From the NCBI GenBank assembly GCA_017396895.1, contig JAFQKN010000180.1, forward strand, positions 1 to 40,583: a stretch of 40,583 bases of DNA, written 5' to 3'. This DNA comes from Clostridia bacterium (GTDB lineage: Bacteria > Bacillota > Clostridia > Oscillospirales > Acutalibacteraceae). The translations under genes were made by a program, and so were the position numbers. Shown here in pieces: positions 1-40,583 of the stretch (position 1 is its first letter; each line of letters starts with the position of its first letter). The notes under the pieces are model-generated. The model saw only the letters and a program-made list of their open reading frames with translations. It searched no databases and was not told where the DNA came from.

Positions 1-396
1 CCGCAGGGAATGCCGCAAAGACCTGCACAGCCCGTTCCGCCGCAGGGAATGCCGATTCGACAGGGCGTTCCCGTAAGAACAGCCGCACAGCAACCGCCGA
101 ATGCGGTTCCCATGCCGGGCGGTCCGATGCCATACGGCTATTACCCGCCGCAACCGGTCTATCCGCCCTATATGCGCACACCGCAAGGAACACCGCAATC
201 GCCCGTTCCCCCCGTTTCTCAATCCGCACAACCGAATCAAGCGTCCGTTCCTGCACAGCAACAGGAAGGTGCAACATCATACAGTTTTGCACAAAGAAGT
301 GCGCAACAACGCAGGCAAAGACCTGATCCGTTTGAAGTAAACCCCTATGCAAACCGCCCGTCAACCCCCAAAAAGGAGGACACCACCAATGAATAA
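1..396 (+). CDS. C-terminal end of a Pro/Gln-rich protein (partial)
   Basis: The reading frame is open from base 1, so the true start lies upstream and only the last 131 or so residues are visible. The sequence is low complexity, rich in Pro, Gln, Met, Gly and Tyr, with a repeated PQGMP motif, and ends in a more charged stretch. It has no recognisable catalytic domain or membrane segment here; such tails often sit on membrane or zinc-ribbon proteins of Clostridia, but that is only a guess. Its stop codon at 394-396 overlaps by 8 bases the start of the next gene, whose ribosome site lies inside this frame, so the two are probably co-translated. Function unknown. Confidence 0.6.
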   Translation, partial: PQGMPQRPAQPVPPQGMPIRQGVPVRTAAQQPPNAVPMPGGPMPYGYYPPQPVYPPYMRTPQGTPQSPVPPVSQSAQPNQASVPAQQQEGATSYSFAQRSAQQRRQRPDPFEVNPYANRPSTPKKEDTTNE

Positions 397-1975
397 ACTG
401 CGCGCGATTATCGCCGTCCTGCTTGCCGTTATTCTGTCTGTTTTCTGTTTGACCGCTTGTTCAAAAGAAGATCCGACAAGTCCGGTCACAAAAATTGAAG
501 ACGACACATTCATTCAACCCGTGTTCACGGATGCTCCCGCGTCTGTCAAAAAAACCGAAGTAGTCTATGTAACCATGGACGGCAACGGCACTTTCCAAAA
601 AGCAACCGTCAGTGACTGGTTACACACAGACAGAGCCAACGTTCGCGTGGAGGACATTTCAAACCTCTCAAACATTCAAAATGTAAAAAGTGACATTTTG
701 CCTGTCACTGAAAACGGAAAACTGATATGGAATATGGATTCAACGGATCTGTATTATTCAGGCACGACCGATCAGCAACCGCCCGTTGCCGTATCCGTAC
801 GTTATTTCCTCAACGGTGTGGAGCATTCCGCAGCCGACATAGCAGGTAAAGCCGGCACGGTCACCATCAAAATCTCCATGACAAACATGAAGACGGCAAC
901 CATCACTGACTCTCGTACAGGTGAAGCCATGTTTGAAGTCAGCCTTCCCATTCTTGTTGCCGGTGTTGCCATTTTACCGAATGACGATTTCACAAACATA
1001 AAAACGGAAGGTATTACCTGCATCGGTGACGGTTCAAAGCAGATCGCTCTTTCGATCGGGTTGCCCGGTTTTTCCGACAGTCTCGGATTGGATGCTTTGG
1101 ATTTTGAGGAACTCGAAGGTCTGAAAATGACAGGCGAAAGCAGCATCACCGTCACAACGGATTCATTTAATCTAACCAACATGTACTTTGTCATGTTGCC
1201 GCTGTGTAGCATGGATTTAGGACTTGTGATCCCTGAATCCCTCTCCACGCTGACAAGCGATCTGGATTCAATGAGTTCACTCATTGAAGTAATCACAAGC
1301 CTTGACTTTGACGCCATGACGGATGTCATTAACGAGTTGGCAGAAAACTTCGATCAACTTCTGGACATGACCGACATCATGGCGGATGCCGTGGCCGCTT
1401 ATGAGCAAAACAAAGCCTTGCTTGCATTCTTCGACACGTATTTGACAACGGAAAACGTGAACACCCTTACGAATCTTGCAAACACGGTCACCCCCGCAAC
1501 GATCGATTCGCTGACAGCCCTTGCCTCAAATCCGTTGGTTTCCATTCTTTTGGATTCGCAAACCATGGCAGCCATAAACGCATTGGCAGATGCGGCACCG
1601 TTGCTCAAAGAAATGCTGACCGCCATGCAGGCTCCCGATGTCAAACAGGCGTTGGATAACTTGCCGCAGACCGTACAGACCATGCAAACCGTTTCCGAAT
1701 CCATTGCCGAAAATGAAGAACTGCTTAATTCCGTATCTTCCATCATTTCTTCGGGCGGTATGGATGCGCTGACCGACTTGATGGATTCACTGAAAGACAC
1801 CGATCTTTCCTCTTTGGTCAACCGTTACGAACAACTCATGGGCAATGCCGACGGCATGACCGAAAAAGCAAAATACTGGATCCGCTACGGTGAAAGTTAC
1901 AAAATCTTCACCCAAGCTCCCGAAGATTTTGATACGAGCCTTGCCTTTATCTGCAAAACCGCCGCAGTGGGCTGA
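389..1975 (+). CDS. YhgE-type exported lipoprotein
   Basis: A 528-residue exported protein. Residues 1-22 form a lipoprotein signal peptide ending in the lipobox LTAC, so the mature protein should be anchored on the outer face of the membrane. The next ~250 residues (VVYVTMDGNG, a YYSGTT motif, a PNDDF motif) resemble the extracellular region of clostridial YhgE/Pip-like proteins that often neighbour efflux systems; that likeness is from memory. The second half is a long Leu/Asp/Met/Ala-rich helical region, probably coiled coil. Start 389 is chosen because AAAGGAGGA lies just upstream and the signal peptide begins there; the open frame upstream of it has no such features. Role unknown, possibly envelope assembly or export. 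Confidence 0.65.
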   Translation: MNKLRAIIAVLLAVILSVFCLTACSKEDPTSPVTKIEDDTFIQPVFTDAPASVKKTEVVYVTMDGNGTFQKATVSDWLHTDRANVRVEDISNLSNIQNVKSDILPVTENGKLIWNMDSTDLYYSGTTDQQPPVAVSVRYFLNGVEHSAADIAGKAGTVTIKISMTNMKTATITDSRTGEAMFEVSLPILVAGVAILPNDDFTNIKTEGITCIGDGSKQIALSIGLPGFSDSLGLDALDFEELEGLKMTGESSITVTTDSFNLTNMYFVMLPLCSMDLGLVIPESLSTLTSDLDSMSSLIEVITSLDFDAMTDVINELAENFDQLLDMTDIMADAVAAYEQNKALLAFFDTYLTTENVNTLTNLANTVTPATIDSLTALASNPLVSILLDSQTMAAINALADAAPLLKEMLTAMQAPDVKQALDNLPQTVQTMQTVSESIAENEELLNSVSSIISSGGMDALTDLMDSLKDTDLSSLVNRYEQLMGNADGMTEKAKYWIRYGESYKIFTQAPEDFDTSLAFICKTAAVG

Positions 1976-1992
1976 CAACAAATAAACATTTA

Positions 1993-2034
1993 CCGCACCG
2001 AAAGTTTTGGCTGTTCGGTGCGGTGTTTCTTTGT
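1993..2034 (+). terminator. Rho-independent terminator of the YhgE-type gene
   Basis: A perfect 10-bp inverted repeat (CCGCACCGAA at 1993-2002 and TTCGGTGCGG at 2014-2023) with an 11-base loop is followed by a T-rich stretch, 17 bases after the stop codon. Confidence 0.8.
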
Positions 2035-2049
2035 TTGTTATTATCTTTT

Positions 2050-2094
2050 AAACAGAAAAGACCTCCGCTTGCGGTTCGGAGGCCTTTCCTGTTT
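2050..2094. repeat. Second, longer inverted repeat, possible terminator
   Basis: CCTCCG (2062-2067) pairs with CGGAGG (2077-2082), and the pairing extends outward through AAACAG and CTGTTT with a few mismatches. Read on the minus strand it is followed by T-rich sequence. It may be a back-up or bidirectional terminator. Confidence 0.5.
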
Positions 2095-2181
2095 GAAGGA
2101 GATTGTTTATGAAAAATAGAAACTGTCTTGTTTATGTTTACATCATATACGAAAAAACTGAAAAATGGCTGAAAGAAAGGT

Positions 2182-2209
2182 TTGTTTTTTTAAGAATTTG
2201 TGCTATGAT
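2182..2209 (+). promoter_or_regulatory. Promoter of pncC
   Basis: TTGTTT (2182-2187), 16 bases, TATGAT (2204-2209), with an extended -10 TGC directly before it. It lies about 60 bases before the pncC start. Confidence 0.55.
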
Positions 2210-2269
2210 GTAATTGTAAAGAAACTGTTTGTTCCTTACACTTATTATTATACAAAAAGGGCTTAAATT

Positions 2270-2776
2270 ATGCTGAATATTCAAAACCAAAATGAATCGT
2301 TTCTTTTTTCTGCCGCCAATGAATGCGTGCACCTTCTGATACAAAATAATTTCCGCATCACAATGGCAGAATCCTGTACGGGCGGAATGCTGGCTGCAAG
2401 CATCGTATCCGTCCCCGATGCATCGAAAGTCTTTGATGCATCTTTTGTAACCTATGCAAACGAAGCAAAAATGAAATACCTCGGTGTCAGCGAAGAAAGC
2501 ATTGCCGTTCACGGCGTTGTCAGTGAACAGGTTGCAGGAGAAATGGCACAAGGATGTGCAAAAGCCAATCTCGCGCAGATCGGCGTCGGCATCAGCGGAA
2601 TTGCGGGGCCGGCGGGCGGCAGTGAAGAAAAGCCTGTCGGGACAGTCGCTTTCGGTTTCTTCATCAACGGCCGATTGCACACCCGTTTGATGCATTTTCC
2701 GAACCGCGGCAGACAGTTTATTCGGGAATCCGCTACCCTCTTTGCTCTCAACACGCTTTGCGATTTTTTGAAGTAA
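2270..2776 (+). CDS. pncC: Nicotinamide-nucleotide amidohydrolase, CinA C-terminal family
   Basis: A 168-residue protein consisting of the CinA C-terminal domain alone. The family deamidates nicotinamide mononucleotide to nicotinate mononucleotide in pyridine nucleotide salvage, in the cytoplasm. The family signature MAESCTGG lies at about residues 31-38, and GISGIAGPAGG near residue 107, followed by KPVGTVAFG. The length fits the stand-alone form; the N-terminal molybdopterin-binding domain of full CinA is absent, and no broken copy of it is seen upstream. The ribosome site is weak (AAAAGGG). It has its own promoter and is followed within 25 bases by the phosphatase promoter, so it is probably monocistronic. 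Confidence 0.9.
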   Translation: MLNIQNQNESFLFSAANECVHLLIQNNFRITMAESCTGGMLAASIVSVPDASKVFDASFVTYANEAKMKYLGVSEESIAVHGVVSEQVAGEMAQGCAKANLAQIGVGISGIAGPAGGSEEKPVGTVAFGFFINGRLHTRLMHFPNRGRQFIRESATLFALNTLCDFLK

Positions 2777-2799
2777 GAAAAAAAATAGCAATGAAAGTC

Positions 2800-2829
2800 T
2801 TGCAATTGTCTGCTGTAATAGTGTATAAT
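2800..2829 (+). promoter_or_regulatory. Promoter of the alkaline phosphatase gene
   Basis: TTGCAA (2800-2805), 18 bases, TATAAT (2824-2829). A GAGGAG ribosome site follows before the ATG at 2867. Confidence 0.7.
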
Positions 2830-2866
2830 TATTGGAAAGATAAATAAACATGAGGAGTGTTTTATT

Positions 2867-3976
2867 ATGAGCCCGATTCTTGTAAAATTGATTTCAGCCC
2901 TTACCACTTTTCTGCTGATCATGCAGGGTTTGTTTATCACCCCTGTCATCAACGAAAACAAAACCGATTTTGAGGGAGTTAAAAACGTCATTTTCATGAT
3001 CGGTGACGGTATGGGCTTTAACAGCATTGAAAAGACAAAAGCCGAAGAAGGTGTCTCCCTTGCAATGGACACCTTTGAACTCAGAGGGCAGAGCCGCACC
3101 GCTTCCGCAAACAGCATTATAACCGACAGTGCCGCAGGCGGTACTGCTCTTGCAACAGGTGTAAGAACCGCGAACGGTGCCATCGGCGTATACATGGGTG
3201 ACAGAGACAACATAGCAAGCCACCCGATGAATCTGACGGAATTGGCTATCGAAATGGGAAAAACCGCCGGTGTTATCACCACCGATTCCACTTCCGGTGC
3301 AACCCCCGCCTCCTTCTCCGCACACGCAAATGACCGTGACGACGAGCACGTCATTACGCCCCAACAATTGGCAGGCGATCTGACCGTTATGTGGGGCGGT
3401 ACCACTTCTTCTTTCACCGCTGAAGCCGCTGAAGAATACGGTTGGACGGCTGTTTATGACAAAGAAGATATGGACGCACTCGAAGAAGGCAGTCGCAGTT
3501 TCGGTCAGTTTACGAATGCTCTTTGGCACGCGGAACAGACCAACGGAATGCCGACTCTTGCGGAAATGACCGAAAAAGCCATTGACCTGATCGACGATGA
3601 TGATGACGGATTCTTCCTGATGGTTGAAGGTGCGCACATTGACAAAAACAGTCACGACAACAACGGCGAAGGCATGAAAGATGCGCTGATCTCCTTTGAT
3701 GATGCCATTGCCGTAGCCCTTGCGTATGCAAAAGCAGACGGTGAAACGCTTGTTGTCATCACCGCCGACCATGAAACGGGCGGCATTCTCAAGATTGCAG
3801 GTGACTATGTTTACACCAGCGGCGGCCATTCCGGCTTTAACGTACCGCTTCTTGTTTACGGTTGCGACGATTTCATTCTTGATAATCAGTCTATTCCGAA
3901 CATTGAAGTTGCTCGCCGTGTTGCCTGCGCAATGGGAGCCACAAAGTTCCCTGTCCGCGTAGAAAACGCATTTTAA
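2867..3976 (+). CDS. Exported alkaline phosphatase
   Basis: A 369-residue alkaline phosphatase-superfamily enzyme, predicted to release phosphate from phosphomonoesters outside the membrane. Residues 1-28 form a hydrophobic signal peptide or anchor. The metal and active-site motifs are in the expected order: MIGDGMG (about 43-49), the phosphoserine motif TDSAAGGTA (about 85-93), EGAHIDKNSHDNN (about 253), ADHETGG (about 300) and GGHSGFNVPLLVYG (about 318), supplying Asp, Ser, His and Asp ligands. The protein is shorter than the E. coli enzyme, and its closing motif is HSG where many members have HTG or HTA. It sits alone between its own promoter and terminator. No Pho box was recognised, so phosphate control is not shown. 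Confidence 0.9.
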   Translation: MSPILVKLISALTTFLLIMQGLFITPVINENKTDFEGVKNVIFMIGDGMGFNSIEKTKAEEGVSLAMDTFELRGQSRTASANSIITDSAAGGTALATGVRTANGAIGVYMGDRDNIASHPMNLTELAIEMGKTAGVITTDSTSGATPASFSAHANDRDDEHVITPQQLAGDLTVMWGGTTSSFTAEAAEEYGWTAVYDKEDMDALEEGSRSFGQFTNALWHAEQTNGMPTLAEMTEKAIDLIDDDDDGFFLMVEGAHIDKNSHDNNGEGMKDALISFDDAIAVALAYAKADGETLVVITADHETGGILKIAGDYVYTSGGHSGFNVPLLVYGCDDFILDNQSIPNIEVARRVACAMGATKFPVRVENAF

Positions 3977-3988
3977 GAGTTTTTTACG

Positions 3989-4016
3989 GGCCGTCCGTTG
4001 CGGGCGGCCTTTATTC
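3989..4016 (+). terminator. Terminator after the phosphatase
   Basis: GGCCGTCCG (3989-3997), a TTG loop and CGGGCGGCC (4001-4009), with one mismatch or wobble, then TTTATT. Confidence 0.8.
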
Positions 4017-4050
4017 GTATACAGAACAAAAAAAAGAAAGGACATTGCGA

Positions 4051-5418
4051 ATGACTGCGTTCAATCCGAATATGATGCATACCATCCAAAAACTGTGCGC
4101 AATATGTGCCTCCAACGACTTGATCGACAAAGAGTTATACACGGTCCACAAGGTCAATCGCGGCCTGCGCGACCTGGACGGAAACGGGGTTTTGACGGGC
4201 TTGACGGAGATTTCGGAGATCATAGCCAAACAGCCTGCCGGCGACAAACTGATTCCTTGTGAAGGCACACTCTATTATCGCGGTTACAACGTACGCGATC
4301 TGGTCAACGGTTACATTTCCGATGATCGCTTCGGCTTTGAGGAGATCGTCTATCTTCTGCTGATCGGACACTTGCCGAACAAAACAGCATTGGAGGAGTT
4401 CAAAAATTTGCTCGGCAGTATGCGAACGCTTCCGCCGTCTTTCTCGCGCGATATCATTATGAAAGCCCCCAGTTCCGATATTATGAACTCCCTGTCGCGC
4501 AGTGTGCTGACATTGTATTCTTACGACAAAAATGCAGACGATACTTCCAATGAAAACGTACTGCGCCAATGCCTGCAACTCATTTCCATGTTCCCGATGT
4601 TGGCGGTATACGGTTATCAGGCCATGAATTATTATATCAAAGGCAGCAACAGTTTCTTTCTGCATGAGCCGGATCCTTCCCTTTCCACCGCAGAAAACAT
4701 TTTGATGATGTTGCGCGACGACCGTAAGTATTCGCCGTTGGAAGCAAAAATTTTGGATCTCGCACTGATTCTGCATGCCGAGCACGGTGGCGGCAACAAC
4801 TCCACATTTACGACACACGTAGTCACATCTTCCGGTACGGACACCTATTCTGCCGTAGCCTCTGCGCTCGGTTCCCTCAAAGGCCCGAAACACGGCGGTG
4901 CAAACATCAAAGTCTGTCATATGTTTGACAACATCATGGAAAACCTGCACGACTGGGAAGACGATGATGAGATCAGCGCTTATTTGCTGAAATTATTGAA
5001 CAAAGAAGCCTTTGACCAAAGCGGCCTTATTTACGGTGTCGGTCATGCCATTTATTCCGTATCAGATCCGCGTGCGGTCATTTTCCGTTCCTTTGTTGAA
5101 AAACTCTGCGCCGAAAAAGGCAAAGAAAAGGAATTTGCCCTGTATGCGAAAGTGGAAGAACTTGCACCGAAAATTATTGCAGAACGCAGAAAAATGTATA
5201 AAGGCGTCAGCGTGAACGTTGACTTTTACAGCGGATTCGTTTACAGAATGCTCGGCATCCCCGAAGAACTGTTTACCCCCTTGTTTGCCATTGCCCGCAT
5301 AGCAGGTTGGAGTGCACACCGCATGGAAGAACTTGTAAATGCAGGTAAGATCATCCGTCCTGCTTACCTTGCCGTGGGTGAAAGGAAAGACTATATTCCG
5401 ATTTCGGAGCGTTCATAA
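4051..5418 (+). CDS. Citrate synthase
   Basis: A 455-residue citrate synthase-family enzyme condensing acetyl-CoA with oxaloacetate. The three catalytic positions are recognisable: His in LHAEHGGGNNSTF (about 241-253), His in GVGHAIYS (about 329-336) and Asp in VNVDFYSG (about 388-395). The GVGHAIYSVSDPRA form and the long N-terminal extension before IPCEGTLYYRGY are typical of the clostridial subgroup; 2-methylcitrate synthase activity cannot be excluded by eye. Start ATG 4051 is preferred over the in-frame TTG at 4045 because AAAGGA at 4037-4042 is then 8 bases away. It heads a tight co-directional run: its stop shares one base with the next start. Confidence 0.92.
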   Translation: MTAFNPNMMHTIQKLCAICASNDLIDKELYTVHKVNRGLRDLDGNGVLTGLTEISEIIAKQPAGDKLIPCEGTLYYRGYNVRDLVNGYISDDRFGFEEIVYLLLIGHLPNKTALEEFKNLLGSMRTLPPSFSRDIIMKAPSSDIMNSLSRSVLTLYSYDKNADDTSNENVLRQCLQLISMFPMLAVYGYQAMNYYIKGSNSFFLHEPDPSLSTAENILMMLRDDRKYSPLEAKILDLALILHAEHGGGNNSTFTTHVVTSSGTDTYSAVASALGSLKGPKHGGANIKVCHMFDNIMENLHDWEDDDEISAYLLKLLNKEAFDQSGLIYGVGHAIYSVSDPRAVIFRSFVEKLCAEKGKEKEFALYAKVEELAPKIIAERRKMYKGVSVNVDFYSGFVYRMLGIPEELFTPLFAIARIAGWSAHRMEELVNAGKIIRPAYLAVGERKDYIPISERS

Positions 5419-6173
5419 TGTCAAAAAATACAAAACAGAACCGATATCTGCTACCTGATACCTTGCGAGGATTTCTTGTGATCGAAATGATCGTGTATCA
5501 TCTGTTATTCGATCTTTGCTATATGTTTGACGTCTCCATGCCGTGGTTTCACGGCACACCGATGCGCCTGTTTCAACTTTCCATTCTGGGCGGATTCGTT
5601 TTGCTGTCGGGCTACTGTTTTTCTTTCGGCAAAAAACGGTTTGCCAGAGCTATGCAGATCACGGTATTCGGAATTATCATCACACTCGTGACAATGGTTT
5701 TCATGCCGTCACAACAAATCGTATTCGGTGTACTGACAAGCATCGGCGTGTGTATGCTTTTGCTGACAGCACTGGAAAAACCGCTGTCCAAAATTCCCGC
5801 CGTGCCGGGATTGTTGATTTTTTTCATCCTTGCAATGCTGACATACGGTGTAAGACTCGGCTATATCGGCATATTCACACATAAACTCATCGATCTACCT
5901 GACGTCTTGTATTCCACCCCGTTTTTGTTCCCGTTTGGGCTGAAAAATGCAAATTTCCGGTCTTCCGATTACGTTCCGCTGCTGCCGTGGCTTTTTGTGT
6001 ACATTTGCGGCTTCTACGTCAGAAAAGCAACGCAAAACAATGCGTTCTGCAACCGCATTTTGCGCATCGGTAACAGACCGTTGGCCTTTGTCGGCCGCCA
6101 ATCCCTTTGGATATACATGGCACATCAGCCGATTCTGTATGCAGTTTTGTGGCTGATTTTTCACTTCATCTGA
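5418..6173 (+). CDS. DUF1624/HGSNAT-like membrane acyltransferase
   Basis: A 251-residue integral membrane protein with about seven or eight hydrophobic segments. The N-terminal LLPDTLRGFLVIEMIVYH and the C-terminal SLWIYMAHQPILY blocks are characteristic of the DUF1624/heparan-alpha-glucosaminide N-acetyltransferase-like catalytic family, whose members are thought to move acyl groups across or at the membrane. The conserved His of the first block (MIVYH) and the HQP motif near residue 239 are present. Substrate unknown. The start codon overlaps the citrate synthase stop by one base (TAATG), implying translational coupling. Confidence 0.75.
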   Translation: MSKNTKQNRYLLPDTLRGFLVIEMIVYHLLFDLCYMFDVSMPWFHGTPMRLFQLSILGGFVLLSGYCFSFGKKRFARAMQITVFGIIITLVTMVFMPSQQIVFGVLTSIGVCMLLLTALEKPLSKIPAVPGLLIFFILAMLTYGVRLGYIGIFTHKLIDLPDVLYSTPFLFPFGLKNANFRSSDYVPLLPWLFVYICGFYVRKATQNNAFCNRILRIGNRPLAFVGRQSLWIYMAHQPILYAVLWLIFHFI

Positions 6174-6187
6174 AAGGATATCAAACT

Positions 6188-6898
6188 ATGCATGAAACAC
6201 ACATAAGACAAACGGCTCTGCCGCAGATCGGTGAACGCGGACAGCAACAATTGCAAAATGCAAGCGTTTTAATCTGCGGCTTGGGCGGTCTCGGGTGTCC
6301 GTGTGCGGAATACCTTGCAAGTATGGGAATCGGAACGATCGGCCTTTGCGACGGAGATACGGTGCAGGAAAGCAACCTCAACCGACAAATTCTTTATTCC
6401 CGTCAGCACATCGGACAAAGCAAGGTGGACGTTGCCGCAAAGCAACTGCAACAACAGTTCCCCGACACCCGCTTTGTTGTCCATCATACGTTTCTGACAA
6501 AAGACAACGCGAATGAACTCATTCGTAACTACACCTGTGTTGCGGATTGTCTGGACACTTGGGAAGCACGTTTATTGCTCAACGACGCCTGCGTGCTGGA
6601 AAACATCCCGTTCATCCACGCGGCTGTTCGCGGTTTTTGCGGGCAAGTGATCCCCGTACTCCCGAATCAAACGGCTTGTTTGCGTTGTCTGCAAATTACT
6701 CCGCCCGCAAACGATCCGTCCGTACTGGGGGCCGCGGCCGGAGCCATCGCCTGTTTACAGGCTACGCAGATCTGCTTGGTGCTGACCTCCAACAAAACCG
6801 CCAACGGCATTTTTATGCTTGACACGACCACCCTTGAAAGTGTATTATTACCTATGGATAAAAATAAAGACTGTATATGCAGCAAAAATCAAAACTAA
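6188..6898 (+). CDS. HesA/MoeB/ThiF-family adenylyltransferase
   Basis: A 236-residue E1-like protein. It shows the nucleotide-binding GLGGLGCPCAEYL (about 24-36), the DGDTVQESNLNRQ block with the conserved Arg, and the CLDTWEARLLLND motif that carries the catalytic Asp. This family adenylates the C-terminal glycine of ubiquitin-like sulfur carriers (ThiS, MoaD). One zinc pair, CLRC, is clear; the second is reduced to CIC at the very C terminus, so zinc binding may be altered. No sulfur-carrier gene lies beside it, so its partner is unknown. Start 6188 is used because AAGGA at 6174-6178 is 9 bases upstream; the frame continues upstream through the previous gene without a better site. Confidence 0.85.
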   Translation: MHETHIRQTALPQIGERGQQQLQNASVLICGLGGLGCPCAEYLASMGIGTIGLCDGDTVQESNLNRQILYSRQHIGQSKVDVAAKQLQQQFPDTRFVVHHTFLTKDNANELIRNYTCVADCLDTWEARLLLNDACVLENIPFIHAAVRGFCGQVIPVLPNQTACLRCLQITPPANDPSVLGAAAGAIACLQATQICLVLTSNKTANGIFMLDTTTLESVLLPMDKNKDCICSKNQN

Positions 6899-6911
6899 CA
6901 GGAGAAAAACA

Positions 6912-8081
6912 ATGGAAGTTTACAAAGGCCGTACCCCGATCGAAGAATACGATCAATTGATGGAAATGCTCAACAACGTCTTCTTTCTGGAAGACGATGA
7001 AGTACCGAAGCGTGATTTTTTGTCATTGCTCCCCAAATTGTATACAAACAAAGAAGAAGCCTGCTATAACAATGTCTGCGTCATGGAAGACGGCGTTATC
7101 AAAGGGGCGATCGGTCTGTTCCCGCTTGAATGCGATGCAGCAGGCCAGAAACTGAAGATCGGCGGAATCGGTAATGTTGCTGTTGCCAGAGATGCAAGAG
7201 GGGCCGGCCACATGGTCACCTGTATGAATCTTTGCCTGGAAGAAATGATCAAAGACGGAACAGACTTCTCTCTCCTCGGCGGTCAGAGACAGCGTTACGG
7301 TTTCTTCGGTTATGAACCCGCCGGTGTTTGCTATGATTTTGACGTTAACACCGGAAATCTCTACCGTGAACTCGGCAAAGGCTATCCTCACCCGTTCACG
7401 GCAAGACTGATGACCGAAGACGACACTCTTTTCTTTGAAAAATTCCTTGCATACAAGAACTCTTTCCCGCAGAAAACCATCTATAAAGAGAATACAGACT
7501 TCCTGCAGTTGCTCCGTTCCTGGAAAGCAACTCCGTACGTGGTACTTGACGGCGAAGAACCCAAGGGTTACTTCTCTGTCAGCCGCAACGGCAAAGGCGT
7601 ACATGAGATCTTGGCTTTTGAAGTCAAGGATATGTTCAACGTATGCATCGCCGCGATGGATACACTCAATATTGACGGCATCGGTTTCAGTGCCCCCGCT
7701 TACAACACAGAACTTTGTGAATTCAGTGCTGCCCACATGAGTGGTTACAGCATGAATCACGTTGAAATGATAAACATTCTCAATTACGAGAATTTCATCC
7801 GCGGTTTCCTCGGTGTCAAAGCAACGTACGACTCCCTTTGCGACGGTAAGATCGTCATTCTCTTCCACGGCTATCGCTGTGACGAACAACTTTGCATTGA
7901 AGTCAAGGACAATAAGGTCAGCGTTACACCTACCACCGAAAAACCCGATATGGAAATCACACATCGCGAAGGCATCCGCCTGATCGCCGCATTGTACAGC
8001 AAAGACCGTCAGGCTCTGCCCGCAAATGTCAGAAGCTGGTTCCCGCTTCCCTTCTACTGGACCTCCCACGACGGCGTATAA
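6912..8081 (+). CDS. Eis-like GNAT N-acetyltransferase
   Basis: A 389-residue predicted acetyltransferase. The N-terminal half contains a GNAT fold with the acetyl-CoA motif around GNVAVARDARGAGH (about 85-98) and LLGGQRQRYGFFGYEPAG. The middle looks like a second, degenerate GNAT repeat, and the final ~100 residues (VTPTTEKPDMEITHREGIRLI) resemble the sterol-carrier-like domain of Eis proteins. The family acetylates amines, including some aminoglycosides and peptides; the substrate here is unknown. Start 6912 is set by GGAGAAAAAC directly upstream, which fits the end of the preceding gene. It is the last gene before a strong terminator. Confidence 0.8.
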   Translation: MEVYKGRTPIEEYDQLMEMLNNVFFLEDDEVPKRDFLSLLPKLYTNKEEACYNNVCVMEDGVIKGAIGLFPLECDAAGQKLKIGGIGNVAVARDARGAGHMVTCMNLCLEEMIKDGTDFSLLGGQRQRYGFFGYEPAGVCYDFDVNTGNLYRELGKGYPHPFTARLMTEDDTLFFEKFLAYKNSFPQKTIYKENTDFLQLLRSWKATPYVVLDGEEPKGYFSVSRNGKGVHEILAFEVKDMFNVCIAAMDTLNIDGIGFSAPAYNTELCEFSAAHMSGYSMNHVEMINILNYENFIRGFLGVKATYDSLCDGKIVILFHGYRCDEQLCIEVKDNKVSVTPTTEKPDMEITHREGIRLIAALYSKDRQALPANVRSWFPLPFYWTSHDGV

Positions 8082-8136
8082 GAAAACGATAAAAATTGCA
8101 GACAGTTTTTTTCGATCCTCTTTTGATTCAATATTT

Positions 8137-8170
8137 AAGCCACGGCGCACCAAAACAGCCGTGGCTTTTT
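8137..8170 (+). terminator. Terminator of the citrate synthase gene run
   Basis: AAGCCACGGC (8137-8146) pairs perfectly with GCCGTGGCTT (8158-8167), followed by a T run. Confidence 0.9.
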
Positions 8171-8187
8171 ATAAAAGGATGAAGATA

Positions 8188-8889
8188 ATGGAATACGTAT
8201 ACTTTGTGTTTCTGCTTGCCGCCGCCGTTTGCACTTACATTTTCATGTATAAAAACGGCTCACTGAAAATGAAAATGATAACGGCCTCCATGTTTCTCGG
8301 TGCCGGTCTTGTGTTGCTTTTGACAGGCGGCCGATACACCTCCCCGTATTGCTGTGTGCTGTTTGCAGGACTTTGTGCCGCATTTACGGGTGATTATACC
8401 TTACGGTTCGATGCATTCGGCATGAAAGGGTTGCCCGGTATTGTCTGTTTTGCAATCGCACACATTCTTTACATCTGTGCTTTCGCACTTCACACGCCGC
8501 CGACACTAAAAACACTTTGGTTGCTGATCCCGTGGGCAATAATCGTTACTTTCTTCACATGGCTGGGCAAAGCACGGCTAAAGATCAATTTCGGCGGAAC
8601 GGGACCTGCTGTGCTGATTTATGCAATGATTATCACGGTGATGGTGTTGTTCGGCATTCGCACGGGCATTTATGCATTCCTGCAGGGAGATGCATTGCAG
8701 AAAGTCAAGGGAATGGTTCTGGCGTTCTCGGTAATCGTCTTCATGGCCTCGGATTGCGGTGTCTGTATGCAGATGTTCGGCAACACGCAGACGTTCAGAA
8801 TCGGCAAAAAAGAGTATTCCTACAACTCTTTTTCATCCGTCACCTATTTCGGAGCGCAAATGCTGATTGCTTCGGCAATTACACTATAA
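8188..8889 (+). CDS. YhhN-family membrane protein (lysoplasmalogenase-like)
   Basis: A 233-residue protein with about eight hydrophobic segments and a motif pattern of the YhhN/TMEM86 family, including the acidic FTGDYTLRF near residue 73 and MASDCG near residue 186. Characterised members hydrolyse the vinyl-ether bond of lysoplasmalogens; plasmalogens are common in Clostridia, so the role is plausible but inferred. Start ATG 8188 gives the AAAAGG site at 8173-8178 a 9-base spacer; the in-frame ATG at 8179 would be too close to it. The gene ends in a bidirectional terminator shared with the liv operon. Confidence 0.7.
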   Translation: MEYVYFVFLLAAAVCTYIFMYKNGSLKMKMITASMFLGAGLVLLLTGGRYTSPYCCVLFAGLCAAFTGDYTLRFDAFGMKGLPGIVCFAIAHILYICAFALHTPPTLKTLWLLIPWAIIVTFFTWLGKARLKINFGGTGPAVLIYAMIITVMVLFGIRTGIYAFLQGDALQKVKGMVLAFSVIVFMASDCGVCMQMFGNTQTFRIGKKEYSYNSFSSVTYFGAQMLIASAITL

Positions 8890-8897
8890 TCAAAAAG

Positions 8898-8944
8898 GAC
8901 GTATCGTTTCAGCCTCAAACAGGCCGTGACGATACGTCTTTCTT
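8898..8944. terminator. Bidirectional terminator between the YhhN gene and livF
   Basis: GACGTATCGT (8898-8907) pairs perfectly with ACGATACGTC (8929-8938). T-rich sequence follows on the plus strand, and on the minus strand the hairpin is followed by CTTTTTG, so it can stop both converging transcripts. Confidence 0.8.
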
Positions 8945-8949
8945 ATTCT

Positions 8950-9660
8950 TTACTCACCGAGATAGGCTTTCTTGACGTTTTCGTCATTGAGAAGTTCATC
9001 GGCTTTGCCCTCCATGGTGATCGCACCGGTTTCAAGCACGTATGCGCGGTCGGAAATGGACAGGGCTTTTTTTGCATTCTGTTCAACCAACAGAATGGTG
9101 ACACCTGATTTATGATAATCCTTAATGATCTCGAAAACCTGATCGACAAGCAAGGGGGAAAGTCCCATAGAAGGTTCGTCCAGCATCAGCAGTTTCGGAT
9201 GGCTCATCATGGCACGTCCCATTGCGAGCATCTGCTGTTCACCGCCCGAAAGCGTACCTGCGATCTGTTTTCTGCGGTCCCCCAAACGCGGGAAACGGGT
9301 GCAGATCTCTTCAATATCATCCTTGATCTTTTTCTTATCCTTTTGCGCATAGGCACCCAGCACAAGATTTTCATAAACGGTCAGTTCCTGGAACACGCGG
9401 CGGCCTTCGGGAACCTGACTCATGCCGAGCGACACCAATTTATGACCGGGGATCTTATTGATCACCTGTCCGTCATAGGTCACCGTACCGCTTTTGATGG
9501 GAATAAGCCCCATAATGCTTTGCATGGTGGTGGTTTTACCTGCACCGTTCGCGCCGATCAGAGAAACGATCTCGCCCTGATTGACTTCAAAACTGATGCC
9601 TTTCAGCGCACGGATCACACCGTAGCAAACTTCAAGATTTTTAACTTCAAGCAATGCCAT
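8950..9660 (-). CDS. livF: Branched-chain amino acid ABC transporter ATPase LivF
   Basis: A 236-residue ABC ATPase with Walker A GANGAGKTT (about 36-44), the signature LSGGEQQ (about 139), Walker B LLMLDEPSMGL and the switch His in ILLVEQN. The MALLEVKNLEVCYGVIRALKG opening is typical of LivF, the smaller of the two ATPases of the high-affinity leucine/isoleucine/valine importer. It is the last gene of a five-gene operon and starts 12 bases after livG, with AAGGAGG upstream. Together with LivG it should energise the LivH-LivM channel from the cytoplasm. Confidence 0.93.
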   Translation of the reverse strand: MALLEVKNLEVCYGVIRALKGISFEVNQGEIVSLIGANGAGKTTTMQSIMGLIPIKSGTVTYDGQVINKIPGHKLVSLGMSQVPEGRRVFQELTVYENLVLGAYAQKDKKKIKDDIEEICTRFPRLGDRRKQIAGTLSGGEQQMLAMGRAMMSHPKLLMLDEPSMGLSPLLVDQVFEIIKDYHKSGVTILLVEQNAKKALSISDRAYVLETGAITMEGKADELLNDENVKKAYLGE

Positions 9661-9672
9661 ACCGTTTCCTCC

Positions 9673-10443
9673 TTATTCACCGATGTAGGCCTTGATGACC
9701 TCGGGATCGTTCAGTGCATCCTCGGTTTTGCCTTGTGCGAGAACGGTACCGAAATTAAGAACCGTAATCTCATCGCAAAGACCGGACACAAACTTCATAT
9801 CATGCTCAATAAGCAGGATCGTCAGATCGAATTCATCACGGATGCGGCGGATAATATTCATAAGATCTTCCGTTTCATGCGGATTCATGCCTGCGGCAGG
9901 TTCATCCAGCAGAAGTAATTTCGGATTGGTAGCCAGCGCACGTGCAATTTCGAGTTTTCTCTGTTTACCGTAAGGAAGATTGCAGGCAAGATTGTTGCGT
10001 TCATCCTCAAGGTCAAAAATCCTAAGAATTTCTTTGGCTCTTTCGCGCATGGCTTTTTCTACCTTAAAATGGCGCGGCAGACGCAGAAGGCTAACGAACG
10101 GATTGCACTTGAATTCGGGCTGATTGTGAAGTCCCACCAACACGTTGCGGATCACGCTCATGTTGTTGAACAGGCGGATATTCTGGAATGTACGGGCGAT
10201 GCCTTTGTGGTTGATCTGCTCCTGCGTTTTACCCGTCAGTTTTTCACCGTTGAGATAAAAACAGCCTGTAGTGGGCTGATAAACACCCGTCAGCAAGTTA
10301 AAAACGGTGGTTTTACCTGCGCCGTTAGGACCGACAAGACCGTACAACTGCTTTCTCTTGATCTCGATATTGACGTTATCAACTGCTTTCAGACCGCCGA
10401 AGGAAATGCCTAAGTTTTCGGTTTTCAATACAACTTCACTCAT
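9673..10443 (-). CDS. livG: Branched-chain amino acid ABC transporter ATPase LivG
   Basis: A 256-residue ABC ATPase with Walker A GPNGAGKTT, the LivG-specific GIARTFQNIRLF block, a PYGKQRKLEIARAL signature region and Walker B LLLLDEPAAGMNP followed by ILLIEHDM. MSEVVLK is taken as the start because AAAGGAGG lies 7 bases upstream; the 20 residues possible before it are not family-like. Only one base separates it from the livM stop, so the genes are translationally coupled. The YGKQR signature in place of LSGGQ is normal for LivG. Confidence 0.93.
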   Translation of the reverse strand: MSEVVLKTENLGISFGGLKAVDNVNIEIKRKQLYGLVGPNGAGKTTVFNLLTGVYQPTTGCFYLNGEKLTGKTQEQINHKGIARTFQNIRLFNNMSVIRNVLVGLHNQPEFKCNPFVSLLRLPRHFKVEKAMRERAKEILRIFDLEDERNNLACNLPYGKQRKLEIARALATNPKLLLLDEPAAGMNPHETEDLMNIIRRIRDEFDLTILLIEHDMKFVSGLCDEITVLNFGTVLAQGKTEDALNDPEVIKAYIGE

Positions 10444-10444
10444 G

Positions 10445-11596
10445 TCAGTTTCCTCCTTTGTTCGGTTTGTCGGGCGTGTAATCATTGCCCTGCTGTAAAT
10501 CAACGGACAAAACTTCGTCCATGCGGATCTTTGTGGGGATCACGCGCCAATCACTCTTATCACCGCGAATATCGCCGGGTTTACGTTTGTGTGCTCTGAT
10601 CTTTTCAAACATGGCTTTGGGAGACACCTTGTCTTTGATGGGGGCAAGTTTGGGAGCGTTGTTGAAAATGACAAGCACAATGAGGATCAATGCATAGATC
10701 AGATACTTCAGCGCGGCAAGGTCACCGGACAGATGGCTCTGCAACTGGAAGTTGATGAATGTGATCAGTGCCGCGGCAATAATGGAACCGTTGATGCTTG
10801 CCATGCCGCCGAGCACGACCATAACGAGAATTTCAATGGAATAGTTATAAGAGAAGAACGAATACAGAACGGGCGTTGTATAATGACCGTAAATAACACC
10901 GGCCATGCCTGCAAAAAATGCGGCAATGACAAACACAAACAGTTTGTAGAACGTGACGTTAATGCCCATGGCTTTTGCGGCGATCTCGTTGTCACGAATG
11001 GCCGTAATGGCTCTGCCGTGCTTACTGCGTACAAGATTCTGTACAAGGAAAAGAACCACAAGGACGGTCGCAAAGGAAACAAGATAGAGAGATGTATCCT
11101 GTCTTGTGTCATATTTAATGGATTGCGTACTCAAGCCCATGGCTTTACCGAATACGGACATATTCTTGAAGATGGTACGAACGATCTCACCGAATGCAAG
11201 GGTAACAATGGCAAGATAGTCACCTTTCAGACGCAATGCGGGAAGACCGACCAAAAGTCCGAAAAATGCGGCAAGCAGACCGCCCGCAAGCATACTGACG
11301 ATCAGAACGATCAGTTTGTTATCAACAACAGCCGACAACTGCATGGCAAGGTAACTGCCCATGTAGGCACCCACGCACATAAAGCCTGCATGACCGAGAC
11401 TCAACTCACCCAAAAAGCCGACAACAAGATTCAAAGAAACTGCAAGAATAATGCTGTAAGCAACCTGCACAAGGAGATTGGAATAAGAACGGGGCAAATT
11501 ACCCGTCTGTGCAACAATGAATGAACCGATCATGACCGCACCGACGATCAGATAGCAGAAATAATCGGATATCTTAATTCTTTTCAGTTTAGCCAT
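10445..11596 (-). CDS. livM: Branched-chain amino acid ABC transporter permease LivM
   Basis: A 383-residue permease with about nine or ten membrane segments. It carries the family blocks SLNLVVGFLGELSLGHAGFM, LRLKGDYLAIVTLAFGEI and VVLGGMASINGSIIAA, the last corresponding to the cytoplasmic loop that contacts the ATPases. The C-terminal ~60 residues are hydrophilic and longer than in the E. coli protein. It lies between livH and livG with spacings of 2 and 1 bases. The partner permease is LivH. Confidence 0.92.
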   Translation of the reverse strand: MAKLKRIKISDYFCYLIVGAVMIGSFIVAQTGNLPRSYSNLLVQVAYSIILAVSLNLVVGFLGELSLGHAGFMCVGAYMGSYLAMQLSAVVDNKLIVLIVSMLAGGLLAAFFGLLVGLPALRLKGDYLAIVTLAFGEIVRTIFKNMSVFGKAMGLSTQSIKYDTRQDTSLYLVSFATVLVVLFLVQNLVRSKHGRAITAIRDNEIAAKAMGINVTFYKLFVFVIAAFFAGMAGVIYGHYTTPVLYSFFSYNYSIEILVMVVLGGMASINGSIIAAALITFINFQLQSHLSGDLAALKYLIYALILIVLVIFNNAPKLAPIKDKVSPKAMFEKIRAHKRKPGDIRGDKSDWRVIPTKIRMDEVLSVDLQQGNDYTPDKPNKGGN

Positions 11597-11598
11597 TC

Positions 11599-12462
11599 TT
11601 ACACCTTCTCTCTTCTCTTTTTGCCGAGCAGACCGATGGGACGCACAAGCAAGATCAAAATCAGCATTGCAAACTCAACAGCCGTGGTATAGGGTGCCAA
11701 TACGGGCACGCTCAAACAGATCTTTTCAATCACGCCCAGCAGAACACCGCCGATCATGGCACCGGGAATCGATCCGATGCCGCCGATAACGGCCGCGGTA
11801 AAGGCTTTTATGCCGGGCATGGAACCGAGCGTCGGTTCCGTAGAGGGAATCTGCATCAGATAGAAAATGCTTGCAAAAGCCGCCAATGCCGAGCCGATGG
11901 CAAAGGTGATCATAATAATACGGTTGACGTTGATCCCCATGAGCTGTGCGGCACCTCTGTCCTCTGAAACCGCCAGCATGGCACGTCCCGTACGCGTGTT
12001 TTTTACAAAAAGCGTCAATGCCGCCATAATAACCGCACCGACTACAAGCGTAATCAACGAGGATACACTGATCTCCGCAGACGCAATCTTCACCGTACCG
12101 AATGAGACAATGCTGACCGTCTGCGCTTTTGCACCGAAAATGATCTGCGCCACGCTCTGCAACAGATAGCTGACGCCGATCGCAGTAATCAGCACCGCCA
12201 AGGGGGATGCACCGCGCAAGGGTCTGTATGCAACTTTTTCGATCACAATGCCGAATACCACACACATCAAAACCGCTACCAACAGTGCAATACCGACATG
12301 ACCACCGGCAGCGAGCGTTACAAAAATGGCGTAGGCACCAACCATGATAATATCGCCGTGTGCAAAGTTGAGCATCTTGGCAATACCGTAAACCATGGTA
12401 TAACCGAGGGCAATGAGTGCGTAGATCGCACCCAGACTCAATCCGTCTAAAACTGTACTCAT
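11599..12462 (-). CDS. livH: Branched-chain amino acid ABC transporter permease LivH
   Basis: A 287-residue permease with the LivH blocks GAIYALIALGYTMVYG and MLNFAHGDIIMVGAY at the N terminus and FTAAVIGGIGSIPGAMIGG near the C terminus, the ATPase-contact loop. About eight membrane segments are visible. MSTVLDG is taken as the start because GAAGGAGT lies about 8 bases upstream; the upstream 16-residue extension has no ribosome site. A 186-base gap containing a hairpin separates it from livK. Confidence 0.92.
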   Translation of the reverse strand: MSTVLDGLSLGAIYALIALGYTMVYGIAKMLNFAHGDIIMVGAYAIFVTLAAGGHVGIALLVAVLMCVVFGIVIEKVAYRPLRGASPLAVLITAIGVSYLLQSVAQIIFGAKAQTVSIVSFGTVKIASAEISVSSLITLVVGAVIMAALTLFVKNTRTGRAMLAVSEDRGAAQLMGINVNRIIMITFAIGSALAAFASIFYLMQIPSTEPTLGSMPGIKAFTAAVIGGIGSIPGAMIGGVLLGVIEKICLSVPVLAPYTTAVEFAMLILILLVRPIGLLGKKRREKV

Positions 12463-12591
12463 AATGTACTCCTTCGAGTTGGAATTATGCACCTGCAAAG
12501 GTACATACAAAACAACAAATCATTCTATATTTCGACCGTTATTTTTAAATTTGTTATTTTGTACCCACCCTTATCAGGTAATAAAGAGGGC

Positions 12592-12622
12592 TTATGGCCG
12601 AGAGAAAACCCCTCGGCCATAA
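12592..12622 (-). terminator. Attenuator-like hairpin between livK and livH
   Basis: TTATGGCCGAG (12592-12602) pairs perfectly with CTCGGCCATAA (12612-12622) around a 9-base loop. On the minus strand no strong T run follows, so it probably stabilises or partly terminates the livK message, giving more binding protein than permease. Confidence 0.65.
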
Positions 12623-12648
12623 TTATAAAATTCAATAATGCGAGTGGA

Positions 12649-13899
12649 TTATTCACCCAGTGTAACAATAACGGGAATCTTATTGCAAGCACCGGAAACA
12701 TCCCAAGTCATATCGCCGGTCAATCCCTTGTAGGAGAAATCAGCAGCGGTAACGGTAGCAACAATGGCATCACCGAGAACGTCGGGAGCAACCGTTACGT
12801 TATTGATGCCTGCCTTGAGCATTGCGTTGTAAATGACATAAATTGCATCATAACCGTCAGCAGCAAACTGGTCGGGAGCAGAACCGTACTTGGTGGTGTA
12901 GGAAGCAACGAAATCAGCAACCATCTTTTCTTCACTGTTTACATCGAAAGGAGTGATGTATTTGATGGTGTTGGTAACGGTTTCGTCGATCTGATCGGCA
13001 ACACCGTCAAGACCGTCGCAACCGAACAGAAGAGCATCACAGCCCTTGGAAACGCAAGTCTTGGCAATCAGACCTGCTTCGGTGTAATAGATGGGAAGGA
13101 AGATAACATCACAATCCTTGAGTGCTTCAACCTGTGTGGAGAAGTCACGGTTGTTTTCAGCATCGAAGCTCTGTTCGATGTAGGAAACATTGAGTTCAGC
13201 CATCTTGGTCTTGAATGCTTCATAGATACCGGTGGAATAGGGATCGGAGTTGTCGTAGATCGCGCCGATATTGGTGAAGTTTGCGGTCAGTTCTTCAGCA
13301 GCAAGAATGCCCTGGTCGGGATCGCCGAAGCATACGCGGAATGCATAGTCGCTGGCAGCGATAACGGAAGCAGCGGAAGCGGAAGGAGTGATGAAGAAAA
13401 CGCCGTCTTCATCAGCACGTGCTGCAAAAGATTCACAGGAACCGGAAGTAACGGAACCGATGGAAATCTGCATACCTGCTTCATAAAGAGCATCATAACC
13501 GGTGGATGCATCGGCAGCCGTGCTCTTGTCGTCCTTCATGTCGAACTTGAACTGAACACCGTTCAGGCCGCCTGCAGCGTTGATTTCTTCAACTGCAAGA
13601 GCAGCACCCTGCTGTACGGAAATACCGTAAGAGGAAGTGTCGCCGGTAAGCGGGCCGGTAGCACCGATGAAATAAGCGGTGTTGTCAGCCGTGTACTGAC
13701 CTGCTTCGGAGAAATCGAATTCGGTTTCAACAGCATCGGAACCGTCAGCAACGGTAGCGTCGTCAGCGACAGTTGCATCATCGGCAACAGTTGCATCGTC
13801 GGATGCGTTGGTGGGATCTTCAGTGCCGCTGCAAGCTGCAAAAGCAACTACCATGGACAGGCAAAGAAGCATAGCAATGATTTTGGAAAACTTTTTCAT
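12649..13899 (-). CDS. livK: Branched-chain amino acid ABC transporter substrate-binding lipoprotein
   Basis: A 416-residue periplasmic-binding-protein type I lipoprotein. The signal peptide ends in the lipobox FAAC (residues 19-22), placing it on the outer face of the membrane. After it comes an acidic linker with three copies of DDATVA (about 34-51), an in-frame tandem expansion visible in the DNA. The Leu/Ile/Val-binding domain follows, with GPLTGDTSSYG, AVEEINAAGGLNG and DGYDAIYVIYNA, as expected for LivJ/LivK. TAAGGAGGAAAC precedes the start. As first gene of the liv operon it should deliver substrate to LivH-LivM. Ligand specificity is inferred from the operon. Confidence 0.92.
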   Translation of the reverse strand: MKKFSKIIAMLLCLSMVVAFAACSGTEDPTNASDDATVADDATVADDATVADGSDAVETEFDFSEAGQYTADNTAYFIGATGPLTGDTSSYGISVQQGAALAVEEINAAGGLNGVQFKFDMKDDKSTAADASTGYDALYEAGMQISIGSVTSGSCESFAARADEDGVFFITPSASAASVIAASDYAFRVCFGDPDQGILAAEELTANFTNIGAIYDNSDPYSTGIYEAFKTKMAELNVSYIEQSFDAENNRDFSTQVEALKDCDVIFLPIYYTEAGLIAKTCVSKGCDALLFGCDGLDGVADQIDETVTNTIKYITPFDVNSEEKMVADFVASYTTKYGSAPDQFAADGYDAIYVIYNAMLKAGINNVTVAPDVLGDAIVATVTAADFSYKGLTGDMTWDVSGACNKIPVIVTLGE

Positions 13900-13926
13900 A
13901 TTTAAGTTTCCTCCTTATAAATTTCT

Positions 13927-13951
13927 AAAGTTGTTTATATTTAACAACTTT
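13927..13951. repeat. Inverted repeat in the livK leader
   Basis: AAAGTTGTT (13927-13935) and AACAACTTT (13943-13951) form a perfect 9-bp inverted repeat with a 7-base spacer, just downstream of the predicted livK transcription start. It could be an operator or an mRNA 5' hairpin. Confidence 0.6.
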
Positions 13952-13962
13952 CAGATAAAAGC

Positions 13963-13991
13963 AATATAACACATTGTTTTTTTATTGTCAA
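13963..13991 (-). promoter_or_regulatory. Promoter of the liv operon
   Basis: On the minus strand, TTGACA (13991-13986), 17 bases, TATATT (13968-13963), about 65 bases before the livK start. Confidence 0.7.
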
Positions 13992-14053
13992 CTTAAATTT
14001 TATGTATTTTAATTATTTTCATTGATGTTACTGTCGAACATCTTTTTCCGTGC

Positions 14054-14082
14054 TTGCAATCCGAACAGGAAAATGATATGAT
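14054..14082 (+). promoter_or_regulatory. Promoter of the DtxR-type regulator
   Basis: TTGCAA (14054-14059), 17 bases, TATGAT (14077-14082) with an extended -10 TGA. The predicted transcript starts about 19 bases before the ATG. Confidence 0.75.
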
Positions 14083-14107
14083 AATAAAAAATGAACGGAG
14101 GGACATC

Positions 14108-14476
14108 ATGAAAATCAGAGAATCCGCAGAAAACTACCTCGAAGCGATCTTGATTGAGAGCCGGAACAAAGACAGAGTGCGCGCAATCGACATTTGTACC
14201 CATCTCGGCTTTTCAAGACCGACCGTCAGCGTGATGCTCAAAAACCTTCGTGAAAAGGGCCTTGTGGAAATCGATGAAAACAGTTCTCTGTTTTTGACAG
14301 AGCAGGGGTTGCAAATTGCCTGCGCCACATATGAACGGCATTGCGTAATTGCTGAACTGCTCATAAAGATCGGCGTTTCCCCGGAAACCGCAAGGAAAGA
14401 TGCCTGTAAACTGGAACACGATCTGAGTGAAGAATCCTTCGCCTGCCTCAAAAAACATCTTGCATCTCTCACCTGA
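14108..14476 (+). CDS. DtxR/MntR-type metal-dependent regulator
   Basis: A 122-residue transcription factor with an N-terminal winged helix-turn-helix (RAIDICTHLGFSRPTVSVMLKNLREKGLVEI, about residues 20-51) followed by the dimerisation/metal-binding segment with the family's Cys/Glu/His cluster (DACKLEHDLSEESF, about 98-111). Relatives sense Mn2+ or Fe2+ and repress metal uptake. It lacks the SH3-like third domain, as in MntR. ACGGAGGGAC directs initiation at 14108; the in-frame codon at 14054 is part of its own -35 box. It is transcribed divergently from the liv operon and ends with an 8-base tail-to-tail overlap with the S-component gene. Its targets are not visible here; the manganese-riboswitch-controlled ATPase at the window end shows metal handling in this genome. 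Confidence 0.82.
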   Translation: MKIRESAENYLEAILIESRNKDRVRAIDICTHLGFSRPTVSVMLKNLREKGLVEIDENSSLFLTEQGLQIACATYERHCVIAELLIKIGVSPETARKDACKLEHDLSEESFACLKKHLASLT

Positions 14477-14981
14477 AAGCGGTTTTGCTGCGCAGTTTGC
14501 ACAGCACTTTGGAAAGTGGCAAGATCAGCAATCCCGCAACCGTATTGCCGACAAAATGCAAAACGTCATACGGAAATCCCGCCGCGATCCACGCGATCAA
14601 TTGCTCAAAATCAAGATGAAACAGCAATGCCTGCGCCGGTGCATACAACACACCGTAAAACAGGCCGTGCAAACCGCACACCAGCGGATAGACGACGGTC
14701 GCGGTCTTGTCTTTCATTTGTTTGGGCAACAGCATGGTAATTCCCCAAAGGATCGTCCATATATACAGATACGGTATCCACCACAGCGAAAACCCTGCAT
14801 ACAATCCCTGTAACACCACGTAAAGATAAATCGGGATCAGTGCATATTTGCGGTAAACAAGCGTCAACAGCATTGTAAACATACCGAGCAGATGAATGTT
14901 CGGCAGAAATTCCATCAACTGTTTGGAACAGAACATGAGTGCGGCGAACATGGAAAACACGGCAAGGTCTGCCAAAGGCAA
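14469..14981 (-). CDS. ECF-type transporter S-component-like protein, probable cobalamin uptake
   Basis: A 170-residue very hydrophobic protein with about six membrane segments, size and pattern of ECF transporter S components (ADLAVFSMFAALMF opening, FPNIHLLGM-like region, LHGLFYGVLYAP). S components bind a vitamin and dock on the shared EcfA/A'/T module encoded elsewhere. Cobalamin specificity is inferred from the upstream B12 riboswitch and the DUF4430 partner. The start is a TTG at 14981 with AAGG 8 bases before it; no ATG or GTG is available in frame, although the frame stays open upstream and encodes a Lys-rich stretch. The stop overlaps the regulator's stop by 8 bases. Confidence 0.7.
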   Translation of the reverse strand: MPLADLAVFSMFAALMFCSKQLMEFLPNIHLLGMFTMLLTLVYRKYALIPIYLYVVLQGLYAGFSLWWIPYLYIWTILWGITMLLPKQMKDKTATVVYPLVCGLHGLFYGVLYAPAQALLFHLDFEQLIAWIAAGFPYDVLHFVGNTVAGLLILPLSKVLCKLRSKTAFR

Positions 14982-15021
14982 CGCACCGACCTTACCGTTT
15001 TTTTTATGTTCTTTTTTTTCG

Positions 15022-15492
15022 TTAACCTACCGTGTAGACAAGTTCATAGTGCTGTCCGTCGGCAATGGCGGTGTCACTTGCACCCGTCATCAGCATTTCA
15101 CCGTTCGAATAAAGTGCCCAGTATGCTTTGTCCAGATCGTAATCCGCACGGATTCCGTTGACGGATTTAATATAAAGCCCGTAAGCACCCTGCTCGCCCT
15201 CAACAAGACCTTCTGCGAGCAATGCATCTCCGAGATTATCGGCATCGGTGCTGACGGTAAAGGTCTGCGTATTGCCGTCTGCATCCACAACATCGACCGT
15301 AAGCGTGATCTTTTTCTGAACATTCTCTGCGGACATTGTGCCGTCAGAAGCAGGTACGGCTGTTGCATCTTTCGTAATGTCCTCGACAGCACCCGAAAGA
15401 TCGGGGGTTTCATTTTCACCCTGCGTACAGGCAGTCAGCATCAGACACAAAGAGCAAAGCAACGCAAGGGACAGTGCAAGAATTTTTTTCAT
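15022..15492 (-). CDS. DUF4430 (transcobalamin C-terminal-like) lipoprotein
   Basis: A 156-residue lipoprotein with lipobox LTAC (residues 19-22), an acidic linker (residues 23-58) and a DUF4430 domain in the second half, recognised by LGDALLAEGLV, a GIRADYDLDKAYWALYSNGE block and TAIADGQHYELVYT. This domain is named for its similarity to the C-terminal domain of transcobalamin and intrinsic factor, which cover bound B12. It should sit on the outer membrane face and present B12, or a related corrinoid, to the S component encoded 40 bases downstream. TCAGGAGGAAAAAC precedes the start. Expression is predicted to be cut off by cobalamin through the riboswitch and terminator upstream. Confidence 0.85.
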   Translation of the reverse strand: MKKILALSLALLCSLCLMLTACTQGENETPDLSGAVEDITKDATAVPASDGTMSAENVQKKITLTVDVVDADGNTQTFTVSTDADNLGDALLAEGLVEGEQGAYGLYIKSVNGIRADYDLDKAYWALYSNGEMLMTGASDTAIADGQHYELVYTVG

Positions 15493-15509
15493 GTTTTTCC
15501 TCCTGAAAT

Positions 15510-15541
15510 AAAAAAATCGTACTCTGCAAAATAGAGCACGA
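15510..15541 (-). terminator. Terminator of the cobalamin riboswitch
   Basis: On the minus strand, TCGTGCTCT and AGAGTACGA form a 9-bp stem with one G-T pair around a 7-base loop, followed by seven T residues, ending 10 bases before the ribosome site. This is a transcription-attenuation expression platform. Confidence 0.85.
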
Positions 15542-15554
15542 CCAAAAGAAAAGA

Positions 15555-15769
15555 TACACCTGCGTATATCCTTGTTTTCTTTATGTGCGTCGTGTTCCCC
15601 TTTTGCCCGGGAACCGTTTCACGAACGAAAGACTGAGCATTCCGACTTCTCTTTGCAGAGTCACGGCAATGGCTGTTGCTTCGGATTTTCACCGATATTT
15701 CCTCAGCATCGAATGCGTGCGCGGCATCCGACCGTATCATCAAGTGATACGCAGTCGTGTGATTCAGTT
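15555..15769 (-). ncRNA. Cobalamin riboswitch
   Basis: Read on the minus strand, the leader holds the core signatures of the cobalamin riboswitch family in order: GAGGAAATATCGGTGAAAATCC (starting 15704; the conserved GGTGAAAATCC spans 15693-15683), the B12-box-like CAGCCATTGCCGTGA that follows, and AAGTCGGAATGCTC (from 15648). A further hairpin (GGTTCCC...GGGGAAC, about 15617-15590) could provide the kissing-loop partner. The B12 box is GCCATTG where the consensus is GCCACTG. The leader begins near 15769 and runs into a terminator. It precedes the DUF4430 and S-component genes. Ligand subtype (adenosyl- or methyl-/hydroxocobalamin) cannot be told by eye. Confidence 0.85.
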
Positions 15770-15775
15770 TTCATT

Positions 15776-15804
15776 ATCATATCATAAACAAACGGAATTG
15801 TCAA
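15776..15804 (-). promoter_or_regulatory. Promoter of the cobalamin-controlled operon
   Basis: On the minus strand, TTGACA (15804-15799), 17 bases, TATGAT (15781-15776), with an extended -10 TGA. Divergent from the GPH symporter promoter. Confidence 0.8.
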
Positions 15805-15820
15805 TTCCCGTGTTTTTATC

Positions 15821-15849
15821 TTGCATAAATGAAAAACATGGTATATAGT
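15821..15849 (+). promoter_or_regulatory. Promoter of the first GPH symporter
   Basis: TTGCAT (15821-15826), 17 bases, TATAGT (15844-15849). Confidence 0.6.
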
Positions 15850-15889
15850 GTAGGAAAGGCAAAAAGAAACAAAAGAGAGGACGTTTTTT

Positions 15890-17266
15890 ATGAAAGAAGT
15901 TTCAAAGAAAATCATACTTTGCTACACCTTGCCGCAGTTTGCGGTGGGACTTTTCACCACCATGCTCAACAATTACCTCATTTATTTCTATCAGCCTACA
16001 CAGGCATCGGGCTTGCCGACGCTCATTACACAGGGCGTTGTCGTTCTCGGTATTCTGACCGTGATCGGTTTCATCAAAGCCGTCGGCCATATCATTGATG
16101 CGTTTACGGATCCCGTCGTAGCCAACATCAGCGACAAATGCAAACACAAAAACGGCAGAAGAATCCCGTTCATGCGTTGGTTTGCAATTCCCTACGCACT
16201 GTGCTCGTTGCTCATTTTCTGTGCACCCGCAAATGAACCGGGGATGCTGAACAACATCTGGCTGACTGTATTTTTGTGGGGTTACTACGTTTTCTATACG
16301 CTTTATATGATCCCGCACCACGCATTGTTGCCCGAAATGATCTCCTCCTCCGAACGCCGCGTGGATGCCTACACCATGAGTTCCCTGTTTTTTGTACTCG
16401 GCAGCATGGTCGGCTACGCCACCACCGCATTCGTTTCGATCTTCAAATCCATGGGCTGTTCCGCTTTGGCATCCTGGCGTATCACGTTCGGCATTTTCAC
16501 CGCCGTGGGTGTTGTGTTGCTCCTGCTCCCCACCTTCACCATCCGCGAAAAGGACTACGTGCAGTCCGTACAGCCGACCGTTTCCTTAATGGCATCACTC
16601 AAACACGCATTTGCCAATAAAAACTTTACGGTACTGACCGTTGCACAGTTGCTCGAAGGCACGGGCATGGCGATCTTCCAGGCCTGTATCATGTATTACA
16701 TCACAGACCTTCTTGAACTGCCCGAATCGCAATCGATCATCATTATGGCTTCGTCCATCGTCGGTTCACTCGTGCTGTATCCTTTCGTCAACAAATGGGC
16801 AAAGAACAAAGGTAAAAAAGTACCCATGATGGTCGGCTGTGCAGTGTTTGCACTGAGTTGTTTCGTGATCTGTTTCGTTGAACAGTTACCCGGCACCAAT
16901 ATGGTCAAAGGCGTAGTGTTTGCACTGGTCGTTTCCTTCCCGTTTGCCGTGCTCAACATATTGCCGGGCTCCATGATGAGCGACGTAATTCACCACGATA
17001 CCATCAAAACGGGTGTCAACCAGGAAGGCATTTTCAGTGCCGCAAAGAGCTTTATTACAAAAATGGGGACATCCATTGCAATCATGATCGTTCCCTCGCT
17101 GACCGTCATAGGTGCACAGGAAGGCGAAAACGTCGGCAAAACAGGCTTGCTTCTGACCGCAGTGGTCGGCGGTGTGATCTGTTTGATCTCGGTTGCGGTG
17201 TTTGCACTGTACAAAGAAAAGGATATTCTCAGCGACATCAAAGCACACAAAGAAAAGAACGGTTAA
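15890..17266 (+). CDS. GPH/MelB-family sugar:cation symporter
   Basis: A 458-residue membrane transporter with about 12 hydrophobic segments. The block AVGHIIDAFTDPVVANISDKCKHKNGRRIPFM (about 64-95) contains the family's two acidic cation/sugar residues and the Asp-Arg loop motif; YTLYMIPHHALLPEM follows at about 143. GPH proteins import oligosaccharides, glycosides or glucuronides with Na+ or H+; the sugar cannot be told. No glycosidase gene is adjacent. GAGAGGA precedes the start. It is single, between its own promoter and a terminator. Confidence 0.88.
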   Translation: MKEVSKKIILCYTLPQFAVGLFTTMLNNYLIYFYQPTQASGLPTLITQGVVVLGILTVIGFIKAVGHIIDAFTDPVVANISDKCKHKNGRRIPFMRWFAIPYALCSLLIFCAPANEPGMLNNIWLTVFLWGYYVFYTLYMIPHHALLPEMISSSERRVDAYTMSSLFFVLGSMVGYATTAFVSIFKSMGCSALASWRITFGIFTAVGVVLLLLPTFTIREKDYVQSVQPTVSLMASLKHAFANKNFTVLTVAQLLEGTGMAIFQACIMYYITDLLELPESQSIIIMASSIVGSLVLYPFVNKWAKNKGKKVPMMVGCAVFALSCFVICFVEQLPGTNMVKGVVFALVVSFPFAVLNILPGSMMSDVIHHDTIKTGVNQEGIFSAAKSFITKMGTSIAIMIVPSLTVIGAQEGENVGKTGLLLTAVVGGVICLISVAVFALYKEKDILSDIKAHKEKNG

Positions 17267-17277
17267 GAAAAATAAAT

Positions 17278-17325
17278 ACGGCAGATGCAGCGTTCACACG
17301 AACAAAGCATCTGCCGTTGTTTATT
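17278..17325. terminator. Bidirectional terminator between the GPH symporter and VanY genes
   Basis: ACGGCAGATGC (17278-17288) pairs perfectly with GCATCTGCCGT (17307-17317). T-rich sequence follows on the plus strand and T-rich sequence also follows on the minus strand. Confidence 0.85.
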
Positions 17326-17345
17326 TAATTTATAAAATTTATAAA

Positions 17346-18437
17346 TCAATAAATATCAAGATCGATCACTTCCTGCGTGGGTGCTTCAGTCGGTTCGTCC
17401 TGCACCGTAGCGGTTTCTTCCGTGGGGTCTTCCCCGTTTTCATCCGTCACATCGGTCGCATCTTCTGCTTCGTCGGTTGCATCTTCTGTTGCGGATTCGG
17501 TGGTTTCAGCCATAAAGAAACGTGTTGTGGATTCTTCCTCTGGGGCTTCCCAATCGGCAAATTCCGATTCCATCCAGGCTTCAAAACTCATTCCGCTTTC
17601 AACGATTGCTTTTGCCATCGCGGAAGATCCGACAAATCTCCAGTGCGTTGCATTTGCATCCACTCCGGTCTCATCCTCAAACTCTTCTGTGTAACGCTCA
17701 ATAAAACCGTAATAAGCAGCATTGCGAACAAGCCATTTGTACTGTACACTTTCCGTGAAATCGGCTTCTTCCGATGCAAAATCAACGGCAAGTCCCGCAT
17801 TGTGTTCACTGCAACCGGCAGGAAGGACTTTTCTTGCCGCCAAAGCCTGTGCCTCCGCTTCGGAATAGCCCATTCTCTCATACTTTTCGGTCAGATTGTC
17901 AAATTGGATCTGCTGGCGAGCTACACTGACATAAGCAACAGCAGGCGTTAATGTCAATCCCTGCGCAAGCGCATCTTTATACATTTTATTAAAAGCCGCG
18001 GCCGCTTTGGCCTCCATGTAAAGGTCGCTTTCAGCAATTTCCTCAAGATAAGGAAGATAATCCAAGGGGAGTTTGTAATTTGCATTCAACACAAGCGTTA
18101 CCTTATCATCCGATTTCAGATTGCCTGCATCCAACACAGAGGGTTCAGCCAATGTTTCCACTTCACCGGGAGCTTCTTCGGGCATTTGCGGAGCAGTAGT
18201 CGCAACCACAACACTTTGCAGCAAAGTAACATCTTCATTCCATTCGGCTGTCGTATCGGGTGCGTTTTCCTGAATGGTTCCGACGGGAACGGTCACTTCG
18301 GGAGATACCAATTCGGAGGACAGTGTCGTAGGTTCCTCCCCGTTCACAACATGATCCGCAATGAAAAAGGCGGCAACACCGACTGCAATCACCGCAAAAA
18401 CGGCAATTATTATTTTAACGGCAAGATTGTTTTTCAT
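17346..18437 (-). CDS. VanY-type D-alanyl-D-alanine carboxypeptidase
   Basis: A 363-residue M15B peptidase with an N-terminal membrane anchor (residues 6-28). An acidic/Thr-rich linker leads to the catalytic domain at about 100-290, with the zinc motif SEHNAGLAVDF (about 208-218) and a second metal/catalytic block THWRFVG (about 262-268). Such enzymes trim the terminal D-Ala of peptidoglycan stem peptides outside the membrane; there are no vancomycin-resistance genes nearby, so a housekeeping wall role is likelier. The C-terminal ~60 residues are an unusual acidic Glu/Asp/Thr/Ala tail. A TATAAT-like -10 lies at 18477-18482 with a weak -35. ACGAAAGGACAAC precedes the start. Confidence 0.87.
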   Translation of the reverse strand: MKNNLAVKIIIAVFAVIAVGVAAFFIADHVVNGEEPTTLSSELVSPEVTVPVGTIQENAPDTTAEWNEDVTLLQSVVVATTAPQMPEEAPGEVETLAEPSVLDAGNLKSDDKVTLVLNANYKLPLDYLPYLEEIAESDLYMEAKAAAAFNKMYKDALAQGLTLTPAVAYVSVARQQIQFDNLTEKYERMGYSEAEAQALAARKVLPAGCSEHNAGLAVDFASEEADFTESVQYKWLVRNAAYYGFIERYTEEFEDETGVDANATHWRFVGSSAMAKAIVESGMSFEAWMESEFADWEAPEEESTTRFFMAETTESATEDATDEAEDATDVTDENGEDPTEETATVQDEPTEAPTQEVIDLDIY

Positions 18438-18533
18438 AAGGTTGTCCTTTCGTCAAATTTTGAAACACATATATTCATTATAATGATACAATAAATTCAC
18501 GCAAATGTCAAATCATTTTCCGCACAGGCAATC

Positions 18534-18604
18534 AACAATCCTGCACATTTGGTACTGTCTGTCACACATTTTAGTCAAAGTGTCTAACAATTCTGCACAC
18601 TTTT
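18534..18604. repeat. Imperfect direct repeat upstream of the M28 peptidase gene
   Basis: AACAATCCTGCACATTT (18534-18550) and AACAATTCTGCACACTTT (18586-18603) are near-identical and 52 bases apart, about five helical turns. They lie in the gap between the divergent VanY and M28 genes and could be paired binding sites. Confidence 0.5.
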
Positions 18605-18686
18605 CATCACAATTAACACTCGACTAAATGATTATTTTATGTTATGATAGGTCTAATTCAGACAGCAAAAGGAGAAAAGAAAAGAT

Positions 18687-19937
18687 ATGAAAGCCTCTGA
18701 AAGCATTCCCAATTTCACTCCCAAACTCAGGGAGTATACCAATTTTGCAACACGATCAATCAAAAAGATCTGTACGGAGATCGGCCCCCGTCCCTGCGGT
18801 TCGGAAGAAGAACTGAAATCCCAGCAATTCATGGCCGCCCAGGTCGGCAATGCAGCCGATGAAGTACATACGGAAGAATTTTCCGTTCATCCCGGTGCGT
18901 TTTTCGGCTGGATGAAAATTGACGCAGTTCTGTTGCTTTGCGGCATTGCCCTCTTTGTTGCAGGTACACTGACAGGATTTGCAATTATGCAGTACATCAG
19001 CCTTGCACTCGCTGTTATTGCCGCGATCTTCATGTTCGGTGAATTTCTTTTCTATAAGGAATTTATTGATTTCATGTTCAAAAAAGAAACATCGCATAAC
19101 ACATACTGCGTGCGTAAGCCCGTCGGTGAAGTCAAACGCAGAATCATCATCGGCGGTCATTCCGACTCCTCTTTTGAGTGGCGTTTTACCCATCTCGGCG
19201 GTGCTCCCCTACTTTACGTTACACTGATCTCCGCCGCGATCGGCCTCATTTATATGGTCGTTGTCGGCATTCTTGCCATCGTTCTCGGAGAAGACATGAG
19301 CCCTGTATTTGCTTATGTCAGCATTGCATTCGTTCCCTCTTTTATCTGTCTGTTTATTTTCCTGAACACCAAGGTCTGTGTACAAGGTGCCAATGACAAT
19401 CTGACCGGTTGTATGTGTGCCGCCGCTGTTATGAAGTACATGGGCGACAACAATCTCCGTTTTGAAAATACGGAACTTGTCGTTCTGTTCTCCGGCGGTG
19501 AAGAAGCAGGTCTGCGCGGTGCAAAGGCTTTTGCAAAAGCGCACATGGCAGAACTCAAAGAAGTGGAAACCATGTTCTTCGCAATGGATACATTCCGTGA
19601 TGATGACAGCATGGACATTTACTCCAGAGATATGTCCGGTCTTACAAAGCATGACTCCCGTTGCTGTAATCTTGTTAAAAAAGCCGGCGAATATGCAGGC
19701 AGAGAACTGAAATTCTCCAGCATTTTCTGCGGCGCATCCGATGCCGCAGCCGTAACGCAGGCAGGTATTCCCGCCGTTGCTTTGGCCGCCATGTATCCCG
19801 GTCCTCCCAAATATTATCACACCAGAGAAGATACTTGGGATAATATGAATCCCCGCTGTGTTGAAAAAGGTATTCAGATCGCCCTTGAAACCGCATACCT
19901 GTTTGACGAAAAAGGTCTTTGCGAGAATTACGACTGA
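18687..19937 (+). CDS. M28-family metallopeptidase with membrane segments
   Basis: A 416-residue zinc peptidase of the aminopeptidase Y/M28 group. Metal ligands are visible: GGHSDS (about 153), GANDN (about 234), SGGEEAGLRG (about 269), DTF (about 297) and the final YYHTREDT (about 379). Unusually, two hydrophobic regions (about residues 74-125 and 174-228) interrupt the catalytic fold, giving four predicted membrane helices, so the active site may face the cytoplasm or the outside depending on topology. A TATGAT -10 lies at 18643-18648. AAAAGGAG precedes the ATG at 18687. The substrate is unknown. Confidence 0.82.
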   Translation: MKASESIPNFTPKLREYTNFATRSIKKICTEIGPRPCGSEEELKSQQFMAAQVGNAADEVHTEEFSVHPGAFFGWMKIDAVLLLCGIALFVAGTLTGFAIMQYISLALAVIAAIFMFGEFLFYKEFIDFMFKKETSHNTYCVRKPVGEVKRRIIIGGHSDSSFEWRFTHLGGAPLLYVTLISAAIGLIYMVVVGILAIVLGEDMSPVFAYVSIAFVPSFICLFIFLNTKVCVQGANDNLTGCMCAAAVMKYMGDNNLRFENTELVVLFSGGEEAGLRGAKAFAKAHMAELKEVETMFFAMDTFRDDDSMDIYSRDMSGLTKHDSRCCNLVKKAGEYAGRELKFSSIFCGASDAAAVTQAGIPAVALAAMYPGPPKYYHTREDTWDNMNPRCVEKGIQIALETAYLFDEKGLCENYD

Positions 19938-19955
19938 TCTGATACATTTTGCCTA

Positions 19956-19984
19956 TTGCAAAAAGTGTAAATCTTTGGTATAAT
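19956..19984 (+). promoter_or_regulatory. Strong promoter of the unknown lipoprotein
   Basis: TTGCAA (19956-19961), 17 bases, TATAAT (19979-19984), with an extended -10 TGG. Confidence 0.8.
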
Positions 19985-20028
19985 GTAGTTTGTACCGAAT
20001 ATTGACATCCGAAAGGGGTATTTTTCGC

Positions 20029-21189
20029 ATGAAAAAAATCGTAGCACTGTCCGTTGCAACATTGCTTATTTTTGCAATGATGTTCAACCTTGTCGCCTGC
20101 ACAGGCAACACCGATCCCGACACAGAGGAATCCACCACTGCGTTTGTAAGAATGGAAACAGTATCGGAAGAGAATGTTGTTGCATACGTTAATTCTATTA
20201 TTGAAAAATCCAATGCACAAACACCCGTAATCAATGTCAGTGAAAGTTTTGCTGTCGATGCTCCCAGAGCATTCGCTGAAGGTGAAAACAAAGGCGTTGA
20301 AACACTCGGTGACACGCTCGGTTTCATCAAGACTTATCTTATGAACGGCTTCAGTGCTCCCGCACCTGTATTCGAAACCATGTTCACGGTTGACGAAGCA
20401 GACGTAGCCTCCGTTGTCAATTATGACATTTACACCGCCAGAAACTGGACGAGTGAAAATGTGACAGACGAAGAAGGCGAATCCATCGCTTATGAAGAAG
20501 ATGTTCCCAAGTATCAGTTTGACGAAGACGGTAACGAACTGACCGATATGCCCGTTACCAACGAAGACGGCGAACAGGAATATTATGAAAACGGCGACAT
20601 TATGGCAAAGTCCTATGTTTGCGACAACAAACTCAAGGTTACCGTTTCTTTCCTTAAAAATCCTGCCGCAGAAGGTGAAGAAGAAGTGTTTGCCGATGCC
20701 GAAACCATCAACAAGTACTTCCCCAACACCGTTGACAAAGACTATGTTCTGACCGAACTTGCAAAAGTCAACACTGCTGTTGCAGTCAGCGATTACTCGG
20801 TTGACTACCGTGATTGCACCATCTTCTTCGAAGTAGACATGGAAACCGAACAGATCCTCAATGCAACGCTCACCAAAAATGTACTCGTTACCTTTGATGC
20901 TATGGGACAGGGCAGTTTTGCAGATCTGGGTAATTTCAACATTGATTTCAACTTCCGCGACACGGTCAATCTGACTTTTGATTACAGTGCAGAAGAAGTT
21001 GTTGAAGGTTCCGAAGATGCAGCAGCAACTGATGTTGTGACCGATGAAGCAACCGAAGCTGAAACCACTTCCGAAGAAGCCGTTTCTCTTGATGATACGA
21101 CCGTTGCCGACGCATCCGAAGAAGCAACCGATGCAGTTGCAACCGTGGAAGACATTGACGTAAACGAAGCGGAAACAGCAGCCGAATAA
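20029..21189 (+). CDS. Exported lipoprotein of unknown function
   Basis: A 386-residue protein that I do not recognise. Residues 1-24 form a lipoprotein signal peptide with lipobox LVAC. The middle is an acidic domain with repeated Glu/Asp-rich segments and a DETINKYFPN-like region but no catalytic motif. The last ~70 residues are an Ala/Thr/Glu/Asp low-complexity tail, like the tail of the neighbouring VanY protein. Start ATG 20029 is chosen for the signal peptide and the AAAGGGG site at 20012-20018. The consensus extended -10 promoter suggests high expression, and the gene ends in its own terminator. Confidence 0.7.
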   Translation: MKKIVALSVATLLIFAMMFNLVACTGNTDPDTEESTTAFVRMETVSEENVVAYVNSIIEKSNAQTPVINVSESFAVDAPRAFAEGENKGVETLGDTLGFIKTYLMNGFSAPAPVFETMFTVDEADVASVVNYDIYTARNWTSENVTDEEGESIAYEEDVPKYQFDEDGNELTDMPVTNEDGEQEYYENGDIMAKSYVCDNKLKVTVSFLKNPAAEGEEEVFADAETINKYFPNTVDKDYVLTELAKVNTAVAVSDYSVDYRDCTIFFEVDMETEQILNATLTKNVLVTFDAMGQGSFADLGNFNIDFNFRDTVNLTFDYSAEEVVEGSEDAAATDVVTDEATEAETTSEEAVSLDDTTVADASEEATDAVATVEDIDVNEAETAAE

Positions 21190-21212
21190 AAGGCATTCAC
21201 AACTGAAAAATG

Positions 21213-21244
21213 AAACGGTGCGGTCAACAGACTGCACCGTTTTT
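21213..21244 (+). terminator. Terminator after the unknown lipoprotein
   Basis: AAACGGTGC (21213-21221) pairs with GCACCGTTT (21234-21242), with inner GTC/GAC pairing, followed by T residues. Confidence 0.85.
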
Positions 21245-21260
21245 GCGGAGATAACAAAAA

Positions 21261-22010
21261 ATGCAGGAATACTCGTTAAAATCAATTCAAAACAAAGATG
21301 CATTCAAAAGCGGTTTCAAGGTCGGCATTCCGATCGGCTTGGGCTATTTTGCAGTGGCATTTTCACTCGGCATTGCGGCAAAAAATGCAGGGCTCTCCCC
21401 TTTTGAGGGTTTTCTGACCAGTGCACTGTGCAATGCTTCCGCAGGTGAATACGCAGGCTTTACGATCATTGCCGCCGGTGCTACGTACATTGAAATGGCA
21501 CTTGCAACATTGGTTGCTAACGCACGGTATCTGCTGATGAGTTGCGCAATGAGCCAACGCCTGGACGCAAAAATGCCGTTCATTCACCGCCTGATCATGG
21601 GCTTTTACATCACGGACGAACTGTTCGGCGCCGCCATCGCAAGACCGGGCACATTGAATCCGTATTACACCTACGGCGCAGTGGCCGCGGCGGCTCCCTG
21701 TTGGGCATTCGGCACCATGATCGGTGTTTTGGCGGGCAATCTTCTGCCCGTCCGTCTGGTCAGCGCATTCAGCGTGGCACTGTACGGAATGTTCCTTGCG
21801 ATCATCGTACCGCCGGCAAGAAAAAGCAAGGTGATCGCCGTGCTGATCGTGATCTGCTTTGCACTCAGTACTCTGTGCTCTTATTTGCCGTATGTGCGTG
21901 ACATTTCGGAAGGCACAAGAACGATCATACTGACCGTTGTGCTCAGTTGCGCGGCGGCATTGCTGTTCCCCGTCAAAGAAGAAAGCGAAACGGAGGAACA
22001 ATGCCAATGA
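21261..22010 (+). CDS. azlC: AzlC-family branched-chain amino acid exporter, large subunit
   Basis: A 249-residue membrane protein with the AzlC blocks GIPIGLGYFAVAFSLGI (about 21-37), ASAGEYAGFTI and ANARYLLMSCAMSQRL (about 93-108), and about seven membrane segments. With AzlD it exports branched-chain amino acids and their analogues. It starts 17 bases after the terminator of the upstream gene, with GCGGAGATAAC as ribosome site; no clear promoter is visible in that gap. Its stop overlaps the azlD start. Confidence 0.87.
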   Translation: MQEYSLKSIQNKDAFKSGFKVGIPIGLGYFAVAFSLGIAAKNAGLSPFEGFLTSALCNASAGEYAGFTIIAAGATYIEMALATLVANARYLLMSCAMSQRLDAKMPFIHRLIMGFYITDELFGAAIARPGTLNPYYTYGAVAAAAPCWAFGTMIGVLAGNLLPVRLVSAFSVALYGMFLAIIVPPARKSKVIAVLIVICFALSTLCSYLPYVRDISEGTRTIILTVVLSCAAALLFPVKEESETEEQCQ

Positions 22011-22315
22011 GAGGAAACAATTATATTTACATCGCGGTCATGGCCGTGGTCTCGCTTCTCATCCGCGTCCTGCCGCTGACGCTCATTCGCAAACAGATCA
22101 AAAACAAATTCTTAAAATCTTTTCTTTATTATGTCCCATACGTTACACTGGCGGTCATGACCGTACCCGCCATTATTCATGCCACCCAATCCCCCATTGC
22201 AGGTGCGGCGGCACTGGCCGTGGGCTTATTGGTCGCATGGTTCGGCTTTGATCTGTTCAAAACCGCCGTGTGCTGCTGTCTGACAGTGCTGATTCTGGAA
22301 TTCTTTTTGGTATAA
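22007..22315 (+). CDS. azlD: AzlD-family small exporter subunit
   Basis: A 102-residue protein with about four membrane segments, typical length and sequence for AzlD (SLLIRVLPLTLIRKQIKNKF, then YVPYVTLAVMTVPAII and AWFGFDLFKTAV). It is the small partner of AzlC. The ATG at 22007 overlaps the azlC stop as ATGA and places GGAGGA 9 bases upstream; the ATG at 22001 is the alternative start and would add two residues. Confidence 0.85.
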   Translation: MRGNNYIYIAVMAVVSLLIRVLPLTLIRKQIKNKFLKSFLYYVPYVTLAVMTVPAIIHATQSPIAGAAALAVGLLVAWFGFDLFKTAVCCCLTVLILEFFLV

Positions 22316-22341
22316 AACAAAAAAACAAATACACCACACAG

Positions 22342-22376
22342 GGAATCCCGGACAGCGGTGTCGGGGTTCCTTTTTT
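22342..22376 (+). terminator. Terminator after azlD
   Basis: GGAATCCCG and GACA (22342-22354) pair with TGTC and GGGGTTCC (22359-22370) with one bulged base and a four-base loop, then six T residues. Confidence 0.9.
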
Positions 22377-22411
22377 CGTTATAAAATTTATAAAAATATG
22401 CGCGTTTGGCA

Positions 22412-22440
22412 TTGATTTTGAAAGAGAATTATTATATACT
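22412..22440 (+). promoter_or_regulatory. Promoter of the hprK operon
   Basis: TTGATT (22412-22417), 17 bases, TATACT (22435-22440), 31 bases before the hprK start. Confidence 0.65.
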
Positions 22441-22470
22441 TTTTGTATATATGTAAAAAGGAGGATTATG

Positions 22471-23427
22471 ATGGCAAAGAATTATTCCGTATCCTTGCAG
22501 AAGTTAATGACGGACAATTCACTGGAGGTCATATCCACCCCGAAAGAACTGTCACTGATCCACATTGAATGCCGCGACGTCAACCGTCCCGGGCTGATGC
22601 TGGCAGGCTATGACGATTTTTTTGATCCTGCGCGCATTCAGTTTATCGGTCTTTCCGAACACGGCTATCTGCAGAGTCTGGATGCAGAAAAGCGTCATGC
22701 GTGTCTGGAACATTTCATGTCGCAAAGGCCCAGTTGCCTGATTATTACACGCAATCTCGAACCGCCCGAAGAACTCATTCCGCTGGCGATTCAATACGAA
22801 GTTCCCGTTCTGCGATCTCCCGACAACACATCGGGATGCATGTCCGCGCTGATCGCTTACCTGGGTGTTGAACTTGCAGAACGCATTACCCGTCACGGTG
22901 TGCTGGTGGAAGTATACGGCGAAGGTGTGCTCATCACGGGCGACAGCGGCGTCGGTAAGAGCGAAACGGCGGTAGAGCTTATCAAACGCGGTCACCGTCT
23001 GATCGCAGACGATGCGGTGGAGATCCGCAAAGTTTCCGCCATTTCCCTCGTAGGCTCTGCGCCCGACAACATTCGTCATTTCATTGAACTGCGCGGCATC
23101 GGCATCATCAATGCCATGAACATTTTCGGTGCAGGTGCGGTTAAAATGACGGAAAAGATCGACCTTGTTCTCACACTCGAAAACTGGGACGAAGAAAAGA
23201 GTTACAACAAGATCGGTCTGGAAGAAGAATTCACGGAAATTCTCGGCATTCGCATTCCGAGCGTGACCATTCCCGTCAAGCCCGGACGAAATCTTTCCAC
23301 GATCATTGAGGTTGCAGCCATGAACAACCGTCAAAAACGCATGGGGTACTCTGCGGCCAAAGAATTGCTCAAAAAACTCGGACTTGAAGACGAAGAAGGC
23401 GCAACATCCATTCAGTATTGGCATTAA
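22471..23427 (+). CDS. hprK: HPr kinase/phosphorylase
   Basis: A 318-residue bifunctional enzyme that phosphorylates and dephosphorylates Ser46 of HPr, the key signal in Firmicute carbon catabolite control. The P-loop GDSGVGKSE lies at about 158-166 and the HprK signature RGIGIINAMNIFGAGAV at about 208-224, with the usual N-terminal DRTSEN-like domain before it. The second ATG (22471) is preferred because AGGAGG at 22459-22464 is then 6 bases away; the ATG at 22468 is too close. It heads a six-gene co-directional run with glucokinase, murB and whiA. Confidence 0.95.
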   Translation: MAKNYSVSLQKLMTDNSLEVISTPKELSLIHIECRDVNRPGLMLAGYDDFFDPARIQFIGLSEHGYLQSLDAEKRHACLEHFMSQRPSCLIITRNLEPPEELIPLAIQYEVPVLRSPDNTSGCMSALIAYLGVELAERITRHGVLVEVYGEGVLITGDSGVGKSETAVELIKRGHRLIADDAVEIRKVSAISLVGSAPDNIRHFIELRGIGIINAMNIFGAGAVKMTEKIDLVLTLENWDEEKSYNKIGLEEEFTEILGIRIPSVTIPVKPGRNLSTIIEVAAMNNRQKRMGYSAAKELLKKLGLEDEEGATSIQYWH

Positions 23428-23463
23428 AATCATACATATTTGAAAATTGAGGAGGATATAATT

Positions 23464-24414
23464 ATGTACAGAATCGGTGTAGACCTCGGCGGAACAAACA
23501 TCGTCGCAGGTGTTGTGAATGAAAACAACAAAATCATTGCAAAAGGACAGAGAAAAACCAATGTCCCCCGCCCCGCAGAAAAAATCTTTGACGATATCGC
23601 CGCCGCGATCGAAGACGCAATGAAAGCGGCAGGCATCACCAAAAACGATATTCTTTCCATCGGCGTCGGCACGCCCGGCTCGGTCAACAAAGCAGAAGGT
23701 CTCATTGAATTTGCAAACAACCTCGGCTTTGACAATACCCCTGCTCTGCGTCTTTTGACCGAACGCACGGGAATCGGCAGAATTTATTTTGACAACGATG
23801 CTAACTGTGCCGCCCTCGGTGAAGCGGTTGCAGGTTGCGGCAAAGGCGTGAAAAACTTTGTGGCGATCACCCTCGGCACTGGTGTCGGCAGCGGCATCAT
23901 TGTCAACGGCAAGCTTGTAACGGGTTGCAACTACGCGGCCGGTGAAATGGGACACATGGTCATCGTGTACAACGGCGAGCAGTGCAATTGCGGCAGAAAA
24001 GGTTGTTGGGAAAGATATTCCTCGGCTACCGCCCTCATTGCCCAGACAAAAGATGCCATGCGCAAGCACTATGACAGCCTAATGTGGAAACTGGTTGACA
24101 ATGACATCAGTAAAGTCAACGGCAGAACCGCTTTTGACGGTATGCGTCAGGGCGACGCCACCGCTTGTGCGGTCGTTGACAACTACGTAGCCATGCTTGC
24201 CTGCGGTGTGGGCAACATCATCAACACATTCCAGCCCGACGTCATTTGTGTCGGCGGCGGTGTCGGAAACGAAGGCGAAAACCTGTTGGTTCCGCTTCGC
24301 AAAGTGGTCTCTTCCGAAATCTACAGCATCCATGCAAAAAAACAGACACAGATTCTTGCGGCAGAACTGGGCAACGATGCAGGCATTATCGGTGCGGCTC
24401 TGCTTGACGAATAA
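23464..24414 (+). CDS. ROK-family glucokinase
   Basis: A 316-residue sugar kinase of the ROK family. The phosphate-binding DLGGTN is at about 8-13, the sugar-binding DNDANCAALGEA at about 110-121 and a GTGVGSGII block follows. The zinc-binding motif C-N-C-G-R-K-G-C-W-E is at about 173-182. Glucose is the usual substrate; another hexose cannot be excluded. GAGGAGGATATAATT precedes ATG 23464. Its place between hprK and murB links glucose phosphorylation to the carbon-control cluster. Confidence 0.9.
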   Translation: MYRIGVDLGGTNIVAGVVNENNKIIAKGQRKTNVPRPAEKIFDDIAAAIEDAMKAAGITKNDILSIGVGTPGSVNKAEGLIEFANNLGFDNTPALRLLTERTGIGRIYFDNDANCAALGEAVAGCGKGVKNFVAITLGTGVGSGIIVNGKLVTGCNYAAGEMGHMVIVYNGEQCNCGRKGCWERYSSATALIAQTKDAMRKHYDSLMWKLVDNDISKVNGRTAFDGMRQGDATACAVVDNYVAMLACGVGNIINTFQPDVICVGGGVGNEGENLLVPLRKVVSSEIYSIHAKKQTQILAAELGNDAGIIGAALLDE

Positions 24415-24428
24415 AGGATTTGATTTTC

Positions 24429-25319
24429 ATGATCGAACAGCTTAAAAACATAAACTGTACGGTGCTTTGTGATGAACCGATGCGTAAACATACCAGTTTT
24501 CGCATCGGCGGCAAAGCAAAGTTTGTGGTGATCCCAAAGGATGAAGCCGCCCTCATTGCGCTTATTCGAGTGTTCAAAGAACAGGCTTTCCCGTTTTTAC
24601 TCATTGGAAACGGAAGTAACGTCCTGTTTTCGGATGCGGATTACAACGGTGCCGTTATTCAATTGGCAGACGGACTGACCGACCTCCACACGGAAGAAAA
24701 CGGGATAATCTACTGTGAGGCCGGTGTCATTCTTTCGAAATTAAGTTTGTTTGCTTTGGAACAAGGGCTTACGGGACTTGAATTTGCCCACGGCATTCCC
24801 GGCTCGGTCGGCGGTGCGGTATTTATGAACGCAGGTGCATACGGCGGTGAAATGAAAGATTGCATTGCTGCGGTTCGCCACATGACACCCGACGGAATGA
24901 TTTATGAAACGCAGGCCGATGAATGTGCTTTTTCATACCGTCACAGTTTATTCACAGACAACGGACACATTATTCTCGGCGCATATTTCCGTTTGTCCGA
25001 GGGCGACAAAGAGAGTATCCGTGCGCGCATGGAAGAACTTAAAATCAAAAGAAAAACGAGTCAGCCTTTGGATCTGCCCAGTGCAGGCAGTACGTTCAAA
25101 CGTCCAGAAACGGGTTATGCCGCAGCACACATTGATGAATGCGGTCTGAAAGGCTGCAGTGTCGGCGGTGCCGCTGTCAGCACAAAGCACGCGGGATTTG
25201 TTGTCAACGTCGGCAATGCCACCGCCGCAGATGTAAAACAATTGATGAAACACATTCAAGATACGGTATTTGAAAAACACGGCGTGCTTCTGCAACCGGA
25301 AGTCGTCATGCTCCCTTAA
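24429..25319 (+). CDS. murB: UDP-N-acetylenolpyruvoylglucosamine reductase
   Basis: A 296-residue FAD-dependent enzyme making UDP-MurNAc in peptidoglycan synthesis. FAD-binding motifs RIGGKAKFVV (about 21-30), GNGSNVLF (about 60-67) and GIPGSVGGAVFMNAGAYGGE (about 121-140) are present. The catalytic Ser is in SAGSTFKRP (about 218) and the C-terminal Glu in QPEVVML. The size fits the type II form without the long insertion. ATG 24429 is preferred over an in-frame TTG at 24420 because AAAGGA then has a 10-base spacer. Confidence 0.95.
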   Translation: MIEQLKNINCTVLCDEPMRKHTSFRIGGKAKFVVIPKDEAALIALIRVFKEQAFPFLLIGNGSNVLFSDADYNGAVIQLADGLTDLHTEENGIIYCEAGVILSKLSLFALEQGLTGLEFAHGIPGSVGGAVFMNAGAYGGEMKDCIAAVRHMTPDGMIYETQADECAFSYRHSLFTDNGHIILGAYFRLSEGDKESIRARMEELKIKRKTSQPLDLPSAGSTFKRPETGYAAAHIDECGLKGCSVGGAAVSTKHAGFVVNVGNATAADVKQLMKHIQDTVFEKHGVLLQPEVVMLP

Positions 25320-25328
25320 TTGAAAACT

Positions 25329-26234
25329 ATGTCATTTGCCAAAGATGTAAAAACAGAACTTACCCAAATTCAATCGTCCGATTGCTGTGCGGTAGCGTGC
25401 GGCTATGCTTTGTTGCTGTTCGGCAGAGCATTTTCGGCCAATGAAATATCCATATTAACCGAACACGGCGGCGTTGCATCCCTTTATTGCGACGCCGTTG
25501 CGTTGCTTTCGGGACGCGTTGCCGATCTGCAGGAAACACCGGGGGGCTATTATCAAGTCACCGTACGAGACGAAGATCAACGCCTGCAGATCATAAATAA
25601 ACTGGGACTGGATCTGCGAAATCCAAGAAGCGCGATCAATCTTTCAAATTTGCAGAACGAATGCTGTTTCGGTGCGTTTTTGCGCGGTGCGTTTCTTGCC
25701 TGCGGGACGGTCACGGATCCGACAAAGGATTATCACCTTGAGTTTTCCGTTTCCTCAAAGCCGCTTTGCGATCAGTTTTTGAAACTTTTTGATGAATTTG
25801 ATCTTCGACCGAGATTGACGCAACGAAACATGACTTCGGTCGTGTATTTCAAAAACAGCGAAGAAATCGAAGATACGCTCGGTCACATGGGTTCGAGCGA
25901 AGCGTTCATGGAATTTATCGGTGCAAAGGTTATAAAAGATATCCGCAATCAGGTCAACCGCAAATGCAATTTTGAAAATGCAAATGCAAAACGTGCCGTG
26001 CAGAGTTCAGCAACACAGCGAGATGCGATCGTTTTTATCCGCGACACGGTCGGGTTGGACAGTTTACCGCAGGAATTGCAGGAATTGGCGCAACTGCGAC
26101 TTGAAAACCCCGAACTTTCAACAACTGCCCTTTTGCCGCTGTTGAGCGAAAGCATCACAAAATCGGGGCTTCATCACCGCATGAAACGAATTGAACAGTT
26201 CGCAAACGCACTCAAAAAACGAACGGAGACATAA
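25329..26234 (+). CDS. whiA: WhiA-family regulator
   Basis: A 301-residue WhiA protein: an N-terminal degenerate LAGLIDADG homing-endonuclease-like domain (GAFLRGAFLACGTVTDPTKDYHLEF, about 114-138) and a C-terminal helix-turn-helix region (TTALLPLLSESITKSGLHHRMKRI). In actinobacteria it controls sporulation and in Bacillus cell division. The MSFAKDVKTEL start at 25329 matches family N termini; no Shine-Dalgarno is evident, so it is probably translated by coupling to murB, 9 bases upstream. The rapZ and yvcK genes that normally lie between murB and whiA are absent. Confidence 0.93.
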   Translation: MSFAKDVKTELTQIQSSDCCAVACGYALLLFGRAFSANEISILTEHGGVASLYCDAVALLSGRVADLQETPGGYYQVTVRDEDQRLQIINKLGLDLRNPRSAINLSNLQNECCFGAFLRGAFLACGTVTDPTKDYHLEFSVSSKPLCDQFLKLFDEFDLRPRLTQRNMTSVVYFKNSEEIEDTLGHMGSSEAFMEFIGAKVIKDIRNQVNRKCNFENANAKRAVQSSATQRDAIVFIRDTVGLDSLPQELQELAQLRLENPELSTTALLPLLSESITKSGLHHRMKRIEQFANALKKRTET

Positions 26235-26236
26235 CT

Positions 26237-26794
26237 ATGTACATTTCATCTTCCCTTTTCACCGAAACGCCGGATTGTTCCGCACGCACCCCGTCGGAAA
26301 CAGCCGTTTACGATCTGCTTAACCGTTTGCATATTCCGTTCGTCGGATGCGATCACGATCATGCAGACACCATTGAAATGTGCCACTGCATCGAAAAAGT
26401 TTTGGATGTTGCCATCTGCAAAAATCTGTTTCTGTGTAACACGCAACACACCAATTTTCATTTGTTGCTGATGCCCGGGGATAAAAAATTCAAAACCAAA
26501 GATTTTTCAAAGCAGATCGGATCTTCCCGTCTTTCCTTTGCGGATGCGCAACACATGGAAGAATTTTTAGGATTAACACCCGGCTCGGTCAGTGTGCTCG
26601 GTCTCATGAATGACAAAGAGCACCGTGTGAAATTGAGCATCGACAGGGATCTCTTGCAGGATGCATACATCGGATGCCATCCGTGCATGAACACAAGTAC
26701 GTTAAAAATCAAACTGTCGGACATCTTAAACGTATTTTTACCGCATCTCGACATCGTTCCCACTGTGGTAGAATTGCCTGTTTATGAAGAATAA
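26237..26794 (+). CDS. YbaK/ProX-type prolyl-tRNA editing protein
   Basis: A 185-residue stand-alone aminoacyl-tRNA deacylase of the YbaK/PrdX family, which clears mischarged Ala-tRNA(Pro) or Cys-tRNA(Pro). Family marks include the LPGDKKF/MPGDKKFKTKDF block (about 78-89), the SFADAQHMEEFLGLTPGSVSVLGLMND block (about 96-122) with its GSVS loop, and GCHPCMNTSTLKI near residue 149. It begins 2 bases after whiA with CGGAGACAT upstream. Confidence 0.85.
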   Translation: MYISSSLFTETPDCSARTPSETAVYDLLNRLHIPFVGCDHDHADTIEMCHCIEKVLDVAICKNLFLCNTQHTNFHLLLMPGDKKFKTKDFSKQIGSSRLSFADAQHMEEFLGLTPGSVSVLGLMNDKEHRVKLSIDRDLLQDAYIGCHPCMNTSTLKIKLSDILNVFLPHLDIVPTVVELPVYEE

Positions 26795-26809
26795 AAAAGG
26801 GGGATTTTT

Positions 26810-29374
26810 ATGCTGATCTTAAAACACGTATTCTTACCCATTCTCTGCACTTTACTTACATTCCTTGCGAATACTTTTTACGCAGTTCCCTTTGAACCGC
26901 AACCGGAGGCTCCTGTGGAAATCATCAACAACATTGACAGAGATACTTCTCTTGCTGACAGCATTCTGTATGCAAGTGAAATGCAGAATACGGCACAGGC
27001 CTTTTACACCGATGCCGATCGCAGTGCATACCGTATGCAGAACAAGAATGTCGCATTGACACACAAACTGACCGATAAGGGAAACAACACCGCAACACTG
27101 ACAGACATTGACGGAAATGTTTTTATTGCGGATTCCTTTGACACATTCTATACGGATTCGGACGGAAAAACGTATTATTCTTCCGATTCATGCGTTACGG
27201 GCAGAGTCAACACCACCCGCCTCGGTGTTTATTATTACGAATGCAACATCCGTGACTTTGATTACACGACACTGCTGAAAAAAGACGTGGATTTCAAAGT
27301 TGACAAAACGTATCACCTGTACGGTGACCGTCTGTATCAGCAGGTACGCCTGTTGGCGGCTGAACCCACCGAAAAATTACAAAGTTTCGGCACGGTCGTA
27401 AAGATCCCCGCAAGCACCGTTGCAAAAATGCAGATCCGTGACAAAAACGGACTCCATGACACCTTGGATGCAATTGATGCCGCAAGTGTTGAATATGTCG
27501 CTTTCGATATTGACGGTGTCGGCATTGTCGGCTTTATCATTCCCAACGACGGCACAACACAGAAAGTGGAGATCACCCAAGACAGAAAAACCGTTACCGT
27601 CACGCAATATGCCGCATACACACCGGGCACGGGCATCAACAAGAGTGACGAAACGGGCGGTTATGCCCTCAACGAAGTGACCTGCGGTTACCGCGTCTGG
27701 ACATCTGCCGAGCATAACTTTACCGCCATTGACAAAGAAGCCGCACTTGAACGCAATCCCTTGTCGGGCATTCAGATCACAAGCAACAATGCCAATGCCG
27801 TTTATCTCGGCTATGAGCATTTGCGCGGCACATATACTTTGCAAATGGACGGCACGGATTTCACCACGGCTTACAATAACCCCGATATGCGTTATTTTGC
27901 CGATCTGCAGATGCAGTGTGATGGCAACGACCGTGATATTTACATTCGTTCCAACGGCAGAAACGGCTGTCTGGAAGCCGCAGCAGTGCTGGACGACACA
28001 AGAACACTTGTTCCCATACCGGTACAGGTCTGCAAAAACTTCAGCGGTGACTTCGGAGATACATTCTACAATGCCATCGACCGCCAGTACGGCGACAGTT
28101 TCTTCCCCGTTTCCCTCAAGGCAAACGAGACGCAGGAACTCACTCTTGTCAATTTGTATCAGAACTGGGGCCAATCTCCTCTCAAACAGTTGTCAAGCAT
28201 CGAATTCCATGTTTCCTACTACCATTTGTCCACGGGCACTACGGAATCTAACTGCATTGCTCCCTATTTTGTTACACAAAAGGACGGTTGGACACTTCCC
28301 GATTTCAGAGGTTGCAGCGGCAATATCTGGCCCGAACAGCCGCAGTTCAACTCCGTCGGCATTCTCAAATTCGTTCAGTACCGCAAAGGTTTGCTGAATC
28401 AGGAAGTGCTTTCCGAATTCAAACATTCACAGATCGATTCCGTCGGTCAGACCTATGCCGATGTTACAAACACCTACACATCCGATTGCGGTTCCTACGA
28501 TTACACGCTTCGTCACGTGGAATTCCCGCAGCAGGATGAAAACCGCACCTATTACACGGTCAACATTGATTTCAACAAATACATCTGCTTTGATGATTTC
28601 AAAAAAGATTTCGACCTGTTCTATTTTGACGGCCGATTTGTAACTTTCAATAAAGCAGGCTATCTCAATGAAAACAACGAACCAACCGTAACGGACGTAT
28701 CCACCCAAAAGACCGCTTACTACACATTGGGAGATGATTGTCCGTATTTCGGCTTCTTCGATGTAACAGATGAAACCGAATATCAGCTTGAAAACCGTTT
28801 CGGTTGCAACTTTGCTCTGTTGGTGCGCAGTGCAGAAGTGGTCAAGGACGGTGAAAAACAGGATGTTTCCCTCGTTTTCCGCGATGATTCCACCGCTGAC
28901 GCAAGCATCGGTTGCCTGACACTGGATTACTCCACAGTCATGTTCCGTCCCGGTGATTCGATCACCCTTGAAATCATTCTCCTGCCGTGGGGCGTCGGAA
29001 CGGAAGAACACGACAACAACGTACGTGCCGTGCGTGAAGACAGTTGCGTGAATCCGATCACGGTCAGCGCACAGGTCGGAACGGTTGTTGCCGACAGCAT
29101 CGTACCCACCGTCCGCTGCGAAGACAACAAAGCACTGTTCACCGTCAAGGGCGGCAAGAATAACCAGGCGATCCGCGCGGACGGCTTCACAAGCCTTGTA
29201 CCGCCCACGCTTTACAGACTCAACGGCGACACATGGGAAATGGTGCATCTTGCATCCGCATGGGGCTATGACGGCTATTCCGTTTTCTATAACGAAGACG
29301 GCACTTACGGATTCTCCTGCATTTATCAGGCAGAGGATCCGCAGACGGAATACACCTTCCGTTTAGGAGAATAA
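26810..29374 (+). CDS. Large exported protein of unknown function
   Basis: An 854-residue protein that I do not recognise. Residues 1-28 form a signal peptide or N-terminal anchor with no lipobox Cys. The remainder reads as beta-rich with many Tyr, Asn and aromatic residues, alternating short strand-like segments (for example VKVEITQ-type and TVTVTQY), and resembles secreted polysaccharide-binding or large surface beta-sandwich proteins only in composition. No membrane anchor, sortase motif or repeat is seen at the C terminus. AAAGGGGGATTTTT precedes the start, 15 bases after the tRNA-editing gene, and the run ends here in a terminator. Confidence 0.75.
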   Translation: MLILKHVFLPILCTLLTFLANTFYAVPFEPQPEAPVEIINNIDRDTSLADSILYASEMQNTAQAFYTDADRSAYRMQNKNVALTHKLTDKGNNTATLTDIDGNVFIADSFDTFYTDSDGKTYYSSDSCVTGRVNTTRLGVYYYECNIRDFDYTTLLKKDVDFKVDKTYHLYGDRLYQQVRLLAAEPTEKLQSFGTVVKIPASTVAKMQIRDKNGLHDTLDAIDAASVEYVAFDIDGVGIVGFIIPNDGTTQKVEITQDRKTVTVTQYAAYTPGTGINKSDETGGYALNEVTCGYRVWTSAEHNFTAIDKEAALERNPLSGIQITSNNANAVYLGYEHLRGTYTLQMDGTDFTTAYNNPDMRYFADLQMQCDGNDRDIYIRSNGRNGCLEAAAVLDDTRTLVPIPVQVCKNFSGDFGDTFYNAIDRQYGDSFFPVSLKANETQELTLVNLYQNWGQSPLKQLSSIEFHVSYYHLSTGTTESNCIAPYFVTQKDGWTLPDFRGCSGNIWPEQPQFNSVGILKFVQYRKGLLNQEVLSEFKHSQIDSVGQTYADVTNTYTSDCGSYDYTLRHVEFPQQDENRTYYTVNIDFNKYICFDDFKKDFDLFYFDGRFVTFNKAGYLNENNEPTVTDVSTQKTAYYTLGDDCPYFGFFDVTDETEYQLENRFGCNFALLVRSAEVVKDGEKQDVSLVFRDDSTADASIGCLTLDYSTVMFRPGDSITLEIILLPWGVGTEEHDNNVRAVREDSCVNPITVSAQVGTVVADSIVPTVRCEDNKALFTVKGGKNNQAIRADGFTSLVPPTLYRLNGDTWEMVHLASAWGYDGYSVFYNEDGTYGFSCIYQAEDPQTEYTFRLGE

Positions 29375-29387
29375 ACAAAAAAAACAT

Positions 29388-29424
29388 GGGGAACCGTTTT
29401 GCTTGCGGTTCCCCCTTTTGTTTT
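29388..29424 (+). terminator. Terminator of the hprK operon
   Basis: GGGGAACCG (29388-29396) pairs with CGGTTCCCC (29406-29414) around a short loop, followed by CTTTTGTTTT. Confidence 0.9.
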
Positions 29425-29533
29425 AATAAGCAAAGAATTCTTCGTTGTTATTGATTGCGTGTGTGCAATGCTTCTTCTCTCTTTCTTCTTATACATTCTT
29501 CTTAAACATTCTTCCTATGTATAATAGTATGTA

Positions 29534-29705
29534 CGGTCTCCCCAACGGTCTCCCCAAATTCACGTTTCGGTCTCCCCAACGGTCTCCCCAAATGTAAAAG
29601 TCGACCCCTCAAAAAGCCTTTCATATCGGGCTTTATGACACTTTTTCGGTCTCCCCTGCGGTCTCCCCAAAAACAGGTATCGGTCTCCCCAACGGTCTCC
29701 CTAAA
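29534..29705. repeat. Regular array of eight GGTCTCCCC copies
   Basis: This region has no convincing gene. Between the converging hprK-operon terminator and the second GPH symporter lie eight copies of GGTCTCCCC (the last GGTCTCCCT), as four pairs at 29534-29558, 29568-29592, 29647-29671 and 29681-29705. Within each pair the copies are exactly 12 bases apart; pairs 1-2 and 3-4 are exactly 34 bases apart, and the second half repeats the first at 113 bases. Each pair is preceded by C and followed by AAA. No inverted copies occur, and each pair falls in a different minus-strand frame (residue motifs GETVGET, GDRRGDR, GRPLGRP), which argues against coding. A TATAAT-like box is at 29520-29525, with no good -35. 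Confidence 0.85.
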
Positions 29706-29742
29706 CAAAAAAACACAAGGGGCTGCAAAAACAGTCCCTTGT
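29705..29742 (-). terminator. Terminator of the second GPH symporter gene
   Basis: ACAAGGGGCTG (29715-29725) pairs with CAGTCCCTTGT (29732-29742), 11 bp with one G-T pair; on the minus strand a T run follows. Confidence 0.85.
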
Positions 29743-29758
29743 TGCTCTGATATGCTGT

Positions 29759-31339
29759 TTATTCGGAGATCTGCTTGACCGCAGGATCACGTCTTCCGAT
29801 CCACATATCTTCCCATTTCTGTCCGCAGATCTTTTCCATGCGCTTCTTTTCTTCTTCCGTTACCTCAACATGACCGCGTTCATGCCGTTCTGCAAGCAGT
29901 TCTCTGATACGGGCATGATCTTCTTTGTTCATGGTATAACGGAAAATGGACAGCACGCAGAAGAATGCAAGTACGGTCGGAATGATAACGAAGTTCAGAC
30001 GCAGACCGAACATGGACATGGGAGTTTGTTCGGCAGGCGTTTTTCTTTCGGGATCATATCCGAAAAGTTTGAGTCCCAGACCGACGGCGTAACTGATGAA
30101 ACTGCCGATGGTTTTGCGGAACAGTGAATAGAATGTGGAAATAATACCTTCGCGGCGGCGACCTGTGATCATTTCATCGGTATCGGTAATATCGGGCTGA
30201 ATGTTATCGGCAACAAATCCGGGACCGGAGAAACCGAAATTATAAAGCACGGCGGAAAGGAACAAAATGGATGTGATGGTTTTCGGTTTCATGCTCGGGG
30301 TGATCAGACCGTTAAGCGCAAGCCCTGCAATCATCATCGGGCCTAAGAGTTTTCCGCAGAAGGTTTTGCCCTTGTAGCGAACAAGCAAATAGTTCAGCGG
30401 AGAACCCATAAATTCAGCCGTACCGGCAATGATATTCAAAGAAATGAAGTACTTGTACTGGTCTGCAACACTGACCATGAAATACTGGTCGGTGATGCTG
30501 TAGAAACTGCGCGCAAGCGAGAAGAACAACTGCATGATGAAATACTGCTTGAATGAACGGTTGGAGAACACCAACTTGAATTCATGCAATATGTACTTTA
30601 TGTTCAGCGGCTCGTGATGTTCCCCCAATGAAGGCGGCTCACTTGTTTTTGCAAAACTGTAGATCAGCGGCCAGAAGAACCAAATTGCAAGAATAACACC
30701 GACCATCAGATATTTTCCTCTGTCCGCAGGAGACGGCGTCGGCAAGGCGGTCAATGCCGTTTTGACATTGAAATTACTCAAGGCCAGTGCCGCAAACACC
30801 CACGATGTGATTTGGCCGACCGAGTTCATCATGTATTCAACGATTCTGTACTGTGTGCGCAAAAAATAAGACGGAGCCACAAGCGGCAACATTGCCTGAT
30901 GCGGCACACTGGCTACGGTGTAAGATGTGCTGTAAAGCACGGCGGCAAACAGATACCACCACCAGACCGCGGTCAGATTGCCGCCTGCGGAAATGCCGAA
31001 TGACGTCCACTTAAAAACATATGAAATGGCAAACGGAAAAGCGGCAATGAGTTTATACAGCCTGTGCCGACCGTATTTTGAACGTGTACGGTCCGTGATC
31101 ATGCCCATGATCGGATCGTTGAACGCATCCCAAAGACCGTTGATCAGTGAAATGCGGCCTGCCTGTTCGGTATCAAGCCCTTCAACGTACGCAAGGAACT
31201 GCTGATGGAACTGACCGATGGGATATCCCGCACCACCCAAGGTGATGTTCGCGGAAGTAAATCGCGCCGCAGGAATCAGAACATCTTTTGCATTGCCTTC
31301 AATGCCGCAAATATCTTTGATCTTTGCACCGATGCTCAT
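29759..31339 (-). CDS. Second GPH/MelB-family symporter
   Basis: A 526-residue transporter with about 12 membrane segments and the family block LWDAFNDPIMGMITDRTRSKYGRHRLYKL (about 69-97) with its paired acidic residues. It is longer than the first GPH protein because of extended loops and a charged C-terminal tail (KKRMEKICGQKWEDMWIG). The two are different subgroups and not recent duplicates. Start ATG 31339 is preferred over 31345 because GAGGAGGT then has a usable spacer. It may import a plant-derived glycoside; the GH51 arabinofuranosidase lies 6 kb away but on the other strand, so no operon link. Confidence 0.85.
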   Translation of the reverse strand: MSIGAKIKDICGIEGNAKDVLIPAARFTSANITLGGAGYPIGQFHQQFLAYVEGLDTEQAGRISLINGLWDAFNDPIMGMITDRTRSKYGRHRLYKLIAAFPFAISYVFKWTSFGISAGGNLTAVWWWYLFAAVLYSTSYTVASVPHQAMLPLVAPSYFLRTQYRIVEYMMNSVGQITSWVFAALALSNFNVKTALTALPTPSPADRGKYLMVGVILAIWFFWPLIYSFAKTSEPPSLGEHHEPLNIKYILHEFKLVFSNRSFKQYFIMQLFFSLARSFYSITDQYFMVSVADQYKYFISLNIIAGTAEFMGSPLNYLLVRYKGKTFCGKLLGPMMIAGLALNGLITPSMKPKTITSILFLSAVLYNFGFSGPGFVADNIQPDITDTDEMITGRRREGIISTFYSLFRKTIGSFISYAVGLGLKLFGYDPERKTPAEQTPMSMFGLRLNFVIIPTVLAFFCVLSIFRYTMNKEDHARIRELLAERHERGHVEVTEEEKKRMEKICGQKWEDMWIGRRDPAVKQISE

Positions 31340-31407
31340 AAACATACCTCCTCACTTTTTGGTACTTATATTTTATCATATTAACACATTGAACCGACAA
31401 AAGCAAC

Positions 31408-31429
31408 CTGTAAAAAACAAAAAAACCGA
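31408..31429. repeat. Left flanking near-repeat of the restriction-modification island
   Basis: This A-rich segment, beginning CTGTAAAAAA and ending CCGA, matches 35033-35053 in the same orientation with only about two differences. The pair brackets the AT-rich island. It may be a target-site duplication or the copied tail of a terminator, but the A-rich content makes chance possible. Confidence 0.4.
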
Positions 31430-31456
31430 CTTCAAACCTCATATAGTTATTTTAGG

Positions 31457-31485
31457 TTGTTTTTTTTGTATCATTTTGTTATAAT
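31457..31485 (+). promoter_or_regulatory. Promoter of the restriction-modification genes
   Basis: TTGTTT (31457-31462), 17 bases, TATAAT (31480-31485). TTAGGTTG occurs on both sides, at 31452 and 31498, and a GTTGCA-A-TGTAAC near-palindrome (31502-31514) follows the predicted start, a possible operator, though no controller gene is seen. Confidence 0.7.
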
Positions 31486-31547
31486 ATGGTTATTGCGTTA
31501 GGTTGCAATGTAACAATTTTTAATTTTGCTAGTGAAAGGCCGTATCT

Positions 31548-32525
31548 ATGAAAAGCAAAAAAATTACAGTTGGTAGTATGTTTGCCGGCATAGGTGGCAT
31601 TTGTTTAGGATTTAAGCAAGCAGGTTTTGATATTGTGTGGGCAAACGAGAAGGATGCAGCGGCATGCAAAACTTATCGCCATAATTTTGGCGGCACTTAT
31701 CTCGTTGAGGGCGATATAAAAATACTGGACAAAACAAAGATTCCTAAATTTGACATATTAACTGCAGGCTTCCCCTGTCAGTCCTTTTCGGTTGCTGGAC
31801 CTCATAGAGGCTTTAATGATGCACGTGGTAATTTGTTTTTTCAGATTGTTGAAGTTGCAAGAATTATCGATCCAGCTGTCATTTTTTTGGAAAATGTTTC
31901 AAACCTTATAGATCATAATAATGGAAGAACATTTATCACGATTTTTAATGCATTATCAGAAATTGGTTATATTTTAAGATATAATAATTTACCCTCAAAT
32001 GAATATGGCAATTTACCCCAAACAAGAAACAGAACTTATATCGTTGCATTTAAGAATGAACGCATCTGCAATATGTTTAACTTTCCATCTCCCATTGAAT
32101 TAACAACAGATATTTTTGACATCATAGATAAACACACAAAACAGAAAGATATATATTACTACACAAATAAGAATGATGCGTTTTATAAAACTATGGTAAA
32201 TAGGGTAAAACGAACTGACTCAATATATCGAGTGCATGATTCGGGTATTCATATTGCTAAAAACCGTACCTGTCCTACTCTTACTGCCTCAATGGGAACG
32301 ATGCATAATAGGGTTCCAATAATAATTGACGATTTTGGTTATAGAAGGCTTTCGATTAGGGAGTGTCTTGACTTTCAAGGTTTTCCCAAAGAATACACTT
32401 TTCCAAACGGAACCAGTATAGAGCAAGCATATAAGCAAATTGGCAACTCTGTATGCGTACCTGTAGTTAAAAGAATTGCTGAACAAATCCGAATAGTTAT
32501 GGAGGTTTGTGATGATTTACAGTAA
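31548..32525 (+). CDS. DNA (cytosine-5) methyltransferase 1
   Basis: A 325-residue C5-cytosine methyltransferase. Motif I FAGIGGICLGF (about 13-23), motif IV with the catalytic Cys in GFPCQSF (about 75-81), motif VI ENVSN (about 114), motif VIII QTRNRTYIV, motif IX around RRLSIRECLDFQGF and motif X QIGNSVCVPV (about 296) are all present in order, so it looks intact. The recognition domain lies between VIII and IX and is short. The sequence is AT-rich compared with its neighbours, a sign of horizontal transfer. It overlaps the nuclease gene by 14 bases. Target sequence unknown. Confidence 0.93.
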   Translation: MKSKKITVGSMFAGIGGICLGFKQAGFDIVWANEKDAAACKTYRHNFGGTYLVEGDIKILDKTKIPKFDILTAGFPCQSFSVAGPHRGFNDARGNLFFQIVEVARIIDPAVIFLENVSNLIDHNNGRTFITIFNALSEIGYILRYNNLPSNEYGNLPQTRNRTYIVAFKNERICNMFNFPSPIELTTDIFDIIDKHTKQKDIYYYTNKNDAFYKTMVNRVKRTDSIYRVHDSGIHIAKNRTCPTLTASMGTMHNRVPIIIDDFGYRRLSIRECLDFQGFPKEYTFPNGTSIEQAYKQIGNSVCVPVVKRIAEQIRIVMEVCDDLQ

Positions 32526-33696
32526 TATTAAGGTTGAACAGATCAATGATAATTATGAGGTTGTTGAAGATTATGGCGAAATCCTTAGCAAAAACGAAGT
32601 TAAGGATATTTTACTTAAACACTTCAAGAAGACTGTATATAAAAATGGTTGCTTGTATGGTGAAAAATCAGACATAAAATATTGTATCTATTTTAAGAAC
32701 ATAAGTTATTTAGGAACTCCACATCCTTTTTTCAAGAAAAGAATTCAAATCGGAGATAATTTCAAGGAAATATACAAGCAAAATGAGAAATATGGTATTA
32801 AAACTCTGTTAATAGGTGTTTATAAATACAAGAAAACTCTGTTGTTTGTAGATTTTGACACTACAAAGTATGTAACCAATAAATCGCACAACTCATCCGC
32901 TCATGTATATACGATAGATTTAAAAAACGGATTGGTTTTTGGTGTTTTTCAGAAAGAGGATATCAAAGGAAATCTTATTACGGTCTTTACTGCTAACAAT
33001 GTTGAAAAGTATTTGGAAAGCAAACTGATTGGTGAGGTTGATTTGCGATTAGGCTTTATAACAATTTTGGATGATTTTTATGCATCATTATCAAAACACT
33101 GGTTTGGCATAGAAGCATATCAAGAAATGATTACTGCTCACTTTAACAATGCATTTCAGCCCGAATGGCCTGGTTTCTATCATGAGTTCAAACTTGATAC
33201 ATACATAAAAGAGCATCCAGATGCAAGTGCAGATATTCAGTACAAACAAAATAAAGGCGCGGGAGAAATTGATTTGGATTTATTTTTTCCCAAAGTTAAC
33301 ACATATGGTGATCTAAAAGCACACAGTAATGATTCTTCCGGTATACAAGGAAATGATTGGAATACGATAATGCGTGTATTAGAAAAAGACAGCATCTACT
33401 ATATTGTTCTAAATCACGACACCGAAAAGGATTTCAACCACAAAAACGAAGTTACAATCTTTTGGAACACGAAATTAGGTAAAAAAAATCTTTTGAGTTA
33501 TGCAAATAAAATGAAACATTCTGTCAAATTGACATCCTATTGTATTCTTGAAATTAATAAATTCAACAAACAGTATTTGGATGTGTTTCATCAAGGTCAC
33601 AATAGTGACGGAAGCCCCAGAAATCCCAAAATTAAAATTAGTAACAAAAACATAAGTAATTTTTTAATTCATCAATGGCATTTTAATGCAGATTGA
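32512..33696 (+). CDS. Putative type II restriction endonuclease, PD-(D/E)XK-like
   Basis: A 394-residue protein that I cannot place in a named restriction enzyme family. It lies between two cytosine methyltransferases, which makes a restriction endonuclease the likely role. A candidate PD-(D/E)XK core is E252/D254/D256 (GAGEIDLDLFF) followed by D267-L-K269 (GDLKAH), within reach of each other as in this fold. The N-terminal ~150 residues may hold target recognition. ATG 32512 is used because GGAGG at 32501-32505 is 6 bases upstream. Other nuclease or DNA-binding roles remain possible. Confidence 0.65.
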   Translation: MIYSNIKVEQINDNYEVVEDYGEILSKNEVKDILLKHFKKTVYKNGCLYGEKSDIKYCIYFKNISYLGTPHPFFKKRIQIGDNFKEIYKQNEKYGIKTLLIGVYKYKKTLLFVDFDTTKYVTNKSHNSSAHVYTIDLKNGLVFGVFQKEDIKGNLITVFTANNVEKYLESKLIGEVDLRLGFITILDDFYASLSKHWFGIEAYQEMITAHFNNAFQPEWPGFYHEFKLDTYIKEHPDASADIQYKQNKGAGEIDLDLFFPKVNTYGDLKAHSNDSSGIQGNDWNTIMRVLEKDSIYYIVLNHDTEKDFNHKNEVTIFWNTKLGKKNLLSYANKMKHSVKLTSYCILEINKFNKQYLDVFHQGHNSDGSPRNPKIKISNKNISNFLIHQWHFNAD

Positions 33697-33734
33697 CATA
33701 AAAATATTAATTAATATGACACCTGAGGTGAAAA

Positions 33735-34907
33735 ATGGACAGTTTTAGGTTTATAGATTTATTCTCCGGAATAGGCGGTTTTCACCAAGCGATGGAAAAT
33801 CTTGGCGGTAAATGTGTTTTTGCATCAGAGATTGATGCTCACTGTATAAAAACCTACTATAACAATTATAAAATTAATGCGGATTTTGACATAAGAACGG
33901 TTGCGGCAGAAAGTATTCCTACTCATGATGTTTTATGTGCAGGATTTCCTTGTCAGGCATTTTCAAAGGCTGGTTTTCAAAAAGGTATGAGCGACACACG
34001 AGGAACACTTTTCTTTGAAATTGAAAGAATCTTAAAATATCATAAAACCAAATATATCATTCTTGAAAATGTAAGAAATTTAATTTCTCATGACAAAGGA
34101 AACACTTGGAACACCATTCATAGTCATCTCAAAGCATTAGGCTACCGATTAACTCCGATACCGATAATTATTAGTCCTCACCAATTTGGAATCCCGCAAC
34201 TTCGAGAACGTGTTGTCATTTTGGGAGTTTATGATCCAAACAACAACGACAAAAGCCTTGAGATTAAATTTGATAAGTTATTATCAAAAGAAGACAACTC
34301 AATTTATAGTGTTTTAGATGATTGCAAAGTTGATGATAAATACTATATCAGCGCAAAGGAAGAGTTTGTTTTAACCGCTTGGGATGAGTTTTATAAAGGA
34401 ATTAACGAAACAGTAATTGGTTTTCCAATTTGGGCAGAATTTTTCAAAGACAAAGATTCGGAAGAAGATTTTCCAGCATGGAAAAAGGAGTTCATCAAAA
34501 AGAATAAAGCACTTTATCTCTCAAACAAGGCATTTATTGATGAATGGTTGGAAAAGTATCACAATTTAGAAAGTTTTACCCCTACCCAAAGAAAAATGGA
34601 ATGGCAGGCAGGTGATAAGATAACAACATTGTGGGAAGGCGTGATTCAATTTAGACCTTCAGGAATTAGAGTAAAGACTCCTTCAACTTTTCCCGCATTA
34701 GTTGCAATGGTTCAAATTCCCATTATCGGTCGATACAAACGTAGGCTCACTATCAAAGAAGTTGCTAGATTACAGAGTTTTTCTGACACATTTATACCTG
34801 ACACGGATGACCATCAAGCATATAAGCAGTTTGGCAATGCTGTTAATGTTGTGGTCATTGAACAGGTTGCAAAAAAACTTTTTAATATAGACTGTCAACA
34901 TCATTGA
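33735..34907 (+). CDS. DNA (cytosine-5) methyltransferase 2
   Basis: A 390-residue C5-cytosine methyltransferase distinct from the first. Motif I DLFSGIGGFHQA (about 8-19), catalytic GFPCQAFSKAG (about 70-80), ENVRNL (about 110), PQLRERVVILG and the closing QFGNAVNVVVIEQVA are present. The recognition region (about 190-310) is longer and unlike that of methyltransferase 1, so they should methylate different strands or sites. Two cytosine methyltransferases in one system usually mean an asymmetric target. The gene starts 38 bases after the nuclease gene and ends the operon. Confidence 0.93.
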   Translation: MDSFRFIDLFSGIGGFHQAMENLGGKCVFASEIDAHCIKTYYNNYKINADFDIRTVAAESIPTHDVLCAGFPCQAFSKAGFQKGMSDTRGTLFFEIERILKYHKTKYIILENVRNLISHDKGNTWNTIHSHLKALGYRLTPIPIIISPHQFGIPQLRERVVILGVYDPNNNDKSLEIKFDKLLSKEDNSIYSVLDDCKVDDKYYISAKEEFVLTAWDEFYKGINETVIGFPIWAEFFKDKDSEEDFPAWKKEFIKKNKALYLSNKAFIDEWLEKYHNLESFTPTQRKMEWQAGDKITTLWEGVIQFRPSGIRVKTPSTFPALVAMVQIPIIGRYKRRLTIKEVARLQSFSDTFIPDTDDHQAYKQFGNAVNVVVIEQVAKKLFNIDCQHH

Positions 34908-34968
34908 TCCTTTGTTTTATCGATCCTTGAGTTTTTGATTTAATAAAAAAATAGAATTCTATTTCCCC

Positions 34969-35002
34969 AAAGCCAAGTGCAATAAAAAATGCACTTGGCT
35001 TT
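34969..35002. terminator. Terminator after the restriction-modification operon
   Basis: AAAGCCAAGTGCA (34969-34981) pairs perfectly with TGCACTTGGCTTT (34990-35002), 13 bp. It has weak T runs on both strands. Confidence 0.8.
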
Positions 35003-35032
35003 AATAAACTGCATCAAGTATAATTAAATTAA

Positions 35033-35077
35033 CTGTAAAAAATAAAAAGCCGAAAAACCTGTGCGTTTTCCGGCTTT
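35033..35077 (-). terminator. Terminator of the export-protein gene, containing the right flanking near-repeat
   Basis: On the minus strand AAAGCCG with AAAA pairs with TTTT and CGGCTTT (35046-35077, one bulged base), followed by T-rich sequence. Positions 35033-35053 match the left flank of the island. Confidence 0.75.
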
Positions 35078-35093
35078 ATTTACTAATATAGTA

Positions 35094-35630
35094 TCAGAAA
35101 TTGAAAATGGCACCCAGACCGTAGGTGACGGCGGCCATGATGGCATCGGCAATAAACACACCCAATGCAACAATGGGAAGCGCTTTCTTAAAATCGATAT
35201 GAAGAAGGGCTGCAAACAGTGAACCCGTCCATGCACCGGTACCGGGAAGCGGAATTGCAACAAAGAGAAGCAATCCCCACTGTTTGTAACGCAGAATTTT
35301 ATCCTTATTCTTTTCTGTTTTGCCTTCGAGTTTTTCGATGAACTTTGTGAGGATATTATGCTTTTTCATAAAAGCAAAGATCTGACGGATGAGCAACAGA
35401 ATAAACGGAACGGGGATCATATTACCGATATAGGAAATCAGAAACGAACTCAAAAAAGGAAGTTCAAACAGTTTTGCGGCCACCATTGCACCGCGGCACT
35501 CAAGCACGGGCAACAAGGAAGTCAGAAAAACGATCAGTTCTTTTGCCGTACCGTCGGCAAACAGGGAGGTAAACCAATATACCAAACCGTCAGAAAAACC
35601 GTTTTGTGCAATAAACTCAGACAGTCCCAT
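35094..35630 (-). CDS. Small multidrug export-family membrane protein
   Basis: A 178-residue protein of the COG2426/Sm_multidrug_ex family with about four or five membrane segments. Diagnostic blocks are LPVLECRGAMVAAKLF (about 41-56), YIGNMIPVPFILL (about 67-79) and RYKQWGLLLFVAIPLPGTGAWTGSLFAALL (about 113-142). The family name rests on a single association and the true substrate is unknown. AAGGAGAAT precedes the start, which lies inside the end of the fused Nudix gene (14-base overlap), so the two are co-translated. Confidence 0.85.
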   Translation of the reverse strand: MGLSEFIAQNGFSDGLVYWFTSLFADGTAKELIVFLTSLLPVLECRGAMVAAKLFELPFLSSFLISYIGNMIPVPFILLLIRQIFAFMKKHNILTKFIEKLEGKTEKNKDKILRYKQWGLLLFVAIPLPGTGAWTGSLFAALLHIDFKKALPIVALGVFIADAIMAAVTYGLGAIFNF

Positions 35631-36360
35631 ATAAATTCTCCTTGATCATAAAATCATTCACCTGCATCAAGATCGACTTATCGTTGTCGAATTTGAGCAT
35701 TTCGAGCGCATCCGCATAGCGAAGCCATATATAGTCTTCAATTTCTTCTTTTTGGATCACGGTCTGCGTGTCCTTTGTGGTCGCAAGGAAAACTTCCACC
35801 CGTTTTTCGACCGTCCCGCCGATCTTATACTGCGATTCACAGCGGAAGCCTTCAATAATATCTATATGCAGGCCCGTTTCTTCCAAGACCTCTCGATAAG
35901 CGGTCTGTTCGGGTGTTTCTCCGTTTTCCATGTGACCTTTGGGGAATCCCCAGTTGTTTGATCGCTTGTTTTTGATAAGCAAAAAGCGTTTTTCTTCGTT
36001 GATGGTGCGCAAAACCACTGCTCCGCAGGAATGTTCATAAAGACAATCCAGCGTATAACTGCCGACAGGTTCGGCAAACTTGAGCACTTTTTCGATCTCA
36101 ATATTGATCCGCCGCATATTTTTCGGTGCAACAACAAGCAGACTGCGGCCGCCTTCCTTGCGGTGCAAAACAGCAATAATTCTTCCTTCAAAGACGCGGA
36201 CGGGATGATTCACACCTAATATATACGCTCCCATCACAAAGGTCTTTTTATCTCTTTGCATTTCGGTAACACCGAAATTCAGCAAATAGCGCACTCCCGT
36301 ACGGGAGTCACGGAAGTTGCAAGGTTTTGTCACCTTCACCCTTACAATCTTACCTAACAT
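35617..36360 (-). CDS. Pyrophosphatase-like domain fused to a Nudix hydrolase
   Basis: A 247-residue two-domain protein. Residues 3-95 resemble the small clostridial inorganic-pyrophosphatase-like domain (GKIVRVKVTKP, AYILGVNHPVRVFEGRIIAVLHR, LLVVAPK). Where relatives have DAYILGV this protein has GAYILGV (Gly44), so an acidic residue is missing and the domain may bind without cleaving. Residues about 100-247 form a Nudix hydrolase with a complete box G142-x5-E148-x7-R156-E157-V-x-E160-E161-x-G163, so the second domain should be active, perhaps on nucleoside diphosphate derivatives. Start ATG 36360 is set by CGGAGAAAAAAA. A consensus promoter lies upstream. Confidence 0.78.
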   Translation of the reverse strand: MLGKIVRVKVTKPCNFRDSRTGVRYLLNFGVTEMQRDKKTFVMGAYILGVNHPVRVFEGRIIAVLHRKEGGRSLLVVAPKNMRRINIEIEKVLKFAEPVGSYTLDCLYEHSCGAVVLRTINEEKRFLLIKNKRSNNWGFPKGHMENGETPEQTAYREVLEETGLHIDIIEGFRCESQYKIGGTVEKRVEVFLATTKDTQTVIQKEEIEDYIWLRYADALEMLKFDNDKSILMQVNDFMIKENLYGTV

Positions 36361-36390
36361 TTTTTTCTCCGATGAACACAAATATATTGT

Positions 36391-36419
36391 ATTATACACA
36401 TAAACCTGCCTGCTTGCAA
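36391..36419 (-). promoter_or_regulatory. Promoter of the Nudix-fusion operon
   Basis: On the minus strand, TTGCAA (36419-36414), 17 bases, TATAAT (36396-36391). A perfect 14-base palindrome, CTGCTTGCAAGCAG (36410-36423), covers the -35 box and may be an operator. Confidence 0.75.
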
Positions 36420-36512
36420 GCAGTTTTTCTGTTTTTTAAACTTATTTTTACTTTTTTCATTCAATATATTGTCAATTGTTTGCTTCGGCTCGCATTTTTA
36501 CAAAAAAAATGA

Positions 36513-36541
36513 TTGTACTTTGTGTCATTATCGTGTAAAAT
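36513..36541 (+). promoter_or_regulatory. Promoter of the LCP gene
   Basis: TTGTAC (36513-36518), 17 bases, TAAAAT (36536-36541). Confidence 0.6.
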
Positions 36542-36605
36542 AAAATTTGTGTAGCCTTTTTTGCAAACAATAAAATAAATTACATATAAGGAAATGATTA
36601 CCGCG

Positions 36606-37691
36606 ATGCAAAATACCCCTTCCTCTGAAAGACCAAACACGAGAAAAAGCGTGCCTTTGCAAAAAAGCGGTGCTACGGCAAACGGCAGTCAAACGCAAAA
36701 ACAAACGCCTCATACCGCGCAAAAGCAGACGCAACCCGCCGCGCAACAACCAAACAACAGCAAAAAGAAAAAAAATAAAAAGTATTACGTGGAATGGAAA
36801 AAAGTATTCTGTTTCCTTCTTGTTGTCATTCTTTTGTTCGGCGGCACACTCGGTGCATTTCTCAAGTTGCACGTTTTTGCCGAGTACGAACACAGCCAGG
36901 TAACATACGGCGATTCCGTTGACCGCAGTACACTTGTTTCGTCACCGTTTGTGAAAAACATTTTGCTGATCGGGCAGGATATCAATGACATTGACGTGGA
37001 TTCCAGAAGCGACACGATGATGCTCATTTCGCTTGACGTGAAACACTGCCGCATCAATATGGTTTCTTTTTTGCGAGACACTTATTGTGAAATTCCCGGT
37101 TACTACCCCACAAAACTCAATGCCGCTTGCAGTTTCGGCGGTCCGTCTCTATTGATTGAAACACTGGAATACAATTACAATATTAAAATTGACGGCTATG
37201 CCCGTGTCGGGTTTGATCTGTTGGAGATCATCATAGATGCCATCGGAGGTGTAACGATCCCCGAAATCGACGAAACGGAATCTGCCGCCCTGAAAGCCAG
37301 TTTCAAAGTCGATATTGCCCCCGGCACAAACGTACACATGGACGGCAAACACGCACTGATGTATTGCCGCATCCGTAAATACCAATCCGATTTTTACCGC
37401 ACCGAACGTCAGCGCGAAGTCATTTCGCAGATCATCAAAGGCATAGCGGTTGATGATATTGTTCCGCTTCTGCAGGTAGTGCCGGATCTGCTCAGCCGCA
37501 TCGATTGCAGTTTCAGCGAATGGGAACTGACAGCCATTGCCGCGCAGGCCGTTTTGTGCATGATCGGCGGCATTGAACAACAGCATATTCCCGCCGACGG
37601 CACATGGTGGGATGAAACGATCAACGGCCAGGCCGTATTGCAGATTCATTGGGACGAAAACAGAGCCATATTAAAAGATTTTTTGTATTGA
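36606..37691 (+). CDS. LytR-CpsA-Psr (LCP) family protein
   Basis: A 361-residue cell-envelope protein that links anionic glycopolymers to peptidoglycan. A cytoplasmic Gln/Thr/Asn/Lys-rich tail (residues 1-60) is followed by one membrane helix (about 68-88) and the extracellular LCP domain with NILLIGQDIND, SDTMMLISLD, SFLRDTY (Arg-Asp-Thr), YGGP-like FGGPSLLIETLEYNY and the RKYQSDFYRTERQREVI block. ATG 36606 is preferred; the in-frame ATG at 36594 is only one base from AAGGA (36588-36592), which gives 36606 a rather long 13-base spacer, so 36594 is a possible alternative. Confidence 0.88.
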   Translation: MQNTPSSERPNTRKSVPLQKSGATANGSQTQKQTPHTAQKQTQPAAQQPNNSKKKKNKKYYVEWKKVFCFLLVVILLFGGTLGAFLKLHVFAEYEHSQVTYGDSVDRSTLVSSPFVKNILLIGQDINDIDVDSRSDTMMLISLDVKHCRINMVSFLRDTYCEIPGYYPTKLNAACSFGGPSLLIETLEYNYNIKIDGYARVGFDLLEIIIDAIGGVTIPEIDETESAALKASFKVDIAPGTNVHMDGKHALMYCRIRKYQSDFYRTERQREVISQIIKGIAVDDIVPLLQVVPDLLSRIDCSFSEWELTAIAAQAVLCMIGGIEQQHIPADGTWWDETINGQAVLQIHWDENRAILKDFLY

Positions 37692-37697
37692 GGTTAA

Positions 37698-39197
<1,500 letters not shown>

Positions 39198-39217
39198 AAC
39201 AGATAGGAGAATGCATG

Positions 39218-39952
39218 ATGGCAAACTGTCCGAAATGCAATTATCATTTAAAACCGTGGAACATCAAGGCTGAATGCCCCGCTTGCGGAGTAAACATTCC
39301 GAATTACAACTGGGAAGAACGGCTGGAAGAAGATGCCCGCCGATCGGAAGAATCTTTCGCAAAACTGCGCATTCATATCGCTAACTTTAAAGACACGTTG
39401 ATCGGCAACCGTTTACGAATAGCAAGGCTTGTTTTTGTGTTCGTACCGTTGGTGCTCATCGTACTGCCGTATGCGTGGATCGACATTCAACTCCCGTTTG
39501 TAAGCGGTACGAATACGGTAAGCCTTTTAACGGTTGTGCTGATGCTCATTAAGAATTTCGATATCAACGCCATACTCGCAATGGCTACGGGTTCACACAT
39601 CGGTTCTTCCGTATTGCCGTTGGTATTAAGCCTTGTGCTGATGGTGCTCTCTATCGTAGCCGGTGTTGTCAATTTCCTGCTGACGCTCATTCGCGCGCAC
39701 CGCAAAGGCTTCATCGGCAACGTGGTCTGCTGTGTTTTAAGTACCTTGTTCGTAGCGGCTTCGGGAATCTGCTGGCAGGTTTTCGTTGACCGTTTTGCAA
39801 CCACCGACCTTGCTCATATTCTGACGTCAAGTGCATGGGGACCGTGCATTTTCATCGGCATTCTTCTGTTCGGATTGAATGTCGGATTGAACATTGCCGT
39901 AGGAATGCAGTTGCAAAAAGAACAAAGAACAAACAAAACAAAACAGTCATAA
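39218..39952 (+). CDS. Zinc-ribbon membrane protein of unknown function
   Basis: A 244-residue protein. An N-terminal zinc ribbon, CPKC at about residues 4-7 and CPAC at about 20-23, precedes a charged helix (about 30-65) and about four membrane segments. I do not recognise the family. GATAGGAGAAT precedes two in-frame ATGs (39215, 39218); 39218 has the better 8-base spacing. It lies 20 bases after the GH51 gene and ends before the riboswitch leader. Confidence 0.75.
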   Translation: MANCPKCNYHLKPWNIKAECPACGVNIPNYNWEERLEEDARRSEESFAKLRIHIANFKDTLIGNRLRIARLVFVFVPLVLIVLPYAWIDIQLPFVSGTNTVSLLTVVLMLIKNFDINAILAMATGSHIGSSVLPLVLSLVLMVLSIVAGVVNFLLTLIRAHRKGFIGNVVCCVLSTLFVAASGICWQVFVDRFATTDLAHILTSSAWGPCIFIGILLFGLNVGLNIAVGMQLQKEQRTNKTKQS

Positions 39953-40006
39953 CAACCCGACCTTTGGACACTTTTACCAATTTGTTACCATTTTTGTTTT
40001 TGCTTA

Positions 40007-40036
40007 TTGACAGGCAAGCCTGCAATATGATAAAAT
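40007..40036 (+). promoter_or_regulatory. Promoter of the Mn2+-riboswitch leader
   Basis: TTGACA (40007-40012), 18 bases, TAAAAT (40031-40036) with an extended -10 TGA. Confidence 0.65.
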
Positions 40037-40057
40037 AAATCTGCTAAAAAAATACTT

Positions 40058-40156
40058 TCCATGAGGGAGTAGTTTGCGTGCAAAAAAACGGCACGTTTCA
40101 AGTCAACACCATGACCGTAAAAAGTCTGGCTTGAATGAAAGAACGAGACTCATGCG
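40058..40156 (+). ncRNA. yybP-ykoY (manganese) riboswitch
   Basis: The leader contains the family's conserved elements: GGGAGTAG (40065-40072), AAGTCAACA, then GACC...GTCTGGC and TGAATGAAAGAACGAGAC at the 3' side. P1 is CATGAG (40060-40065) paired with CTCATG (40149-40154). The same CTCATG also forms the 5' arm of a 14-bp terminator, so P1 and the terminator are mutually exclusive: Mn2+ should stabilise P1 and turn the ATPase on. The downstream P-type ATPase fits other members of this riboswitch class. Confidence 0.85.
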
Positions 40157-40192
40157 AAACGCGGCCCCGCTTCGTTTCGCATGAGTTTTTTT
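40148..40192 (+). terminator. Riboswitch-controlled terminator
   Basis: ACTCATGCGAAACG (40148-40161) pairs perfectly with CGTTTCGCATGAGT (40173-40186), then seven T residues. It shares the CTCATG strand with the riboswitch P1. Confidence 0.9.
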
Positions 40193-40251
40193 GAACGCTG
40201 AACGTTTCCGGGAAAGCAACACAAAGAAATTTTGAAAGGAAGGTTTTGCAG

Positions 40252-40583
40252 ATGAGTTATTATCTCGTCAGCAAGGAGGACGTTCTCAAAAAGATCGATG
40301 CCTCCGAAGGCGGTTTAACCACCGCACAGGCAAATGAGCGAATTGAAAAGTACGGCAAAAACAAGCTCAAAGAAGCGGAAAAGGAAAGCCTTTTCAAAAA
40401 ATTCATCAAGTCTCTTGCAGACCCGATGATCATTATGCTTCTTGCAGCAGCCGGCATCACCATCGTCACCACTTTCATTGAACGCAAGGCCGCAGGTGAA
40501 CCCATTACGGGCACAGACCTCGCAGACTTCTTTATCATCCTTGTTGTTGTTATCATCAACACCGTTCTCTCCCTCGTACAGGA
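40252..40583 (+). CDS. N-terminal part of a cation P-type ATPase (partial)
   Basis: The first 110 residues of a P2-type (Ca2+/Mn2+-transporting, PacL/PMCA-like) ATPase, cut by the window end. The N-terminal cation-ATPase domain is recognised by the GLTTAQANERIEKYGKNKL block (about 20-38), then KKFIKSLADPMIIMLLAAAGITIV, the first membrane helix and the start of the second. The phosphorylation motif DKTGT would lie beyond the window. AAAGGAAGG precedes ATG 40252. The Mn2+ riboswitch points to manganese (or calcium) export as the job. Confidence 0.85.
   Translation, partial: MSYYLVSKEDVLKKIDASEGGLTTAQANERIEKYGKNKLKEAEKESLFKKFIKSLADPMIIMLLAAAGITIVTTFIERKAAGEPITGTDLADFFIILVVVIINTVLSLVQ

Follow-up and report, generated by a model that had tools for sequence, protein, structure and literature searches.

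A putative cobalamin-repressed B12 uptake operon pairing a CbrT-type ECF S-component with a DUF4430 lipoprotein

A compact operon of two genes behind a cobalamin-type leader, on the minus strand at about 15804-14469 of the window, is very probably a CbrT-type operon for B12 uptake that cobalamin represses, with a riboswitch-driven switch, an S-component served by a shared ECF module and a lipoprotein that may capture the vitamin. The window is the whole stretch of 40,583 nucleotides analysed here, contig JAFQKN010000180.1 of the Clostridia bacterium assembly GCA_017396895.1, and all positions follow its numbering. The host is a gut bacterium whose draft genome comprises 194 contigs and 2.69 Mb. 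Sequence and covariation reveal a class-II-type cobalamin riboswitch, a terminator that competes with an antiterminator, and genes for a DUF4430 lipoprotein and a CbrT-family S-component (Table 1). The three nearest relatives of the locus among the named loci come from metagenome assemblies named Oscillospiraceae or Clostridia bacterium, and their S-components are 81-86% identical to that of the window. For comparison with the promoter-like sequence, shuffled sequences contained on average 1.1 site with at least nine matches.

Table 1 Features of the operon in window numbering
Feature	Positions	Strand	Remarks
Promoter-like TTGACA-17-TATGAT, TG ahead of second hexamer	15776..15804	-	11/12 consensus matches
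Class-II-type cobalamin riboswitch aptamer	15581..15721	-	RF01689-like core 15721-15626; R1 model 15710-15581
Hairpin 3' of the core, GGTTCCC / GGGGAAC, with GGGCAAAA in the loop	15594..15615	-	helix 6 of related leaders
Antiterminator 5' arm CACGAC	15589..15594	-	complement of GTCGTG at 15542-15537
Intrinsic terminator, stem of 10-11 bp, 3' end into seven T	15516..15542	-	-12.3 kcal/mol
Ribosome-binding site AGGAGG	15499..15504	-	shortly 3' of the terminator
DUF4430 lipoprotein gene, 156 aa, candidate B12-capturing accessory protein	15022..15492	-
ATG 15047-15045 overlapping the lipoprotein gene, in the S-component frame, then TAG 15029-15027	15027..15047	-
CbrT-like ECF S-component gene, 170 aa counted from TTG	14469..14981	-

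Riboswitch leader and its proposed switch

An earlier note on this DNA had placed a cobalamin riboswitch on the minus strand, with a terminator directly ahead of the ribosome site. At gathering score, Rfam had no match anywhere in the window. When the 701 bases from 15300 to 16000 were searched at a low threshold, AdoCbl-II (RF01689) matched the core on the minus strand with 26.2 bits (E = 9.5e-4), short of its gathering threshold of 36.5 bits, which was reached in one of 68 related genomes. Class I (RF00174) had no match in the host genome at an E-value of 0.001, so by model the window leader is not of class I. A second AdoCbl-II-like match in the host genome (contig C108, 20.3 bits) was rejected, as an FMN riboswitch (117.3 bits) lies at the same place; the gene 3' of that riboswitch resembles, by eye, a riboflavin S-component. 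Since the C108 match sits on an FMN riboswitch, AdoCbl-II scores near 20 bits may arise by chance, and 26.2 bits alone are thin. We therefore built a separate covariance model, R1, from 34 leaders upstream of related S-component genes, excluding the window and its three nearest relatives. The input comprised 54 leaders with the core motif, 20 of which were omitted (the nearest three relatives, leaders of odd length or composition, and near duplicates). R1 matched the window leader with 96.9 bits (E = 3.9e-19), the next-best match in the window reaching 7.1 bits (E = 8.1), and it recognized 60 of the 80 named loci, including 26 of the 46 outside its training set. The riboswitch claimed in the note is thus recovered by the cobalamin-type model, though it stays below the Rfam cut-off for RF01689.

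The secondary structure was derived from the same alignment of 34 leaders, which favours it, and helix 6 was added by hand; with this structure, 96.3% of 890 cells in 27 pairs were paired, and 14 of the 27 pairs had changes on both sides. None of 500 shuffles attained the paired percentage or the covariation score, one of 500 attained the number of further pair types, and pairing dropped to 36-50% when the partners were slid. Helix 4, in the inner core, hardly varies and therefore lends no covariation support, and helix 6, the downstream hairpin, was paired in 87.5% of cells. The core elements and their order are the same in the window leader as in RF01689. The related leaders differ from RF01689 in a conserved downstream hairpin with the loop GGGCAA, and many of them also in a 5' segment of the AAAGAATAAACGCAG type, both outside the 81-position model. 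The hairpin at 15615-15594 is P13-like. From the core, the covariation and the place before B12 genes, we conclude that the window leader belongs to the cobalamin riboswitch clan.

The terminator indeed lies directly ahead of the ribosome-binding site, as the note had described. The CACGAC arm is the complement of GTCGTG, with which the terminator stem begins at its foot, and this complementarity is longer in the three nearest relatives, whose sequences were compared by eye. Folding gave -21.6 kcal/mol for the antiterminator stretch versus -12.3 kcal/mol for the terminator hairpin. From the complementarity we infer that, when intracellular cobalamin is low, CACGAC would pair with GTCGTG, so that the terminator would be blocked and the operon transcribed. 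Bound cobalamin would stabilise the hairpin 3' of the core and withhold the arm, and transcription would end before the first gene.

CbrT-like S-component and DUF4430 lipoprotein

Searched as a single sequence, the S-component gave no match over the Pfam cut-offs and none in NCBIfam or the PDB. The profile of its family (53 members) found only CbrT in the PDB (6fnp_A, E = 6.3e-24, profile positions 4-174 of 177). In VIA-align, the AlphaFold2 model (mean pLDDT 93.6) had S-components at the top, namely RibU (14.3 and 13.3) and a folate ECF complex (13.2), followed by FolT, BioY, PanT, BtuM and ThiT at 12.2 to about 10, rows to which the caution due to helical bundles applies; 6fnp was absent from the rows. 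Judged by its profile, the membrane protein is a CbrT-family ECF S-component, and its predicted structure has the S-component fold, in agreement with the earlier proposal; the family is of the specificity that the note had proposed.

For CbrT of Lactobacillus delbrueckii, transport of B12 and cobinamide was demonstrated experimentally, after a prediction by Rodionov et al. in 2009 that is related in the available text of the same paper (PMC5997447). The earlier note had regarded the function of both protein types in bacteria as unsettled, a view that fails for the S-component, which groups with this transporter. The L. delbrueckii ECF-CbrT complex (6fnp) would share with the window system the S-component family and fold, the use of a shared ECF module, and cobalamin and cobinamide as the proposed cargo. 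The two differ in gene content: by gene names, the L. delbrueckii cluster is nrdJ-cbrS-cbrT-pduO (PMC5997447, available text), whereas the operon in the window has two genes, one of them for a DUF4430 lipoprotein, behind a riboswitch. The window CbrT would take cobalamin or cobinamide and dock on a shared EcfA/EcfT module whose genes lie outside the operon, at another place in the genome. Such a module is indicated by one EcfT above the cut-off, on contig C192 of the host, with an adjoining ABC ATPase gene. It also has a FecCD/Peripla_BP_2 system, another candidate importer.

The start of the window cbrT has a peculiarity that is absent from the earlier note: the frame opened by the overlapping ATG meets an in-frame TAG after six codons, and the three nearest relatives have no stop in the corresponding stretch. 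The first usable start is a TTG at 14981, 22 codons past this ATG and preceded by AAGG. The gene may start at this TTG, it may be weakly expressed, or the TAG may be a sequence error, which is possible since the genome is a draft assembly of 194 contigs.

In the lipoprotein, DUF4430 (PF14478) was the sole Pfam match above cut-off (residues 87-147, E = 2.5e-10, 41.1 bits with a cut-off of 23.8), and a lipobox-type LTAC ending at residue 22 was seen by eye. The closest solved structure is that of RUMGNA_00854 (3u7z; E = 1.1e-14 with the single sequence, 6.1e-24 with the profile), deposited as a 'putative metal binding protein', a name without a link to cobalamin. The second is human transcobalamin-1 (4kki), with weak E-values of 6e-4 (single sequence) and 3.7e-4 (profile). 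The transcobalamin likeness that the earlier note had seen in a DUF4430 lipoprotein is therefore present, as a weak similarity: the transcobalamin-1/haptocorrin beta-domain can be aligned over the DUF4430 region, with aromatic residues at two positions aligned to corrinoid contacts. Human TCN1 touches the corrinoid with the bulky beta-domain residues Arg357, Trp359 and Tyr362, according to the available text of PMC4350170. From the spacing of the alignment, these are probably R, W and Y of the TCN1 motif RSWGPY, to which AYGLY would correspond in the window. An alignment of 72 proteins, which comprises the window protein and 71 of the 77 cbrT-linked proteins found, has Tyr or Phe at the two contact-aligned positions in 67 and 69 cases, respectively, and Trp125 is invariant. 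The kept aromatics are suggestive of corrinoid contact; they may also have a structural role.

A transcobalamin-type alpha-domain, which in the carriers has the fold of an alpha/alpha barrel, was not found in the lipoprotein, DUF4430 alone being over the Pfam cut-off. The human carrier also contacts the corrinoid through an alpha-domain (PMC4350170, available text), whereas in the window lipoprotein the beta-like domain stands alone. In a step that we put forward with less firmness, the transcobalamin-beta-like lipoprotein on the outer face of the membrane would bind a corrinoid and offer it to CbrT, or cap the CbrT cavity.

Conservation of the gene pair and spread of DUF4430

The S-component was found in 70 of 197 genomes of the host's order, after the three weakest of 73 rows had been dropped. 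The lipoprotein was inspected at 65 of the 73 loci, at 62 of which its gene lies upstream on the same strand. It also lies upstream at 77 of the 80 named loci, which are the best 80 of 251 collected with a single-protein query, so that this sample leans to close relatives. The gap between the two genes ranges from -121 to +21 bases, with the S frame counted from the first possible start. The Rfam leader searches covered 68 genomes, two of the 70 positives (G132 and G147) being omitted. There, the S-component gene follows within 2 kb downstream of 37 of the 47 RF00174 matches and of 13 of the 19 RF01689 matches, and together the two models place a cobalamin riboswitch upstream at 48 of 70 loci. 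They detected none at the other 22 loci in the order, and the class-II model R1 left 20 of the 80 named loci unmatched, five of which have a class-I motif; two named loci (L108 and L136) have less than 450 bases of upstream sequence. The gene pair is served by three aptamer models, RF00174, an RF01689-like one and RF01482, the last scoring 55.3 bits at the pair in Subdoligranulum variabile and 41 bits, short of its cut-off of 50, in Enterococcus raffinosus. The trio on which the earlier note had built its proposal is thus found in the neighbourhood survey, the lipoprotein part at the frequencies given above and the riboswitch part at some of the homologous loci but not at others. The commonest neighbour cluster within 4.5 kb was of the MetH type (7 of 80 loci, one member checked by Pfam).

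DUF4430 also occurs apart from cbrT. It is present in at least 146 of the 197 genomes of the order, and among the 150 highest-scoring matches listed, 29 immediately precede one of the 70 S-components counted. Among 150 RF00174 matches listed for the order, 30 were at cbrT loci, at least 34 others, in 32 genomes, were followed within 6 kb by another DUF4430 match, and 86 had neither. At a distance of 3 kb, DUF4430 was downstream of 38 of the 150 listed RF00174 matches, the two position controls giving 0 (opposite strand) and 1 (upstream side).

We further analysed 20 regions (L183-L202), which were picked by hand, mostly for DUF4430, and not at random; they include a cobalamin or cobalt locus without DUF4430 (L195) and a cbrT locus (L196). 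By tblastn (E up to 1e-4, query loci counted), the toroid region of L188 was matched in 15 of these 20 regions, and EcfT, EcfA and S of the L185 system in 12. One of the 34 riboswitches is present in each of 12 regions, 10 of which had the toroid and eight the ECF set. Among the frames compared, a fused EcfA-EcfA'-S occurs in L183, L185, L188, L190 (cut) and L192, and L187 has a separate S. By Pfam, L185 encodes a toroid of the prenyltransferase type, DUF4430, CbiQ, an ECF S domain and S-layer domains; in L188 and L192 the toroid scored under the Pfam cut-off. All toroid matches are to general prenyltransferase families, which leaves a kinship with the carriers' own barrel tentative. In L193 (2307-5411), one protein of 1034 residues combines toroid, DUF4430 and S-layer domains, and a cobalamin riboswitch of 103 bits lies immediately upstream. 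A toroid together with DUF4430 would correspond to the domain pair of the animal B12 carriers. The HMM of the lipoprotein family, run against the frames of L183-L202, found just the cbrT-linked protein of L196, which means that the two DUF4430 groups are distant, and Pfam was therefore used for the larger proteins. The larger group has a different motif, of the SGWMYxVN type in most of seven stretches compared, and the argument from aromatic contacts is hence confined to the cbrT-linked group.

Tentatively, with a confidence slightly below even, we suggest that DUF4430 is a bacterial transcobalamin beta-domain serving general B12 capture at the surface of Gram-positive gut bacteria, both as a lipoprotein beside CbrT and, in related genomes, as an S-layer-anchored, transcobalamin-like clamp of alpha/alpha-toroid and DUF4430 that feeds its own ECF transporter under cobalamin riboswitches. 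The two parts of the clamp would lie on two proteins or on one, and the ECF would often be a fused EcfA-EcfA'-S. If this is true, bacterial and animal B12 carriers would be related in both domains and in function. Titles and abstract openings in the literature, with preprints and most subscription papers outside the scope of the search, yielded no transcobalamin-like bacterial protein, no lipoprotein of a cobalamin ECF transporter and no S-layer system of this kind.

Alternative explanations, precedents and significance

The transporter half of our reading could be right while the DUF4430 lipoprotein does not bind B12 and is a structural or metal-binding accessory that, for example, stabilises or localises CbrT. 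This we regard as rather unlikely. It would fit the L. delbrueckii ECF-CbrT, which is described as functional when the ECF module and CbrT are combined, with no mention of a lipoprotein in the available text (PMC5997447), as well as the name of 3u7z and the wide spread of DUF4430, of whose 150 best matches listed 29 adjoin a counted S-component. Set against these points are the aromatics kept at the TCN1-contact-aligned positions, the further cobalamin riboswitches within 6 kb upstream of other DUF4430 matches, and the excess over the position controls at 3 kb. The true cargo might instead be cobinamide, alpha-ribazole (reportedly the proposed cargo of CblT) or another corrinoid precursor or lower-ligand compound, with B12 acting solely as the regulator. 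We consider this improbable, even though cobinamide is also carried by CbrT (PMC5997447, available text) and a riboswitch reveals regulation by cobalamin and not the cargo: the profile finds CbrT alone in the PDB, and the commonest neighbour is the MetH-type cluster, in a survey that identified some of the other neighbour clusters.

It is just as improbable, in our estimate, that the operon is decaying in this host, the premature TAG removing CbrT and another importer supplying B12. The stop, which the three nearest relatives lack, and the FecCD/Peripla_BP_2 system would suit such a decay, but downstream of the TTG, which has AAGG ahead of it, the frame is uninterrupted, and the predicted fold of its product is of high confidence. 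Furthermore, the identity to the nearest relatives and the intact leader point to selection until recently, and the TAG could be an error of the draft assembly. A cobalamin-repressed uptake operon of the CbrT type is the explanation that we prefer.

Parts of this explanation are already known, namely the transporter type (CbrT) and, as an annotation, the proposal for the lipoprotein. In L. rhamnosus, an 'Additional lipoprotein component of putative cobalamin ECF transporter' has been annotated, and a DUF4430 gene adjoins rtpR in the same paper (PMC9963975, available text). This is the same proposal of a lipoprotein accompanying a cobalamin ECF transporter, but there it is a table row without an experiment on it, and the domain of the protein is not stated in that text. 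By its proposed role, the lipoprotein can be likened to BtuG of Bacteroides, a surface lipoprotein that captures B12 and is encoded in riboswitch-controlled loci. BtuG differs in that its partner is btuB of the outer membrane, and with the BlastP settings of that study it had no homologues outside Bacteroidetes (PMC6143338, available text).

The value of the locus lies in its DUF4430 lipoprotein, whose conserved association, across the order, with an S-component of a type proven for B12 and with control by cobalamin makes the role of a domain of unknown function specifically and directly testable. If the lipoprotein binds corrinoids, it would represent a surface capture of B12 in Gram-positive bacteria that is comparable to BtuG and uses a domain with kin in the B12 carriers of humans.

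Leader and reading frames of the window operon

Between the aptamer and the terminator, the window leader contains a second strong hairpin (GATATAC/GTGTATC) with A/T-rich flanks, which is lengthened by the antiterminator pairing. In many relatives, the leader alignment A2 shows a conserved 5' segment, AAAGAATAAACGCAG (about columns 55–77), that the Rfam model does not cover and that lies upstream of the AdoCbl-II-like core. At this position the sequence of the window, like that of its three nearest relatives, differs from AAAGAATAAACGCAG.

A frame for the S-component opens at an ATG overlapping the lipoprotein gene and meets an in-frame TAG after six codons, and the frames of the three nearest relatives have no stop at that position. 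At its other end, the S-component gene overlaps by 8 bases with a convergent gene for a DtxR/MntR-like regulator. A similar-looking cluster recurred on the opposite strand in three of the 80 loci examined (the best 80 of 251).

Coordinates of the additional features
Feature	Sequence	Position	Strand
GATATAC/GTGTATC hairpin	window	about 15584–15543	minus
S-component frame, ATG to TAG	window	15047–15027	minus
DtxR/MntR-like regulator	window	14054–14476	plus
Toroid/DUF4430/S-layer protein	L193	2307–5411	minus

Related loci in other genomes

The DUF4430/S-component pair was also present, preceded by an RF01482-type leader, on two replicons filed as plasmids, from Enterococcus raffinosus (L203, megaplasmid NZ_CP081847.1) and Subdoligranulum variabile (L204, OY725838.1).

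Among the genome regions from the same order, picked mostly for DUF4430 matches, L193 encodes a single protein of 1034 residues that unites toroid, DUF4430 and S-layer domains, and a cobalamin riboswitch scoring 103 bits immediately precedes its gene. In another locus type (L183, L185, L187, L188, L190 and L192), a cobalamin riboswitch precedes genes for large secreted proteins of the DUF4430 or S-layer kind, for a protein with an alpha/alpha-toroid, for a small protein with DUF4430, and for the transporter components EcfT and EcfA-EcfA'-S (fused in most). Loci of this type may encode a transcobalamin-like capture system equipped with an ECF transporter of its own.
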